DNA of 46,763 bases, from NCBI GenBank assembly GCA_017854855.1, contig JAFMGZ010000031.1, forward strand, positions 1 to 46,763. Direction: 5' to 3'. Under the pieces are notes generated by a model. That model did no database searches. It was not told the DNA's origin and was given only the letters and a program-made list of their open reading frames with translations. This document shows, piece after piece, positions 1 through 46,763 of this stretch; positions within the stretch are counted from its first letter, which is position 1, and the number at the start of each line of letters is the position of its first letter. The stretch is from Sulfitobacter sp. (lineage in GTDB: Bacteria > Pseudomonadota > Alphaproteobacteria > Rhodobacterales > Rhodobacteraceae). A program made the translations under genes and the position numbers.

Positions 1-568
1 ACAGCCTGAACGCACGGATCAGCGTGTCAAAACCCTTTTGCTTGTCCAGCCGCCCCAGGGCCGCAAAAGTCCGTGGCTGGCGGGCAGGCATGGGCAAGGC
101 GCGAAAGGCGGCAAGATCCACGCAGGAACGTATCCGCCTAAGCTTGTCCGGCGCGCAAAATCCGCGTCGGCTGAACCAATCCGTCTGTCCCTGACTGACA
201 CAGATTACCCGGTCAAAAAGGGAAAATGCCACTCTCAGCAGGGTTCTGAAACGACCCCGGTTGATGACATTGAGCGCGACGAACCTTTCGGTATAGCTGT
301 GTTCGACATGCAGCAATGGTGTCCTTTGATGCCGAAGGCGCAGGGCGAACAGCGACGGCAGTGTGCTCCATGAGACCGACAGATGTGACACGATCACATC
401 CGCCCGTGGCACGGGTGGCCAGACTGCACCGCGTTTGACACGATGTATCTGGTGGTCCGCAGTCTGGCCAAGACGGGCATCGTTGCAGATAAACTCCACG
501 ACACGCATGACACCGCCGGCGGTGGCATCATCCACCAGATGCAGGATCTTGGGCTTGCGATCGGTCAT
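1..568 (-). CDS. GT4-like glycosyltransferase, N-terminal part (cut by window edge)
   Basis: The reading frame starts at an ATG whose complement is 566-568 and runs open for 189 codons to the left edge, so the C-terminus is missing. The protein begins MTDRKPKILHLVDDATAGGV, the opening typical of GT-B fold family 4 glycosyltransferases, and continues with LLHVEHSYTERFV, a CVSQGQ segment and GRLDKQKGFDTLIRAF near the cut. That last segment matches the start of the nucleotide-sugar-binding C-terminal domain of GT4 enzymes. The start overlaps the stop of the upstream glycosyltransferase (ATGA), so the two are translationally coupled in one leftward exopolysaccharide operon. It should add a sugar to the lipid-linked repeat unit in the cytoplasm. 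Donor and linkage cannot be told from sequence. Confidence 0.8.
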   Translation of the reverse strand, partial: MTDRKPKILHLVDDATAGGVMRVVEFICNDARLGQTADHQIHRVKRGAVWPPVPRADVIVSHLSVSWSTLPSLFALRLRHQRTPLLHVEHSYTERFVALNVINRGRFRTLLRVAFSLFDRVICVSQGQTDWFSRRGFCAPDKLRRIRSCVDLAAFRALPMPARQPRTFAALGRLDKQKGFDTLIRAFRL

Positions 569-1545
569 GCCTTTTTGCCCCATGTGCCCATCAGCACGTC
601 GATCACCAACGGTCCCGCCAATGCCAGCAGCGCAACCGCCGCCGCAGTCATCGCCGTCTTGCGCGGCTCTTCCCAGAATGGACGCCAGGACTGCCGGACC
701 GAAGCCCGCAACAGCGCCATCGCACGTGTGGTGTCCTTGTCACTGATTGCACGTCGGGCAAGATAGCGCAGTTGATAAGCCCGCGCTGCAGGGCCCTCCC
801 AGGCAAAGAAGTCAGGGCAGAGTGGGGTAAGTTTGCCAACCATACGCTCCCATGCGGCAAGCTGATCATCGGTTGCAGCCGACAGCCCGCCCGCGTTGAT
901 CCGGTATTGGGTCAGATAGCCCGGAATGCCTTCAAACTTCCAATCCGTGGTCAGGGCAATCCGCAACCAGCATTCGATATCTTCTGACTGGCGAAAGGTC
1001 TCATCGAAATACCAATCGCGCAGCCCTTCGGATCTTGGGCGGTAGGCTATAGCAGCAAAAACCTTTTTGCGGATCACCGGGGCAGACCCGTTGCCAATGG
1101 GATTGCGCTTGAAGATATGCGTGGCCGTCAGCCCCTTCAGGCGGGGACGCTGGAACATGCCCAAGGGGGCCCCGTTGTCGTCAATCAGCTCTGACCCGCA
1201 AAAGCTGATGCCAACATCGGGCTTGGACCGCAAATGGCGCACATGCTGTTGCAGTTTTTCGGGCAGCCACAGATCATCGGCATCGCAAAAACCCACAAAC
1301 TCACCCACGGCGGCATTGATTCCGGTATTTCGCGCACCGGCAAGGCCCCGGTTGCGCTGCATGATGATCGTGACTTTCGGGTTGCTGACATAGCGCTCCA
1401 GAATGTCGGCTGTCGTGTCTCTTGACCCGTCATCGACGACGATGATCTCAAAGTCGTCAAAGGTCTGGGCCAGCAAGGCGTCCATCGTGGCACCAATGGT
1501 ACGTGCGACGTTGAAGGCAGGGACAATAATTGAGGCTGCGGGCAT
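565..1545 (-). CDS. GT2-family glycosyltransferase
   Basis: This is a 326-residue GT-A fold family 2 glycosyltransferase. The nucleotide-binding start SIIVPAFNVARTI (residues 5-17), the VVDDGS segment (36-41) and the metal-binding DADD at 88-91 are all visible. The last 30 residues contain a hydrophobic stretch (about 299-321) that could anchor the protein to the inner membrane. The start codon follows an AGGA at good spacing. It lies between two other glycosyltransferase genes in the same direction: 16 bases separate it from the upstream GT2 and 4 bases overlap the downstream GT4. It probably transfers one residue of the exopolysaccharide repeat unit; the sugar is not predictable. Confidence 0.88.
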   Translation of the reverse strand: MPAASIIVPAFNVARTIGATMDALLAQTFDDFEIIVVDDGSRDTTADILERYVSNPKVTIIMQRNRGLAGARNTGINAAVGEFVGFCDADDLWLPEKLQQHVRHLRSKPDVGISFCGSELIDDNGAPLGMFQRPRLKGLTATHIFKRNPIGNGSAPVIRKKVFAAIAYRPRSEGLRDWYFDETFRQSEDIECWLRIALTTDWKFEGIPGYLTQYRINAGGLSAATDDQLAAWERMVGKLTPLCPDFFAWEGPAARAYQLRYLARRAISDKDTTRAMALLRASVRQSWRPFWEEPRKTAMTAAAVALLALAGPLVIDVLMGTWGKKA

Positions 1546-1561
1546 GAAAAAATCCTATCTT

Positions 1562-2485
1562 TCAGCGTGAAAAAAGCGCGCGTGACAGGCGCAGGGGCAA
1601 GGCCGGTGCAACAACTGCCCCGATCAAGGTGAAAAGGCCGCGGCGCGGGGTGTCGAAAAAACCAGCCGGGCTGCTGATCAGACCGCGCAGCGCAAAGCCA
1701 AAGGCAAGCCCGCGGTTCTGTCCCAGCCGCAAGGCCCGCCGCGCAAGGTAGCGAAAGAAAATCGCATTGGATTTGCGGCTGGGTGTCTGGCCAAAGCGTG
1801 CTGCGGTGAACAGGGCCGCTTTGCGTCCTTGCATCATTGCAGGCAGGTCGGCAGACAACCCGTTGTTGCTGCTGCGATACCAGGTTTGGCAGATATCAAT
1901 CCCCACAACCCGCGCACCGCCCCCGACCAGCCGGATAAGCCAATCAAGGTCTTCGTTGTGAACCATGGTTTCATCGAACCCCTGCGTCTGGACAAGGGCA
2001 GCCCGCCGCACAGCGATGTTTGACATGGTGCAGACCGGATTTTCCCCCAATAGCATCGGAATGGTCAACGGGCCCTTGGGCACGGTGGAAAAGACCTGCG
2101 CCTTTGCGGGGTCGTTCTGGAAAAAGGCGATCTGGCCATAGGCGGCATCCACCTCTTGGTCTGCAAAACAATCCGCCAATTGTGCCAGTTTGTCCGGCCC
2201 CCAAATATCATCCGCATCGCAAAATGCGACAATGTCGCCCTGTGCCACTGAAAGGGCACCAAGGTTGCGGGCCCGGCTTGGCCCTTTGCCATCATTCTTG
2301 ATGAAGCAAATGCGCGGATCGCGGGCACAGGCATTGCGAAGGATGTCGCAGGTTGCATCGGTCGATCCGTCGTCGATGCAGATCACGTCCCATGCATCAT
2401 AGGTTTGGTTGGCGATGCTGCGCAGTGTTTCTGACAGTGTACCGGCCGCGTTGTAGCAGGGGATAATGATTGAAAATCTGGTCAT
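1562..2485 (-). CDS. GT2-family glycosyltransferase
   Basis: This 307-residue GT2 glycosyltransferase starts MTRFSIIIPCYNAAGTL. The start is chosen at 2485 because it overlaps the stop of the flippase gene (ATGA). A longer open frame upstream is only antisense-phase readthrough inside the flippase gene. Visible motifs are CIDDGSTDAT (about 36-45) and the metal-binding DADD at 90-93. The C-terminus has a hydrophobic segment (GLFTLIGAVVAPALPL) that may bind the membrane. It resembles the next gene in the operon (565-1545) in layout, including hydrophobic tail and CDADD motif, so the two may be ancient duplicates acting on successive sugars. It belongs to the leftward exopolysaccharide operon. 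Confidence 0.88.
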   Translation of the reverse strand: MTRFSIIIPCYNAAGTLSETLRSIANQTYDAWDVICIDDGSTDATCDILRNACARDPRICFIKNDGKGPSRARNLGALSVAQGDIVAFCDADDIWGPDKLAQLADCFADQEVDAAYGQIAFFQNDPAKAQVFSTVPKGPLTIPMLLGENPVCTMSNIAVRRAALVQTQGFDETMVHNEDLDWLIRLVGGGARVVGIDICQTWYRSSNNGLSADLPAMMQGRKAALFTAARFGQTPSRKSNAIFFRYLARRALRLGQNRGLAFGFALRGLISSPAGFFDTPRRGLFTLIGAVVAPALPLRLSRALFSR

Positions 2486-3723
2486 GCGCGCACCTGTGGT
2501 ACCGAAGCGAAAAGATCGCGGTGAAGGGTTCTGATCGCGCCCAAACCCATCAGGACCGTGGTGCAAAAGACATAGCCCAATGCCATCGGGATCAGCCCGA
2601 AAGGGGCCAGCAGCGCGGTATTTGCCAAAACAGCCACGGCAAGCGCGCCGGTCATCCAAAGTTCGACCTGCGGTCTGCCCTGCACCCGTAGCCATCCGGC
2701 GGCAGTGGCCCATAGCGTTGTGGGGATCGCCACTAGGCATAGAATGGATACCAGCGGCGCGACCTGTTCCCATCCGGGTCCCAGCAGCAAGGGCACATAG
2801 AACGGGGCCAGCACGGATTGCAGCAACACCACTGGCGTGATCAGGCCAAGCCCGGTCAGGATGCTTTGCCGCAGCGTCTGGCTGTAATCGGCCGCGCGGC
2901 TGAGATGCGGGAAAAGAACGGTGGAAAATGCGGTAGCAAATGCATTCGACAGGCTCAGACCCGCATTGAATGCCATGAAATAGAGACCCAGAACATCGGC
3001 ACCCATGGTCAACCCCACGACGATCTTGTCGCCCTGAAGCCGCAGAACCTTGACCACCTCGATGCTCAGAACCGCCCATCCGTAGCTGATGAAGGGGGGC
3101 AGGGGGGCGCGGACCGCCACTGGTGACGGCTGCCACGGGTGCAGGGCGCGGACAGCAAACAGCCAGATCGGCGCTGACAGGACCCTTGGCAGGATCAGCG
3201 CCAGTGCCGAAGGATAGATCACGATCAGGACAATCGACAGCAGGTTCGCGCCTACCACCTGTGCACCTGCGATGGCTGCCGTCTTGCGCAATTTGCCCGC
3301 CCGCATGGCCAATGCGACCTGCACCAGCCCGGCAGGCATAAACAGATACTCAAGCCCCATCAAAAAGATCAGACCCGCCAGCAGCGGGCTGCCACCCCAA
3401 AGCCATAGCGCCACGGCAAGTACCGACTGAACCGCAAACAACCCAATGCACCAGAACCAAAAGATCCCGCGCGCGGTCCTGCAGGTGGCCTCCAACTGTT
3501 CGTCTGAGGCTGCAATGATACGCTGACCGACCCCATTTTCGGTCAGTGCCTTCAGGATATCGCCCGCCGCCATGGCGGAGGCTGCGATGCCGATCTGTGT
3601 CAGGTCCAATGTCCGGGCCACGGCAATGACGACCAGCAGCCTGGATGCTTTGGCGGCAACTTCTGACGCGCCATAGGCCATCAGGTTGGTCGCAAAAGTT
3701 TTCGTTTGTGATGAAACTGGCAT
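2482..3723 (-). CDS. Polysaccharide flippase (Wzx/MATE-like, oligosaccharide transporter)
   Basis: This is a 413-residue integral membrane protein with about 12 hydrophobic segments, for example ASRLLVVIAVARTL, FWFWCIGLFAVQSVLAVALW and GALAVAVLANTALLAPFG. It fits the polysaccharide-biosynthesis (PST/MOP) flippase family, whose members move undecaprenyl-diphosphate-linked repeat units across the inner membrane; usual length is 400-500 residues. The ATG at 3723 (MPVSSQTKTF) is preferred. An in-frame GTG at 3789 would add 22 residues, but neither start has a strong ribosome site. It is the first gene of the leftward operon, followed by three glycosyltransferases with overlapping ends. A CTATCC palindrome lies about 98 bases upstream, shared with the divergent export gene. 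Confidence 0.85.
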   Translation of the reverse strand: MPVSSQTKTFATNLMAYGASEVAAKASRLLVVIAVARTLDLTQIGIAASAMAAGDILKALTENGVGQRIIAASDEQLEATCRTARGIFWFWCIGLFAVQSVLAVALWLWGGSPLLAGLIFLMGLEYLFMPAGLVQVALAMRAGKLRKTAAIAGAQVVGANLLSIVLIVIYPSALALILPRVLSAPIWLFAVRALHPWQPSPVAVRAPLPPFISYGWAVLSIEVVKVLRLQGDKIVVGLTMGADVLGLYFMAFNAGLSLSNAFATAFSTVLFPHLSRAADYSQTLRQSILTGLGLITPVVLLQSVLAPFYVPLLLGPGWEQVAPLVSILCLVAIPTTLWATAAGWLRVQGRPQVELWMTGALAVAVLANTALLAPFGLIPMALGYVFCTTVLMGLGAIRTLHRDLFASVPQVRA

Positions 3724-3821
3724 TTCAGGGGCTTTCGTTGATTTGCCCAGAACGTAAACCTGTTCGCCCTGTGCCGTCCCGGCCCCCACGGGACAGTTAC
3801 ACAGGGAATAAGGATCAGTGC

Positions 3822-3837
3822 CTATCCGTCAGGATAG
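3822..3837. promoter_or_regulatory. Palindrome CTATCC-N4-GGATAG (EPS operator copy 1)
   Basis: CTATCC at 3822-3827 and GGATAG at 3832-3837 form a perfect 6+6 inverted repeat with a 4-base spacer. It lies between the divergent flippase operon and the export lipoprotein gene, about 74 bases before the latter's start. Two further perfect copies (8199-8220, 11421-11436) and one degenerate copy (10703-10718) sit at similar distances before other genes of this locus. A dimeric regulator site is inferred. Confidence 0.6.
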
Positions 3838-3911
3838 CGCTGCTGACCTACTGCCCCTTGTCACCCGATTGGCTATGAAACTAGAGTGCCTGCAACTCGG
3901 TTCGGGAGATC

Positions 3912-5114
3912 ATGATGCCATCAACACCCCTTTTGTGCGGCGCATTCAGCGTGGTGTTCATGGCTGCGGCCTGTACCAGCTATGATCCACCAGACAATCT
4001 TGAACAGGTGGCGCAGGGTGACGGGTATCAGGCGCAATACCGCGAACCTGATGTGACCCGCGCACAGGCGTCATTGCTTAGGTCCGAAGGGCTGAACCAG
4101 CAAAAGTGCCTTCCCTTTGGGGGGGACAAGGGCAAAGGGACAAGCATTGCCGCCAGCGCATTGTCTGGCGAGCGGCTGTCGCGCAATGATCTGCTGGATG
4201 TGCGTGTGGCCCAGGATGAGACCTTTAACGGCTCTTACGTGGTATCGCGTGATGGTATGCTCAAATTGCCGTTCCTGCCGCCGATACGCGCCCAGGGCCG
4301 CAGCACAGCGCAGGTCGAAGAGGATATCGCGCAGGCCTTGCTGGCTGATGAGTTTTATGACGAAGCGCCACGCATTTCTGTTAGGACCGCAGATTTTGCA
4401 TCTGTGACTGTGGGTATTTCTGGTGCGGTGTTTGAACCTCACGCTGTCGAAATTGGCGGCGTGCGGGGGGATACTGTGGATGCCAGCCGTCAGGGGGCCT
4501 CGGGTGCCTCGACCGAAGGGCGCAATCTATCTGCGGCACTGCGTGCGGCGGGTGGCGTGCGCCCGGACGCAGATATCGCCGCCGTGCAACTGCGCCGCAA
4601 TGGCCAGCTGTACCGGCTTGATATGCGAGGTGTGTTTGACGGGCAGAATTCCGTGGATGTCATGTTGCTGACCGGCGACGAAGTGCATGTTCCAAGCCGA
4701 CAATGTTTTCAAGATGATCTGATGCGGCCAAGCCCGATCAGCCCGCCAGGTGTCAGCCTGTATCTGTCCAACCTGACGCAACCCGCGCAGAATAACGCCG
4801 CCGCCGCGATCGGCCAGACCGTGCGGCAGCTGCCCTATGGTTCGCGCTACATGCAGGCGGTGATTGATGCCAATTGTGTCGGCGGCCCGCGCAGTTCGAG
4901 CGCAGATAGATCAGCGGTTCTATTCTCGCGCAATCCGGTCACCGGGGTGTCAGTGGTTATTGAACGCGACATCGAGGATCTGTTGCGCCGCGCGGACCGG
5001 GATGACTTTGATCCCTATCTGCTGCCCGGCGATGCCTTGGCCTGCTATGACAGCACGATCACAAATATTGCTGAAATTGGCCGCCTGATCAGTGTGGTGA
5101 CCGGGCTGCCCTAG
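3912..5114 (+). CDS. Polysaccharide export lipoprotein (Wza-like)
   Basis: This is a 400-residue outer-membrane export protein. The N-terminus is a lipoprotein signal ending AAAC, with Cys21 as the likely lipidated residue. The polysaccharide-export domain begins near residue 93 (LLDVRVAQDETFNGSYVV, then RDGMLKLPFLPPIRAQGRS), followed by SLBB-like beta segments (VTVGISGAVFEPHAVEIG; LSAALRAAGGVRPDADIAAV; VMLLTGDEVHVPS). Members of this family form the ring that lets the polymer cross the outer membrane. A second ATG at 3915 is better spaced from the GGGAG at 3904-3908. It is transcribed away from the flippase operon and carries operator copy 1 about 74 bases upstream. Confidence 0.88.
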   Translation: MMPSTPLLCGAFSVVFMAAACTSYDPPDNLEQVAQGDGYQAQYREPDVTRAQASLLRSEGLNQQKCLPFGGDKGKGTSIAASALSGERLSRNDLLDVRVAQDETFNGSYVVSRDGMLKLPFLPPIRAQGRSTAQVEEDIAQALLADEFYDEAPRISVRTADFASVTVGISGAVFEPHAVEIGGVRGDTVDASRQGASGASTEGRNLSAALRAAGGVRPDADIAAVQLRRNGQLYRLDMRGVFDGQNSVDVMLLTGDEVHVPSRQCFQDDLMRPSPISPPGVSLYLSNLTQPAQNNAAAAIGQTVRQLPYGSRYMQAVIDANCVGGPRSSSADRSAVLFSRNPVTGVSVVIERDIEDLLRRADRDDFDPYLLPGDALACYDSTITNIAEIGRLISVVTGLP

Positions 5115-5115
5115 A

Positions 5116-6426
5116 TCAGATTTCCGCCAGGGCAGCTTTGCTGCGCCGCCAGATATCAGGGAGCAGGGCGATACCCTGTTCGACGTCCTCATGACTGCCC
5201 GTCTTGGCCGCGTTTTCAATGTGCAGCAAGGCATCGCGCATTTCCTGCGCTCCGAACAGGGCCGCATTTCCTGCAATCTTGTGCACTTCGGCGGCAATAT
5301 CTGTTCTGTCCATGCTCTGGCTCTGCTGGAGCCAGCTGATCAGTTGATCGACCTCCGCCTTGAACCGTCCCAGAACCTTCAAATAGGCCTCGGCCCCCAA
5401 AACCTCTTTGGTCTCTGCATTATGGGCCAGATCAACGATATGCCTGCTCACCTTGGGGGGGGAAGCACCGGACCCGGCCAGGATTTCGCGCAAATCCGAT
5501 TTGGTCAGCGGTTTGGTCAGCACATCGTCCATGCCGTCTGACAAAAACACCTGCCGCTCCTCGGCCAGCGCATTTGCGGTCAATGCCACGATCCGCGTGC
5601 GCGCGCAGGCCCCGCCGCCGTCCCTGATCTGCCGGGTCGCGCTGCGCCCGTCCAGAACGGGCATGCTGATGTCCATCAAGATCAGGTCAAAATGCTCGGC
5701 CGCCGCCAGATCGACACCTTGCTGTCCGTCATGGGCCTCGACCACGGTATGGCCGTCGGCCTGCAGCATTTCACGCACCAAGAAACGGTTGATCTCATTG
5801 TCTTCGACGACAAGGATGCGCAAGGGGGTATTGGGGATCTGGCCTTGCGGTACCGCTTTGGCGGGGGCTGGTGCCTGCGCCAAAGTGGCAGGGAATGTCA
5901 CGCGAAATGTGGTGCCTGTGCCGACTTGACTGGTGAAACTGATCTCACCCTTCAGGACAGAGACAAACCGTTGTGCGATGCTGAGCCCCAGACCACTTCC
6001 CCCGACTTCCCTGTCATAGGACGTGTTGCCGGTCACGAAATCCTCAAAGATATGGCCCTGCAGCTCCGCAGGAATACCGATGCCAGTGTCCTCGATGGCA
6101 ATCCACATCTGATCCGCGTGCCAGTTTACGGTCACCGATACCCTGCCGCGTTTGGTGAATTTCAGCGCATTTCCGATCAGGTTCATCAAGATGTGCTGCA
6201 GGCGGTCGCCGTCGGAAAAAACCCAATGCTGGCTTGGTCCGTCCCAACCCCAATCCAATGTCGTTTCCTGCGCCGAGGCCATTCCGCTTTGGCTGTCGAT
6301 GATGTCTTGAAGCAGATCAGAGATATTGACCGGTTCCAGTGTCGCACTGACCTTGCCTGCATCGTAGCGGCTGATGTCCAGCACATCCGAGACATGGCTC
6401 ATCAAAAGGCGGCTCGAGGTTTCCAT
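5116..6426 (-). CDS. Hybrid histidine kinase, C-terminal fragment (ATPase-REC-HPt) after in-frame stop
   Basis: This 436-residue fragment has the N box (ILMNLIGNALKFT), the G1 box (IEDTGIGIP) and the G2 box (GGSGLGLSIAQRFV) of a histidine-kinase ATPase domain. A receiver domain follows (RILVVEDNEINRFLV, phospho-acceptor in LILMDISMP), and then a C-terminal HPt domain (EVHKIAGNAALFG). It lacks its own dimerisation helix 1 and H box, which are on the fragment encoded at 6445-7611. The two are in the same frame, separated only by a TAA at 6445-6447 and six codons (DVYLRN). The ATG at 6426 has no clear ribosome site, so independent translation is uncertain. The intact protein would be a membrane phosphorelay kinase, probably feeding the LuxR-type regulator at 10805-11419. 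Confidence 0.75.
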   Translation of the reverse strand: METSSRLLMSHVSDVLDISRYDAGKVSATLEPVNISDLLQDIIDSQSGMASAQETTLDWGWDGPSQHWVFSDGDRLQHILMNLIGNALKFTKRGRVSVTVNWHADQMWIAIEDTGIGIPAELQGHIFEDFVTGNTSYDREVGGSGLGLSIAQRFVSVLKGEISFTSQVGTGTTFRVTFPATLAQAPAPAKAVPQGQIPNTPLRILVVEDNEINRFLVREMLQADGHTVVEAHDGQQGVDLAAAEHFDLILMDISMPVLDGRSATRQIRDGGGACARTRIVALTANALAEERQVFLSDGMDDVLTKPLTKSDLREILAGSGASPPKVSRHIVDLAHNAETKEVLGAEAYLKVLGRFKAEVDQLISWLQQSQSMDRTDIAAEVHKIAGNAALFGAQEMRDALLHIENAAKTGSHEDVEQGIALLPDIWRRSKAALAEI

Positions 6427-6444
6427 ATTGCGCAGATAGACGTC

Positions 6445-7611
6445 TTATTTGCCGGTCAATGTTGTGTCGCGCAGCAGGCTCATGTGACCCAGAATGCCGT
6501 TCAGCGGCGTTCTGATTTCATGGCTCATCGTCGCCAGGAATTCTGCCCGGCTTTTTTCGCCTGCGATGGCTTTGTCGCGGGCTTCTACCAGTTCCGCCTC
6601 ATCTGCCATTTGCTGCGTAAGGTCGCGCAAGAAGGCAATGTAAATATCGCCGTCATCCGTGGTCGCCGACTGCAGGGCCAATTCAACTGGAAAAATAGAG
6701 CCGTCACTGCGCTTGGCCTCCAGCCGGACCCGGCCTTTGCCGACGACATGTTTCGCACCGCCACGCCGCATCCGCTCCATGCCTGCGTCATGTGCGCCGC
6801 GCAGATGATCGGGAACGATGATCGCCCCCAGCTCGCGGCCGATGACGTCGGCGGCGCGGTGTTTGAAAATCTCTTCTGCTGCGGGGCTGAATTCTACGAT
6901 GATCCCGGCATTATCGCTAACGATGACGCCATCCAGTGAGGTATTGATCACCGTGTTCATCCGCGCACCGGTCTGCCGTTCGGCCCGCTCTCTTTCGCTG
7001 ACCTGCCGGTTGAGGCGGATCAGATAAATGACAGAAAGTCCCAGTGCACTGATCAATGCAGCCAAAGCCAGCGCAAGTTCGAACATGGTTTGCGCGATAC
7101 CTTGTCTTTGCAGATCAGCCTTGCTCGCAAATAACTTCAATCCGGAATTCGAAAGAACCCGAACCTCTGTCCTGATGTCCTCCAGCTTGCTGGCAAGCGT
7201 CGGTATGCTCGCAGTCAACTCCACATCGGTCCCGTCGATGATTGGCACGATCTGGTCCAGCCAATCCTCAACCTCTGCCAAGGTGGCGGTAAACTCCGGG
7301 TCATTGCGCAGAACGGCAAAGACCTGTGCGTCTGAGACAGTATTGATCCTGCTATAGAAGACATCAAAGCGGCGGCGCAGTTCCGTCAGATCTGATCCCA
7401 GATGGGCGCGGCGGGCAAACTCCAGGTATTCCACCTCTGTCTGCGACAAGGACCATTCGACATTATCGCTGGTCGCGGTGCCCAAGGCTGTGATCTCGCG
7501 AGAGACATTCCACGTCAGAAACATGATTGCGCTCAAAGACACAAGGCCAGCCATGACAAGCAACGTCCGGCTGACCTTGGCACCTGGATTTATATTGCTA
7601 GCCACATCCAT
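6445..7611 (-). CDS. Hybrid histidine kinase, N-terminal fragment (TM-sensor-TM-PAS-H box) ending at premature TAA
   Basis: This 388-residue fragment is the sensing half of a hybrid kinase. Two membrane helices (about 15-35 and 176-199) flank a largely helical periplasmic region of about 140 residues. A PAS domain follows (about 218-332, INTSLDGVIVSDNAGIIVEF), then the first half of the HisKA domain with the H box SHEIRTPLNG (His364). Translation stops after LTGK at TAA 6445-6447, in the middle of the dimerisation domain; the remaining kinase domains continue in the same frame. In intact relatives the position after this LTGK-like segment is commonly a polar residue such as Gln, and CAA to TAA is a single change. 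Without readthrough this fragment cannot phosphorylate itself. It sits 37 bases after the gene at 7649-8125. Confidence 0.75.
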   Translation of the reverse strand: MDVASNINPGAKVSRTLLVMAGLVSLSAIMFLTWNVSREITALGTATSDNVEWSLSQTEVEYLEFARRAHLGSDLTELRRRFDVFYSRINTVSDAQVFAVLRNDPEFTATLAEVEDWLDQIVPIIDGTDVELTASIPTLASKLEDIRTEVRVLSNSGLKLFASKADLQRQGIAQTMFELALALAALISALGLSVIYLIRLNRQVSERERAERQTGARMNTVINTSLDGVIVSDNAGIIVEFSPAAEEIFKHRAADVIGRELGAIIVPDHLRGAHDAGMERMRRGGAKHVVGKGRVRLEAKRSDGSIFPVELALQSATTDDGDIYIAFLRDLTQQMADEAELVEARDKAIAGEKSRAEFLATMSHEIRTPLNGILGHMSLLRDTTLTGK

Positions 7612-7648
7612 CCCCGTGGTCTGGCGAAATTACGCTCTACCCAAAGGG

Positions 7649-8125
7649 TTACTGGGTGACTTCAATTCTGTCGAGTTGCCATATGCTGCGCGAATAGGTG
7701 ACTTCACTGCGATAGGCGGCGTTTTGATCATAGGGATAGATCACCCAAAGCGGTCCTTTGTCGCGCAGTGACATGATCTCACCGTTCATTCGCATGGCGA
7801 GGATCGGACCGCCTTCGGTGGCGTCACTCAACGGGATCTCCACGGTATAGTCATTGATTGCTGTCGCCAGCAATGTGCCAGTCTCGGTACCGATGGCATC
7901 GGTCAACAGGTACAGGGGCACACCTTGGAACTCTTGCACGCCTTCGGTCCAGATGGTTGCGGTTTTGATCGTCTCAAGCCCCAAACTCTCAAGCGCCTGC
8001 CGGTCGTAGGTCTTGGTTTCGCCCCCTATTGTCACGGTCAGGATCACGCCCTCAGCACGGGCCGCGGTGCCAAGGCTGGATGTCAGTATGATAACGGCAA
8101 GAAACGCCAGAATGCGCAATAGCAT
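7649..8125 (-). CDS. Small periplasmic protein with molybdopterin-oxidoreductase-like fold, partner of the kinase
   Basis: This 158-residue protein has a signal peptide (MLLRILAFLAVIILTSSLGTAARA). The mature part resembles the small SUOX/YedY-like molybdopterin-binding domain: YDRQALESLGLETI, FQGVPLYLLTDAIG, and the C-terminal YSRSIWQLDRIEV. I see no cysteine in the mature part to ligate molybdenum, so it is probably not an enzyme. It ends 37 bases before the hybrid kinase and is likely co-transcribed. The arrangement suggests a periplasmic ligand-binding partner presenting a signal to the kinase sensor domain (inferred). Operator copy 2 lies about 73 bases upstream of its start. Confidence 0.7.
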   Translation of the reverse strand: MLLRILAFLAVIILTSSLGTAARAEGVILTVTIGGETKTYDRQALESLGLETIKTATIWTEGVQEFQGVPLYLLTDAIGTETGTLLATAINDYTVEIPLSDATEGGPILAMRMNGEIMSLRDKGPLWVIYPYDQNAAYRSEVTYSRSIWQLDRIEVTQ

Positions 8126-8198
8126 GTCAGTCTCCCAATTCAGTTGGCAGTGTCATGCCACGGCGGGCGGTCTGTTGCACTGGGGGGATCGGGATAGG

Positions 8199-8220
8199 AC
8201 CCTATCCTTTCGGATAGGGT
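8199..8220. promoter_or_regulatory. Perfect 9+9 palindrome with CTATCC-N4-GGATAG core (EPS operator copy 2)
   Basis: ACCCTATCC (8199-8207), TTTC, GGATAGGGT (8212-8220) form a perfect inverted repeat, the longest copy of the motif in the window. An additional half-site GGATAG lies at 8192-8197. It stands between the end of galU and the start of the kinase-partner gene. There is no T-run on either side, so an operator is more likely than a terminator, although the hairpin could serve both roles. Confidence 0.65.
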
Positions 8221-8227
8221 CTGTGTT

Positions 8228-9115
8228 TCATGCTGCCTGTTGCTGCTGGTTCTGCCGGGCCTGCAGAAAGTTGACGAATGTCTCACTCAGGTCACCGCGG
8301 GCCATGGCAAAAGCGGCCGTAGCCTGCACAAAGCCCTGAACAGACCCGCAATCAAAGCGTTCACCGTCAAAGTTGAAGCCAGTGACGCCGACGGTCTCAA
8401 CGTCCTGATTGATCGCATCGGTAAGCTGCAATTCGCCCCCCGCGCCGGGGCCAAGCGCATCTAGGCGGGCAAAGATCGACGGCTGCAGGATATATCGTCC
8501 CACGACAGCCTGGGTTGAGGGGGCCGCCTCTGGTCTGGGCTTTTCGACCAATCCACGGGCCCAGGAAATTCGGCCATGTGTTTCACGCACGTCCAGCACC
8601 CCGTAAGATGACACAGATGCTTGGGGCACCTCCATCGTAGCCAGCATATGACCGCCAACTTCTGAATGTGCTTGCACCATCTGGGCCAGCGCCCCTGTGG
8701 GGTGCATGATCACATCATCAGGCAGCAACACGGCAAAGGGCGCGTCGCCGATCAGGTTTTTCGCCTGCCGCACCGCATGACCAAGCCCAAGCGGGCGGGC
8801 CTGACGCAGAATGGTCAGTGCACCTTCGGGCATCCGTGAGGGGGCCAATGCGTCCAGGGCGGCAGTCTTGCCCTTGGCCTTGAGTTGCATTTCCAGTGCG
8901 GCGGCGGTGTCAAAATAATCCTCCAGCGCGCCCTTGCCTGCGGCAGAAACAAAGATGAACTCTTCGATCCCGGCTTTGCGCGCCTCGTCGACGGCGTATT
9001 GGATCAAGGGGCGATCCACCAAGGGCAGCATTTCCTTGGGGATCGATTTGGTTGCCGGAAGAAAACGGGTACCCATGCCTGCGACGGGAAAGACGGCTTT
9101 GCGAATATGTGTCAT
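8228..9115 (-). CDS. galU: UTP--glucose-1-phosphate uridylyltransferase
   Basis: This 295-residue protein makes UDP-glucose from UTP and glucose-1-phosphate in the cytoplasm. The family signature is clear: AVFPVAGMGTRFLPATKS with the catalytic KSIPKEMLPLVDRP at about 22-36, IEEFIFVSAAGKGALEDYF, FAVLLPDDV and VEKPRPEAAPS. Length matches bacterial GalU (about 290-300). It sits between the signalling pair and the WecG-WbaP fusion gene, so it probably supplies the nucleotide sugar for this exopolysaccharide. A gap of about 60 bases separates it from the upstream gene, so it may be transcribed with that gene. Confidence 0.93.
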   Translation of the reverse strand: MTHIRKAVFPVAGMGTRFLPATKSIPKEMLPLVDRPLIQYAVDEARKAGIEEFIFVSAAGKGALEDYFDTAAALEMQLKAKGKTAALDALAPSRMPEGALTILRQARPLGLGHAVRQAKNLIGDAPFAVLLPDDVIMHPTGALAQMVQAHSEVGGHMLATMEVPQASVSSYGVLDVRETHGRISWARGLVEKPRPEAAPSTQAVVGRYILQPSIFARLDALGPGAGGELQLTDAINQDVETVGVTGFNFDGERFDCGSVQGFVQATAAFAMARGDLSETFVNFLQARQNQQQQAA

Positions 9116-9175
9116 GACGATGTTCCTTGTTACATTTGTTGGACTTGAGTTTAGTAGATTTGAGTAGGGTTGAAT

Positions 9176-10555
9176 TCAGCGTGCGCCGCGCCCTGTCAGG
9201 ACCGCACGAAAGGTCATGCCGATGAGAATGAGATCAAGCAGGATTGTGCGGGAGCTTGCATAAGCGAGGTCCATTTCCACCATCAGATCAAAGCTGACAT
9301 CGGCCCGGCCAGAGACCTGCCAGATGCCGGTGATGCCGGGCTTGACCGCCAGACGCCCCATTGCATGCAATGGATAGGCCTCCACTTCGCAGGGCAGCGC
9401 GGGGCGTGGACCGACAACGGACATGGTCCCCGACAAGACATTCAGCACCTGCGGCAGTTCATCGATCGACGCACGCCGGATAAATCGCCCGACACGGGTG
9501 ATCCGTGGATCAGACTTTGACTTGAAACAGATGCCATCGCGGTCGGAATGGGCAACCACACCCGCGCGCAACTGCTCTGCATCGCTGACCATGGAGCGGA
9601 ATTTGATCATGGTGAACGGTCGCCCGTCCTTGCCAATCCGGGTTTGTCTGAAAATGACCGGTCCCTTGCTCTCTGCCTTGATGGCCAATGCGGTCACCGC
9701 AAAGAGGGGGGCCAGCAGAACCAGCGCGGCAAGCGACACGGTAATGTCCAGCAACCGACGGCCCACCGTTGTCGGCGAAACAGCAGCGACGGTGTCCTTG
9801 GCGGTCCGAGCCAGAAAGCTGAAGTTGCCGATCAGATAGCGTTTGGCCAGCCGCCGCGGCTCCATTGCCAGGCGCCACATCCATTCGCATTTCACCTTGC
9901 GTACCCATGCCGGTGCGCGTTTCACATTGCCGGCAAAAAAGTCCAGCGCTGCACCAACGCCCAAAGTCAGACCTGCCTTCAGAAGGGGCGCATTGCGGTA
10001 AAGCCAGATTTCCTGCATTGGCACGCCGAGTGCGACAAGGACGATGTCAGCGCCGCTGGCGTTGATGTCCGCGACCAGGGCGGCATCATCTTGCGCCTGA
10101 CCAAAGCCATCACGGGTGCCCACAATGCGCAGTCCGGGAATTTTGCGCAGCAAATTCGCCGCCGCCTGGTCCGCCGTACCCGGAGCCCCGCCAAACAGAT
10201 AGACGGATTTTCCGCGTCTTGATGCGTCCTTCAGCAAGGCGGGGATCAGGTCCGTGCCATTCAGATTGGCCGTCAACCTCTGTCCGCCCATGCGGCCTGC
10301 CAGTGCAACACCGATGCCATCTGGCAGCAGCAGGTCCGCGCTTCGGACCGCTGACGCATATATCTTGTTGCGCGCCATGACGTTAAAACAGTGGGCATTC
10401 ATGAAATGAACGCGCCGGCGTCCGGGCGAAAGCAGCATCGCAATCACATCTGACCCAGTCGCATCCACGAGGGACACGCGCAGGCCGGGAATAAAGGTTT
10501 CGCGAAGATTTCCTACCGGTGTCAGCGGGCCGCGGAAGCTTGGGGAGATGGTCAT
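9176..10555 (-). CDS. Fusion of WecG/TagA/CpsF glycosyltransferase and polyprenyl-phosphate sugar-1-phosphate transferase
   Basis: This protein of about 459 residues joins two enzymes usually encoded apart. The N-terminal half is a GT26 (WecG/TagA/CpsF) transferase: FMNAHCFNVMARN, LLPDGIGVALAGRMGG, NGTDLIPALL, YLFGGAPGTADQAA and VALGVPMQEIWLYRN. A linking region with one hydrophobic segment (ITVSLAALVLLAPLFAVTAL) leads into a WbaP/ExoY-like bacterial sugar transferase: IFRQTRIGKDGRPFTMIKFR, DELPQVLNVLSGTMSVVGPR and KPGITGIWQVSGR. The second half would load sugar-1-phosphate on undecaprenyl phosphate and the first would add the next sugar. The start at 10555 is preferred because GAGGA lies 7 bases before it; an ATG at 10609 gives 477 residues but has no ribosome site. 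Confidence 0.88.
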   Translation of the reverse strand: MTISPSFRGPLTPVGNLRETFIPGLRVSLVDATGSDVIAMLLSPGRRRVHFMNAHCFNVMARNKIYASAVRSADLLLPDGIGVALAGRMGGQRLTANLNGTDLIPALLKDASRRGKSVYLFGGAPGTADQAAANLLRKIPGLRIVGTRDGFGQAQDDAALVADINASGADIVLVALGVPMQEIWLYRNAPLLKAGLTLGVGAALDFFAGNVKRAPAWVRKVKCEWMWRLAMEPRRLAKRYLIGNFSFLARTAKDTVAAVSPTTVGRRLLDITVSLAALVLLAPLFAVTALAIKAESKGPVIFRQTRIGKDGRPFTMIKFRSMVSDAEQLRAGVVAHSDRDGICFKSKSDPRITRVGRFIRRASIDELPQVLNVLSGTMSVVGPRPALPCEVEAYPLHAMGRLAVKPGITGIWQVSGRADVSFDLMVEMDLAYASSRTILLDLILIGMTFRAVLTGRGAR

Positions 10556-10702
10556 TTGGCAGTCCTCGTTCATCAATTCGATTTCTCTTTTGATCAACGA
10601 AAATGCCATGCCGGCGCAACGGAGCGGGAGGAGAGGTATCCGGCGCAGATGGTAAGTGCCCCAGCCTTTTGGCAGGGCAAATCAGGCCATCTTGGCCAAA
10701 AC

Positions 10703-10718
10703 CTATCCCTTTGGGGTG
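10703..10718. promoter_or_regulatory. Degenerate CTATCC-type operator (copy 4) before the response regulator
   Basis: CTATCC (10703-10708) is followed after four bases by GGGGTG instead of GGATAG, so one half-site is exact and the other matches three of six positions. It lies about 86 bases before the response-regulator start, the same spacing as the perfect copies. A weak auto-regulatory site is possible; taken alone this copy would not be convincing. Confidence 0.35.
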
Positions 10719-10804
10719 GTTAATTATTCTATTGTCCCAGTGCTTGTGCCTTTGATTGGCCGCATTCTCGGTCTATTTTGACCGCAGATGCCAGGGGACT
10801 GACG

Positions 10805-11419
10805 ATGAGAGTATTAATAGCTGACGACCACGATCTGCTGCGTGACACGCTTGTGATGTTTCTTGAGGGGGCAGGCGAGATGGTGACCGCAACGGCTGGC
10901 ACCTTGGACGAGGCCTGCAAAAGGATCGAAGCAGAAGACCGTTTTGATCTGATCTTGCTTGATTATAACATGCCGGGGATGAACGGGCTTGAGGGGCTGC
11001 GCCGCGCAATTGCGCTGGGCGGCGGTCAGCGGGTTGCACTGATCTCTGGTGAAGCGACGCGCCATATTGCCGAAGCCGCGCTGGAGGCCGGTGCCGCAGG
11101 CTTCGTTCCCAAATCCCTGCCTGCAAAATCACTGGTCAATGCGGTAAAGTTCATGGCGATGGGTGAACAATATGCGCCCATCGATTTCATGACGGCGGTT
11201 GATGTCATTCCCGACAACCCGCTGGCGGATAAACTGACCCCCAGAGAGTTGCAGGTTCTCAAAGGTCTGACAGAAGGTAAGTCGAACAAAGAGATCGCGC
11301 GCGATCTGGATGTGACGGAACCCACTGTAAAACTGCACGTCAAGACGCTTTACCGCAAAGTGGGTGCGGCCAACCGCACGCAGGCTGCGTTGATCGCCCG
11401 TGAGGCAGGCCTGTTCTGA
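10805..11419 (+). CDS. LuxR/NarL-type response regulator of the exopolysaccharide locus
   Basis: This is a 204-residue two-domain regulator. The receiver domain has the acidic pair DD at 7-8, phospho-acceptor Asp53 in LILLDYNMPG and the ISGE and PKSL segments. The C-terminal LuxR/GerE helix-turn-helix reads LTPRELQVLKGLTEGKSN then EIARDLDVTEPTVKLHVKTL. The ATG at 10805 is chosen: it follows AGGGGACTGACG, while an in-frame TTG at 10778 has no ribosome site. It lies between two EPS gene groups and near an HPt-containing hybrid kinase, so it is the likely end of that phosphorelay. It is also the best candidate to bind the CTATCC-N4-GGATAG palindromes (inference). Confidence 0.9.
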   Translation: MRVLIADDHDLLRDTLVMFLEGAGEMVTATAGTLDEACKRIEAEDRFDLILLDYNMPGMNGLEGLRRAIALGGGQRVALISGEATRHIAEAALEAGAAGFVPKSLPAKSLVNAVKFMAMGEQYAPIDFMTAVDVIPDNPLADKLTPRELQVLKGLTEGKSNKEIARDLDVTEPTVKLHVKTLYRKVGAANRTQAALIAREAGLF

Positions 11420-11420
11420 A

Positions 11421-11436
11421 CTATCCCAAAGGATAG
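11421..11436. promoter_or_regulatory. Palindrome CTATCC-CAAA-GGATAG (EPS operator copy 3)
   Basis: A perfect 6+6 inverted repeat with a 4-base spacer starts one base after the stop of the response-regulator gene and ends about 91 bases before the Wzz-like gene. It matches copies 1 and 2 exactly in the half-sites and in spacer length. It probably controls the chain-length and polymerase genes. A read-through transcript from the regulator gene could form it as a hairpin. Confidence 0.6.
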
Positions 11437-11527
11437 GATCGGACCCCCCAATGCCCTTTCGGCTGCCCCTCTGCCCAGGTGAGGTGCCGGGCCAAAACAG
11501 ATAGATCATCGGCAAAGGAACCCGCCG

Positions 11528-12979
11528 ATGCCAATGACACCAGACCTGAGCTTGCCAAAGTCGCCATTTGTCCAACCCGCCGCAGGCGGCTTTGTGCGCC
11601 GTATCCTGATGGGTGGCAAGCTGAGCGATATCAAACGGATGCCCCGCTATGTCGCGACCGCGATCATGGGGGCTACGCTGATCTGGGCACCGCTTTTGGG
11701 ATACCTCAAAACAGCGCCGCTGAGTTATCGTTCGTCCATCTCGTTGATCATGCCGGGGTCGGGTGCATCAGCCTCGATGAACGTCAACGGGATCGGGCAG
11801 GCGACGTCTTATGCAAACTCTGCCTTCTCCAGCAATTCGGTCAGCCCCACAGAAACCTACAAACGCCTGTTGGGCGCGGATCGGATCATCGCGGCTGCCG
11901 CAGTGTCACTGGGGATTGACCGGTTAGACCTGTCTGCCCCTCGCGTGCGTTTGGTTGATCAGACCAGCCTGATCCATATCGAAGTGACCGGGCGCAGCCC
12001 GCAGGCGGCGCAGGATCGAGGCAATGCAATCCTCAAGGCGTTTTTCACCGAACTGGACGCCCTGCGCGAGGATGAGGTCAGCACCCGCGAGGACAGCGGC
12101 CTGCAGGCCATCGCAGATTACCGCGTGTCGGTCTCTGAAACCCGTGCGCGCATCGAAGCGTTGCAGCAAAGCACGGGGCTTCTTTCGGTGGATCAATATG
12201 ACGTCTTGCTGGGCCGGCATCTGGCGCTTGATGATGAAATTCAGGTCCAGCGGGCCAAGCTGGATGAACAAGTCGCCGCAAAAGGCGCGTTGGAGGGGCA
12301 ATTGGGGCTGGAGGCAAAGGCTGCTGCCGCCACGCTCAGGCTGTTTGCGGATGGTGCCTATCTGGCCCTGCTGGATGAGGTCGCCCGCGCGCAGGTTGCC
12401 CTGACCGAGGCCTCCGCCCGCTACGGAACCCGCCACCCGGAAGTGGAACAGGCCCGTGCCGCCCTTGGCCAAGCCAAATCAGTCACACAGGATTTGGCCC
12501 AACGGTTGACCGGCCTTTCGGTGACCGCATTGGGTGGACTTGATCTGGCTCCCGAAGGCGCGCGTGCACAGCTTCTGGCCGACCTTGTGCGCAAGGATGC
12601 CGATGTCACAGGTGCGCAGCAGCAGCTAGCCACGCTTGAGCGGCAATACCATGCCAGCAGGACCGCATTGGATGCCTTTGCCCCTGCTGCCGCTGAACTG
12701 CAGGATCTTGAGCGGGATTTCTCTGTTGCCGAGGCTGTTTTTGCCTCTGCGATTGCGCGGGCACAGTCCAGTAAATCAGATGTCTATGCCTCTTATCCAC
12801 TGGTGCAGGTGCTTGAAAACCCGTCGCTGCCGGATCGGCCCTCTTCGCCCAACCGCAAGCTGGCATTGATGGCTGGCGTCGCCGCGACGCTGATGTTGCT
12901 TTTCGGGCTTGCGATGGGTTGGATCCGGCTGGCGCTGATTTCACGCCTGCTCAAGAAACCTGTTGGCAAAGATGACTGA
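11528..12979 (+). CDS. Wzz/GumC-like polysaccharide chain-length determinant
   Basis: This 483-residue inner-membrane protein follows the Wzz/PCP plan. A cytoplasmic N-terminus is followed by a first membrane helix (YVATAIMGATLIWAPLLGYL, about 40-60), a long periplasmic part rich in alpha-helical coiled coil (about 165-400), and a second membrane helix (LALMAGVAATLMLLFGLAMGW, near 445-466). There is no Walker tyrosine-kinase domain at the C-terminus, so it is not a full Wzc. A conserved proline-rich stretch precedes the second helix (ENPSLPDRPSSPNRK), as in this family. It would set polymer length and connect synthesis to the Wza-like exporter. AAGGA precedes the start; a second ATG lies two codons downstream. 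It overlaps the next gene by 8 bases. Confidence 0.85.
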   Translation: MPMTPDLSLPKSPFVQPAAGGFVRRILMGGKLSDIKRMPRYVATAIMGATLIWAPLLGYLKTAPLSYRSSISLIMPGSGASASMNVNGIGQATSYANSAFSSNSVSPTETYKRLLGADRIIAAAAVSLGIDRLDLSAPRVRLVDQTSLIHIEVTGRSPQAAQDRGNAILKAFFTELDALREDEVSTREDSGLQAIADYRVSVSETRARIEALQQSTGLLSVDQYDVLLGRHLALDDEIQVQRAKLDEQVAAKGALEGQLGLEAKAAAATLRLFADGAYLALLDEVARAQVALTEASARYGTRHPEVEQARAALGQAKSVTQDLAQRLTGLSVTALGGLDLAPEGARAQLLADLVRKDADVTGAQQQLATLERQYHASRTALDAFAPAAAELQDLERDFSVAEAVFASAIARAQSSKSDVYASYPLVQVLENPSLPDRPSSPNRKLALMAGVAATLMLLFGLAMGWIRLALISRLLKKPVGKDD

Positions 12980-14246
12980 TCTGGGCCCGGCTGAGCGGAT
13001 CGTCTACCGGACGTTTACGCTGACATGGCCCTTTTATGCGATTGGGGCGCTTTATGTCGTCGGTCCGGTGCTGGCCTGGATGATCGGGGCACTTGCGGTT
13101 GTTGTCTTGTACCTTGGTCCCGCTGTGCGCCCTGACCTGCGCGCCACGGGCCCTGTGCCTGCGGTGGTCTGGGGCTGGTTGGGCGGCATGACCGTGATGT
13201 TGATCGCATTGTGGCTGGGCCATCTGGATTGGGGGTTGGGGACTGGCCAGACGATCAAATCGTCTATTGGCTGGGCCAAGGGTTGGGCGCTATTGGCGCT
13301 TTTCCCGCTTGCGGGGGCGGTGCTGCCCATCCGGCGCGAGGTTCTGATCCGCGCGCAATGTGTTGTAGGGCTGTGGACGCTTGTCCTGGCACCCATTCTG
13401 ATCGCAGCCCCCTATATCGGCTTGCCAGAACGGATATTCACCTCGCCGCTCAAGGCCGTTGGCGGGCCGGGGCCTGAATATTTCTCGGTGTATTTCTTTA
13501 CCTGGGACCCCTCAAGCTGGACGCCAAGATGGCAGTTCTACGCGCCCTGGTCGCCCTTTGCGGCCTTATTAGGGACTGTTATGGTGCTGTTTGCGCTGGA
13601 AGAGAAAGACATCAAATGGCGCAGCATCGGTATTGCTGCGGGCGCTGTGATGATCTTTGCGTCCAAGTCGCGGATGGGATTGGTTGGGCTGGTTGCTTGC
13701 ACCACGATCCCGCGGATGATGCCCTTTGTGCTGCGGGGGTGGGCATGGCAGGCTCTGGCTGGTTTTACTGCCTCCATGGCCGTTTTGGGCACCACGCTTG
13801 CCACTGCCGCAACGGATGCGGTGGCCGCCTTTAAAGGGGCCCGCGCCGACAGCACCCGCGTGCGCGAAACCCTGCAGCGCATCGCGACGGAACGCTGGCA
13901 GAATGACGGCTATTGGTTTGGCCATGCAACGGTCCAGCCGGGCAGCCATGCGGTAGAATATATGCCGATTGGCAGCCACCACACGTGGTACGGCTTGCTG
14001 TTTGTAAAAGGTCTGCTGGGGTTCTTTGCATTCCTCATTCCCTTTGTCTGGCAATTTGCCGTGACCCTCAAGGATGCGACACTGGGGCCAAGGGGCCGGT
14101 TGCCGCTGGGGATCATGATGACATTGACCCTGCTGTCCTTTGGCGAAAATATTGAGATTGAGGCCTATTTGCTTTGGCCTGCTTTGCTTTTGCTGGGCAT
14201 CCACGCCAGAGAGACAAGCACCAGCGATCAGGCCCTGCAGCCCTGA
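12972..14246 (+). CDS. O-antigen ligase/polymerase-like membrane protein (Wzy/WaaL family)
   Basis: This protein of about 424 residues has around 10 hydrophobic helices and a large periplasmic loop near residues 270-345. That loop contains the WaaL/Wzy-type segment GSHHTWYGLLFVKGLLGF, preceded by VQPGSHAVEYMPIG. Proteins of this family polymerise or ligate lipid-linked repeat units at the periplasmic face. Since a Wzx-like flippase, Wzz-like protein and Wza-like exporter are all here, a Wzy-type polymerase role is the natural reading. The ATG at 12972 is chosen over an in-frame TTG at 12963; it overlaps the stop of the Wzz-like gene by 8 bases, so the two are coupled. Confidence 0.8.
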   Translation: MTDLGPAERIVYRTFTLTWPFYAIGALYVVGPVLAWMIGALAVVVLYLGPAVRPDLRATGPVPAVVWGWLGGMTVMLIALWLGHLDWGLGTGQTIKSSIGWAKGWALLALFPLAGAVLPIRREVLIRAQCVVGLWTLVLAPILIAAPYIGLPERIFTSPLKAVGGPGPEYFSVYFFTWDPSSWTPRWQFYAPWSPFAALLGTVMVLFALEEKDIKWRSIGIAAGAVMIFASKSRMGLVGLVACTTIPRMMPFVLRGWAWQALAGFTASMAVLGTTLATAATDAVAAFKGARADSTRVRETLQRIATERWQNDGYWFGHATVQPGSHAVEYMPIGSHHTWYGLLFVKGLLGFFAFLIPFVWQFAVTLKDATLGPRGRLPLGIMMTLTLLSFGENIEIEAYLLWPALLLLGIHARETSTSDQALQP

Positions 14247-14256
14247 TTTGCGAGCC

Positions 14257-15135
14257 TTATGCCTTTGCCGCATCTGGCGCAGGTGACGGCAGATCCATGG
14301 CCAGCCGCTGCATCAACCAGTCCCGAAACAAAACGGCGGTCGGCTCTGCCTCATTGATGCGCAGGTAATATCCTTCGTTGCAGGGGGCATATGCCGCATG
14401 CGCCCGGACCAGTTGACCGGTTTGCAGCACATGGCCCGCCAACAGCTCACTCACCAAGGCGACGCCATTGCCATGGACTGCCATATTCAACGCGGCGCCA
14501 TATGAATCCACGAAAATACTGGGACGCGGATCACCACCGACGGCGTGTTTCCAACTGCGCCATCCGTCAGAGGTGCCGACGGATTCGATCAAGGGAAGAT
14601 CCTTCAGGTCGCCGGCCACTGCGGGTGATTTGAGGGCAATCAGACGGTTCGGCGTCAGCAATACCGCATTTTGGCCTACCTGTTTTTCAGACCCAAAGGG
14701 GATTTCGACATAGGCGCGGATGGCCTGGAAATCATCCGGCCAAATCGTGCTCAGGAACCGCAATCGCACGTGGGGCGCGCGTTTGGTGAACTCTGCCAGA
14801 TGCGGTGCAATGATCCATTGTGCGACGCTGACAGAGGTTGCGATGGTCAATGTATCCTCAGTGGGGGTGGTATCAAACGTTCGTGCAGCCGCAGCCAGCA
14901 TGTCCAATGCGGCACCGACCTGCGGCAGCAGCTTGCGCCCCTCATCGGTCAGGGACAGACCGCGCGGCAGACGGATGAACAAAGCGACGCCCAGCCGCAT
15001 CTCCAGCGATTTGACATGTTGGCTGACCGCCGATTGGGTCATGCCGATTTCTTCCGCAGCGGCGGTAAAACTCAGCCGCCGTGCCGCGGCCTCAAAGGCG
15101 CGGAACCACGTCAGATGAGGAAGGGCCTGTACCAT
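14257..15135 (-). CDS. LysR-family transcriptional regulator (GcvA-like)
   Basis: This is a 292-residue LysR-type regulator. The N-terminal winged helix-turn-helix is clear (LTWFRAFEAAARRLSFTAAA, EIGMTQSAVSQHVKSLEMRL, residues 8-48), followed by the LysR substrate-binding domain from about 90. The LPHLTWFRAFEAAARRLSFT opening is typical of the GcvA/AmpR branch. It is transcribed divergently from the DUF1185-hydrolase-monooxygenase operon, with 105 bases between starts, and probably regulates that operon in response to a substrate or intermediate. Its end lies only 10 bases from the convergent Wzy-like gene, marking the boundary of the exopolysaccharide locus. Confidence 0.9.
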   Translation of the reverse strand: MVQALPHLTWFRAFEAAARRLSFTAAAEEIGMTQSAVSQHVKSLEMRLGVALFIRLPRGLSLTDEGRKLLPQVGAALDMLAAAARTFDTTPTEDTLTIATSVSVAQWIIAPHLAEFTKRAPHVRLRFLSTIWPDDFQAIRAYVEIPFGSEKQVGQNAVLLTPNRLIALKSPAVAGDLKDLPLIESVGTSDGWRSWKHAVGGDPRPSIFVDSYGAALNMAVHGNGVALVSELLAGHVLQTGQLVRAHAAYAPCNEGYYLRINEAEPTAVLFRDWLMQRLAMDLPSPAPDAAKA

Positions 15136-15240
15136 TGATAATCCAGCTATAAGTCTTACTAATACCTAAGGGCATAAATCATTCGTTTGTCAAATTTGTC
15201 GCACTTCCCGAAGACTGCGCCTTGCGGACCAAGGAGGGTG

Positions 15241-15846
15241 ATGATGCAGCCGGAAATCAGAAAACTGGTAACCTACGACGAAGAAATCCTGATCGAGGGC
15301 TATCGTGCCACCGACAAACCATGGCGGCTTTTTGCGGTGGCGGCCGTGGTCCGCAACCCTTGGGCCGGGCGCTATGTGGCCGATCTCAAGCCAGAGATAC
15401 AGGCATACGGTCCAATTCTGGGCGAGATGATGACAAAGCGCATGATCACCCTGGCCGGAGGCTCTGGCGAGGCGATCGAGGCCTATGGCAAGGCTGCAGT
15501 TGTTGGCCTGAACGGCGAGATTGAGCATGCATCAGGGCTGATCCACACCCTGCGGTTTGGCAATCACTATCGTGAGGCCGTGGGCGCGAAATCCTATCTG
15601 GCCTTCACCAATACCCGCGCAGGGGCGAATGCGCCCATTATGGTGCCCTTGATGGACAAGAACGATGCGGGCCGCCGTTCGCATTACCTGACCATTCAAT
15701 TTGCCATCCCCGATGCCCCGCGAGATGACGAGATCGTGGTCGTTCTGGGCGCTGCAACAGGCGGGCGTCCGCATCACCGCATTGGTGACCGCTATCAGGA
15801 TCTAAAGGATTTGGGTCATGACCTGGACAACCCAGCCGCGGTCTGA
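15241..15846 (+). CDS. DUF1185 / AA_synth (PF06684) family protein
   Basis: This is a 201-residue protein of the family called Amino acid synthesis (PF06684, DUF1185). Family traits are the opening IRKLVTYDEEILIEGYRA, the segment AGRYVADLKPEIQAYGPILG, and SGEAIEAYGKAAVVGLNGEI followed by NTRAGANAPIMVPLMDK. Crystal structures of members BB2672 and SPO0826 showed a chorismate-mutase-like fold in a hexamer; no reaction is established. AAGGAGG at 15231-15237 precedes two adjacent ATGs (15241, 15244), the second better spaced. It opens the catabolic operon and overlaps the hydrolase gene by 29 bases, so its product probably acts in the same pathway, perhaps as an isomerase, tautomerase or hydrolase of a ring-cleavage product (inference). 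Confidence 0.85.
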   Translation: MMQPEIRKLVTYDEEILIEGYRATDKPWRLFAVAAVVRNPWAGRYVADLKPEIQAYGPILGEMMTKRMITLAGGSGEAIEAYGKAAVVGLNGEIEHASGLIHTLRFGNHYREAVGAKSYLAFTNTRAGANAPIMVPLMDKNDAGRRSHYLTIQFAIPDAPRDDEIVVVLGAATGGRPHHRIGDRYQDLKDLGHDLDNPAAV

Positions 15847-16609
15847 ACTGGGGCCGCTGGCGGCGATCACCAAAGGCAAGGGGCCGGTGGTTGTGCTGAT
15901 CCACGGCGTCGGCTTGCGGGCAGAGGCATGGGGCGGGCAGATTGATGCCCTGTCGCAGGATCATCATGTTCTGGCCGTCGACATGCCGGGGCATGGGGCC
16001 AGTTCCAAACTTGCCCCGGCATCCGGCCTGACCCAGTTCACCGATGCCATTGCCACGGCGATTTCCGATACCGTTGACGGCCCCTTTGTCGTGGTGGGCC
16101 ATTCCTTTGGGGCGATGATCGCCCTGGATATGGCCGCCCGCTATGGGGAACGCCTGCGCGGTGTGGTCGCGATGAACGCAATCTTTCGCCGCAGCCCAGA
16201 GGCTGCAGCCGCGGTTGCGGCCCGTGCGGCAGAGCTGGACGGCGTCAGCATGGCCGACCCCTCTGGACCTTTGGCGCGTTGGTTCGGCGTTGCACCTTCG
16301 GCTGCGCGGGACGCCTGTCGCGACTGGCTGACGACGGTTGATCCTGCAGGCTACCGGGCGGCCTACCGCGTCTTTGCACAAGAAGACGGGCCCAGCGATC
16401 AGGCGCTTGCCGCATTGGGTTGTCCGGCGCTTTTCCTCACCGGCGCGCAGGAGCCGAATTCGACACCCGCCATGTCCCATGCCATGGCAGCACTGGCACC
16501 GCAGGGCCAGGCGCAGATCATCGCGAATGCCGCGCATATGATGCCGATGACCCATGCGCGGACGGTTGCTGACATATTGTGCGATTTCGCGAAAGGATGT
16601 GCCAGATGA
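15818..16609 (+). CDS. Alpha/beta-fold hydrolase
   Basis: This 263-residue alpha/beta hydrolase has the oxyanion-hole segment VVLIHGVGLRAEAW (25-38) and the nucleophile elbow GHSFG with Ser96. The likely catalytic His240 is in ANAAHMMPMTH; the acid is less certain, perhaps Glu212 in GAQEPNSTP. Such enzymes cleave esters, lactones, amides, carbamates or C-C bonds of ring-fission products. It overlaps the DUF1185 gene by 29 bases and the flavin reductase gene by 4 (ATGA), so it is tightly coupled. The pairing with a flavin reductase and luciferase-like monooxygenase recalls the Rut pyrimidine pathway, where RutD is an alpha/beta hydrolase, but the remaining genes differ. Confidence 0.88.
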   Translation: MTWTTQPRSELGPLAAITKGKGPVVVLIHGVGLRAEAWGGQIDALSQDHHVLAVDMPGHGASSKLAPASGLTQFTDAIATAISDTVDGPFVVVGHSFGAMIALDMAARYGERLRGVVAMNAIFRRSPEAAAAVAARAAELDGVSMADPSGPLARWFGVAPSAARDACRDWLTTVDPAGYRAAYRVFAQEDGPSDQALAALGCPALFLTGAQEPNSTPAMSHAMAALAPQGQAQIIANAAHMMPMTHARTVADILCDFAKGCAR

Positions 16610-17529
16610 CCGCCTTGGACCCCCGCGCCCTGCGCAATGCCTTTGGCAGCTTCATGACAGGCGTCACGGTGGTGACGACCTTGCGGTCGGACGGCACCCC
16701 TGTCGGGTTTACCGCCAACTCCTTTTCGTCGGTATCCCTTGATCCGCCGCTGCTGTTGGTCTGTCCAGGCAAGTATCTGTCCAGCTACGACAGCTTTGTG
16801 CAGTGCAGCCATTTCGCGGTGAATGTACTGTCCGAAGGGCAAGAGGATGTGTCGAACATCTTTTCCAGCTACAAGGGCGACCGTTTTGCCCGCGTGCCCC
16901 ATGATCTGGACCGCAACGGTGTGCCGCTGATCGGTGGGGCGACGGTGCAGTTTTCCTGCAGGACCCATCAATCCATCCCTGCGGGCGATCACTGTATCCT
17001 GATCGGGCAGATCGAGGACTTTGTTCACACAGAGGCGATGGGCCTTGGCTATGTTGGCGGGCAATACTTCAGCCTAGGTCTGGAACGCGCGGCCTTTGAG
17101 CCGGCCTCTGGCCAGCCCAATTGCGGTGCCATCATCGAGGATGGCGACCGCGTCTGGCTGGAGAGCACACCGCAGGGGCTGCGCCCGCCGCAGATTGCCT
17201 TGGGCGACCGCAGTCAACTATTGCTTCAGATGCGCGAAATGCTGGTTAACAAGGGCTTTGCCGCCGAGCTTGGGCAGGCCTATTCGATCTTTGAAGATAC
17301 CAAGCGTCGTCAGCACTATACCTATTTCCTCGCCACCGGCCACTGCCTGCGGCCCCAGGAAAACATCGTGCCGGTCCCCATCGCCGATCTGCCTGACGCC
17401 CCCTTTGCGACCCCGGCCATTGCCCGCATGATGACCCGCTTTGCGCTTGAGGCGCGGACCCGCAGCTTTGCACTCTACCTTGGCGATACCGAACAGGGTG
17501 TCGTCCACGATACGCCGGAAAGGACGTAA
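16606..17529 (+). CDS. Flavin reductase-domain protein with extra C-terminal domain
   Basis: This is a 307-residue protein. Residues 1-165 form a flavin reductase domain (FGSFMTGVTVVTTLRSDGTP, GFTANSFSSVSLDPPLLLVC, FAVNVLSEGQ, HCILIGQIEDF), which supplies reduced FMN or FAD to a partner monooxygenase. Stand-alone HpaC/RutF-type reductases are about 160-180 residues, so the further 140 are an added domain. That part (YSIFEDTKRRQHYTYFLATG, IVPVPIADLPDAPFA) resembles a Nudix-like fold in outline but shows no Nudix box; this is a guess. The start at 16606 has AAGGA 9 bases upstream and overlaps the hydrolase stop. The obvious partner is the luciferase-like enzyme encoded three bases downstream. 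Confidence 0.85.
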   Translation: MTALDPRALRNAFGSFMTGVTVVTTLRSDGTPVGFTANSFSSVSLDPPLLLVCPGKYLSSYDSFVQCSHFAVNVLSEGQEDVSNIFSSYKGDRFARVPHDLDRNGVPLIGGATVQFSCRTHQSIPAGDHCILIGQIEDFVHTEAMGLGYVGGQYFSLGLERAAFEPASGQPNCGAIIEDGDRVWLESTPQGLRPPQIALGDRSQLLLQMREMLVNKGFAAELGQAYSIFEDTKRRQHYTYFLATGHCLRPQENIVPVPIADLPDAPFATPAIARMMTRFALEARTRSFALYLGDTEQGVVHDTPERT

Positions 17530-17532
17530 CCC

Positions 17533-18567
17533 ATGGATTTCTCATTGTTTGTACATATGGAGCGGATTACGCCCAAGCAGGATCACAGCGTGCTGCGCAA
17601 GGAACTGATCGCACTTGCGAAAATGGCTGATGCAGGCGGCATGCGGGCAGTCTGGACCGGGGAACATCACGGTATGGAATTCACCATCGCCCCCAACCCC
17701 TTTCTGACGCTGGTCGACCTGTCGCATCAGACACAGCATGTGCAGCTGGGGACCGGCACGGTGATCGCACCCTTTTGGCATCCGATCAAACTGGCCGGAG
17801 AGGCCGCCGCTGCGGATCTGATCACCGAAGGACGGATAGAGCTGGGCATCGCGCGCGGCGCCTATTCATACGAATACGAACGCCTGATGCCGGGCATGGA
17901 CGCCTGGGAAGCAGGACAAAGAATGCGCGAAACAGCACCATTGCTGCGCCAGCTTTGGGCTGGGGATTGCGCCCATGAGGGCGAGTTTTACCAATTCCCC
18001 GCAACCACCTCTGCCCCGAAACCGGTGCAGCCCGACGGCCCGCCCATCTGGATCGCGGCGCGTGATCCCAACAGCCATGCCTTTGGCGTTGAAAACGGAT
18101 TCAACATTCAGGTCACGCCGCTGTGGCAGGGCATGGAAGAAATCCAGAGCCTGATGGATAAATTCAACGCCGCCTGCGCGGCATATAGCGGCCCAAGGCC
18201 CAAGATCATGCTGCTGCACCACACCTATGTGGGGTCGGATGCCGCGGATGTGGCACAGGCAGCAGAAGAATTTTCGCGATTTTATTGCTACTTTGGGGCA
18301 TGGTTCCAGAACAAGCGCCCGGTTCAGCAGGGCTTGATCGAAACCCTGTCGGATGCGGAAATGGCGGAAAACAAGATGATGGCCCCTGAAAACATGCTGC
18401 GCGATCTGACCATGGGCACAGCGCAGGATGTGATTGACCAGATCAAACGCTACGAAGACCTTGGGTATGATGAATATGCCTTCTGGATCGACAGCGGCAT
18501 GGATTTTGAACGCAAGCGTGCGTCGCTGTCGCGGTTCATCAATGACGTCATGCCGGCATTTACGTGA
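17533..18567 (+). CDS. LLM-class flavin-dependent monooxygenase (luciferase-like)
   Basis: This is a 344-residue bacterial-luciferase-family TIM-barrel enzyme. Family features include GGMRAVWTGEHHGMEF (near 36-50), LGTGTVIAPFWHPIKLAGEA, ITEGRIELGIARGAYSYEYE and the C-terminal TAQDVIDQIKRYEDLGYDEY. It should use reduced flavin from the adjacent reductase to insert oxygen into a C-C, C-N or C-S containing substrate. AAAGGA lies 8 bases before the start. Its position between a flavin reductase and an aldehyde dehydrogenase suggests the reaction opens a ring or cleaves a bond to give an aldehyde, which is then oxidised to an acid. The substrate is not identifiable from sequence. Confidence 0.9.
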   Translation: MDFSLFVHMERITPKQDHSVLRKELIALAKMADAGGMRAVWTGEHHGMEFTIAPNPFLTLVDLSHQTQHVQLGTGTVIAPFWHPIKLAGEAAAADLITEGRIELGIARGAYSYEYERLMPGMDAWEAGQRMRETAPLLRQLWAGDCAHEGEFYQFPATTSAPKPVQPDGPPIWIAARDPNSHAFGVENGFNIQVTPLWQGMEEIQSLMDKFNAACAAYSGPRPKIMLLHHTYVGSDAADVAQAAEEFSRFYCYFGAWFQNKRPVQQGLIETLSDAEMAENKMMAPENMLRDLTMGTAQDVIDQIKRYEDLGYDEYAFWIDSGMDFERKRASLSRFINDVMPAFT

Positions 18568-18575
18568 GGACCCTA

Positions 18576-20054
18576 ATGACACAACACCCGCATTATCAGC
18601 TCTTTATCGACGGCGCATGGACCGAAGGCAGCACCGGTCAGGTGATGGAGACGAAAAACCCTGCAACCGGCGCGGATTGGGCCACCTTTGCCTGTGCATC
18701 ACCGCAGGACGTGGAGCGCGCGATCGCAGCGGCGCGCCGCAGCTTGAATGATCCGGCATGGCGCGACATGACCCAGACCCAGCGCGGCAAGCTGCTGTAT
18801 CGTCTGGCCGAGCTGATCGAAGAAAACGCCGCTGATCTGGGCCGGGTCGAGACCACCGACAGCGGCAAACTGCTGGCCGAAACATCCAGTCAGACGCGAT
18901 ATGTCGGTGATTATTACCGCTATTATGCAGGGCTTGCCGACAAGATTGAGGGGGCAGTATTGCCCATAGACAAGCCTGACATGCATGTCTTTACCCGCCG
19001 TGAACCCCTGGGCGTGGTGGTGGCCATCGTGCCGTGGAATGCGCAGATGTTCCTGACCGCGACCAAACTGGGGCCCGCCCTTGCCGCAGGCTGTGCCGTG
19101 GTGCTCAAGGCTTCGGAAATTGCACCGGCTCCGATGTTTGAATTTGCCCGGCTGATTGAGGCTGCGGGCTTTCCGCCCGGTGTTGTCTCTGTGATCACGG
19201 GGGATGCCGATAATTGCGCGATACCGCTTACACGCCACCCGGATGTGGACCGTATCGCCTTTACCGGCGGGCCGGAAACCGCGCGCCATGTGGTGCGCAA
19301 TTCGGCAGAGAGTTTTGCTGTGACTTCCCTGGAGCTGGGCGGCAAATCCCCGATCGTGGTCTTTGAGGACGCGGATCTGGACGGTGCGGCGAACGGGCTG
19401 ATCGCCGGCAATTTCGGCGCATCGGGACAAAGCTGTGTCGCGGGATCGCGCGGGTTGATCCAGCGGTCCGTTCTTGACGACCTGGTCGCCCGGATCACTG
19501 AAAAAGCATCAGCTATCCGCGTGGGTGACCCGCTGGACGGGGGCACCCATGTTGGCCCCTTGTGCACTGCGGCACAGGTGGCGCGGATCGTGGATACGCT
19601 GGCCAAGGCCAAATCCCAGGGGGCAAGGATCCATTTTGGCGGCGCGCCGCTGGACCAGCCGGGCAACTATATGGCCCCCACGCTGGTGGAATGCGCCAGC
19701 CCCGATACCGAGACCCTCAAGATCGAGATGTTCGGGCCCGTGATGTCCCTGATCGCCTTCGATACCGAAGAAGAAGCCATCGCCCTGGCCAACAACTCGC
19801 CCTACGGGCTTGGCTCGGGGGTGTTCACCCAGAACCTTGCGCGTGCGCACCGCGTGTCCGCGCGGCTCAAGGCGGGGATCTGCTGGGTCAATACCTACCG
19901 GGCCATTTCGCCCATCGCGCCTTTTGGCGGGTACAACCAGTCAGGTTATGGCCGTGAGGCGGGGCTGGACGCGATCCACGACTACACCCGCACGAAAACC
20001 ACTTGGATAAATACCTCTGACAGCCCCATGGCGAACCCCTTTGTCATGCGCTGA
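18576..20054 (+). CDS. NAD(P)+-dependent aldehyde dehydrogenase
   Basis: This is a 492-residue aldehyde dehydrogenase of usual family length. Conserved residues are Asn156 in VPWNAQM, the general base Glu253 in SLELGGKSP, and the nucleophile Cys287 in ASGQSCVAGSR; the late EMFGPV and PFGGYNQSGYGRE signatures are present. It converts an aldehyde to the carboxylic acid in the cytoplasm. The ATG at 18576 has GAGGA 5 bases upstream; an in-frame GTG at 18564 overlaps the previous gene. It ends the catabolic operon, followed by a 10-bp hairpin at 20064-20093. The likely substrate is the aldehyde released by the luciferase-like monooxygenase (inference). Confidence 0.93.
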   Translation: MTQHPHYQLFIDGAWTEGSTGQVMETKNPATGADWATFACASPQDVERAIAAARRSLNDPAWRDMTQTQRGKLLYRLAELIEENAADLGRVETTDSGKLLAETSSQTRYVGDYYRYYAGLADKIEGAVLPIDKPDMHVFTRREPLGVVVAIVPWNAQMFLTATKLGPALAAGCAVVLKASEIAPAPMFEFARLIEAAGFPPGVVSVITGDADNCAIPLTRHPDVDRIAFTGGPETARHVVRNSAESFAVTSLELGGKSPIVVFEDADLDGAANGLIAGNFGASGQSCVAGSRGLIQRSVLDDLVARITEKASAIRVGDPLDGGTHVGPLCTAAQVARIVDTLAKAKSQGARIHFGGAPLDQPGNYMAPTLVECASPDTETLKIEMFGPVMSLIAFDTEEEAIALANNSPYGLGSGVFTQNLARAHRVSARLKAGICWVNTYRAISPIAPFGGYNQSGYGREAGLDAIHDYTRTKTTWINTSDSPMANPFVMR

Positions 20055-20063
20055 AGCTGTAAA

Positions 20064-20093
20064 AGACCCGCGCCGCAAAACCCGCGCGGGTCT
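20064..20093 (+). terminator. Hairpin after the aldehyde dehydrogenase operon
   Basis: AGACCCGCGC (20064-20073) and GCGCGGGTCT (20084-20093) pair perfectly over 10 bases around a 10-base loop, starting 10 bases after the stop codon. There is no T-run behind it, so termination may be Rho-assisted or the hairpin may only protect the 3' end. Confidence 0.6.
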
Positions 20094-20311
20094 ATGCGCC
20101 CGCGCCTGAAACGCGGCCTGAAATCTGGGATTGAGGCGCGTTAGGTTATACGTCACCCGTCAGCTATTCCCCAAAACGGTTTGACGTTGTGGAATGCCGT
20201 TTGTTTCCTGCTGTTCAGATGATTATATTGGCAGGAAACATCGCCAACCGACCTCATTCAACGAAGAAAAGGGCGCTGGCGGCGATCCAGACACCACAGG
20301 GGGCGCAGACC

Positions 20312-20962
20312 ATGACCGTTGACAATACAAAACGCGCGGCCCCCCTGCCGCAGCAGAACCCGCACAGCATCCGCGATGCACCAGAGAAAAATCTGGAGGC
20401 CGCGATTGGCCGTGAAGTGCGGGCCTACCGACGCAGACAGAATATTACGGTCGCTGAATTATCGGCCACAACCGGCATCTCAATCGGCATGCTGTCCAAG
20501 ATTGAGAACGGCAATACATCGCCGTCACTGACCACGTTGCAGACCCTGGCCAATGGGTTGTCCGTTCCGATGACCGCCTTCTTTCGCGGCTATGAGGAAA
20601 ACCGCGTGGCCGTCCATACCAAGGCGGGCACCGGCGTCACGCTTGAGCGTGAAGGCACGCGGGCCAATCATCAATACAACCTTCTGGGACATATCGGTGC
20701 CAATGACAGCGGTGTGATCGTTGAGCCCTATCTGATTACCCTCACGGCTGAATCAGACGTATTTCCCACCTTTCAGCACGGCGGCATCGAAACGATTTAC
20801 ATGCTCGAAGGCGAGGTGGATTACAGGCATGGCAACGCGGTCTATCCCCTCAAACCCGGGGACACCTTGTTTTTTGATGCCGACGCGCCGCATGGGCCAG
20901 AGACCCTGATCAAACTGCCGGCACGCTACCTTTCGATCATCAGTTACCCCCAAAAGTCTTGA
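20312..20962 (+). CDS. XRE-family regulator with C-terminal cupin domain
   Basis: This is a 216-residue regulator with an N-terminal Cro/C1-type helix-turn-helix (about 32-86: REVRAYRRRQNITVAELS, TTGISIGMLSKIENGNTSPS). The C-terminal cupin_2 domain (about 130-210) includes FPTFQHGGIETIYMLEGEVD, YPLKPGDTLFFDADAPHGPE and the closing SIISYPQ. Such proteins sense a small ligand in the cupin pocket and control a neighbouring metabolic operon. The ATG at 20312 follows AGGGGG at workable spacing; in-frame codons upstream have no ribosome site. It lies in the same direction 155 bases before the Glx/Mgs-like genes, so it is the likely regulator of nitrogen-compound metabolism here. Confidence 0.88.
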   Translation: MTVDNTKRAAPLPQQNPHSIRDAPEKNLEAAIGREVRAYRRRQNITVAELSATTGISIGMLSKIENGNTSPSLTTLQTLANGLSVPMTAFFRGYEENRVAVHTKAGTGVTLEREGTRANHQYNLLGHIGANDSGVIVEPYLITLTAESDVFPTFQHGGIETIYMLEGEVDYRHGNAVYPLKPGDTLFFDADAPHGPETLIKLPARYLSIISYPQKS

Positions 20963-21117
20963 GGACCTCAGGGTGCCTGAATTCTAGGCGATCCACGGAA
21001 AAAATTTGCCCCAAATGAAAATAAGTTTCCTCTTGGTTGAGAGGGGGCCGTTGGGCTGCTAATGTTGGATTCGCAAATTCGCGCTTTGGCGCGGACCTCT
21101 TTTTCAGGAATGAGACC

Positions 21118-22047
21118 ATGTGTGGCATTGTAGGCCTGTTTCTCAAAGATAAGACGATGGAGCCCCAGTTGGGCGCATTGCTTAGCAATATGTTGATCAC
21201 CATGACCGACCGCGGCCCCGACAGCGCGGGCATCGCGATCTACGGCAATGAGCTGCCCGGTCAGACCAAGCTGACCGTGCAATCCGACCAGCCCGAAATG
21301 GATTTCCCTGCTCTGGAGGCCGACCTGAGTGCGCATCTGGGCTGTGCGGTTTCGATGCACGTCAAGAGCACCCATGCGGTTCTGGCTGTCCCCTCTGGCC
21401 TGTCGGGGCCCGCCCGCGCGGCCCTTGCCTCCCTGCGGCCTGCCGTGCGTGTGATGGGCCGTGGCGATACGCTTGAAATCTACAAGGAAGTGGGCCTGCC
21501 CAAGGACGTGGCCTCGCGGTTCGAGATTGCCACGATGTCCGGAACACACGGGATCGGTCACACCCGGATGGCCACGGAATCTGCCGTGACCACAATGGGT
21601 GCGCATCCGTTCAATACCGGGGACGACCAATGTCTTGTCCACAACGGGTCGTTGTCGAACCACAACTCCCTGCGCCGCAAATTACGCCGCGAGGGCATGC
21701 ACATCGAGACCGAAAATGACACCGAAGTGGGGGCCGCCTATCTGACATGGCGCATGCAGAACGGGGCCACATTGGGCGAGGCGCTGGAAAGCAGCCTGAC
21801 CGATCTTGATGGCTTCTTTACCTTTGTGGTCGGGACCAAGGATGGCTTTGGCGTGGTGCGCGATCCAATTGCCTGCAAACCTGCGGTCATGGCCGAAACG
21901 GATCAATACGTGGCCTTTGGGTCGGAATACCGCGCCCTTGTGGATCTGCCCGGCATCGAAACCGCCCGCGTCTGGGAACCAGAACCCGCCACGGTCTATT
22001 TCTGGACCCATGACATGCCTCCACACTCCTCCAGCAAGGCCGCCTGA
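21118..22047 (+). CDS. Class II glutamine amidotransferase subunit (GlxB/MgsA-like)
   Basis: This is a 309-residue class II amidotransferase. The nucleophile is the N-terminal Cys2 in MCGIVGLF, which becomes residue 1 after methionine removal. Other family motifs are MTDRGPDSAGIAIYG, GHTRMATESAVTTMGAHPF, LVHNGSLSNHNSLR, ENDTEVGAAYLTW and LDGFFTFVVGT. It corresponds to the glutaminase domain of glutamate synthase made as a separate subunit, as in GlxB of rhizobia or MgsA of N-methylglutamate synthase. Ammonia from glutamine, or the methylamine equivalent, would be passed to the FMN subunit. AGGAA lies 7 bases upstream. The next gene starts directly after its stop codon. Confidence 0.88.
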   Translation: MCGIVGLFLKDKTMEPQLGALLSNMLITMTDRGPDSAGIAIYGNELPGQTKLTVQSDQPEMDFPALEADLSAHLGCAVSMHVKSTHAVLAVPSGLSGPARAALASLRPAVRVMGRGDTLEIYKEVGLPKDVASRFEIATMSGTHGIGHTRMATESAVTTMGAHPFNTGDDQCLVHNGSLSNHNSLRRKLRREGMHIETENDTEVGAAYLTWRMQNGATLGEALESSLTDLDGFFTFVVGTKDGFGVVRDPIACKPAVMAETDQYVAFGSEYRALVDLPGIETARVWEPEPATVYFWTHDMPPHSSSKAA

Positions 22048-22725
22048 ATGCAGACCATCGACCTACAGGAAACCGGATTGCGCGATCTGAACCAGACATT
22101 GCATGCGCAGTCAGAGACAACAAACCAGACCGCATGGGAAATCCTTAATCCCAAGGGGGCCCATGCCATCGCCTGCGGTCTGGATGCCCCGATCGAAGTC
22201 ACTGTGAAAGGGTCAACCGGCTATTATTGCGGCGGGATGAACAAACAGGCGACGATCAACATTCACGGCTCTGCCGGGCCGGGCGTCGCTGAAAACATGA
22301 TGAGCGGCACAGTGATCATCGAAGGGGACGCGAGCCAATATGCCGGGGCCACCGGAAATGGCGGATTGCTGGTGATCAAGGGCAACGCCTCATCGCGCTG
22401 CGGCATCGCGATGAAGGGGATCGACATCGTGGTACATGGCAATATCGGACATATGAGCGCCTTCATGGCGCAGTCGGGCAATTTGGTTGTCTGCGGCGAT
22501 GCTGGTGACGCGCTGGGTGACAGTCTCTATGAGGCGCGGCTTTTTGTACGTGGCAGCGTCAAGTCACTGGGGGCCGATTGCATCCAGAAAGAGATGCGCC
22601 CGGAGCATCTGGCCCTGCTTGCCGATCTGCTGGAACGCGCGGGTTGCGATGCAAAACCCGAGGAATTTACCCGCTACGGGTCAGCCCGCAAGCTCTATCA
22701 TTTCAATATCGACAACGCCTACTGA
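22048..22725 (+). CDS. GXGXG-domain glutamate synthase subunit (GlxC/MgsB-like)
   Basis: This is a 225-residue protein made of the beta-helical GXGXG repeat found at the C-terminus of large glutamate synthase. Visible repeats include STGYYCGGMNKQATINIHG, GTVIIEGDASQYAGATGNGG, LLVIKGNASSRCGIAMKG and VVCGDAGDALGDSLYEA. It has no catalytic role alone; it acts as a structural partner linking amidotransferase and FMN subunits. It begins on the base after the stop of the amidotransferase gene and is followed after 10 bases by the FMN subunit. All three are one transcriptional and translational unit, matching the glxBCD or mgsABC order. Confidence 0.87.
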   Translation: MQTIDLQETGLRDLNQTLHAQSETTNQTAWEILNPKGAHAIACGLDAPIEVTVKGSTGYYCGGMNKQATINIHGSAGPGVAENMMSGTVIIEGDASQYAGATGNGGLLVIKGNASSRCGIAMKGIDIVVHGNIGHMSAFMAQSGNLVVCGDAGDALGDSLYEARLFVRGSVKSLGADCIQKEMRPEHLALLADLLERAGCDAKPEEFTRYGSARKLYHFNIDNAY

Positions 22726-22735
22726 GGGGCCCGCC

Positions 22736-24079
22736 ATGACCGACGATACCGCCAACGCCCCGCGCACCCTGCCGGTGCAATCCGCGACCTTCACCAATTC
22801 CGTCAACGCCGAAATTCGCCGCGCGGCGGCCACGGGCATCTATGACATTCGCGGGGGCGGTGCCAAACGCAAGCTGCCGCATTTTGACGATCTGCTGTTT
22901 CTGGGGGCCTCTATCTCGCGCTATCCGCTCGAAGGGTACCGCGAGAAATGTGACACCTCGGTGACCCTTGGCACCCGTTTCGCCAAGAACCCGATCGAAC
23001 TGGATATCCCGATCACGATCGCGGGCATGTCCTTTGGCGCACTCTCGGGTCCTGCCAAAGAGGCGCTGGGCCGGGGGGCGACGCTGGCGGGTACTTCCAC
23101 CACCACCGGCGATGGCGGCATGACCGAAGAAGAACGCGGCCATTCCAGGAAACTGGTCTATCAATACCTGCCATCGCGCTACGGGATGAACCCTGACGAT
23201 CTGCGCCGCGCGGATGCGATTGAGATCGTTGTGGGGCAGGGTGCCAAGCCCGGCGGCGGTGGCATGCTTTTGGGGCAAAAGATCACCGAACGGGTGGCGG
23301 GCATGCGCAATCTGCCGGTGGGGATTGATCAGCGGTCCTCTTGTCGTCACCCCGATTGGACCGGGCCTGATGATCTGGAAATCAAGATCCTTGAGCTGCG
23401 CGAAATCACCAGCTGGCGGGTCCCGATCTATATCAAGGTAGGCGGCGCGCGGCCCTATTTCGACACCACCCTCGCGGTCAAGGCGGGGGCGGATGTGGTC
23501 GTGCTGGACGGGATGCAGGGCGGCACAGCCGCGACGCAGGACGTCTTTATCGAACATGTGGGACAGCCCATTCTGGCCTGTATTCCCGAAGCGGTCCGAG
23601 CGCTGCAGGACCTGGGGCTTCACCGTGAGGTGCAATTGGTCGTGTCTGGCGGCATCCGCACCGGGGCGGATGTGGCCAAAGCGTTGGCGCTGGGGGCCGA
23701 TGCGGTGGCCATCGGCACGGCGGCATTGATTGCACTGGGCGACAATGACCCCAAATGGGAGGCGGAATATAACGCCCTTGGCACCACCGCAGGGGCCTAT
23801 GATGACTGGCACGAGGGGCGTGACCCCGCAGGCATCACCACACAGGACCCTGAGCTGATGGCACGTTTTGATCCCATTGAAGGCGGGCGGCGTCTGAACA
23901 ATTATCTCAAGGTCATGACCCTTGAGGCGCAAACGATCGCCCGTGCCTGCGGCAAGAACCATGTCCACAACCTTGAGCCGGAGGACCTTTGTGCCCTGAC
24001 GATGGAGGCGGCTGCCATGGCAAAGATACCGCTGGCCGGCACCGACTGGTATCCGGGAAAGCCGGGGACATCCTATTAA
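22736..24079 (+). CDS. FMN-binding glutamate synthase-like subunit (GlxD/MgsC-like)
   Basis: This is a 447-residue FMN-dependent TIM-barrel protein of the glutamate synthase central-domain family. Key segments are ITIAGMSFGALSGPAKEALG, GTSTTTGDGGMTEEERGHSR, VVGQGAKPGGGGMLLGQKI, VPIYIKVGGARPYFD, DGMQGGTAATQDVF and LVVSGGIRTGADVAKALALG. With the two upstream subunits it should make glutamate or N-methylglutamate from 2-oxoglutarate and ammonia or methylamine. The start at 22736 lies just after the previous stop; an open frame further upstream overlaps the GXGXG gene in another phase and is not used. The N-methylglutamate dehydrogenase genes that would settle an Mgs role are absent from this window. 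Confidence 0.88.
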   Translation: MTDDTANAPRTLPVQSATFTNSVNAEIRRAAATGIYDIRGGGAKRKLPHFDDLLFLGASISRYPLEGYREKCDTSVTLGTRFAKNPIELDIPITIAGMSFGALSGPAKEALGRGATLAGTSTTTGDGGMTEEERGHSRKLVYQYLPSRYGMNPDDLRRADAIEIVVGQGAKPGGGGMLLGQKITERVAGMRNLPVGIDQRSSCRHPDWTGPDDLEIKILELREITSWRVPIYIKVGGARPYFDTTLAVKAGADVVVLDGMQGGTAATQDVFIEHVGQPILACIPEAVRALQDLGLHREVQLVVSGGIRTGADVAKALALGADAVAIGTAALIALGDNDPKWEAEYNALGTTAGAYDDWHEGRDPAGITTQDPELMARFDPIEGGRRLNNYLKVMTLEAQTIARACGKNHVHNLEPEDLCALTMEAAAMAKIPLAGTDWYPGKPGTSY

Positions 24080-24088
24080 ACTGAACAC

Positions 24089-24118
24089 AGGGCGCGGCCA
24101 TGTCATGGCACGCGCCCT
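24089..24118 (+). terminator. Strong intercistronic hairpin between the GlxD/MgsC-like and GlnT/GmaS-like genes
   Basis: AGGGCGCG (24089-24096) pairs with CGCGCCCT (24111-24118), and the inner GCCAT/ATGGC extends the stem with one bulged A and a 3-base loop. TACTTT follows. It may terminate part of the transcripts, or stabilise the upstream mRNA and so lower ligase expression relative to the synthase subunits. Confidence 0.6.
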
Positions 24119-24147
24119 TACTTTGATCCAACCGACGGGGATAGCCA

Positions 24148-25467
24148 ATGACCACAGATCTTGCCAAGTTCGCCAAGGATAACGGCGTCAAATACTTCAT
24201 GATTTCCTTTACGGATCTGTTTGGCGGCCAGCGCGCCAAATTGGTCCCGGCGCAGGCCATCGCGGGGATGCAGCAAGAGGGTGCAGGCTTTGCGGGTTTT
24301 GCCACATGGCTGGACATGACCCCGGCCCATCCTGACATGCTGGCCGTGCCGGACCCGTCATCCGTGATCCAGCTGCCCTGGAAACCAGAGGTGGCATGGG
24401 TCGCGGCCAATTGCGTCATGGAGGGCCAGAGCGTCGAACAAGCCCCCCGCAACGTTCTGAACCGGCTGATCGCTGAGGCAGAGGCCGAAGGGCTTTATGT
24501 GAAAACCGGGGTTGAGGCAGAGTTCTTCTTGCTCAATGCGGATGGCTCTGAAATCAGCGACCCCTACGATACCGCAGAAAAACCCTGCTACGATCAACAG
24601 GCCGTCATGCGCCGCTATGATGTGATCGCCGAGATTTGTGATTACATGCTTGAACTGGGTTGGGGCCCCTATCAAAACGACCACGAGGACGCGAATGGCC
24701 AGTTTGAGATGAACTGGGAATTCGACGACATCCTGCGCACGGCCGACAAACACAGCTTTTTCAAGTTCATGGTGAAATCTGTCGCTGAAAAGCACGGATT
24801 GCGCGCGACTTTCATGCCCAAACCCATCGCTGGTCTGACCGGCAATGGCTGCCACTGCCACATCTCTGTCTGGGACAAGACCGGCAAGACCAATGTATTT
24901 GCCGGTGCCGGCGATGGCCAAACCGGTGAGGTGGGCCTGTCTGAACGGGGCAAGCATTTCCTTGGCGGCATCATGAAACATGCCTCTGCTTTGGCCGCGA
25001 TCACCAATCCCACTGTGAACAGCTACAAACGCATCAACGCGCCCCGCACGATGTCAGGGGCAACCTGGGCACCCAACACGGTGACATGGACCGGCAATAA
25101 CCGTACGCATATGGTCCGCGTGCCCGGCCCCGGCCGGTTTGAGCTGCGGCTGCCCGATGGGGCTGCCAACCCGTATCTGTTGCAGGCCGTGATCGTGGCG
25201 GCGGGCCTGTCTGGCCTGCGCGCCAAGGCCGATCCGGGCCAGCGCCACGATATTGATATGTATGCGGAAGGCCACAGGGTAACAGACGCGCCAAGGCTGC
25301 CGCTGAACCTGCTGGACGCGCTGCGCGAATACGACCGCGACACCGGATTGAAAGCCGCCATGGGCGAGGCGTTTTCCCAGGCCTTTCTCAAGCTCAAGCA
25401 TCAAGAATGGAACGCCTATGCGACGCATTTCAGCCAATGGGAAAAGGACAATACGCTGGACATTTGA
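24148..25467 (+). CDS. Type III glutamine synthetase-like ligase (GlnT / gamma-glutamylmethylamide synthetase GmaS family)
   Basis: This is a 439-residue glutamine synthetase superfamily protein. Motifs are GVEAEFFLLNADGSEISDP (metal-binding glutamates), NGQFEMNWEF, ATFMPKPIAGLTGNGCHCHI, NSYKRINAPRTMSGATWAPN, and RFELRLPDGAANPYLLQAVI. It forms a gamma-glutamyl amide from glutamate, ATP and ammonia or a small amine. In roseobacters close relatives act as GmaS (methylamine to gamma-glutamylmethylamide); in rhizobia as GlnT beside glxBCD. Sequence alone does not separate the two. It follows the three synthase subunits after a hairpin, giving a complete amide-to-glutamate route. Confidence 0.87.
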   Translation: MTTDLAKFAKDNGVKYFMISFTDLFGGQRAKLVPAQAIAGMQQEGAGFAGFATWLDMTPAHPDMLAVPDPSSVIQLPWKPEVAWVAANCVMEGQSVEQAPRNVLNRLIAEAEAEGLYVKTGVEAEFFLLNADGSEISDPYDTAEKPCYDQQAVMRRYDVIAEICDYMLELGWGPYQNDHEDANGQFEMNWEFDDILRTADKHSFFKFMVKSVAEKHGLRATFMPKPIAGLTGNGCHCHISVWDKTGKTNVFAGAGDGQTGEVGLSERGKHFLGGIMKHASALAAITNPTVNSYKRINAPRTMSGATWAPNTVTWTGNNRTHMVRVPGPGRFELRLPDGAANPYLLQAVIVAAGLSGLRAKADPGQRHDIDMYAEGHRVTDAPRLPLNLLDALREYDRDTGLKAAMGEAFSQAFLKLKHQEWNAYATHFSQWEKDNTLDI

Positions 25468-25795
25468 TCACCAGCATCGCCCGTGTTCGCCACGGGCGGC
25501 ACCGATCCCGTTAAAATCCCACCAATAATTGATGGCAGGCCGCCAAGCCGGATTTTGTGAAAACCGATCGCTGGCGGGTGCACGGGCCATCGCAGCAGTG
25601 ACCAAAACCATATATTCCAACAGGTTAATCCAAGCGGGGCACTGCCAGCACCGTAGGATGCCGCCATACCCCAGTCGCCAAAGGCCTGAGGGCGCACCAA
25701 ATTTGACCTGTATTCTAACCGGATTTTTCACAGGGCTTTAGACCGCAGTAACGACGCAATCCTATCTGATACGTCAGTCACAAAAGGATAGCGCC
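25468..25795. other. Intergenic stretch without a recognisable gene
   Basis: This 328-base region separates the GlnT/GmaS-like gene from the GST-like gene. It contains a 7-bp hairpin GCCCGTG/CACGGGC at 25479-25497 shortly after the ligase stop, a plausible transcript end without a T-run. The remainder is less GC-rich, with only short open frames lacking ribosome sites. A ribosome site AAAGGA (25783-25788) serves the next gene. The mgdABCD genes that accompany mgsABC-gmaS in methylamine users would be expected about here and are not present. Confidence 0.5.
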
Positions 25796-26428
25796 ATGAT
25801 GAAACTTTACGCCTGTCTGGGCTCTGGCAACAGTTATAAACCTTGGCTCGCGCTGCATCAGCTGGGTCAGGCGTTTGACCTGATCTTGATCGACGTCTTG
25901 CAGGGCGAACAGAAATCCCATGCATTCCTGAAAATAAACCCTCTGGGTGTGGTGCCTTTTCTTGAGATAGACGCAGACAAGCGCATGGGGGAAAGCAACG
26001 CGATGTTGTGGTATCTGGCCCATGACAGCGTCTTGATGCCTGCCTCTCGGGCTGAACAGGCAGAAGCGTTGCAATGGATGTTTTTTGAGCAGTCCAAGCT
26101 TGAGCCTTTCTTGTCTCCGGCACGGCTTTTTACCACCATCCTGCCGGATCACAGACAGGAACGGGCGGGCGACATCATGGGCTGGCAGGCGGGGGCAAAG
26201 GCCGGTCTGGCAAGGCTGGATGCGCATTTGGGACATCGGGACTTCATGCTGCGGTCAGGCTATTCCATCGCGGATATCGCCCTGTTCGGATATGTGCATG
26301 TACTGGAGGAAGCGGGGCTATCTATGGCACATTATCCGGGCATTGCACGCTGGGTGGCCCGTGTCGAAAACACGGATGGCTTTCGCCCGCTGGTCGACCT
26401 GCGCCAGCCACAAGACGAGGCCGCGTAA
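25796..26428 (+). CDS. Glutathione S-transferase family protein
   Basis: This is a 210-residue GST-fold protein. The N-terminal thioredoxin-like domain (LYACLGSGNSYKPWLALHQL, 4-23) carries Ser/Asn residues in the usual activating position and the conserved NPLGVVPFLEID cis-proline region. GESNAMLWYLA is the glutathione-binding segment. The helical C-terminal domain begins near residue 85 and includes YSIADIALFGYVHV, the GST N-capping box. It may conjugate or reduce electrophiles with glutathione in the cytoplasm; the substrate is unknown. AAAGGA lies 7 bases upstream of the first of two adjacent ATGs. It stands alone, 24 bases before the GGDEF-EAL gene in the same direction. Confidence 0.88.
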   Translation: MMKLYACLGSGNSYKPWLALHQLGQAFDLILIDVLQGEQKSHAFLKINPLGVVPFLEIDADKRMGESNAMLWYLAHDSVLMPASRAEQAEALQWMFFEQSKLEPFLSPARLFTTILPDHRQERAGDIMGWQAGAKAGLARLDAHLGHRDFMLRSGYSIADIALFGYVHVLEEAGLSMAHYPGIARWVARVENTDGFRPLVDLRQPQDEAA

Positions 26429-26452
26429 GGGCGCTGAACGGGTCAGAACCAG

Positions 26453-28537
26453 ATGCGTGAAAAAAAGCCACAAACAGGCACCGCAGTCATCGCTGGCCGC
26501 GCTGAGCCCGATACGCCGGATATAGCGGGCGGGCGGCTGATCCCTGCAGACCGGTTGAAGACGGCCATCTGGGTCTTTGACATCGACCATTCGCGCGTTC
26601 TGGTCGCGAATGCCGCCGCATGTGACCTTTGGCAGGCCAAGACCGAAGAGGAGCTGTGCCAACGTGACTTTTCCAAGGATATGTCCGCTTCGGTTTCCAA
26701 CCGGCTAAAGCAGTATCAAAGGGATTTCGCCGATCGCGATGCCGAATTCAGCGAGATGTGGACGTTGTACCCCGGTGGTAAACCAACCAGTGTCTTGGTG
26801 ATTCTGCGTGGATGCCCGCTGGCGGATGGCCGTATCGCGATGCAATGCGAAGTTGTCGGCGTGGCCGATGACGAACCCGACAATCTGCGCAGCGCAGAGG
26901 CGCTTTTGCACACCGATGTCATGGTTGTTCTTTATGCACAGATCGGACAACCGCTGTATATGAACCCCGCCGCCCGCAACGCCGCCACCCATGCAGAGCA
27001 AACCATCAGCGAGAAATTCGTCAGCCCCGATGACTTTGACCTCATGCTGTCCCATGTTGAACAATCCGGCGAACATCGGCTGGTCGCCCATGTGAACACC
27101 GGCACAGGCCCGCGCTGGCATGACATCACGATCAAGAAATGTTCCGATGCGGCAACCGGGAAACCCGCGATCCTGATGACCGCCATCGACGTAAGCGAAC
27201 TCAAGATCGCGCGGGACAAGGCACGCTACCTCGCGGATCGTGATCAGTTGACCGGTTGCTATAACCGGACATATCTGCAGCATCATATGGCCTTGCTTGC
27301 CCAGTATCAGACCGGCCGCTGTGCATTGCTGTGCTTTGACGTCGACCGTTTCAAGCAGATCAATGACAAACTGGGCCATGAGATGGGCGATATTGTCCTG
27401 AAGGAAATCGCGTCCCGCGCCATCAGGGCGATCCGCAGGAACGACATTATCGTGCGCCATGGTGGCGATGAATTTGTGATCGTTTTTGAGAATGTCCCCT
27501 CCGCCGCCAATTTCACGGCCAAGATTGACGCGCTGTTGGCAGAGATTGCAAAGCCGATCATCCATGATGCGACGCGTGTGAATGTCTCTGTCAGCATGGG
27601 CGTTTCGATATTCACCCCCGGCACAGTCGAATTCACCGCCGTTATGCGAGAGGCGGATATCGCGCTTTATGCCTCCAAACAGGACGGTCGAAATCGCGCG
27701 ACCTTCTTTACCGCCGAAATGGGCGTTCAGGCCAACACCCGCGACCTGGTGGAAACCGAACTGAAACATGCGGTGGAAAACCGGGAATTTGTGCTTCATT
27801 TTCAACCCCGTCTGAACCTCTTGACGGGGCGCGTTGTCTCTGTTGAAGGGTTGGTGCGCTGGCAACACCCCCAGCGTGGGTTGATCATGCCCGGCGAGTT
27901 TATAACGATCTGCGAAGAGACCGGGATGATTGAGGATCTGGGTCATCTGGTGCTGGAATTGGGCTGTACCCAAGCGATCGAATGGCAGCAGTCGGGTCTT
28001 GAGATTGAATTGTCCCTCAACATTTCACCACGACAGTTTGACGATGCCAGGCTGCTGAAAACACTCGAAAGGTTTTCCCAACATCCCGATTTCCCCTATG
28101 GCCGGATAGAGCTGGAGATTACCGAAAACGTATTGATCGGCGATCATGACCTGATCAAGAAAAAGCTGGCCGCGATTTTCCGGATGGGCTACCGCATTGC
28201 CATCGACGACTTTGGCACGGGCTATTCCAACCTGTCCTATATCTCGCGGTTTCCGCTAAACTGTCTCAAGATTGACCAATCCTTTATCGCCCAACTGCCA
28301 AAATCCGGCCCCATCATCAGTCTGGTGCTGACCCTGGGCAAGCAAATCGGCGCGCGGGTCGTTGCCGAAGGGGTGGAAACGCGGGCGCAGCTGGATTGGC
28401 TCTGTGCGCAGCGATGCGATGAGGTGCAAGGGTACTACCTGTCGCGCCCAATTCCGGTGGACCACCTTCGCGCCACGATCAGCGAACTGAATGCCAAGAT
28501 GTCATTCCTGGGCACCAGGAAGCGGCCGCAGCACTGA
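26453..28537 (+). CDS. PAS-GGDEF-EAL cyclic-di-GMP protein
   Basis: This is a 694-residue soluble protein with no membrane helix. PAS-like sensor regions occupy about 30-250. The diguanylate cyclase domain has an intact GGDEF at 337-341, with the inhibitory-site RxxD (328-331) five residues upstream. The phosphodiesterase domain has EGL (465-467) in place of EAL, then LSLNISPRQF, LEITENVLI, IDDFGTGYSNLSY, LKIDQSFI, AEGVET and QGYYLSRP. Most metal- and substrate-binding residues are kept, so both activities are possible. It would adjust cyclic-di-GMP levels, which commonly control exopolysaccharide synthesis and surface attachment; a link to the EPS locus in this window is only a suggestion. 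The start lacks a clear ribosome site. Confidence 0.9.
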   Translation: MREKKPQTGTAVIAGRAEPDTPDIAGGRLIPADRLKTAIWVFDIDHSRVLVANAAACDLWQAKTEEELCQRDFSKDMSASVSNRLKQYQRDFADRDAEFSEMWTLYPGGKPTSVLVILRGCPLADGRIAMQCEVVGVADDEPDNLRSAEALLHTDVMVVLYAQIGQPLYMNPAARNAATHAEQTISEKFVSPDDFDLMLSHVEQSGEHRLVAHVNTGTGPRWHDITIKKCSDAATGKPAILMTAIDVSELKIARDKARYLADRDQLTGCYNRTYLQHHMALLAQYQTGRCALLCFDVDRFKQINDKLGHEMGDIVLKEIASRAIRAIRRNDIIVRHGGDEFVIVFENVPSAANFTAKIDALLAEIAKPIIHDATRVNVSVSMGVSIFTPGTVEFTAVMREADIALYASKQDGRNRATFFTAEMGVQANTRDLVETELKHAVENREFVLHFQPRLNLLTGRVVSVEGLVRWQHPQRGLIMPGEFITICEETGMIEDLGHLVLELGCTQAIEWQQSGLEIELSLNISPRQFDDARLLKTLERFSQHPDFPYGRIELEITENVLIGDHDLIKKKLAAIFRMGYRIAIDDFGTGYSNLSYISRFPLNCLKIDQSFIAQLPKSGPIISLVLTLGKQIGARVVAEGVETRAQLDWLCAQRCDEVQGYYLSRPIPVDHLRATISELNAKMSFLGTRKRPQH

Positions 28538-28640
28538 TTACAGCGCTCTTGCGATTTGCCAAGTCGACCTTGCGTCTATAAGCAAGACAGGGACCGCCTT
28601 GCCAGCGAACAGGCACCGATCTGCACAGGAATGAGGGACC

Positions 28641-29576
28641 ATGAGTAATGTGAACGCGAACCTCCTTGAGGTCAGCGCGCTCTGGGCCCGCCAGACCCCA
28701 GCGTTGCGGGGGATCGTGCTGATGTGTCTGTCGACCTTGGCTTTTTCCATCATGCACGGGCTTGTGCGCTTTGTGTCCGAGGTGCTGCCGCCCTTCCAGA
28801 TTGCCTTTTTTCGCAACATCTTTGGACTGGCATTTCTTTTGCCGCTCTTGATGCGGTCCCGTTTCGCCATTCTGCGGACGCAGCGGATCGGGCTGCACGC
28901 GTTGCGCGGTGTGATCAACATCGTGGCCATGCTGATGTTCTTTACCGCGCTGTCCATCTCGCCGCTGGCCAAGGTCACGGCGCTGAGTTTTACGGCCCCC
29001 ATTTTCATGGCGATCCTCGCCGTTCTGGTGCTGGGCGAACGGTTTCGCGTCTACAGGTGGCTGGCAATCATGGCAGGGTTCATGGGGATGTTGATCATCC
29101 TGCGGCCCGGTCTGGTGGCCATTGATACCGGGGCCCTGCTGGTCACCGGATCGGCCCTGCTGTGGGCCGTGGCAATGGTGGTGATCAAGATACTGTCCCG
29201 CACAGAATCCAGCCTGACGATTGTCGCCTATATGGGTATTTTCCTTGGGGTCTTCTCTGTTTTTCCTGCACTTTGGGTCTGGCAGCCCTTTGGTCTGGTG
29301 ACATTGGGCTGGATGGTTCTGATCGGCCTGTTCGGCACGATTGCGCAAATGTCGCTCAGCCAATCCCTCAAGGAAACAGATCCGACAGCGCTGATGCCTT
29401 TCGATTTCCTCAAGCTGATCTGGACAGCCCTGATCGGCGCATGGTTCTTTGCCGAGATACCGGACATCTACACATGGATCGGTGCGGCAGTGATCTTTGC
29501 CTCCGGTCTGTTCATCGCATTGCGCGAACGACAGGCCAAGCAGGGCATCCCGTTGGACCCCGGACCTCTTGGATAG
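28641..29576 (+). CDS. DMT-superfamily (EamA) transporter
   Basis: This is a 311-residue inner-membrane protein with ten predicted helices in two EamA repeats. The first repeat starts near GIVLMCLSTLAFSIMHGLVR (30-49) and contains LPPFQIAFFRNIFGLAFLLP. The second starts near TGALLVTGSALLWAVAMVVI and contains TDPTALMPFDFLKLIWTALI. Such proteins export metabolites, amino acids or riboflavin-like compounds, or act as S-adenosylmethionine carriers; the substrate cannot be assigned. The start follows GAGGG at good spacing. It is a single gene converging on the acyl-CoA synthetase gene, with an 88-base gap that carries a short GTTTTT/AAAAAC repeat. Confidence 0.87.
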   Translation: MSNVNANLLEVSALWARQTPALRGIVLMCLSTLAFSIMHGLVRFVSEVLPPFQIAFFRNIFGLAFLLPLLMRSRFAILRTQRIGLHALRGVINIVAMLMFFTALSISPLAKVTALSFTAPIFMAILAVLVLGERFRVYRWLAIMAGFMGMLIILRPGLVAIDTGALLVTGSALLWAVAMVVIKILSRTESSLTIVAYMGIFLGVFSVFPALWVWQPFGLVTLGWMVLIGLFGTIAQMSLSQSLKETDPTALMPFDFLKLIWTALIGAWFFAEIPDIYTWIGAAVIFASGLFIALRERQAKQGIPLDPGPLG

Positions 29577-29664
29577 ACCCAGACCCAGCGTGCGCGTTTT
29601 TCAAAAACTGAAATGTTCAACGCGTCATGGTATGGGTGCTGTGGCCGGTATTCCCAAAACCGTT

Positions 29665-31200
29665 TTAGATCTTTCGATCCACGCCATCCCAATAGGGGGC
29701 GCGTAGTCGGGGCTTGAAAATCTTGCCGCTGTCCTCGCGGGGCAGGGCCGCATGGAAATCCACGATCCGGGGGTGTTTGAAACGGGCCAGTTTTCCGTCA
29801 AGAAAGGCCAGGACCGCGCGCGCCTCTGGTGTCCAGCCTGACGCCGGCTCCACCGCCGCGACGATCTGTTCGCCAAACTCCGGGTCTGGCGCGCCAAAGA
29901 CGGCCACGTCGCGGATGAAGGGCGCGCGCATCAACACCGCTTCGATTTCGGCGGGAAAGATATTCGCCCCGCCCGAAATGATCATGTCTTTCTTGCGATC
30001 GGTGATGAACAGATAGCCGTCCTCGTCCAGCCATCCCAGATCACCGACAGAGATATGGCCGTGCTTTTCAGCGGCCAGCCTGCTTGCGGGATCATTGGAA
30101 TAGTCGAAACCGCCAAATACATCCATTCGCGCATGAATTTCACCCACCGAACCGGCGGGCAGTTTGGTGCCATCCGCATCAAGGATCAGTACCGTGCCGC
30201 CCATCTGCATCTTTCCTGCGGTGCCGGGTCTTTGCAGCGCCTCTTGCGAGGACACCATGGTCATGAACCCGATTTCGGAGGCCCCGTAGCTTTCCCAAAA
30301 GACCGGCCCCCACCAGTCGATCATGGCCACCTTCAGGTCGTGGGGCCAGGGTGATCCGGTAGAGACGCAGAATTCCACCGAGGAAAGATCGTAGCGCGCT
30401 TTGACCTCCTGGGGTAATTTCAGCATCCGGCTCATCATGGTGGGCACCAGATACACATGGGTGATCCGCTCTGCGGCGATGGTGGCCAGAAAGGCTTCGG
30501 GCTCGAATTTAGGGGCGACAAGGGTCGAAACGCCCTCGCTGACCAGTGCGGCACTGGTCAGCGTAGAAGGCGCAGAATGATAAATCGGTGCTGCGGTGAA
30601 AAACCGCGACCCCGGCTTGAGGCGCATCATTTCGTGACCCACACGGCGCAGGATTTCTTCAAAATCCTTTTTCGGTCCGGTGCCGGTCCGCCGCACCCCC
30701 TTGGGCATCCCTGTAGAACCGGAGGTATAGCGCATCAGGGGGCGCATCATCTGGCGCGTGGTCAAAGCGGGCTGTGCCGCGACAAGCGTGCTCCATTCGG
30801 GGCTTTCGGGTGCCGTTGCCGCCGCTGCGGCGTCGATGTCGTAGGCCGCACATAGCGCAGGCGAAGGGGTGACGGCGATCACCCGGCGTCCTTCCAATGC
30901 CGGACGCAGCGCCGGGATCAGATCACGGTGAATGATGACATATCGGGCACCGCTGTCGTCACAGATTGCAGCAACCTCTTCGGCCTGGGCATGCCAGTTC
31001 AGCGCAACCAGAACACTGCCCGCCTGTGCCGCCGCGCGCATGATTTCCAACTGCGCCAGATCGTTGCGCATGATGATGGCGATGGGCACATCCGGACCTG
31101 CGCCCATGGCGATCAGGGCATTGGCTCCGGATGCGGCCCGCGCCTCCAGTACGGCGCGTGACATGCGCTGGTCAAAGTCTGCTGCGAATGCATCCGACAT
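29665..31200 (-). CDS. AMP-binding acyl-CoA synthetase
   Basis: This is a 511-residue adenylate-forming enzyme. The ATP-binding P-loop is RYTSGSTGMPKGVRRTG (157-173). Further motifs are FWESYGASEIGFMTM, the hinge GDLGWLDEDGYLFITDRKKD, ISGGANIFPAEIEA, and the catalytic lysine in LPREDSGKIFK near the end. It should activate a carboxylic acid as its CoA thioester. The N-terminus is somewhat short compared with long-chain enzymes (usually 520-550). GGGAG precedes the start. It is divergent from the TAXI transporter genes with a 348-base gap between them, so transporter and ligase may share regulation and act on the same carboxylate (inference). Confidence 0.9.
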   Translation of the reverse strand: MSDAFAADFDQRMSRAVLEARAASGANALIAMGAGPDVPIAIIMRNDLAQLEIMRAAAQAGSVLVALNWHAQAEEVAAICDDSGARYVIIHRDLIPALRPALEGRRVIAVTPSPALCAAYDIDAAAAATAPESPEWSTLVAAQPALTTRQMMRPLMRYTSGSTGMPKGVRRTGTGPKKDFEEILRRVGHEMMRLKPGSRFFTAAPIYHSAPSTLTSAALVSEGVSTLVAPKFEPEAFLATIAAERITHVYLVPTMMSRMLKLPQEVKARYDLSSVEFCVSTGSPWPHDLKVAMIDWWGPVFWESYGASEIGFMTMVSSQEALQRPGTAGKMQMGGTVLILDADGTKLPAGSVGEIHARMDVFGGFDYSNDPASRLAAEKHGHISVGDLGWLDEDGYLFITDRKKDMIISGGANIFPAEIEAVLMRAPFIRDVAVFGAPDPEFGEQIVAAVEPASGWTPEARAVLAFLDGKLARFKHPRIVDFHAALPREDSGKIFKPRLRAPYWDGVDRKI

Positions 31201-31548
31201 ATCGTCTCTCCCGCTTGAATGATCCTTGGCGGCAATGGGGGCCAGGTTGATCCGGTGCCGGTTTGATCTGCTGAAAATTACCTTAACGGTGCCATGAGAT
31301 CCGGGGTGCTGTGCAGAAGTAAAGCCTTCGATCAGCCGATTCTTGAATTTTCATGCAGGACCGCGGGTTATTGCCAACCGGGGTCGGCCCTGTTTCACAG
31401 AGCGGACCAAGCAGCCGTTGTTACGTTACGTAACCACGCGCTGGGGGGTGGCGGAATTGACAGGCGCATGCCTGCTGACCTTCACTTCTGTCAGAGCTTT
31501 GGGTTTGCGCAAACCGCAAGCGCAACGCTCCAATAGGGAGGAGTATAT
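31201..31548. promoter_or_regulatory. Divergent regulatory region with three palindromes
   Basis: This 348-base region between the acyl-CoA synthetase and the TAXI binding protein holds no convincing gene. It has three inverted repeats. GTTACGTAAC at 31425-31434 is perfect. CAGGC-GCAT-GCCTG lies at 31461-31474. GGTTTGCGCAAACC at 31502-31515 is perfect over 14 bases and ends 33 bases before the transporter start. The strong ribosome site AGGGAGGAG precedes the start. The clustering suggests binding of one or more dimeric regulators; no regulator gene is adjacent. Confidence 0.5.
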
Positions 31549-32709
31549 ATGCGTATCATTACATTAGCAGCGGCAGTTTGTCTGGCGTCGGGGCCACTGA
31601 TGGCTCAGGAGGTCGACCTGCCCAGTCAATTGACATGGACAGCCTACGGAACCGGCTCCGCGGGCTACAACCAATCAGTCGCAATCGGCGCGGCCCTGCA
31701 AGAGGCCAACGGGGTCAACCTGCGGGTTCTGCCCGGCAAGAACGACATCGCCCGTACAGAGCCACTGCGCCAGGGCAAGGTGCAGTTTTCGGCCAATGGT
31801 GTCGGCGGGTCATTCATGGCCCAGGAAGGCGTGTTCCAGTTTGGCGCTGAAAACTGGGGCCCACAGCCGGTGCGCGTTCTGGCTGCCAACAATGGCGGTG
31901 CCGTCGGACTATCCCTCGCCGTGGCCGCAGAGGCCTGTGAAAAGGCGGGCAAGCCCGGCTGCGAAGGCTTTACCTATGCCGATCTCAAAGGCATGCGTGT
32001 GGCCTGGGTCAAAGGCGCACCTGCGCTTAACGTGAACAACGAGGCCTATCTGGCCTATGGCGGGCTGACCTGGGATGATGTTGAACGGGTTGAATTTGGC
32101 GGCTTTGGCGACAGCTGGGCCGGCATGATCGACGGCAGCGTGGACGCGGCCTTTGCTTCGACCAACTCTGGCCGTGCCTATGAGGCAGCATCAGGCCCGC
32201 GCGGCGTGTACTGGCCGCCGGTAGATGCGAACGATGCCGAGGGTCTCAAGCGGATGCAGGCGATTGCCCCCTTCTTTTCGCCGATGACAGCCACCGTGGG
32301 TGCGACCATCGACGGGACCGACGGGACGCCGACGGCAGGCTATGCCTATCCGGTTCTGATGACCTATGCCGTGCAGGACGAAGAGCTGACCTACAACATG
32401 ACCAAGGCGATGGATGTGTATTTCGACAGCTACAAAGGCAATGCACCGGGCATCAACGGCTGGGCACGCGACAAGCAGAACTTCCAATGGGTGGCCCCCT
32501 ATCACGAGGGCGCAATCCGCTATTACAAGGAAGTCGGTGTTTGGACCGATGCGGCACAGGCGCATAACGATAATCTGATCGCGCGTCAGGCAGCCCTGAT
32601 GGCCGCATGGGAAGAGCTCAAGGCTGAAGCCCCTGACAACTGGGAAGCAGCATGGGACGCCAAACGCCGCGAAGCGCTTTCGGCGGGCGGTTTTGCCGTC
32701 GTTTTCTAA
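31549..32709 (+). CDS. TAXI-family TRAP transporter solute-binding protein
   Basis: This is a 386-residue periplasmic binding protein. A signal peptide ends near residue 19-20 (MRIITLAAAVCLASGPLMAQ). The mature start SQLTWTAYGTGSAGYNQSVA with GAALQEANGVNLRVLPGKND is the hallmark of TAXI (TRAP-associated extracytoplasmic immunogenic) proteins, and GKVQFSANGVGGSFMAQEG and YADLKGMRVAWVKGAPALN follow. It would capture a small organic anion and hand it to the fused permease encoded 146 bases downstream. The gap between the two contains a hairpin and a tandem repeat, which may make the binding protein more abundant than the permease. Confidence 0.92.
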   Translation: MRIITLAAAVCLASGPLMAQEVDLPSQLTWTAYGTGSAGYNQSVAIGAALQEANGVNLRVLPGKNDIARTEPLRQGKVQFSANGVGGSFMAQEGVFQFGAENWGPQPVRVLAANNGGAVGLSLAVAAEACEKAGKPGCEGFTYADLKGMRVAWVKGAPALNVNNEAYLAYGGLTWDDVERVEFGGFGDSWAGMIDGSVDAAFASTNSGRAYEAASGPRGVYWPPVDANDAEGLKRMQAIAPFFSPMTATVGATIDGTDGTPTAGYAYPVLMTYAVQDEELTYNMTKAMDVYFDSYKGNAPGINGWARDKQNFQWVAPYHEGAIRYYKEVGVWTDAAQAHNDNLIARQAALMAAWEELKAEAPDNWEAAWDAKRREALSAGGFAVVF

Positions 32710-32732
32710 GCCTACCCAAGAATGATGAAAAA

Positions 32733-32756
32733 GGACGGGCCTTGCGGGGCCCGTCC
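32733..32756. terminator. Hairpin between TAXI binding protein and TRAP permease genes
   Basis: GGACGGGCC (32733-32741) and GGCCCGTCC (32748-32756) form a perfect 9-bp stem with a 6-base loop, preceded by an A-run. On the plus strand no T-run follows, so partial termination or 3'-end protection of the binding-protein mRNA is likely. On the minus strand it would be a normal T-tailed terminator. Confidence 0.65.
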
Positions 32757-32788
32757 GTTCCCCATTCCCCAGCCTGAATGCCCGATCC

Positions 32789-32820
32789 GATGATCTGATC
32801 TGATGATCTGATCTGATGAC
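32789..32820 (+). repeat. 13-bp tandem repeat (GATGATCTGATCT, about 2.5 copies)
   Basis: Two exact copies of GATGATCTGATCT (32789-32801, 32802-32814) are followed by a partial copy GATGAC. Each unit contains the sub-palindromes GATC and TGATC. It lies between the hairpin and the permease start, 35 bases upstream of the latter. Copy number might vary between strains and alter permease expression; no function is known. Confidence 0.75.
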
Positions 32821-32855
32821 TTGGTATTTTCCGGCCCAAACTCATTGAGTATGAC

Positions 32856-34850
32856 ATGACAGAGCAAGACGCCCCCAAGGACCGTGGCAGTTCAGCCATT
32901 GAAGCCGAGCGTATCGTGGAGCGGCTGACCTTTTCCGGCCCGGCGCGCTGGATGATCATTCTGTTCACCCTGGCTGCCATCGGCGTGGCCATCAACCAAT
33001 TGTTTAATCTGCGGCTGGGTGGCTATTCTTTGCTTGAGGGGATGTATTTGTATGTTCTGGCGGGGCTTTTCCTCAGCCTGACCTTCATTACCTTCCGCGC
33101 CTGGGGGCCGCCTTCGTCTCATGTGCCATGGTATGACTGGGTTTTGGCCGCAGCGACCATGGGCATCGCGGGCTTTTTCGTGGCCACAGCTGGCGCCAGT
33201 CTTGATGGCGGCTGGGAATATGCGGCACCCGACATGGCCGTCTGGGCCTCCATCGCGTTTTACCTGCTGATCCTTGAGGGTACGCGCCGCGCAGGCGGGC
33301 TGGTCCTGTTCGGCATCGTTTTGGTGTTTTCGCTCTATCCTACTTTTGCCGAACATGTCCCTGATCCGCTGAACGGTTTTACCCAGCCTTTCCGCGATGT
33401 GATCCCCTATTTCATGATTTCCTCCGAGGCGTCGTTCGGCATTCCGATGCGGGCTTTTGGCAATCTGGTGATCGGTTTCATCCTGTTTGGTGCTGTGTTG
33501 CAGTTCACCGGCGGGGGCAAATTCTTTAACAACCTCGCCATGGCGCTGGTCGGCGGCTACCGGGGGGGTGCGGCCAAAGTGTCAATCTTTGCCTCGGGCT
33601 TCATGGGCTCGATGTCAGGCTCTGTCATCTCGAACGTGCTGACCACCGGTGCCGTGTCGATCCCGGCGATGAAAAAGACGGGCTTCTCTGCGCGATATGC
33701 CGCCGCAACCGAAGCCTGCGCTTCCACCGGTGGGGTGCTGATGCCGCCAATCATGGGGGCCACTGCCTTTGTCATCGCCTCATGGCTCAGCCGCCCCTAT
33801 GTCGAGATCATGATGGCGGCGGCCATTCCGTCGCTGCTGTACTTTTTCGGGCTCTTCGTTCAGGTCGATGCCTATTCCGCACGGCGCGGCCTCAAGGGGC
33901 TGGCCCGCGCGGACCGTCCCCGCGTGATGAAGACACTGCGCGAAGGCTGGCTTTATATCGCTGTCTTTGCGCTGTTGATCTTCCTTATGGTGGCTTTCCG
34001 CTGGGAAAAGACGGCACCTTTTTATGCGGTCACCTTGCTGCTGCTGGTCAACCAGTTCAACAAGAACGACCGCGTGTCGTTTGAGGGGTTTCTCAATATC
34101 ATCGTCTCGGTGGGGCGCACATTGTCTGAACTGGTCGCTGTGCTGCTGGGCATCGGCATGATCGTGGGGGCGTTTCAGGCAACTGGACTGACCGGACCGC
34201 TGGCCAATGAGCTGGTGCATATGGCGGGGAATTCCATGCCGATGCTGCTGATCATGGGGGCGGTCACGTCCTTTATCTTTGGCATGGGGATGACGGTCAC
34301 GGCCTGCTACATCTTTCTGGCCGTCGTTCTGGCCCCGGCGCTGGTACAGGCGGGGCTGAATGAACTGGCTGTGCATCTTTTCATTCTCTACTGGGGCATG
34401 GTCAGCTTTATCACCCCACCCGTTGCGCTGGGTGCTTTTGCTGCGGCTTCGATGGCGGGGGCCAATGCCTTCAAGACCGGTTTTGAGGCGATGAAGCTGG
34501 GCGGCGTGATCTATGTCATCCCGTTCTTTTTCGTGCTGAACCCCGCGCTGATCGGACAAGGCCCACCGATGGAAGTCTTGGTCGTGCTGGTCTGTGCCCT
34601 GATCGGTGTCTGGTTCATTTCCGCCGCCCTGCAAGGCTTCGTCAGCTTCGTAGGGCCGCTGAATTCAACCGGCATCAGTGCTATGATGCGCCTGCTGCTG
34701 TTTCTTGCGGGCCTGATGGTTGCAGCCCCCGTTGGCGGAATTGCCGGATTGAGCCATTTTGCGTTGACCCTGTTTGGCATCGCCATCGCAATGCCACCTC
34801 TTGTCGTTGCATGGCGGGCAGGGCAGGAACCCGAAACGGCAACAACCTAG
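32856..34850 (+). CDS. TRAP transporter fused permease (4TM + 12TM)
   Basis: This is a 664-residue integral membrane protein joining the small (DctQ-like) and large (DctM-like) TRAP permease subunits, the usual partner of TAXI binding proteins. DctM-type motifs are visible: VGGYRGGAAKVSIFASGFMG, SGSVISNVLTTGAVSIPAMK, EACASTGGVLMPPIMGATAF, GMGMTVTACYIFLAVVLAP and WGMVSFITPPVALGAFAAAS. It imports a solute using an ion gradient. The ATG at 32856 is the only sensible start (an ATG five bases earlier stops at once); its ribosome site is weak. A strong hairpin follows at 34895-34927. Confidence 0.92.
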   Translation: MTEQDAPKDRGSSAIEAERIVERLTFSGPARWMIILFTLAAIGVAINQLFNLRLGGYSLLEGMYLYVLAGLFLSLTFITFRAWGPPSSHVPWYDWVLAAATMGIAGFFVATAGASLDGGWEYAAPDMAVWASIAFYLLILEGTRRAGGLVLFGIVLVFSLYPTFAEHVPDPLNGFTQPFRDVIPYFMISSEASFGIPMRAFGNLVIGFILFGAVLQFTGGGKFFNNLAMALVGGYRGGAAKVSIFASGFMGSMSGSVISNVLTTGAVSIPAMKKTGFSARYAAATEACASTGGVLMPPIMGATAFVIASWLSRPYVEIMMAAAIPSLLYFFGLFVQVDAYSARRGLKGLARADRPRVMKTLREGWLYIAVFALLIFLMVAFRWEKTAPFYAVTLLLLVNQFNKNDRVSFEGFLNIIVSVGRTLSELVAVLLGIGMIVGAFQATGLTGPLANELVHMAGNSMPMLLIMGAVTSFIFGMGMTVTACYIFLAVVLAPALVQAGLNELAVHLFILYWGMVSFITPPVALGAFAAASMAGANAFKTGFEAMKLGGVIYVIPFFFVLNPALIGQGPPMEVLVVLVCALIGVWFISAALQGFVSFVGPLNSTGISAMMRLLLFLAGLMVAAPVGGIAGLSHFALTLFGIAIAMPPLVVAWRAGQEPETATT

Positions 34851-34894
34851 GATCAATCCGCTCGACCTTTCGCGCTGTTTGGCGCTACCCTGAT

Positions 34895-34927
34895 GGATAC
34901 AGCGGGCACGGACGGCCCGCTGCATCC
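34895..34927 (+). terminator. Hairpin after the TRAP permease gene
   Basis: GGAT-A-CAGCGGGC and GCCCGCTG-C-ATCC pair over 12 bases with one internal A/C mismatch and a 7-base loop. It lies 44 bases after the permease stop and 54 bases before selA, so it probably separates the transporter transcript from the selenocysteine genes. No T-run follows. Confidence 0.6.
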
Positions 34928-34981
34928 TATGGCACGGACCTGCCGGGCCGCCGCATTATCCTTGGCAATGATTGAGTTGAG

Positions 34982-36373
34982 ATGCCCCCAAGCCTGAGAG
35001 ACCTGCCGCAGATCCAGTCGCTGTTGGACCAGCCAAATGTGGCACAGGTCGCGGCGCGCTATTCGCATGGCGAAACCGTGGCCGCATTGCGCGACATCAC
35101 GGGGCAGTTGCGTTCTGCTTTGCTGTCCGGCAGGGACTGCGAGCTGCCCGATTTCGCGGGCAACCTTTTTGCCGACACCGTCGTTGCCGCCATTGAGGCC
35201 ATGCGCACATCCTCGCTCAGGCCCGTGGTCAATGCCACGGGCATCATCATTCACACCAATCTGGGCCGCGCGCGCCTTGCCCCTTCTGCCCTCAGCGCGA
35301 TGCAGGCCGTGGGGGCGGCACCCACCAATCTGGAACTGAACCTCGACACGGGCAAACGCGGATCGCGCCATGACCATGTCGAGGCGCTGATCTGCGACCT
35401 GACCGGTGCCGAGGCGGCGGTGGTCGTCAATAATTGCGCGGCCGCCGTTCTGCTGAGCCTGATGGCCACTGCGGGCGGGCGCAGCGTTGTAGCCTCGCGC
35501 GGCGAGTTGATTGAGATCGGCGGCTCGTTTCGCCTGCCTGACGTAATCGCGCAAAGTGGTGCAACCCTGCGCGAGGTCGGCACGACCAACAAGACAAGGG
35601 TCAGTGATTATGCGGATGCCATTGATGCCGATACGGCGGTTTTGCTGAAAAGCCACACCAGCAACTTCAAGATTGTCGGGTTCACGGCCGCACCCGCGCG
35701 TGGTGATCTTGCGCAGCTCGCGGCAGAGCGCGAGGTGATCTTGATCGAGGACCTTGGCAGTGGGGTTTTGATTGACCTGTCGGCTTTCGGGTTGACCGAT
35801 GAACCGGTGGTCGCGGATATTCTGAAGGCTGGCGTCGATCTTGTGATGTTCTCTGGCGACAAGCTGCTTGGCGGGCCGCAGGCCGGGATCATCGCGGGCC
35901 GACGCGACATCATCGCCAGTCTGAAAGCGCATCCTTTGATGCGTGCGGTGCGCATCGACAAACTGTCGCTTGCCGCTTTGGACGCCACGCTGCGGCTCTA
36001 CCGCGCACCATTCGACCCTCTGAAAGAGGTCCCCGTGCTGGCCGCGTTGTCCCAACCGCTGGCGCGTGTCAAAGAGCGCGGCCATGCCTTGGCGGATGAC
36101 CTGCGCCAATTGGGGATCGCGGACGTGGCCGTGCAGCAAACTGCGGCCTTTGTCGGCGGTGGTACGCTGCCCGAACAGGACATCCCCAGCTTTGCGGTTT
36201 GCGTGGCACTTCCTGGGCTTTCTGCGCATCAGTTGATGGCCGCCCTCAGGCAGGGTGATACGCCCGTGATCGGCCGGATTGAACGCGGGGAGGTTCTGCT
36301 GGACATGCGCAGCGTGAGCGACGCTGAATTGCCCGCCATCATCCGCACGTTCAAACATATTGCAAATCGATGA
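34982..36373 (+). CDS. selA: L-seryl-tRNA(Sec) selenium transferase
   Basis: This is a 463-residue PLP enzyme that converts Ser-tRNA(Sec) to Sec-tRNA(Sec) using selenophosphate. Family segments are [20 protein letters not shown] (80-99), [56 protein letters not shown], and the PLP-lysine Lys294 in [16 protein letters not shown]. Length agrees with bacterial SelA (about 460). The stop overlaps the selB start (ATGA). selA, selB and tRNA-Sec are contiguous, so the cell can make selenocysteinyl-tRNA provided selD, which is not in the window, lies elsewhere. Confidence 0.96.
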
Positions 36374-38280
36374 CGACCTGCTGCACGGTTGTGATCGGCC
36401 ATGTGGACCACGGGAAAACCGCGCTTGTGCGCAGGCTAACCGGGATCGACACCGATCGTCTGCCAGAGGAAAAGGCGCGGGGTTTGTCGATCAAGCCCGG
36501 CTTTGCCCATCACGGCTATGCTGGCGGGATGATGGATTTTGTGGATGCACCGGGCCACGAGGATTTCATTCAGGCGATGATCTGCGGGGCGTCGGGTGCC
36601 CGTGCGGCACTGGTGGTGATCTCGGCGGTTGAAGGGATCGGTGCGCAGACGCTCGAACATCTGACCATCGCCGGCGCGCTGGGGATCACACGCGGCGTGA
36701 TTGCGGTCAGCAAGTCCGACGTGCTGCCCCCCTCTGACACGGACGCGCGGCTGTTGGAGATACGTCAAGCGCTGGGGCAAACGACGCTCGCTGATGCAAA
36801 GCTTGTCTTGTGTTCGGCTCTGACCGGGGACGGGATCGCGCAGTTGCACCTAGCCCTTGAGGCGCTGTTGGCCGATGCCCCTGACTGTGCCGCACCATCG
36901 CACAGCTTTCTGCCGGTTGACCGGGTGTTCACGATGCCCGGGCGCGGCACGATCGTCACGGGAACGCTGCTTGGCGGTGATCTGCAAACCGGTGATGCGG
37001 CGCGTATGCACCCCGGCGGGCACAGGGTCACCATCCGTGGATTGCACAGCCGTGGGATCGCGCGGGATGTGATCCACGCGGGCGAACGCGTCGCGGCAAA
37101 CCTGCGCGGGCTTGGCGTGCAGGATGTTTCGCGCGGCGCTGTGTTGTGCCTCGGGCACGAAACAATTGCCTCAACCATCATGGATATTCGGCTTGAGACG
37201 CTGGCATTGGCCACAAAACCCCTCAAGCATATGGACCGTGTCCGTGTCATGTTCGGCACCACCAGCGAGGTTGCACAGCTTCGGCTGTTTGGTGCCGGGC
37301 GGCTGAACCGGGCGCAGGCCGGTTTTGCGCAGCTGCGCTTCCAACGACCCGTCACAGGCTTTGCGGGGCAGCGCGCGATCATCCGGCATCTGTCGCCCGC
37401 CCAAACCATCGCGGGCGCGGTGCTGCTTGACCCGCAAGCCGGGACAACCGGATCGGGTGACAAAAGCCGTCTGGCTGTCTTGGAGGCGGCCCACAGCGGC
37501 GATGCCGCGGCCATCGCCAGGGCCCTGTGTGCTGCGCAGGGCGGGGCGGCAAGCCTGTCTGATATTGCCCGTTTGTCGCGCATGACGGTTGCGGGCGCGG
37601 GCCAAACGCTTGGCGCGGAATTTTGCGAGATTGGCGGGGGGCGCGTTGCCCCGGTGGAGGATATCGAAACCTGCAAGGCGGCTGTGCTTGCGGCAGTTGC
37701 GGGTTATCACGCCAGATATCCGATCCGTATCGCGGCAGGGCATCACCTTGTTGAAAGGGCAGGGACGGCTGCCGCCTTGGTGCCGCATGTCCTGACCTTA
37801 TTGATCGCCAGCGGGGAGCTGCGCGAACATCAGATGGGCCTCGCCGCTCGCGACCATGACCCATTGGCAAACCTCAGCGAGGATCAGCGCCATCGACTGA
37901 TGCAGATCGAAAGTCGCTACCGCAAGGCAGGGCTTGCGCCACTGGACCCGGAACCCATCGGCCCAGACCCGCTGGACCAAGATCTGACAGCGCTGTTGCT
38001 GGACAGCGACACCTTGGTGGTGCTGCAAAATGTCTCTTTGAAACAAACCATTACCCTTCACGCCGAAACGCTTGTCGCTGCCGCCATGACCCTTGGGCGC
38101 GCCTTTCCCGCCCCGGCCTATTTCACGACCGGAGAGGCCCGCGTGGCCCTGTCCACCAGCCGCAAGGTCATCGTGCCGATACTTGAATATTTCGACGCCC
38201 GCGGCCTCACGCAACGTTCAGGTGACATGCGCCAGATGAAAGAGGCGAATTCGATTTCACCGCCTGCGGCGACTTGCTAG
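36370..38280 (+). CDS. selB: Selenocysteine-specific elongation factor
   Basis: This is a 636-residue GTPase that delivers Sec-tRNA(Sec) to the ribosome at UGA codons marked by a SECIS hairpin. The G1 motif GHVDHGKT (10-17), G3 DAPGHED (59-65) and G4 SKSD (114-117) are intact. EF-Tu-like domains II and III follow ([20 protein letters not shown]). The C-terminal winged-helix repeats that bind SECIS RNA occupy the last 250 residues, ending near [19 protein letters not shown]. Length is normal for SelB. It overlaps selA by 4 bases and ends 11 bases before the tRNA-Sec gene. Confidence 0.96.
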
Positions 38281-38291
38281 GCTACCCATAC

Positions 38292-38386
38292 GGAGGTGAC
38301 TGGAGTCTGGTGGCTTCCCTGGTCTTCAAAACCATGGACGCGTCCTCAGGGCGTGTGGTGGGTTCGATTCCCATCCACCTCCGCCA
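38292..38386 (+). tRNA. selC: tRNA-Sec (anticodon TCA)
   Basis: This is a 95-base tRNA gene. The acceptor arm GGAGGTG (38292-38298) pairs with CACCTCC (38376-38382), followed by the discriminator G and an encoded CCA (38384-38386). An eighth acceptor pair would be A-C, unlike the usual perfect eight. The anticodon loop CT-TCA-AA has TCA at 38326-38328, reading UGA. The T arm is GTGGG-TTCGATT-CCCAT, and a long variable arm lies around 38338-38356. The long extra arm, UCA anticodon and position after selB identify it as selenocysteine tRNA. Confidence 0.95.
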
Positions 38387-38451
38387 TCTATGCCAAGGTG
38401 GACTTTGCTCAGTTCCGGCAGCAGAATGATCTTTCATCCGGGAGGACAGAA

Positions 38452-40020
38452 ATGAGCAACCAACAACCAGCATTTTCTCTTAACGATCTGGCCGGAGATG
38501 CGCATCATTTCCCCCGGCAAGGGCCAAGCCTGATTTGCTTTGTCAAAGAAGACTGCGAGACCTGCAACACCGCAGCCCCCGTGCTGGATGCCCTGCACAA
38601 GGCATATGGTGCACAGGTTGATGTGCTGTTGATCGCCCAATCCGGCCAGAACAACGCCACCTTTGCCGCGCGCCATGAATTGTCGATGCCCGTGCTGGAC
38701 GACAGCAGTTGCAAGACCGCTTTTGACTGGGACATCGAAAGCGTGCCATCGGTCTTTTGGCTGGATGCCGACGGGCACAGCCTGACGCGCTTTGAAGGCT
38801 TCGTCCGCACCGATTGGGAAGCATTGTCAGCCGAGATCAGCGCCCATTCGGGCCTGCCGGCCGCGCAGATCGACTGGGCCAGCCTGCCTGCATGGCGTCC
38901 CGGTTGCGGCTCCAGGCATCTGGACCCCGCGGTCTATGACAAGCTGCGCGCCGAAGCCGACGACAGCCCGATCCGCGCCCGCCGCATCGAGGTGGCCAGC
39001 AGCGATGACGTGGCCGAATTCATGTTTGATCAGGGTTTCTCTGACGGGCTGCCGCTGGTGCCGCCAACGCCCGAACGCGTCATGCGGATGCTGGCAGGCA
39101 CGCACCGTGACCCACAAGACGTGGTGGCCACAGTGCCCCCGAACATGGGCGTGGCGACGGTTGAAAAGATCGCCATCAACGCGGTGATGGCCGGATGCAA
39201 ACCTGAATATCTGCCGGTGGTCATCGCGGCCGTAGAGGCCGTCTGCACGGATGAGTTCAACATCCATGGTGTGACGGCCACGACCATGGGGGCCGCCCCG
39301 GTGATGGTGGTCAATGGACCGATCCGGCATGAAATCGGCATGAACATGAAACTGGGTGCCTTGGGGGCGGGCAACCGCGCCAATGCCACGATCGGCCGCG
39401 CCCTGCGGCTGGTGGTGCGCAATGTGGGCGGTGCCTCAACCGGTGGGGTGGAACGGTCAACACTCGGCAATCCGATGAAATTCACCATGTGTTTTGCCGA
39501 ATATGAGGAACGCTCGCCCTGGCCCGCGCTGCATGTTGAGCGCGGATTTGCGCCCGAGGATTCAGTGGTGACAGTCTTTGCCATGACCGGCGGGCCGGTC
39601 CATATCGTTGATCAGACCTCGCGCGCGCCAGATGATGTCGCGGGATCATTGGGACTTGGGCTTGAGGGGGTATTTTCGCCCAAGATGAGGAACCTGCCGG
39701 TCGATGCATTGCTGGTGGTCTGCCCCGAACATATCGACACATTGATGCGCGAAGGCGATTATTCCAAGGACCGGCTGCGCAACCGTATCCAACAGGTCAC
39801 GGCAGGCCCCGCATCACAATCGCGCGCGGATGAAACCCTCAGACCTGACAGTGCGGCATCCGACACTCCGGCGGCCTCCGTCTCAAAGTTTGCCAGCACC
39901 GACTATATTCATATCGTCGTGGCAGGGTCGGATGCCGGGAAATTCTCATCCGCGTTCCATGGCTGGGCCACAGGGGCTGTCGGGTCAGTATCTGTTTCCA
40001 AAAAGATTGACCTGGGCTAG
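38452..40020 (+). CDS. Thioredoxin-domain protein fused to a conserved domain of unknown function, partner of the UGSC selenoprotein
   Basis: This is a 522-residue cytoplasmic protein. Residues 1-135 form a thioredoxin-like domain: the active site is CETC (Cys35, Cys38) and the cis-proline is Pro99 in ESVPSVFW. A linker with Cys152 in GCGSRH leads to a domain of about 300 residues that I cannot assign to a characterised enzyme. Its conserved-looking blocks are DQGFSDGLPLVPPTPERVMR, VATVPPNMGVATVEKIAINA, AGCKPEYLPVVIAAVEAV, MGAAPVMVVNGPIRHEIG and ALGAGNRANATIGRALRL. GGGAGG precedes the start. The UGSC selenoprotein gene starts 24 bases downstream with its own strong ribosome site, so the two form one operon. 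A thioredoxin module beside a Sec redox motif suggests it delivers electrons to the selenoprotein, or acts in one complex with it. Confidence 0.8.
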   Translation: MSNQQPAFSLNDLAGDAHHFPRQGPSLICFVKEDCETCNTAAPVLDALHKAYGAQVDVLLIAQSGQNNATFAARHELSMPVLDDSSCKTAFDWDIESVPSVFWLDADGHSLTRFEGFVRTDWEALSAEISAHSGLPAAQIDWASLPAWRPGCGSRHLDPAVYDKLRAEADDSPIRARRIEVASSDDVAEFMFDQGFSDGLPLVPPTPERVMRMLAGTHRDPQDVVATVPPNMGVATVEKIAINAVMAGCKPEYLPVVIAAVEAVCTDEFNIHGVTATTMGAAPVMVVNGPIRHEIGMNMKLGALGAGNRANATIGRALRLVVRNVGGASTGGVERSTLGNPMKFTMCFAEYEERSPWPALHVERGFAPEDSVVTVFAMTGGPVHIVDQTSRAPDDVAGSLGLGLEGVFSPKMRNLPVDALLVVCPEHIDTLMREGDYSKDRLRNRIQQVTAGPASQSRADETLRPDSAASDTPAASVSKFASTDYIHIVVAGSDAGKFSSAFHGWATGAVGSVSVSKKIDLG

Positions 40021-40044
40021 GCTGAAGCGGAGAGGAGGAACGTT

Positions 40045-40566
40045 ATGACAATAATTCTCGACCCTACGGATGAACGCATGCCTGTCGAACGGCAGATCAC
40101 CACGCGCAGCGGCAGTCTGTCGGGTGTGATTGGCCTGCTGGACATCAGCAAGCCACGCGGCAATGTCATGCTGGATGAGCTGGAGCGCCTGCTATGCCAG
40201 AAGGCCCCCGGCGTCACGGTCAAGCGCTATAAGAAGCCGACATTCGCCAAACCTTGCCCTGATGCATTGCGCCGCGAAATTCGCGACGAATGCGATTTTC
40301 TGGTCGAAGCGCTGGCTGACTGAGGATCTTGTACGACGTGCAGTATGCACGACAATTTCTGGTTTGAAACCCAGGGGATCCCCGCAGTCGCAGTCGCGTC
40401 AAGCGAGTTTGGCCAAGCCGCCGAAGCGCAAAGAAAGGCGCTGGGTATGGAGGGCGCGCGTTATGTCCTGGTCCCGCATCCCATACAGGATGCGACCGAC
40501 CATGAGATGCGCGAAAAAGCCGCCCAGGCCTTGGAACAGATTTTCAGGGCCCTGACGGAAAATTAA
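40045..40566 (+). CDS. UGSC-motif selenoprotein (in-frame TGA read as selenocysteine, Sec93)
   Basis: The frame runs 92 codons to a TGA at 40321-40323 and continues in the same frame for 80 more residues to TAA, giving 173 residues with Sec93. The motif is U-G-S-C-T-T-C (93-99), then SMHDNFWFETQGIPAVAVAS. The downstream half is plainly coding (FGQAAEAQRKALGMEGARYV, VPHPIQDATDHEMREKAAQA). UGSC-motif proteins are a known predicted selenoprotein family of unknown function, first reported from marine metagenomes. UxxCxxC followed by a GIPAV segment also resembles the Sec centre of glycine-reductase component B. AGGAGG lies 6 bases before the start. The gene directly follows selA-selB-tRNA-Sec and the thioredoxin-fusion gene. 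A naive annotation would give a 92-residue protein plus a separate 73-residue ORF. Confidence 0.92.
40321..40355 (+). promoter_or_regulatory. Selenocysteine UGA and bacterial SECIS hairpin
   Basis: The Sec codon TGA occupies 40321-40323. Directly downstream, CGTGCA (40337-40342) pairs with TGCACG (40346-40351) around the loop GTA. A lower stem TTGT (40329-40332)/ACAA (40352-40355) is separated from it by a 4-base bulge ACGA. The apical loop starts 19 bases after the UGA and opens with G, within the range described for bacterial SECIS elements. SelB would bind here. Confidence 0.75.
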
Positions 40567-40573
40567 ACGCAGC

Positions 40574-40606
40574 ACGCGCAGCGACCCCTTTCAGGCCGCT
40601 GCGCGT
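40574..40606 (+). terminator. Terminator after the UGSC selenoprotein gene
   Basis: ACGCGCAGCG (40574-40583) and CGCTGCGCGT (40597-40606) form a perfect 10-bp stem with a 13-base loop, followed by TTCGCGTTT. It starts 8 bases after the selenoprotein stop and also lies just beyond the convergent SDR gene, so it can serve both strands. Confidence 0.7.
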
Positions 40607-40625
40607 TTCGCGTTTCAAACCTAGG

Positions 40626-41396
40626 CTACAGTTTCATCCCGCCCAGTTCGGCCACGCCCACAAAGCTGCGGTTCCACGTCGGGCTGATCAACACTTCGTT
40701 TATGCAGACATGCGGTGGTGCTTCGGCAATATAGCGGACCATTGCGCCCAGATCCTCGGCCTTGAGCATCTTGCCCAGGTCCTCGGGCGATGGCGGTTTG
40801 GGGCGGGATTGCATGATGGGGGTCGCCACCTCGCCGGGCATCAGGGCGGTGCAGCGGATACCATTGACGCCCTCGTCCTGGTTGATCGAATGGCTTAGCG
40901 CGACCACCGCATGTTTTGATGCGCTATAGGCAGGCCCCGTAAGCCGTGATGGATGCCGGCCCGCCCAAGAGGAGGTCAGGATCAATGTACCGCTGCCCTT
41001 GCGACGCATCGACGGCAGTACCGCCAGAATGCCGTTCATCACCCCGTTGAGGTTGACATCGACGACCCGGGCGAAATCCGCAGCCGTGATGGCCCCCACG
41101 GACCGGTTTGGCACGTTGATGCCCGCATTCGCCATGAAAATGTCGATGCCGCCCAACCGCGCGATGATATCATCCGCGATCGCCTGTGTGGCCTGAGCAT
41201 CCACAACATCCAACTGCGCGGCCTCTGCCTTGCCGCCCGCTGCGGTGATCACATCCACGACCCGTTCAATTTCCGCAAGCCGCCTGCCTGAGAGAACCAC
41301 ATGCGCGCCGCTCTGCGCCAGGGCAATGGCAGAGGCCTCTCCGATACCGCCCCCTGCACCGGTGACCCAGGCTACCTTTCCACTTAACGTTCCCAT
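40626..41396 (-). CDS. Short-chain dehydrogenase/reductase (SDR)
   Basis: This is a 256-residue classical SDR. The cofactor motif TGAGGGIG lies near 12-19, NAG in FMANAGINV, the catalytic serine in LILTSSWAG, and Tyr/Lys in AYSASKHA. The residues after the second beta strand (LSGRRLAEIE) include arginines that favour NADP(H). Start 41396 is chosen because GGAGGACGAT directly precedes it; a longer frame upstream has no support. It oxidises or reduces an alcohol/ketone pair of unknown identity. It is divergent from the SMP-30-like gene with a 147-base gap, a pairing common in sugar or lactone catabolism. Confidence 0.9.
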   Translation of the reverse strand: MGTLSGKVAWVTGAGGGIGEASAIALAQSGAHVVLSGRRLAEIERVVDVITAAGGKAEAAQLDVVDAQATQAIADDIIARLGGIDIFMANAGINVPNRSVGAITAADFARVVDVNLNGVMNGILAVLPSMRRKGSGTLILTSSWAGRHPSRLTGPAYSASKHAVVALSHSINQDEGVNGIRCTALMPGEVATPIMQSRPKPPSPEDLGKMLKAEDLGAMVRYIAEAPPHVCINEVLISPTWNRSFVGVAELGGMKL

Positions 41397-41543
41397 ATCG
41401 TCCTCCCAGACTGCATTATGCGCTCCTGCCAGAAGTTCACAGAAGCCACCGCTTGTCCATGAAATGCGCAGCGGATTTTTTAGGCGACGTCGCGGCGCGT
41501 TCATGTGACACTTGGCCAAAGCCACAATGGGGGGAGACCGGAT

Positions 41544-42458
41544 ATGAAGCTCACGAAGATATGCGACGGATTGGATTTTCCCGAAGGGCCAATCGCCATG
41601 GCAGATGGCTCTGTCATCCTCGTTGAGATCAGGCGCAAGACCTTGTCGCGGGTGCAGCCCGATGGACAGATAGACGTGATTGCAGAGCTGGGAGGCGGTC
41701 CCAACGGGGCGGCGGTAGGGCCTGATGGCATGATCTATGTCTGCAACAACGGCGGTTTCGTCTGGACCCAGGCCGACGGCATCACGCGGCCCATCGGCAC
41801 GCCCGAGGATTACATCAGCGGTTCAATTCAGCGGGTTGATCCCGACACCGGTGCCTTTGAAACGATCTATGACAGCTGTGACGGTCAGCCCCTGCGCGGC
41901 CCCAATGACATTGTCTTTGATGCGCAGGGGGGCTTTTATTTCACCGATCTGGGCAAATCGACCGCCGAATTCGTGCATCACGGTGCCTTTTATTATGCCA
42001 AGGCAGACGGCAGCCAGATCAGGCGCGTGCACGGCCCCATGATCACGCCCAACGGCATCGGCCTGTCCCCTGACGACAAGACCGTACATGTCGCTGAAAC
42101 ACGCACCGGACGCGTCTGGAGCTATGATCTGGTCGCTCCGGGCGAGATCGGGCCGCTGCCCTTCAACATGCCTGGAAGGCTGCTGGCGACGCTGCCGGAT
42201 TATCAGCTGCTCGACAGTCTCGCGGTTCAGGCGGATGGCCAGATATGCGTGGCAACCTTGATGCGCGGCGGGATCAGCGTGGTGCCGGTGGATGGCGGGC
42301 CGGTGAATTTCATCGAGGTGCCGGGCGACCCCTATATCACCAACATCTGTTTTGGCGGGGCGGATATGATGGACGCCTTCATCACCGCTTCGGGAACGGG
42401 ATGTCTGTATCATGCCCGCTGGCCAAACGCGGGCCACAGGTTGCACTTCAACCTCTAG
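41544..42458 (+). CDS. SMP-30/gluconolactonase/LRE family protein
   Basis: This is a 304-residue six-bladed beta-propeller of the SMP-30/gluconolactonase family. Typical motifs are CDGLDFPEGPIAMADGSVIL (metal-binding Glu), GGGPNGAAVGPDGMIYVCNN, PLRGPNDIVFDAQGGFYFTD, ITPNGIGLSPDDKTVHVAET and the late LLDSLAVQADGQI. Members hydrolyse sugar lactones or other cyclic esters using a divalent metal. The start at 41544 follows GGGGGGAG; an upstream in-frame ATG at 41505 lacks a site. Together with the divergent SDR it would fit a dehydrogenase-lactonase pair, with the SDR forming a lactone and this enzyme opening it (inference). Confidence 0.88.
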   Translation: MKLTKICDGLDFPEGPIAMADGSVILVEIRRKTLSRVQPDGQIDVIAELGGGPNGAAVGPDGMIYVCNNGGFVWTQADGITRPIGTPEDYISGSIQRVDPDTGAFETIYDSCDGQPLRGPNDIVFDAQGGFYFTDLGKSTAEFVHHGAFYYAKADGSQIRRVHGPMITPNGIGLSPDDKTVHVAETRTGRVWSYDLVAPGEIGPLPFNMPGRLLATLPDYQLLDSLAVQADGQICVATLMRGGISVVPVDGGPVNFIEVPGDPYITNICFGGADMMDAFITASGTGCLYHARWPNAGHRLHFNL

Positions 42459-42527
42459 CTTGATCCAGGTCAATTTGTCCTCTGGCAAACCGTGCCACGC
42501 TGATCGGCAATAACGAGGAGGGCTGTT

Positions 42528-42905
42528 ATGGAAGACCTGGTCAAACTTGGGCAGGCCTTTGCCCAAGCGATGCGGGATCGACGCGGTATCGCGCATGTTG
42601 ATGAAATCTATGCCGAAACCGCAGAGTCGGTAGAGGCCGTGGTGCCGCCTGGGCGCGACGTGCGCATCGCCAAGGGCCGCGACGCGATCAAGGCGAAACG
42701 CGAGGATTGGGCGGCGCACCATCATATTCACACACTCAACGCGGATGGTCCCTATGTCCATCCGCCCAACCGGTTTGCACTGCGCTTTGAGGCCGAGGTG
42801 ACGCACAGACAGACGGGGCAAAAGATGACCCTGCGCGAGATTGCAGTCTATTCGGTCGAAGAGGGCAAGATCGTGCGGGAAGAGTTCTTCATGCTGCCCA
42901 AATAG
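42528..42905 (+). CDS. NTF2-like / SnoaL-type small protein
   Basis: This is a 125-residue protein with the cone-shaped NTF2-like pattern. An N-terminal helix (LVKLGQAFAQAMRDRR) is followed by a helix and strands, with HHHIHTLNADGPYVH in the middle and the closing strands GQKMTLREIAVYSVEEGKIV then REEFFMLPK. Family members are enzymes (isomerases, hydrolases) or ligand-binding proteins, and the function here is open. The start follows GAGGAGGG at good spacing. It lies 70 bases after the SMP-30-like gene in the same direction and may belong to the same operon, possibly acting on the same cyclic intermediate. Confidence 0.8.
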   Translation: MEDLVKLGQAFAQAMRDRRGIAHVDEIYAETAESVEAVVPPGRDVRIAKGRDAIKAKREDWAAHHHIHTLNADGPYVHPPNRFALRFEAEVTHRQTGQKMTLREIAVYSVEEGKIVREEFFMLPK

Positions 42906-43091
42906 GCCCCTGCGCGCCCCCATCGGGTTCCATCGTGTCAAAAGCACCCGACAGAACGCAAAACCAAACACCAAGAGCGTTTTAGCAACACCTGCCGCCA
43001 TGGCGCTGTCTGAAAACAAGTATTTCAATGCATAATGTGATGCAGCTGGTGTTCCAAGAACCGTTTGAGACAAGTGGAACTGGCTGAACCA

Positions 43092-44396
43092 ATGAAACCG
43101 CTCTTTTTGATTATCGCCTATCTAGTCGCTGTGGCATCGCCCTTGGTGCTGTCCTGGTGCGTTGGTGGGCCGCCACGGGCCATCCACCAGGAACTTGCCT
43201 CTGGCTTTGGCATCTTGGCCTTTGCCATGATCCTGATGGAGTTTGTGCTGTCCGGCAGGTTCAAAAGCATTTCAAACGGTGTGGGCATGGATGTGACCAT
43301 GCGGTTTCATCAGGTGATGGCGCGCACGGCATTGTTTTTTGCGCTGCTGCATCCCTTTCTCTACCAAGGGACGCCTTCGGGGGGCGCGCGCCCCTGGGAT
43401 CCTACGCGCCAATTGACCCTCACGACTGATTTTGCCGATCTCTGGAGCGGGGTCGCAGGTTTCGTTCTGCTGCCCAGCCTTGTCCTGCTGGCGATCGGGC
43501 GCAGGCAATTGGGCCAAAAATACGAAACATGGCGTTTGATGCATGGGGTGGGCGCGCTCTTGATTGCCTTACTGCTGTTGCATCACACTGTCTATGCGGG
43601 GCGCTATGGGGCGCAGCCCTACATGGCCGGTCTATGGGTGGCGATGACAGGCATCGCGGTGGGATCGCTGCTTTTTGTCTATCTGATCGTTCCGCTGCGC
43701 GACAGGGGACGCCGCTGGCGCGTTGCTTGCGTTAACCGCCTTACGCCTCGGCAATGGGAGGTCACCGTGGCACCTGCAGGTCATTCGGGGCTTGATTTCA
43801 AGGCGGGGCAATTTGTCTGGCTGAATTTGGGCCACAGTCGCTTTTCACTGCAAGAACATCCTTTTTCGATCAGTTCAGCACCCGCAGGCGGGCCTGAAAT
43901 ATCATTTATGATCAAAGAGCTTGGTGATTTTACACAAACAATCGGCCAGATAGAAACAGGAACGGCAGCCTACCTTGATGGCCCCTATGGCAGCCTGTCT
44001 GTCGAAGGGCGCGATGCGCCGGGCGTGGCGCTGATTGCGGGCGGTGTGGGGCTGGCACCGCTGCTGGGGATACTCAGGCAGATGCGCCTGACGGGGGACA
44101 CGCGCAAGGTCAGGCTTGTCTATGGCAACCGGACGGTTGACCAGATCGCCTATGCGACGGAACTGGGGTCAGAGGGCGTGGTATACGCATTGTCTGAGCC
44201 ACCGGAAAACTGGGGCGGAGAGGTGGGTTTCATTGATGCCGCGCTGATTGACCGCGTCTTTTCATCCGATGAAATAAGGGAATGGATCTTTGTGATCTGC
44301 GGACCCGCGATCATGATGGACATCGTCGAAGAGCATCTCATCAGTCGCGGCACGCCCGCGCATCGGATATTGTCGGAGCGTTTTGATTATGACTAG
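43092..44396 (+). CDS. Ferric reductase-like transmembrane flavoprotein oxidoreductase
   Basis: This is a 434-residue protein. The N-terminal half (about 1-205) holds six hydrophobic helices. Histidine pairs on two of them (MRFHQVMARTALFFALLHPF; WRLMHGVGALLIALLLLHHT) suit two b-type haems, as in ferric reductase/NADPH oxidase domains. The C-terminal half is a ferredoxin-NADP-reductase module: FAD segment HPFSISSAP (an HPFS-type motif), nucleotide-binding GGVGLAPLLGIL, and terminal ICGPAIMMDIVEEH. It would move electrons from NAD(P)H across the membrane to an extracytoplasmic acceptor, perhaps ferric iron or the cytochrome c encoded nearby. ATG 43092 is preferred to an in-frame TTG at 43065; neither has a strong ribosome site. 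Confidence 0.85.
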   Translation: MKPLFLIIAYLVAVASPLVLSWCVGGPPRAIHQELASGFGILAFAMILMEFVLSGRFKSISNGVGMDVTMRFHQVMARTALFFALLHPFLYQGTPSGGARPWDPTRQLTLTTDFADLWSGVAGFVLLPSLVLLAIGRRQLGQKYETWRLMHGVGALLIALLLLHHTVYAGRYGAQPYMAGLWVAMTGIAVGSLLFVYLIVPLRDRGRRWRVACVNRLTPRQWEVTVAPAGHSGLDFKAGQFVWLNLGHSRFSLQEHPFSISSAPAGGPEISFMIKELGDFTQTIGQIETGTAAYLDGPYGSLSVEGRDAPGVALIAGGVGLAPLLGILRQMRLTGDTRKVRLVYGNRTVDQIAYATELGSEGVVYALSEPPENWGGEVGFIDAALIDRVFSSDEIREWIFVICGPAIMMDIVEEHLISRGTPAHRILSERFDYD

Positions 44397-44496
44397 CAGA
44401 TTCAGACAGTTAAGTTTGCGCAAACGGACCCATTTCACGATGCGGATGGTCAACATTATCCTTGTTATTGTGCTTGTGGCCTTTGTCCTGCGCTGA
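44389..44496 (+). CDS. Small single-helix membrane protein (35 residues)
   Basis: This ORF of 35 codons starts inside the last codons of the flavoprotein gene and overlaps its stop by 8 bases (ATGACTAG). The product is basic at the start (SRFRQLSLRKRTHF) and ends in one hydrophobic helix (MVNIILVIVLVAFVL) before a final Arg. Such coupled tiny membrane proteins are often accessory subunits of membrane redox complexes. No family is recognised, so coding status is probable but unproven. Confidence 0.5.
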   Translation: MTSRFRQLSLRKRTHFTMRMVNIILVIVLVAFVLR

Positions 44497-44567
44497 CCTT
44501 CGTGAGGCTGGTCCGACCCAACGCAGTGCCCAACACAGTGGATCAACACAGGTGCAGCAAGCGCGCC

Positions 44568-45008
44568 CTATTCGCGTTCCTGGATGGACTGAATATAATT
44601 GGTCAGCTCAAGGATACGGGACCTGACGCGCAGTCGGTTCAATTCGTCCGGACCATATTCGCTCATGGACCGCTCCATGTAACGATCCCCCCAGACAGGC
44701 ATCTGTCGGTCGCCATGGGCTGCAATGTCGTCGCGCCCGTCGATCACCTGAAAGACCCGGTCAAACGGAAATTCCCCGTCATTCACGGCGGCGAGCTGGG
44801 TCAGATCACCGGGGTCAACCCCGCGAAAGACCCGCGTGAGGAAACCGGCACCTTTCCCGTCGCGCCCATGACAGGACGCGCAGGAATTCAAGAATTCGGC
44901 CTGATCCGGTTTGAAACCCTGCCGTGCATCCTGTGCCGTGGCTGTTGAGGCCTGCACTAAAAAGGGCACCACAGCGGCTGCGATAATGTATTTGAATCTC
45001 CACGCCAT
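44568..45008 (-). CDS. Mono-haem class I cytochrome c, periplasmic
   Basis: This is a 146-residue protein with a signal peptide (YIIAAAVVPFLVQASTATAQ, cleavage near residue 26). One haem-binding motif CASCH lies at 43-47 and a likely methionine ligand is Met103 in RQMPVWGDRY. The start at 45008 has GGAGGT 6 bases upstream, so it is preferred over an open frame 14 codons longer. It is a soluble periplasmic electron carrier. Its gene converges on the ferric-reductase-like gene, so a functional link to that flavoprotein is possible but not shown by operon structure. Confidence 0.9.
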   Translation of the reverse strand: MAWRFKYIIAAAVVPFLVQASTATAQDARQGFKPDQAEFLNSCASCHGRDGKGAGFLTRVFRGVDPGDLTQLAAVNDGEFPFDRVFQVIDGRDDIAAHGDRQMPVWGDRYMERSMSEYGPDELNRLRVRSRILELTNYIQSIQERE

Positions 45009-45207
45009 GATTGCGACCTCCAAAGCTGATTTGCTTTGAAAGTGTCCCACAGATGTTTCAGGGGCTGTTTGATAAATATCAGTTTAGCCGCCAGTCGCGC
45101 GTCAGGGCAACAATATCCGCCTGCGGGGCATGACCCGTCCGCTGTCACAGGCGACACCTGTTGGCGGCAATGCTGCGGGGCAGAGCTATCGCAGGCAAGA
45201 AGCCGAA

Positions 45208-46194
45208 TTACTTGTACCGATCAAAGTTCTGCAAGAATGCCAACCTGCGCGAACTGGTGACCTTGAACGCGCTGCCGTCCTTCAGGATTACTTCTAGATA
45301 GCCTTTGTCATCTTCCTTGGTCTGGCTGATCTCAGCAAAAGAGACCCAGACAGATCTGCTGATTTGGATGCCAAGCTGGTGATCCAGATCCTGCACCACT
45401 TCCTTGAGCTTGCCTCGGCTAAGCATGCTTTTGTTCTGCAACTGAAGCTTAAGGTAATGCCCTTCTGACTTGATATAATGTATTTTGCGCACCTCAATAC
45501 GTTCGTTTGCCAATTCAATGACAGCATGAGGGGATGCGTCGGGCGCGCCACTGGGGGCCGGCCGTGGCGTGTCGGTATGCGCGGGTGGCTTGCTGATCTC
45601 GTCCAAAGCGGTCGTTTGCAAGGAAACAGACGCGCTTGGCCAAAAGGCGGGTGCGCTGGCCTGCGCTGGGACCACTGGTTCAGCAGTGGCGGCCTTTTCT
45701 TTTGATACCATCGCGTAATAGGCCGGGGCCACATAGCGGCCATGCAATATATCAAAGCAAATCAGCGCCACCAGGTTTTGTACAATCATCGGCACGTTGT
45801 CAGGAAAGGTGATCCAATACTCAGCGCCCAGAAACTCACCTACATAGCGTCCGATCAGGATATTGATCGGTGCCACCGGCAATACGATGAATGGCGTAAA
45901 GAGATGCGAAACATAGCCTCGTTTCACAAGGGCAAAGTTGATCGAGGTGCTGAAAACCAGCCATCCGATGGTTGACGCGAACATCGCGATCCACAGAAAC
46001 ATCTGGCTTGCGGGTTCCAGTTCGGCCACGTCGTCACGGTGCAAAAGGGTCGCGTAAAGCACCAGACTGATGAACAAGAACCGGATGAAACTGCTGTCGA
46101 GAAGGTATTCCGATGCTGATTCGGCCCCCGTCTCAAAGGTTCCGCCGTCGCAGAACCGGACAGGTATCCGGGAAACAGTGAGATTTTTCTGCAA
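45208..46194 (-). CDS. Membrane-anchored LytTR-domain transcriptional regulator
   Basis: This is a protein of about 328 residues. Four hydrophobic helices fill the N-terminal half (FIRFLFISLVLYATLL; MFLWIAMFASTIGWLVF; LFTPFIVLPVAPINILIG; VPMIVQNLVALICFDIL). A proline/alanine-rich linker follows, then a LytTR DNA-binding domain in the last 105 residues (VRKIHYIKSEGHYLKLQLQN, LGIQISRSVWVSFAEI, VTSSRRLAFLQNF). No ATG occurs before the second helix. The start is taken as TTG at 46194, which has GGAGG with a 5-base spacer; a TTG at 46206 is the other choice. LytTR proteins lacking a receiver domain and anchored in the membrane are common in roseobacters; the signal is unknown. Confidence 0.82.
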   Translation of the reverse strand: MQKNLTVSRIPVRFCDGGTFETGAESASEYLLDSSFIRFLFISLVLYATLLHRDDVAELEPASQMFLWIAMFASTIGWLVFSTSINFALVKRGYVSHLFTPFIVLPVAPINILIGRYVGEFLGAEYWITFPDNVPMIVQNLVALICFDILHGRYVAPAYYAMVSKEKAATAEPVVPAQASAPAFWPSASVSLQTTALDEISKPPAHTDTPRPAPSGAPDASPHAVIELANERIEVRKIHYIKSEGHYLKLQLQNKSMLSRGKLKEVVQDLDHQLGIQISRSVWVSFAEISQTKEDDKGYLEVILKDGSAFKVTSSRRLAFLQNFDRYK

Positions 46195-46206
46195 TTTTTC
46201 CTCCAA

Positions 46207-46672
46207 GACGGGCCTGTCGCCAAAGCTTTTGCGAAACTTTGTTACGCTATGGCCCGAGAAAATTCGTTCATCAGTTCAGCAATGTAATACAATCATTGAC
46301 AGCATTAGTCTTTGTTTCCTGATTTCGTCCAGACATGAATGGCGCGAAATAAGATTTATGACGACGCGCGAAAAATATATGGCGCAGAAATAGATTTATG
46401 CCAAGTGGAAACGGAATTATCCCGTTAAAGTAGCAAAATCCATTGATAGCCGGATTTATCCCGGATTTTTCTGCTGGCAGCGTGCGTTCATGACAAATCT
46501 GGCTGCATCAATCCAAATTTGTGAATAAGGCGGCTCTCGCTTGCATCTGGTGGTTTAAACAAATCATTAATCACTTTGATCGCGCGTTTTGTTCTGCGCA
46601 GTCGTCGGTGAGTTATGAGTAGTTAAACTGGTTCTCCGCTTTTTCGGGGTCCCGCGTTTTAAGGAGAGTACA
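46207..46672. promoter_or_regulatory. AT-rich intergenic region upstream of LytTR gene and right-edge ORF
   Basis: This 466-base region is visibly richer in A+T than the genes around it and has no convincing long gene. It holds a TTGACA at 46296-46301, direct CCGGATTT repeats near 46450-46468, and an imperfect inverted repeat ACAAATCTGG (46493-46502)/CCAAATTTGT (46513-46522) whose centres are 20 bases apart, about two helical turns. These suit promoter and operator elements for the rightward transcript and perhaps for the LytTR gene; exact promoters are not assigned. Confidence 0.4.
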
Positions 46673-46741
46673 ATGTTGAGTTTCCATCCCTGCGAGGTTT
46701 GCACAGGCTGTCTGACGTCAGCGCCTGTGGGACAGATTTGA
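46673..46741 (+). CDS. Tiny cysteine-rich ORF (22 residues), possible leader peptide
   Basis: An ATG with a strong ribosome site AAGGAGAG opens a 22-codon frame, MLSFHPCEVCTGCLTSAPVG ending QI. Three cysteines lie in CEVCTGC. The second half of the ORF overlaps a hairpin: CACAGGC (46702-46708) pairs with GCCTGTG (46723-46729), with an inner CTG/CAG stem. Another ribosome site (GGAGG) follows at the window end, so a gene probably starts just outside. This layout fits a translated leader controlling that gene. Confidence 0.45.
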   Translation: MLSFHPCEVCTGCLTSAPVGQI

Positions 46742-46763
46742 GGTTTTCGTAACGGAGGATTTC

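Follow-up and report, generated by a model that had tools for sequence, protein, structure and literature searches.

Organization of the selenocysteine locus

The window analysed here is a stretch of 46,763 nucleotides from a Sulfitobacter sp. contig (JAFMGZ010000031.1). Upstream of a UGSC-family gene containing an in-frame UGA, and all in its direction, lie genes for a TRAP binding protein and permease, selA, selB, a tRNA-Sec gene and a gene for a two-domain protein, hereafter called the partner. The features discussed below are the following:

31549..32709, + strand: TRAP substrate-binding protein, NMT1/TAXI-like (PF16868, 53.4 bits, cut-off 27; context only)
32856..34850, + strand: TRAP transporter fused permease, possible substrate importer (family match; context only)
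34982..36373, + strand: selA, L-seryl-tRNA(Sec) selenium transferase (TIGR00474, 563.4 bits, cut-off 267.9)
36370..38280, + strand: selB, Sec-specific elongation factor (TIGR00475, 260 bits, cut-off 242.25)
38292..38386, + strand: tRNA-Sec, anticodon UCA (Rfam, 73.2 bits)
38452..40020, + strand: partner, 522 residues, thioredoxin-like N-domain (PF00578) and a domain of ~390 residues; present at UGSC loci
40045..40566, + strand: predicted UGSC-family selenoprotein gene, 173 residues, Sec93 (NF041046 and PF24696 matches)
40321..40323, + strand: in-frame UGA predicted to be read as selenocysteine, the U of U-G-S-C (frame and homologue comparison)
40337..40351, + strand: putative SECIS-type hairpin, 6 bp, tri-loop, A-G-U apex (comparative pairing, AGU constraint)

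The first-pass annotation placed selA, selB and tRNA-Sec directly upstream of the UGSC gene. They are indeed upstream and in the same direction, but not directly so, since the 522-residue partner gene (38452-40020) lies between tRNA-Sec and the UGSC gene, ending 24 bases before the start of the latter.

A member of the UGSC family

The frame of the UGSC gene opens at an ATG at 40045, preceded by AGGAGG at 40033-40038, and passes through the TGA at 40321-40323 to a TAA at 40564-40566. As proposed in the first-pass annotation, the TGA shares one frame with both halves, giving 173 residues with Sec at position 93, and the U-G-S-C-T-T-C context is read in the translated frame, as part of A-D-U-G-S-C-T-T-C. 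Without recoding, the open reading frame stops at residue 92. The protein matches the model NF041046, 'UGSC family (seleno)protein', with 174.5 bits (cut-off 125; model positions 4-147 of 147) and PF24696 with 166.3 bits (cut-off 25; model positions 2-171 of 172, residues 4-171). Both curated cut-offs are thus passed across nearly the whole model, and the protein carries the [U/C]GSC motif of the family, in which the first residue is Sec or Cys. Its seven nearest named relatives all carry the label Sulfitobacter, with 80-83% identity.

The gene itself is therefore already covered by a known Pfam and NCBIfam family and, because these models exist, its description as hidden applies only to gene callers that do not use PF24696 or NF041046. 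The truncation predicted for automated annotation was encountered in the one annotated record of the UGA type examined, the Acidovorax sp. T1 conjugative IncP plasmid NZ_CP021650.1 (L041), in which the UGSC gene at 8640-8975 is annotated as a short hypothetical protein (8640-8930) ending exactly at the UGA. In this plasmid, IS1071 and IS91-like transposases are located some kilobases away from the UGSC gene.

The family was previously described in a survey of the GOS metagenomes, the available part of which reports a UGSC motif with UGA at the U, as in the window, and a table of 255 UGSC sequences, which makes the family one of the most frequent predicted selenoproteins in metagenomes from aquatic habitats (PMC2398784). 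UGSC-motif selenoproteins are also mentioned, in the portion of the study available, for Geodermatophilaceae, whose tRNA-Sec anticodon is CUA (PMC5330540).

Conservation of the UGA codon among homologues

Homologues were compared at 46 loci (L001-L036 and L039-L048, L001 being the window), 18 of them originating from genome contigs, 18 from genome searches (including L001) and 10 from plasmids. Because some of these loci come from one and the same place or are nearly identical in sequence (L004/L007, L011/L026, L013/L027, L008/L029, L017/L018 and L021/L023), their counts are not independent; the 46 loci were reduced to 42 distinct rows for profiles and the 34 UGA segments to 25 distinct ones for pair counts. 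L015, in which the partner frame ends early, was left out of set A2.

The codon at the place of Sec93 is TGA in 34 of the 46 loci and a cysteine codon in the other 12 (TGC in 8, TGT in 4), which bears out the suggestion in the first-pass annotation that Cys might replace Sec93 in homologues. A pattern scan with the UGSC protein of the window recovered 18 relatives, ranging from Sulfitobacter to Dehalococcoidia, Acidimicrobiales and a Desulfobacteraceae bin, all of them with TGA at the same codon (18/18); this pattern search detected no relative in viral contigs. Within the genus, the family is present in 31 of 58 sampled genomes, with exactly one TGA inside the match in each of the 31. Conservation continues past the UGA to the C-terminus in an alignment of 19 sequences, in which Pro113, Ala118, Phe122, Gly134, His145-Pro146, Gln148-Asp149, Glu154 and Ala159 are invariant. 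Homologues ending at residue 92 and a loss of conservation after the TGA, two signs that would speak against a selenoprotein, were looked for and not found.

The locus thus combines an in-frame UGA, coding conservation on both sides of it and Cys homologues. On these comparative grounds, the UGA is confidently predicted to specify selenocysteine and, by all comparative signs, positions 40045-40566 would encode one selenoprotein of the known UGSC family.

A Cys-type UGSC homologue from the window's family (genome G277; L004/L007/L097) contains an additional in-frame TGA about 30 codons past the motif, which could correspond to a second recoding event, a frameshift or decay.

A SECIS-type hairpin downstream of the UGA

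The arms of the hairpin at 40337-40342 and 40346-40351 (CGUGCA/UGCACG) enclose a loop at 40343-40345, located 19 bases from the UGA. The six base pairs and this distance agree with the first-pass annotation. The lower stem that it also proposed was rejected, as it falls outside the consensus fold of the 25 distinct UGA loci, which consists of the six upper pairs only. The support for the hairpin is comparative; by itself, the single-sequence fold is not significant (z -0.95; 36 of 200 shuffles fold equally well). Across the 25 distinct UGA loci, 99.3% of the 150 stem cells pair, with one GU and one unpaired cell, and compensatory changes occur at two base pairs of the stem, one switching from GC to AU in two loci and the other from CG to GC, likewise in two loci. 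Slid controls have 2 to 69% of their cells paired, and the shuffles used for stem pairing do not represent a probability.

Stem pairing was also considered as a discriminator between Sec and Cys genes and proved weak, the Cys homologues keeping 2-6 of the 6 pairs (all six in L046), with the help of protein conservation. The feature that discriminates the two types is the AGU at the apex, found in 34/34 UGA loci versus 0/12 Cys loci (the loci being mutually related). The apex serine codon is AGT in 25/25 distinct Sec genes, whereas elsewhere in those genes AGT accounts for 18 of 210 serine codons. This bias indicates selection on the RNA and points to the hairpin as a probable RNA signal, selected at that level.

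The fdhF-type SECIS element of Escherichia coli is a stem-loop located shortly after the UGA, with G-U in its apical loop, and both traits are present at the UGSC gene. A search of positions 36000-42000 with Rfam returned tRNA-Sec only and no SECIS family match. When a SECIS model built here (R1) was run on the window's own genome, the UGSC site alone was strong, the next best having an E-value of 0.3 (150 of 1170 candidates scored); the model leans on the UGSC sequence, so that one strong site is not proof of a single selenoprotein. Together with the two family models, whose cut-offs are far exceeded, these comparisons uphold the initial identification of a Sec cassette whose UGSC-family selenoprotein gene carries a SECIS-type hairpin.

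Co-occurrence with the selenocysteine machinery in the genus

SelA, SelB, tRNA-Sec and SelD are all present at the genome level. In the 58 genus genomes, drawn as a sample from a larger group of the genus, the best match to the SelB model scores at least 226.9 bits in 31 and at most 195.7 bits in 27, the latter being, in our reading, in the range of EF-Tu. The SelB-positive class rests on this score gap, because in the six-frame search the curated cut-off is exceeded in only 24 of the 58 genomes; the SelB of the window itself scores 240.6 bits in that search (cut-off 242.25) versus 260 bits as a whole protein. The 31 genomes that are SelB-positive by the score gap are exactly the 31 that encode UGSC (Fisher p 4e-17, the genomes being related).

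SelD is present in all 58 genomes, including the 27 without SelB, where it is likely kept for selenouridine in tRNA. The SelD copy that was scanned (L009, 8539-10821) is fused to a pyridine-nucleotide oxidoreductase, and relatives of this fusion adjoin the UGSC gene in L009, L013, L027 and L036. The arrangement in the window resembles that of the proteobacterial fdoGHI-selABC(D) clusters, in which, according to the available part of their description, the Sec machinery is likewise encoded beside the selenoprotein that needs it (PMC8124441). The selenoprotein of those clusters is formate dehydrogenase, whereas none of the formate dehydrogenase alpha matches listed for the genus genomes contains a stop. 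The simplest reading is that SelA, SelB and tRNA-Sec may be kept for UGSC in this genus.

A constant partner with a thioredoxin-like domain

The partner is encoded at all 46 UGSC loci. Of 398 genomes sampled from the phylum, five encode UGSC, and these five are also the ones that encode the partner. In Variovorax, UGSC and partner are fused in one protein of 545 residues. The available part of the GOS survey reported in 2008 a fusion of UGSC with a domain named 'Unknown_1' (PMC2398784), which we infer to be the partner described here.

The N-domain of the partner (residues ~1-125) matches PF00578 with 29.8 bits (cut-off 26), carries a CETC motif at residues 35-38 and is DsbE/ResA-like in the predicted model. 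The domain of ~390 residues gave no Pfam or NCBIfam match over cut-off in the window protein and ten homologues; the tenth of these, the Variovorax fusion, matches the UGSC models, with NF041046 below its cut-off. When the partner model (mean pLDDT 77.5) was used for a fold search, the 50 rows listed were matches to the thioredoxin part and gave no assignment for the main domain. Among 18 partners, Cys35, Cys152 and Cys249 are invariant, Cys347 is present in 17 and Cys38 in 16, the second Cys of the N-domain motif being replaced by Thr in two. An apparent similarity between UGSC and partner (scores 35.5 and 41.5) was rejected: the linker in the fused Variovorax protein had caused it, and trimming lowered the score to 14.4 (14.6 in another comparison).

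Two partner copies flank UGSC in two of the four haloarchaeal plasmids, in which a partner gene, a Cys-type UGSC gene and a second, paralogous partner gene follow one another in a row (L046 6917-9579 and L047 6885-9584). The genome G139, from the window's class, has two UGSC genes of the UGA type and, in addition, two PrdB-like matches that contain an internal TGA (C1:1283789, C1:4574135, C1:834660, corresponding to L063, and C1:2204974); at one of its UGSC loci, the partner gene occurs twice in tandem, with a TrxB-like gene as neighbour.

Possible redox supply and gene neighbourhood

The thioredoxin-like domain is fused to the partner at 32 of the 46 loci (in L024 only at an E-value of 7e-5). 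Thirteen distinct places have no fused domain: a thioredoxin-reductase-like gene is located nearby in five (L040, L042, L044, L045 and L095), those of L040 and L095 being only about 30% identical to TrxB, and no such gene was found within the stretch at the other eight. In Arthrobacter, trxA directly precedes the partner gene, in addition to a thioredoxin-reductase-like gene. Such a gene accompanies one of the 32 loci with a fused domain (L096), 13 of these 32 having short flanks.

Of the 28 other loci that were clustered, four (L008, L011, L013 and L047) contain a relative of the TRAP permease. Annotated plasmid homologues are surrounded by varying sets of genes for tricarboxylate or TRAP transporters, CoA transferases, acyl-CoA and aldehyde dehydrogenases and LysR regulators, and four Sulfitobacter copies have nearby a cluster encoding an acyl-CoA-synthetase-like protein and a TPP enzyme (scanned for L009). 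UGSC is thus found in the company of organic-acid catabolism, a context that does not name the substrate.

In two Acidimicrobiales loci (L021 596-2599 and L023 4373-6376), a 4Fe-4S protein is encoded upstream of the partner; that of L021, the one scanned, passes PF13486, the model for a reductive dehalogenase subunit (31.9 bits, cut-off 24.3). A phytanoyl-CoA-dioxygenase-like protein is also encoded upstream of the partner in both.

Probable relationship with the selenocysteine subunits PrdB and GrdB

The profile of the UGSC family aligns with 23 PrdB/GRDB rows (which contain repeats, L049-L053 recurring among L054-L062) over 114 columns in hhalign, with a probability of 86.8, an E-value of 4.3e-6 (for one comparison) and a score of 46.9, placing motif on motif and Sec on Sec. 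None of 200 column shuffles reached this score (maximum 30.5), although column shuffling breaks the periodicity of secondary structure and flatters the score; the reversed profile gave 19.0. The UGSC profile scores 40.5 against PrdB alone and 41.0 against GRDB-like proteins alone; with the four motif residues masked, the score is still 38.3. After trimming of the fusion tail, the score is 46.4; 39 other families from the neighbourhoods, which were not picked as flavodoxin-like and mostly have only 2 or 3 rows, do not exceed 21.7. Narrow profiles gave a weak result (probability 4, E 0.01).

In the alignment, 'VDGVLLTAG-UGTC-HRSAVLVQRAIEEAGIPTVIIA' of a PrdB protein (L066) faces 'CDFLVEALAD-UGSC-TTCSMHDNFWFETQGIPAVAVA' of UGSC, so that TAG-UGTC-H...GIPT of PrdB corresponds to LAD-UGSC-T...GIPA. 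PrdB (TIGR04483) and GrdB (PF07355, TIGR01917) share with UGSC a Sec or Cys in the corresponding alignment column, followed by a helix and then G-I-P; the motif U-G-[ST]-C is common to UGSC and PrdB, and the profile homology spans 85-114 columns. UGSC differs in being shorter and in having no single-sequence match to the models of the two families: the window's protein matches neither PF07355 at E-values up to 1 nor the GrdB and PrdB NCBIfam models at E-values up to 0.1. The link is therefore based on the profile-profile comparison. A weak hint comes from the motif region of the Variovorax homologue, matched by TIGR01917 at an E-value of 0.18, far below cut-off. This comparison argues for a common ancestry of the Sec domains, and UGSC is likely a distant and shortened homologue of the PrdB/GrdB Sec subunits.

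The similarity does not extend to the second subunit, since the partner profile shows none to three sequences of PrdA, the pyruvoyl subunit (score 18.4); the two proteins are not related in sequence, and the idea of a PrdA-like, pyruvoyl-type partner was rejected for the protein compared. Also unlike PrdB and GrdB, UGSC is found in haloarchaea and in genera that live aerobically. A further point of likeness is that thioredoxin is the reductant of glycine reductase.

Another group of PrdB/GrdB relatives was encountered in proteobacteria (L049-L053, L064 and L071), namely Cys-type PF07355 proteins of ~300-326 residues with CPVC or CPIC motifs; those of L051 and L053 lie beside a CaiB-type CoA transferase, as judged by eye.

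Predicted fold and alternative functions

A thioredoxin-like fold has been suggested for UGSC in the part of the GOS survey available (PMC2398784). The AlphaFold2 model obtained from the 19-sequence alignment, with Cys in place of Sec (mean pLDDT 90.7), shows instead five strands alternating with five helices, Sec93 being located just before the helix 94-109. Sequence search for relatives of solved structure gave one match for UGSC (E 1.9), and none was found for one PF07355 relative. In Foldseek comparisons with natural proteins, the model reaches TM-scores of ~0.4-0.5 with E-values of ~1e-4; the best rows include the flavin reductase MsuE, flavodiiron proteins, azoreductase, WrbA and NrdI, and no thioredoxin is present in the best 50 of 1850 (E up to 10). 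Because the model alternates strand and helix and the rows listed lack thioredoxin, the published fold is not supported; an alternating alpha/beta fold is predicted.

These results bear on another view of UGSC, as a thiol-disulfide oxidoreductase of the thioredoxin-like type that uses UxxC as its redox motif, has the partner as a client or helper and acts on no small-molecule substrate. UxxC does look like redox motifs, and a thioredoxin-like domain or, in some loci, a thioredoxin reductase is a neighbour. However, five strands each separated by a helix are not in the thioredoxin order, several of the best Foldseek rows are flavodoxin-like proteins, the UGSC profile scores just 13.9 against the partner's own thioredoxin-like domain, and the genes around the annotated plasmid homologues mostly encode transporters, CoA transferases and dehydrogenases. 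We consider this view unlikely.

A role in detoxification or peroxide scavenging under oxidative stress, rather than in catabolism, would agree with the many peroxiredoxin- or thioredoxin-like selenoproteins of aquatic bacteria listed in the accessible part of the survey (PMC2398784). It seems more doubtful still, since UGSC has no peroxiredoxin, AhpC or GPx family match in Pfam or NCBIfam, and catabolism agrees better with the constant partner and with the neighbouring transporter and CoA-transferase genes. Finally, that the UGA is a plain stop (a sequencing error, a pseudogene or an overlapping short gene) would accommodate the insignificant single-sequence hairpin and an end at residue 92, but is extremely improbable in view of its retention in 34 of 46 loci with Cys in all others, the protein conservation beyond it, the AGU constraint and the nearby tRNA-Sec, selA and selB.

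A candidate two-component selenoenzyme

Computation supports the family assignment, the retention of the UGA, the RNA element, the constancy of the partner, the co-occurrence with SelB and the homology with PrdB/GrdB. From these, we propose, with a probability of roughly 0.6, that UGSC and its partner form a two-component, thioredoxin-fed reductase of an imported organic acid, related to PrdB/GrdB and carried with its own Sec cassette; the physical complex, the electron route and the chemistry are inferred.

In the proposed enzyme, UGSC would be the small, Sec-bearing catalytic subunit, the other subunit being encoded just upstream. An organic acid, perhaps imported by the neighbouring TRAP transporter, would bind at the interface and be held by the partner. 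Positioned where a helix begins, the selenolate of Sec93 would attack the substrate as nucleophile or reductant, the bond being cleaved reductively, and Cys96 could act as the resolving thiol, forming a Se-S bond with the selenium. This bond would be re-reduced by the thioredoxin-like N-domain of the partner or, in relatives without the fused domain, by thioredoxin and thioredoxin reductase. The selA, selB and tRNA-Sec genes would be carried alongside to make UGSC, and SelD, present in the genus in any case, would serve for this as well.

In proline and glycine reductases, as described in the available part of PMC10838667, the Sec subunit is joined by another subunit, which can carry a cysteine-derived pyruvoyl group. 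Because the partner is unlike PrdA, the chemistry of proline reductase is not simply transferable, and a non-pyruvoyl arrangement appears to be the better guess. A parallel is provided by FarB/FarE, the proposed fluoroacetate reductase of Cloacibacillus, in which a GrdB-type selenoprotein is proposed to act with a partner lacking the pyruvoyl-forming cysteines and to cleave another C-X bond; FarB is a GrdB homologue from an anaerobe, its function was inferred from transcripts and genome comparison, and it is set beside UGSC by description (PMC10838667, in the part available).

As stated in the first-pass annotation, no reaction is assigned to the UGSC family in the portions of the literature covered. 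The link with PrdB/GrdB is absent from the available parts of PMC2398784, PMC13188914, PMC9312934, PMC7539508, PMC9402790, PMC5029168 and PMC5330540 and, as far as this literature was searched, this link, the constant partner and the co-occurrence with SelB are new to print.

The PrdB/GrdB link, the partner and the thioredoxin supply turn a general 'redox' guess into a testable enzyme, and in the relatives of Sulfitobacter, UGSC may be the reason for the retention of SelB. We further put forward, tentatively and at slightly less than even odds, that UGSC and its partner represent an unrecognised class of reductases, dependent on selenium and fed by thioredoxin, in which a PrdB/GrdB-type Sec domain is combined with a new, non-pyruvoyl substrate subunit for aerobic carbon catabolism in marine and soil bacteria and in haloarchaea. 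If true, this would bring Stickland-type selenium chemistry to aerobes, and the activity would be among the commoner selenoprotein functions of aquatic microbes.
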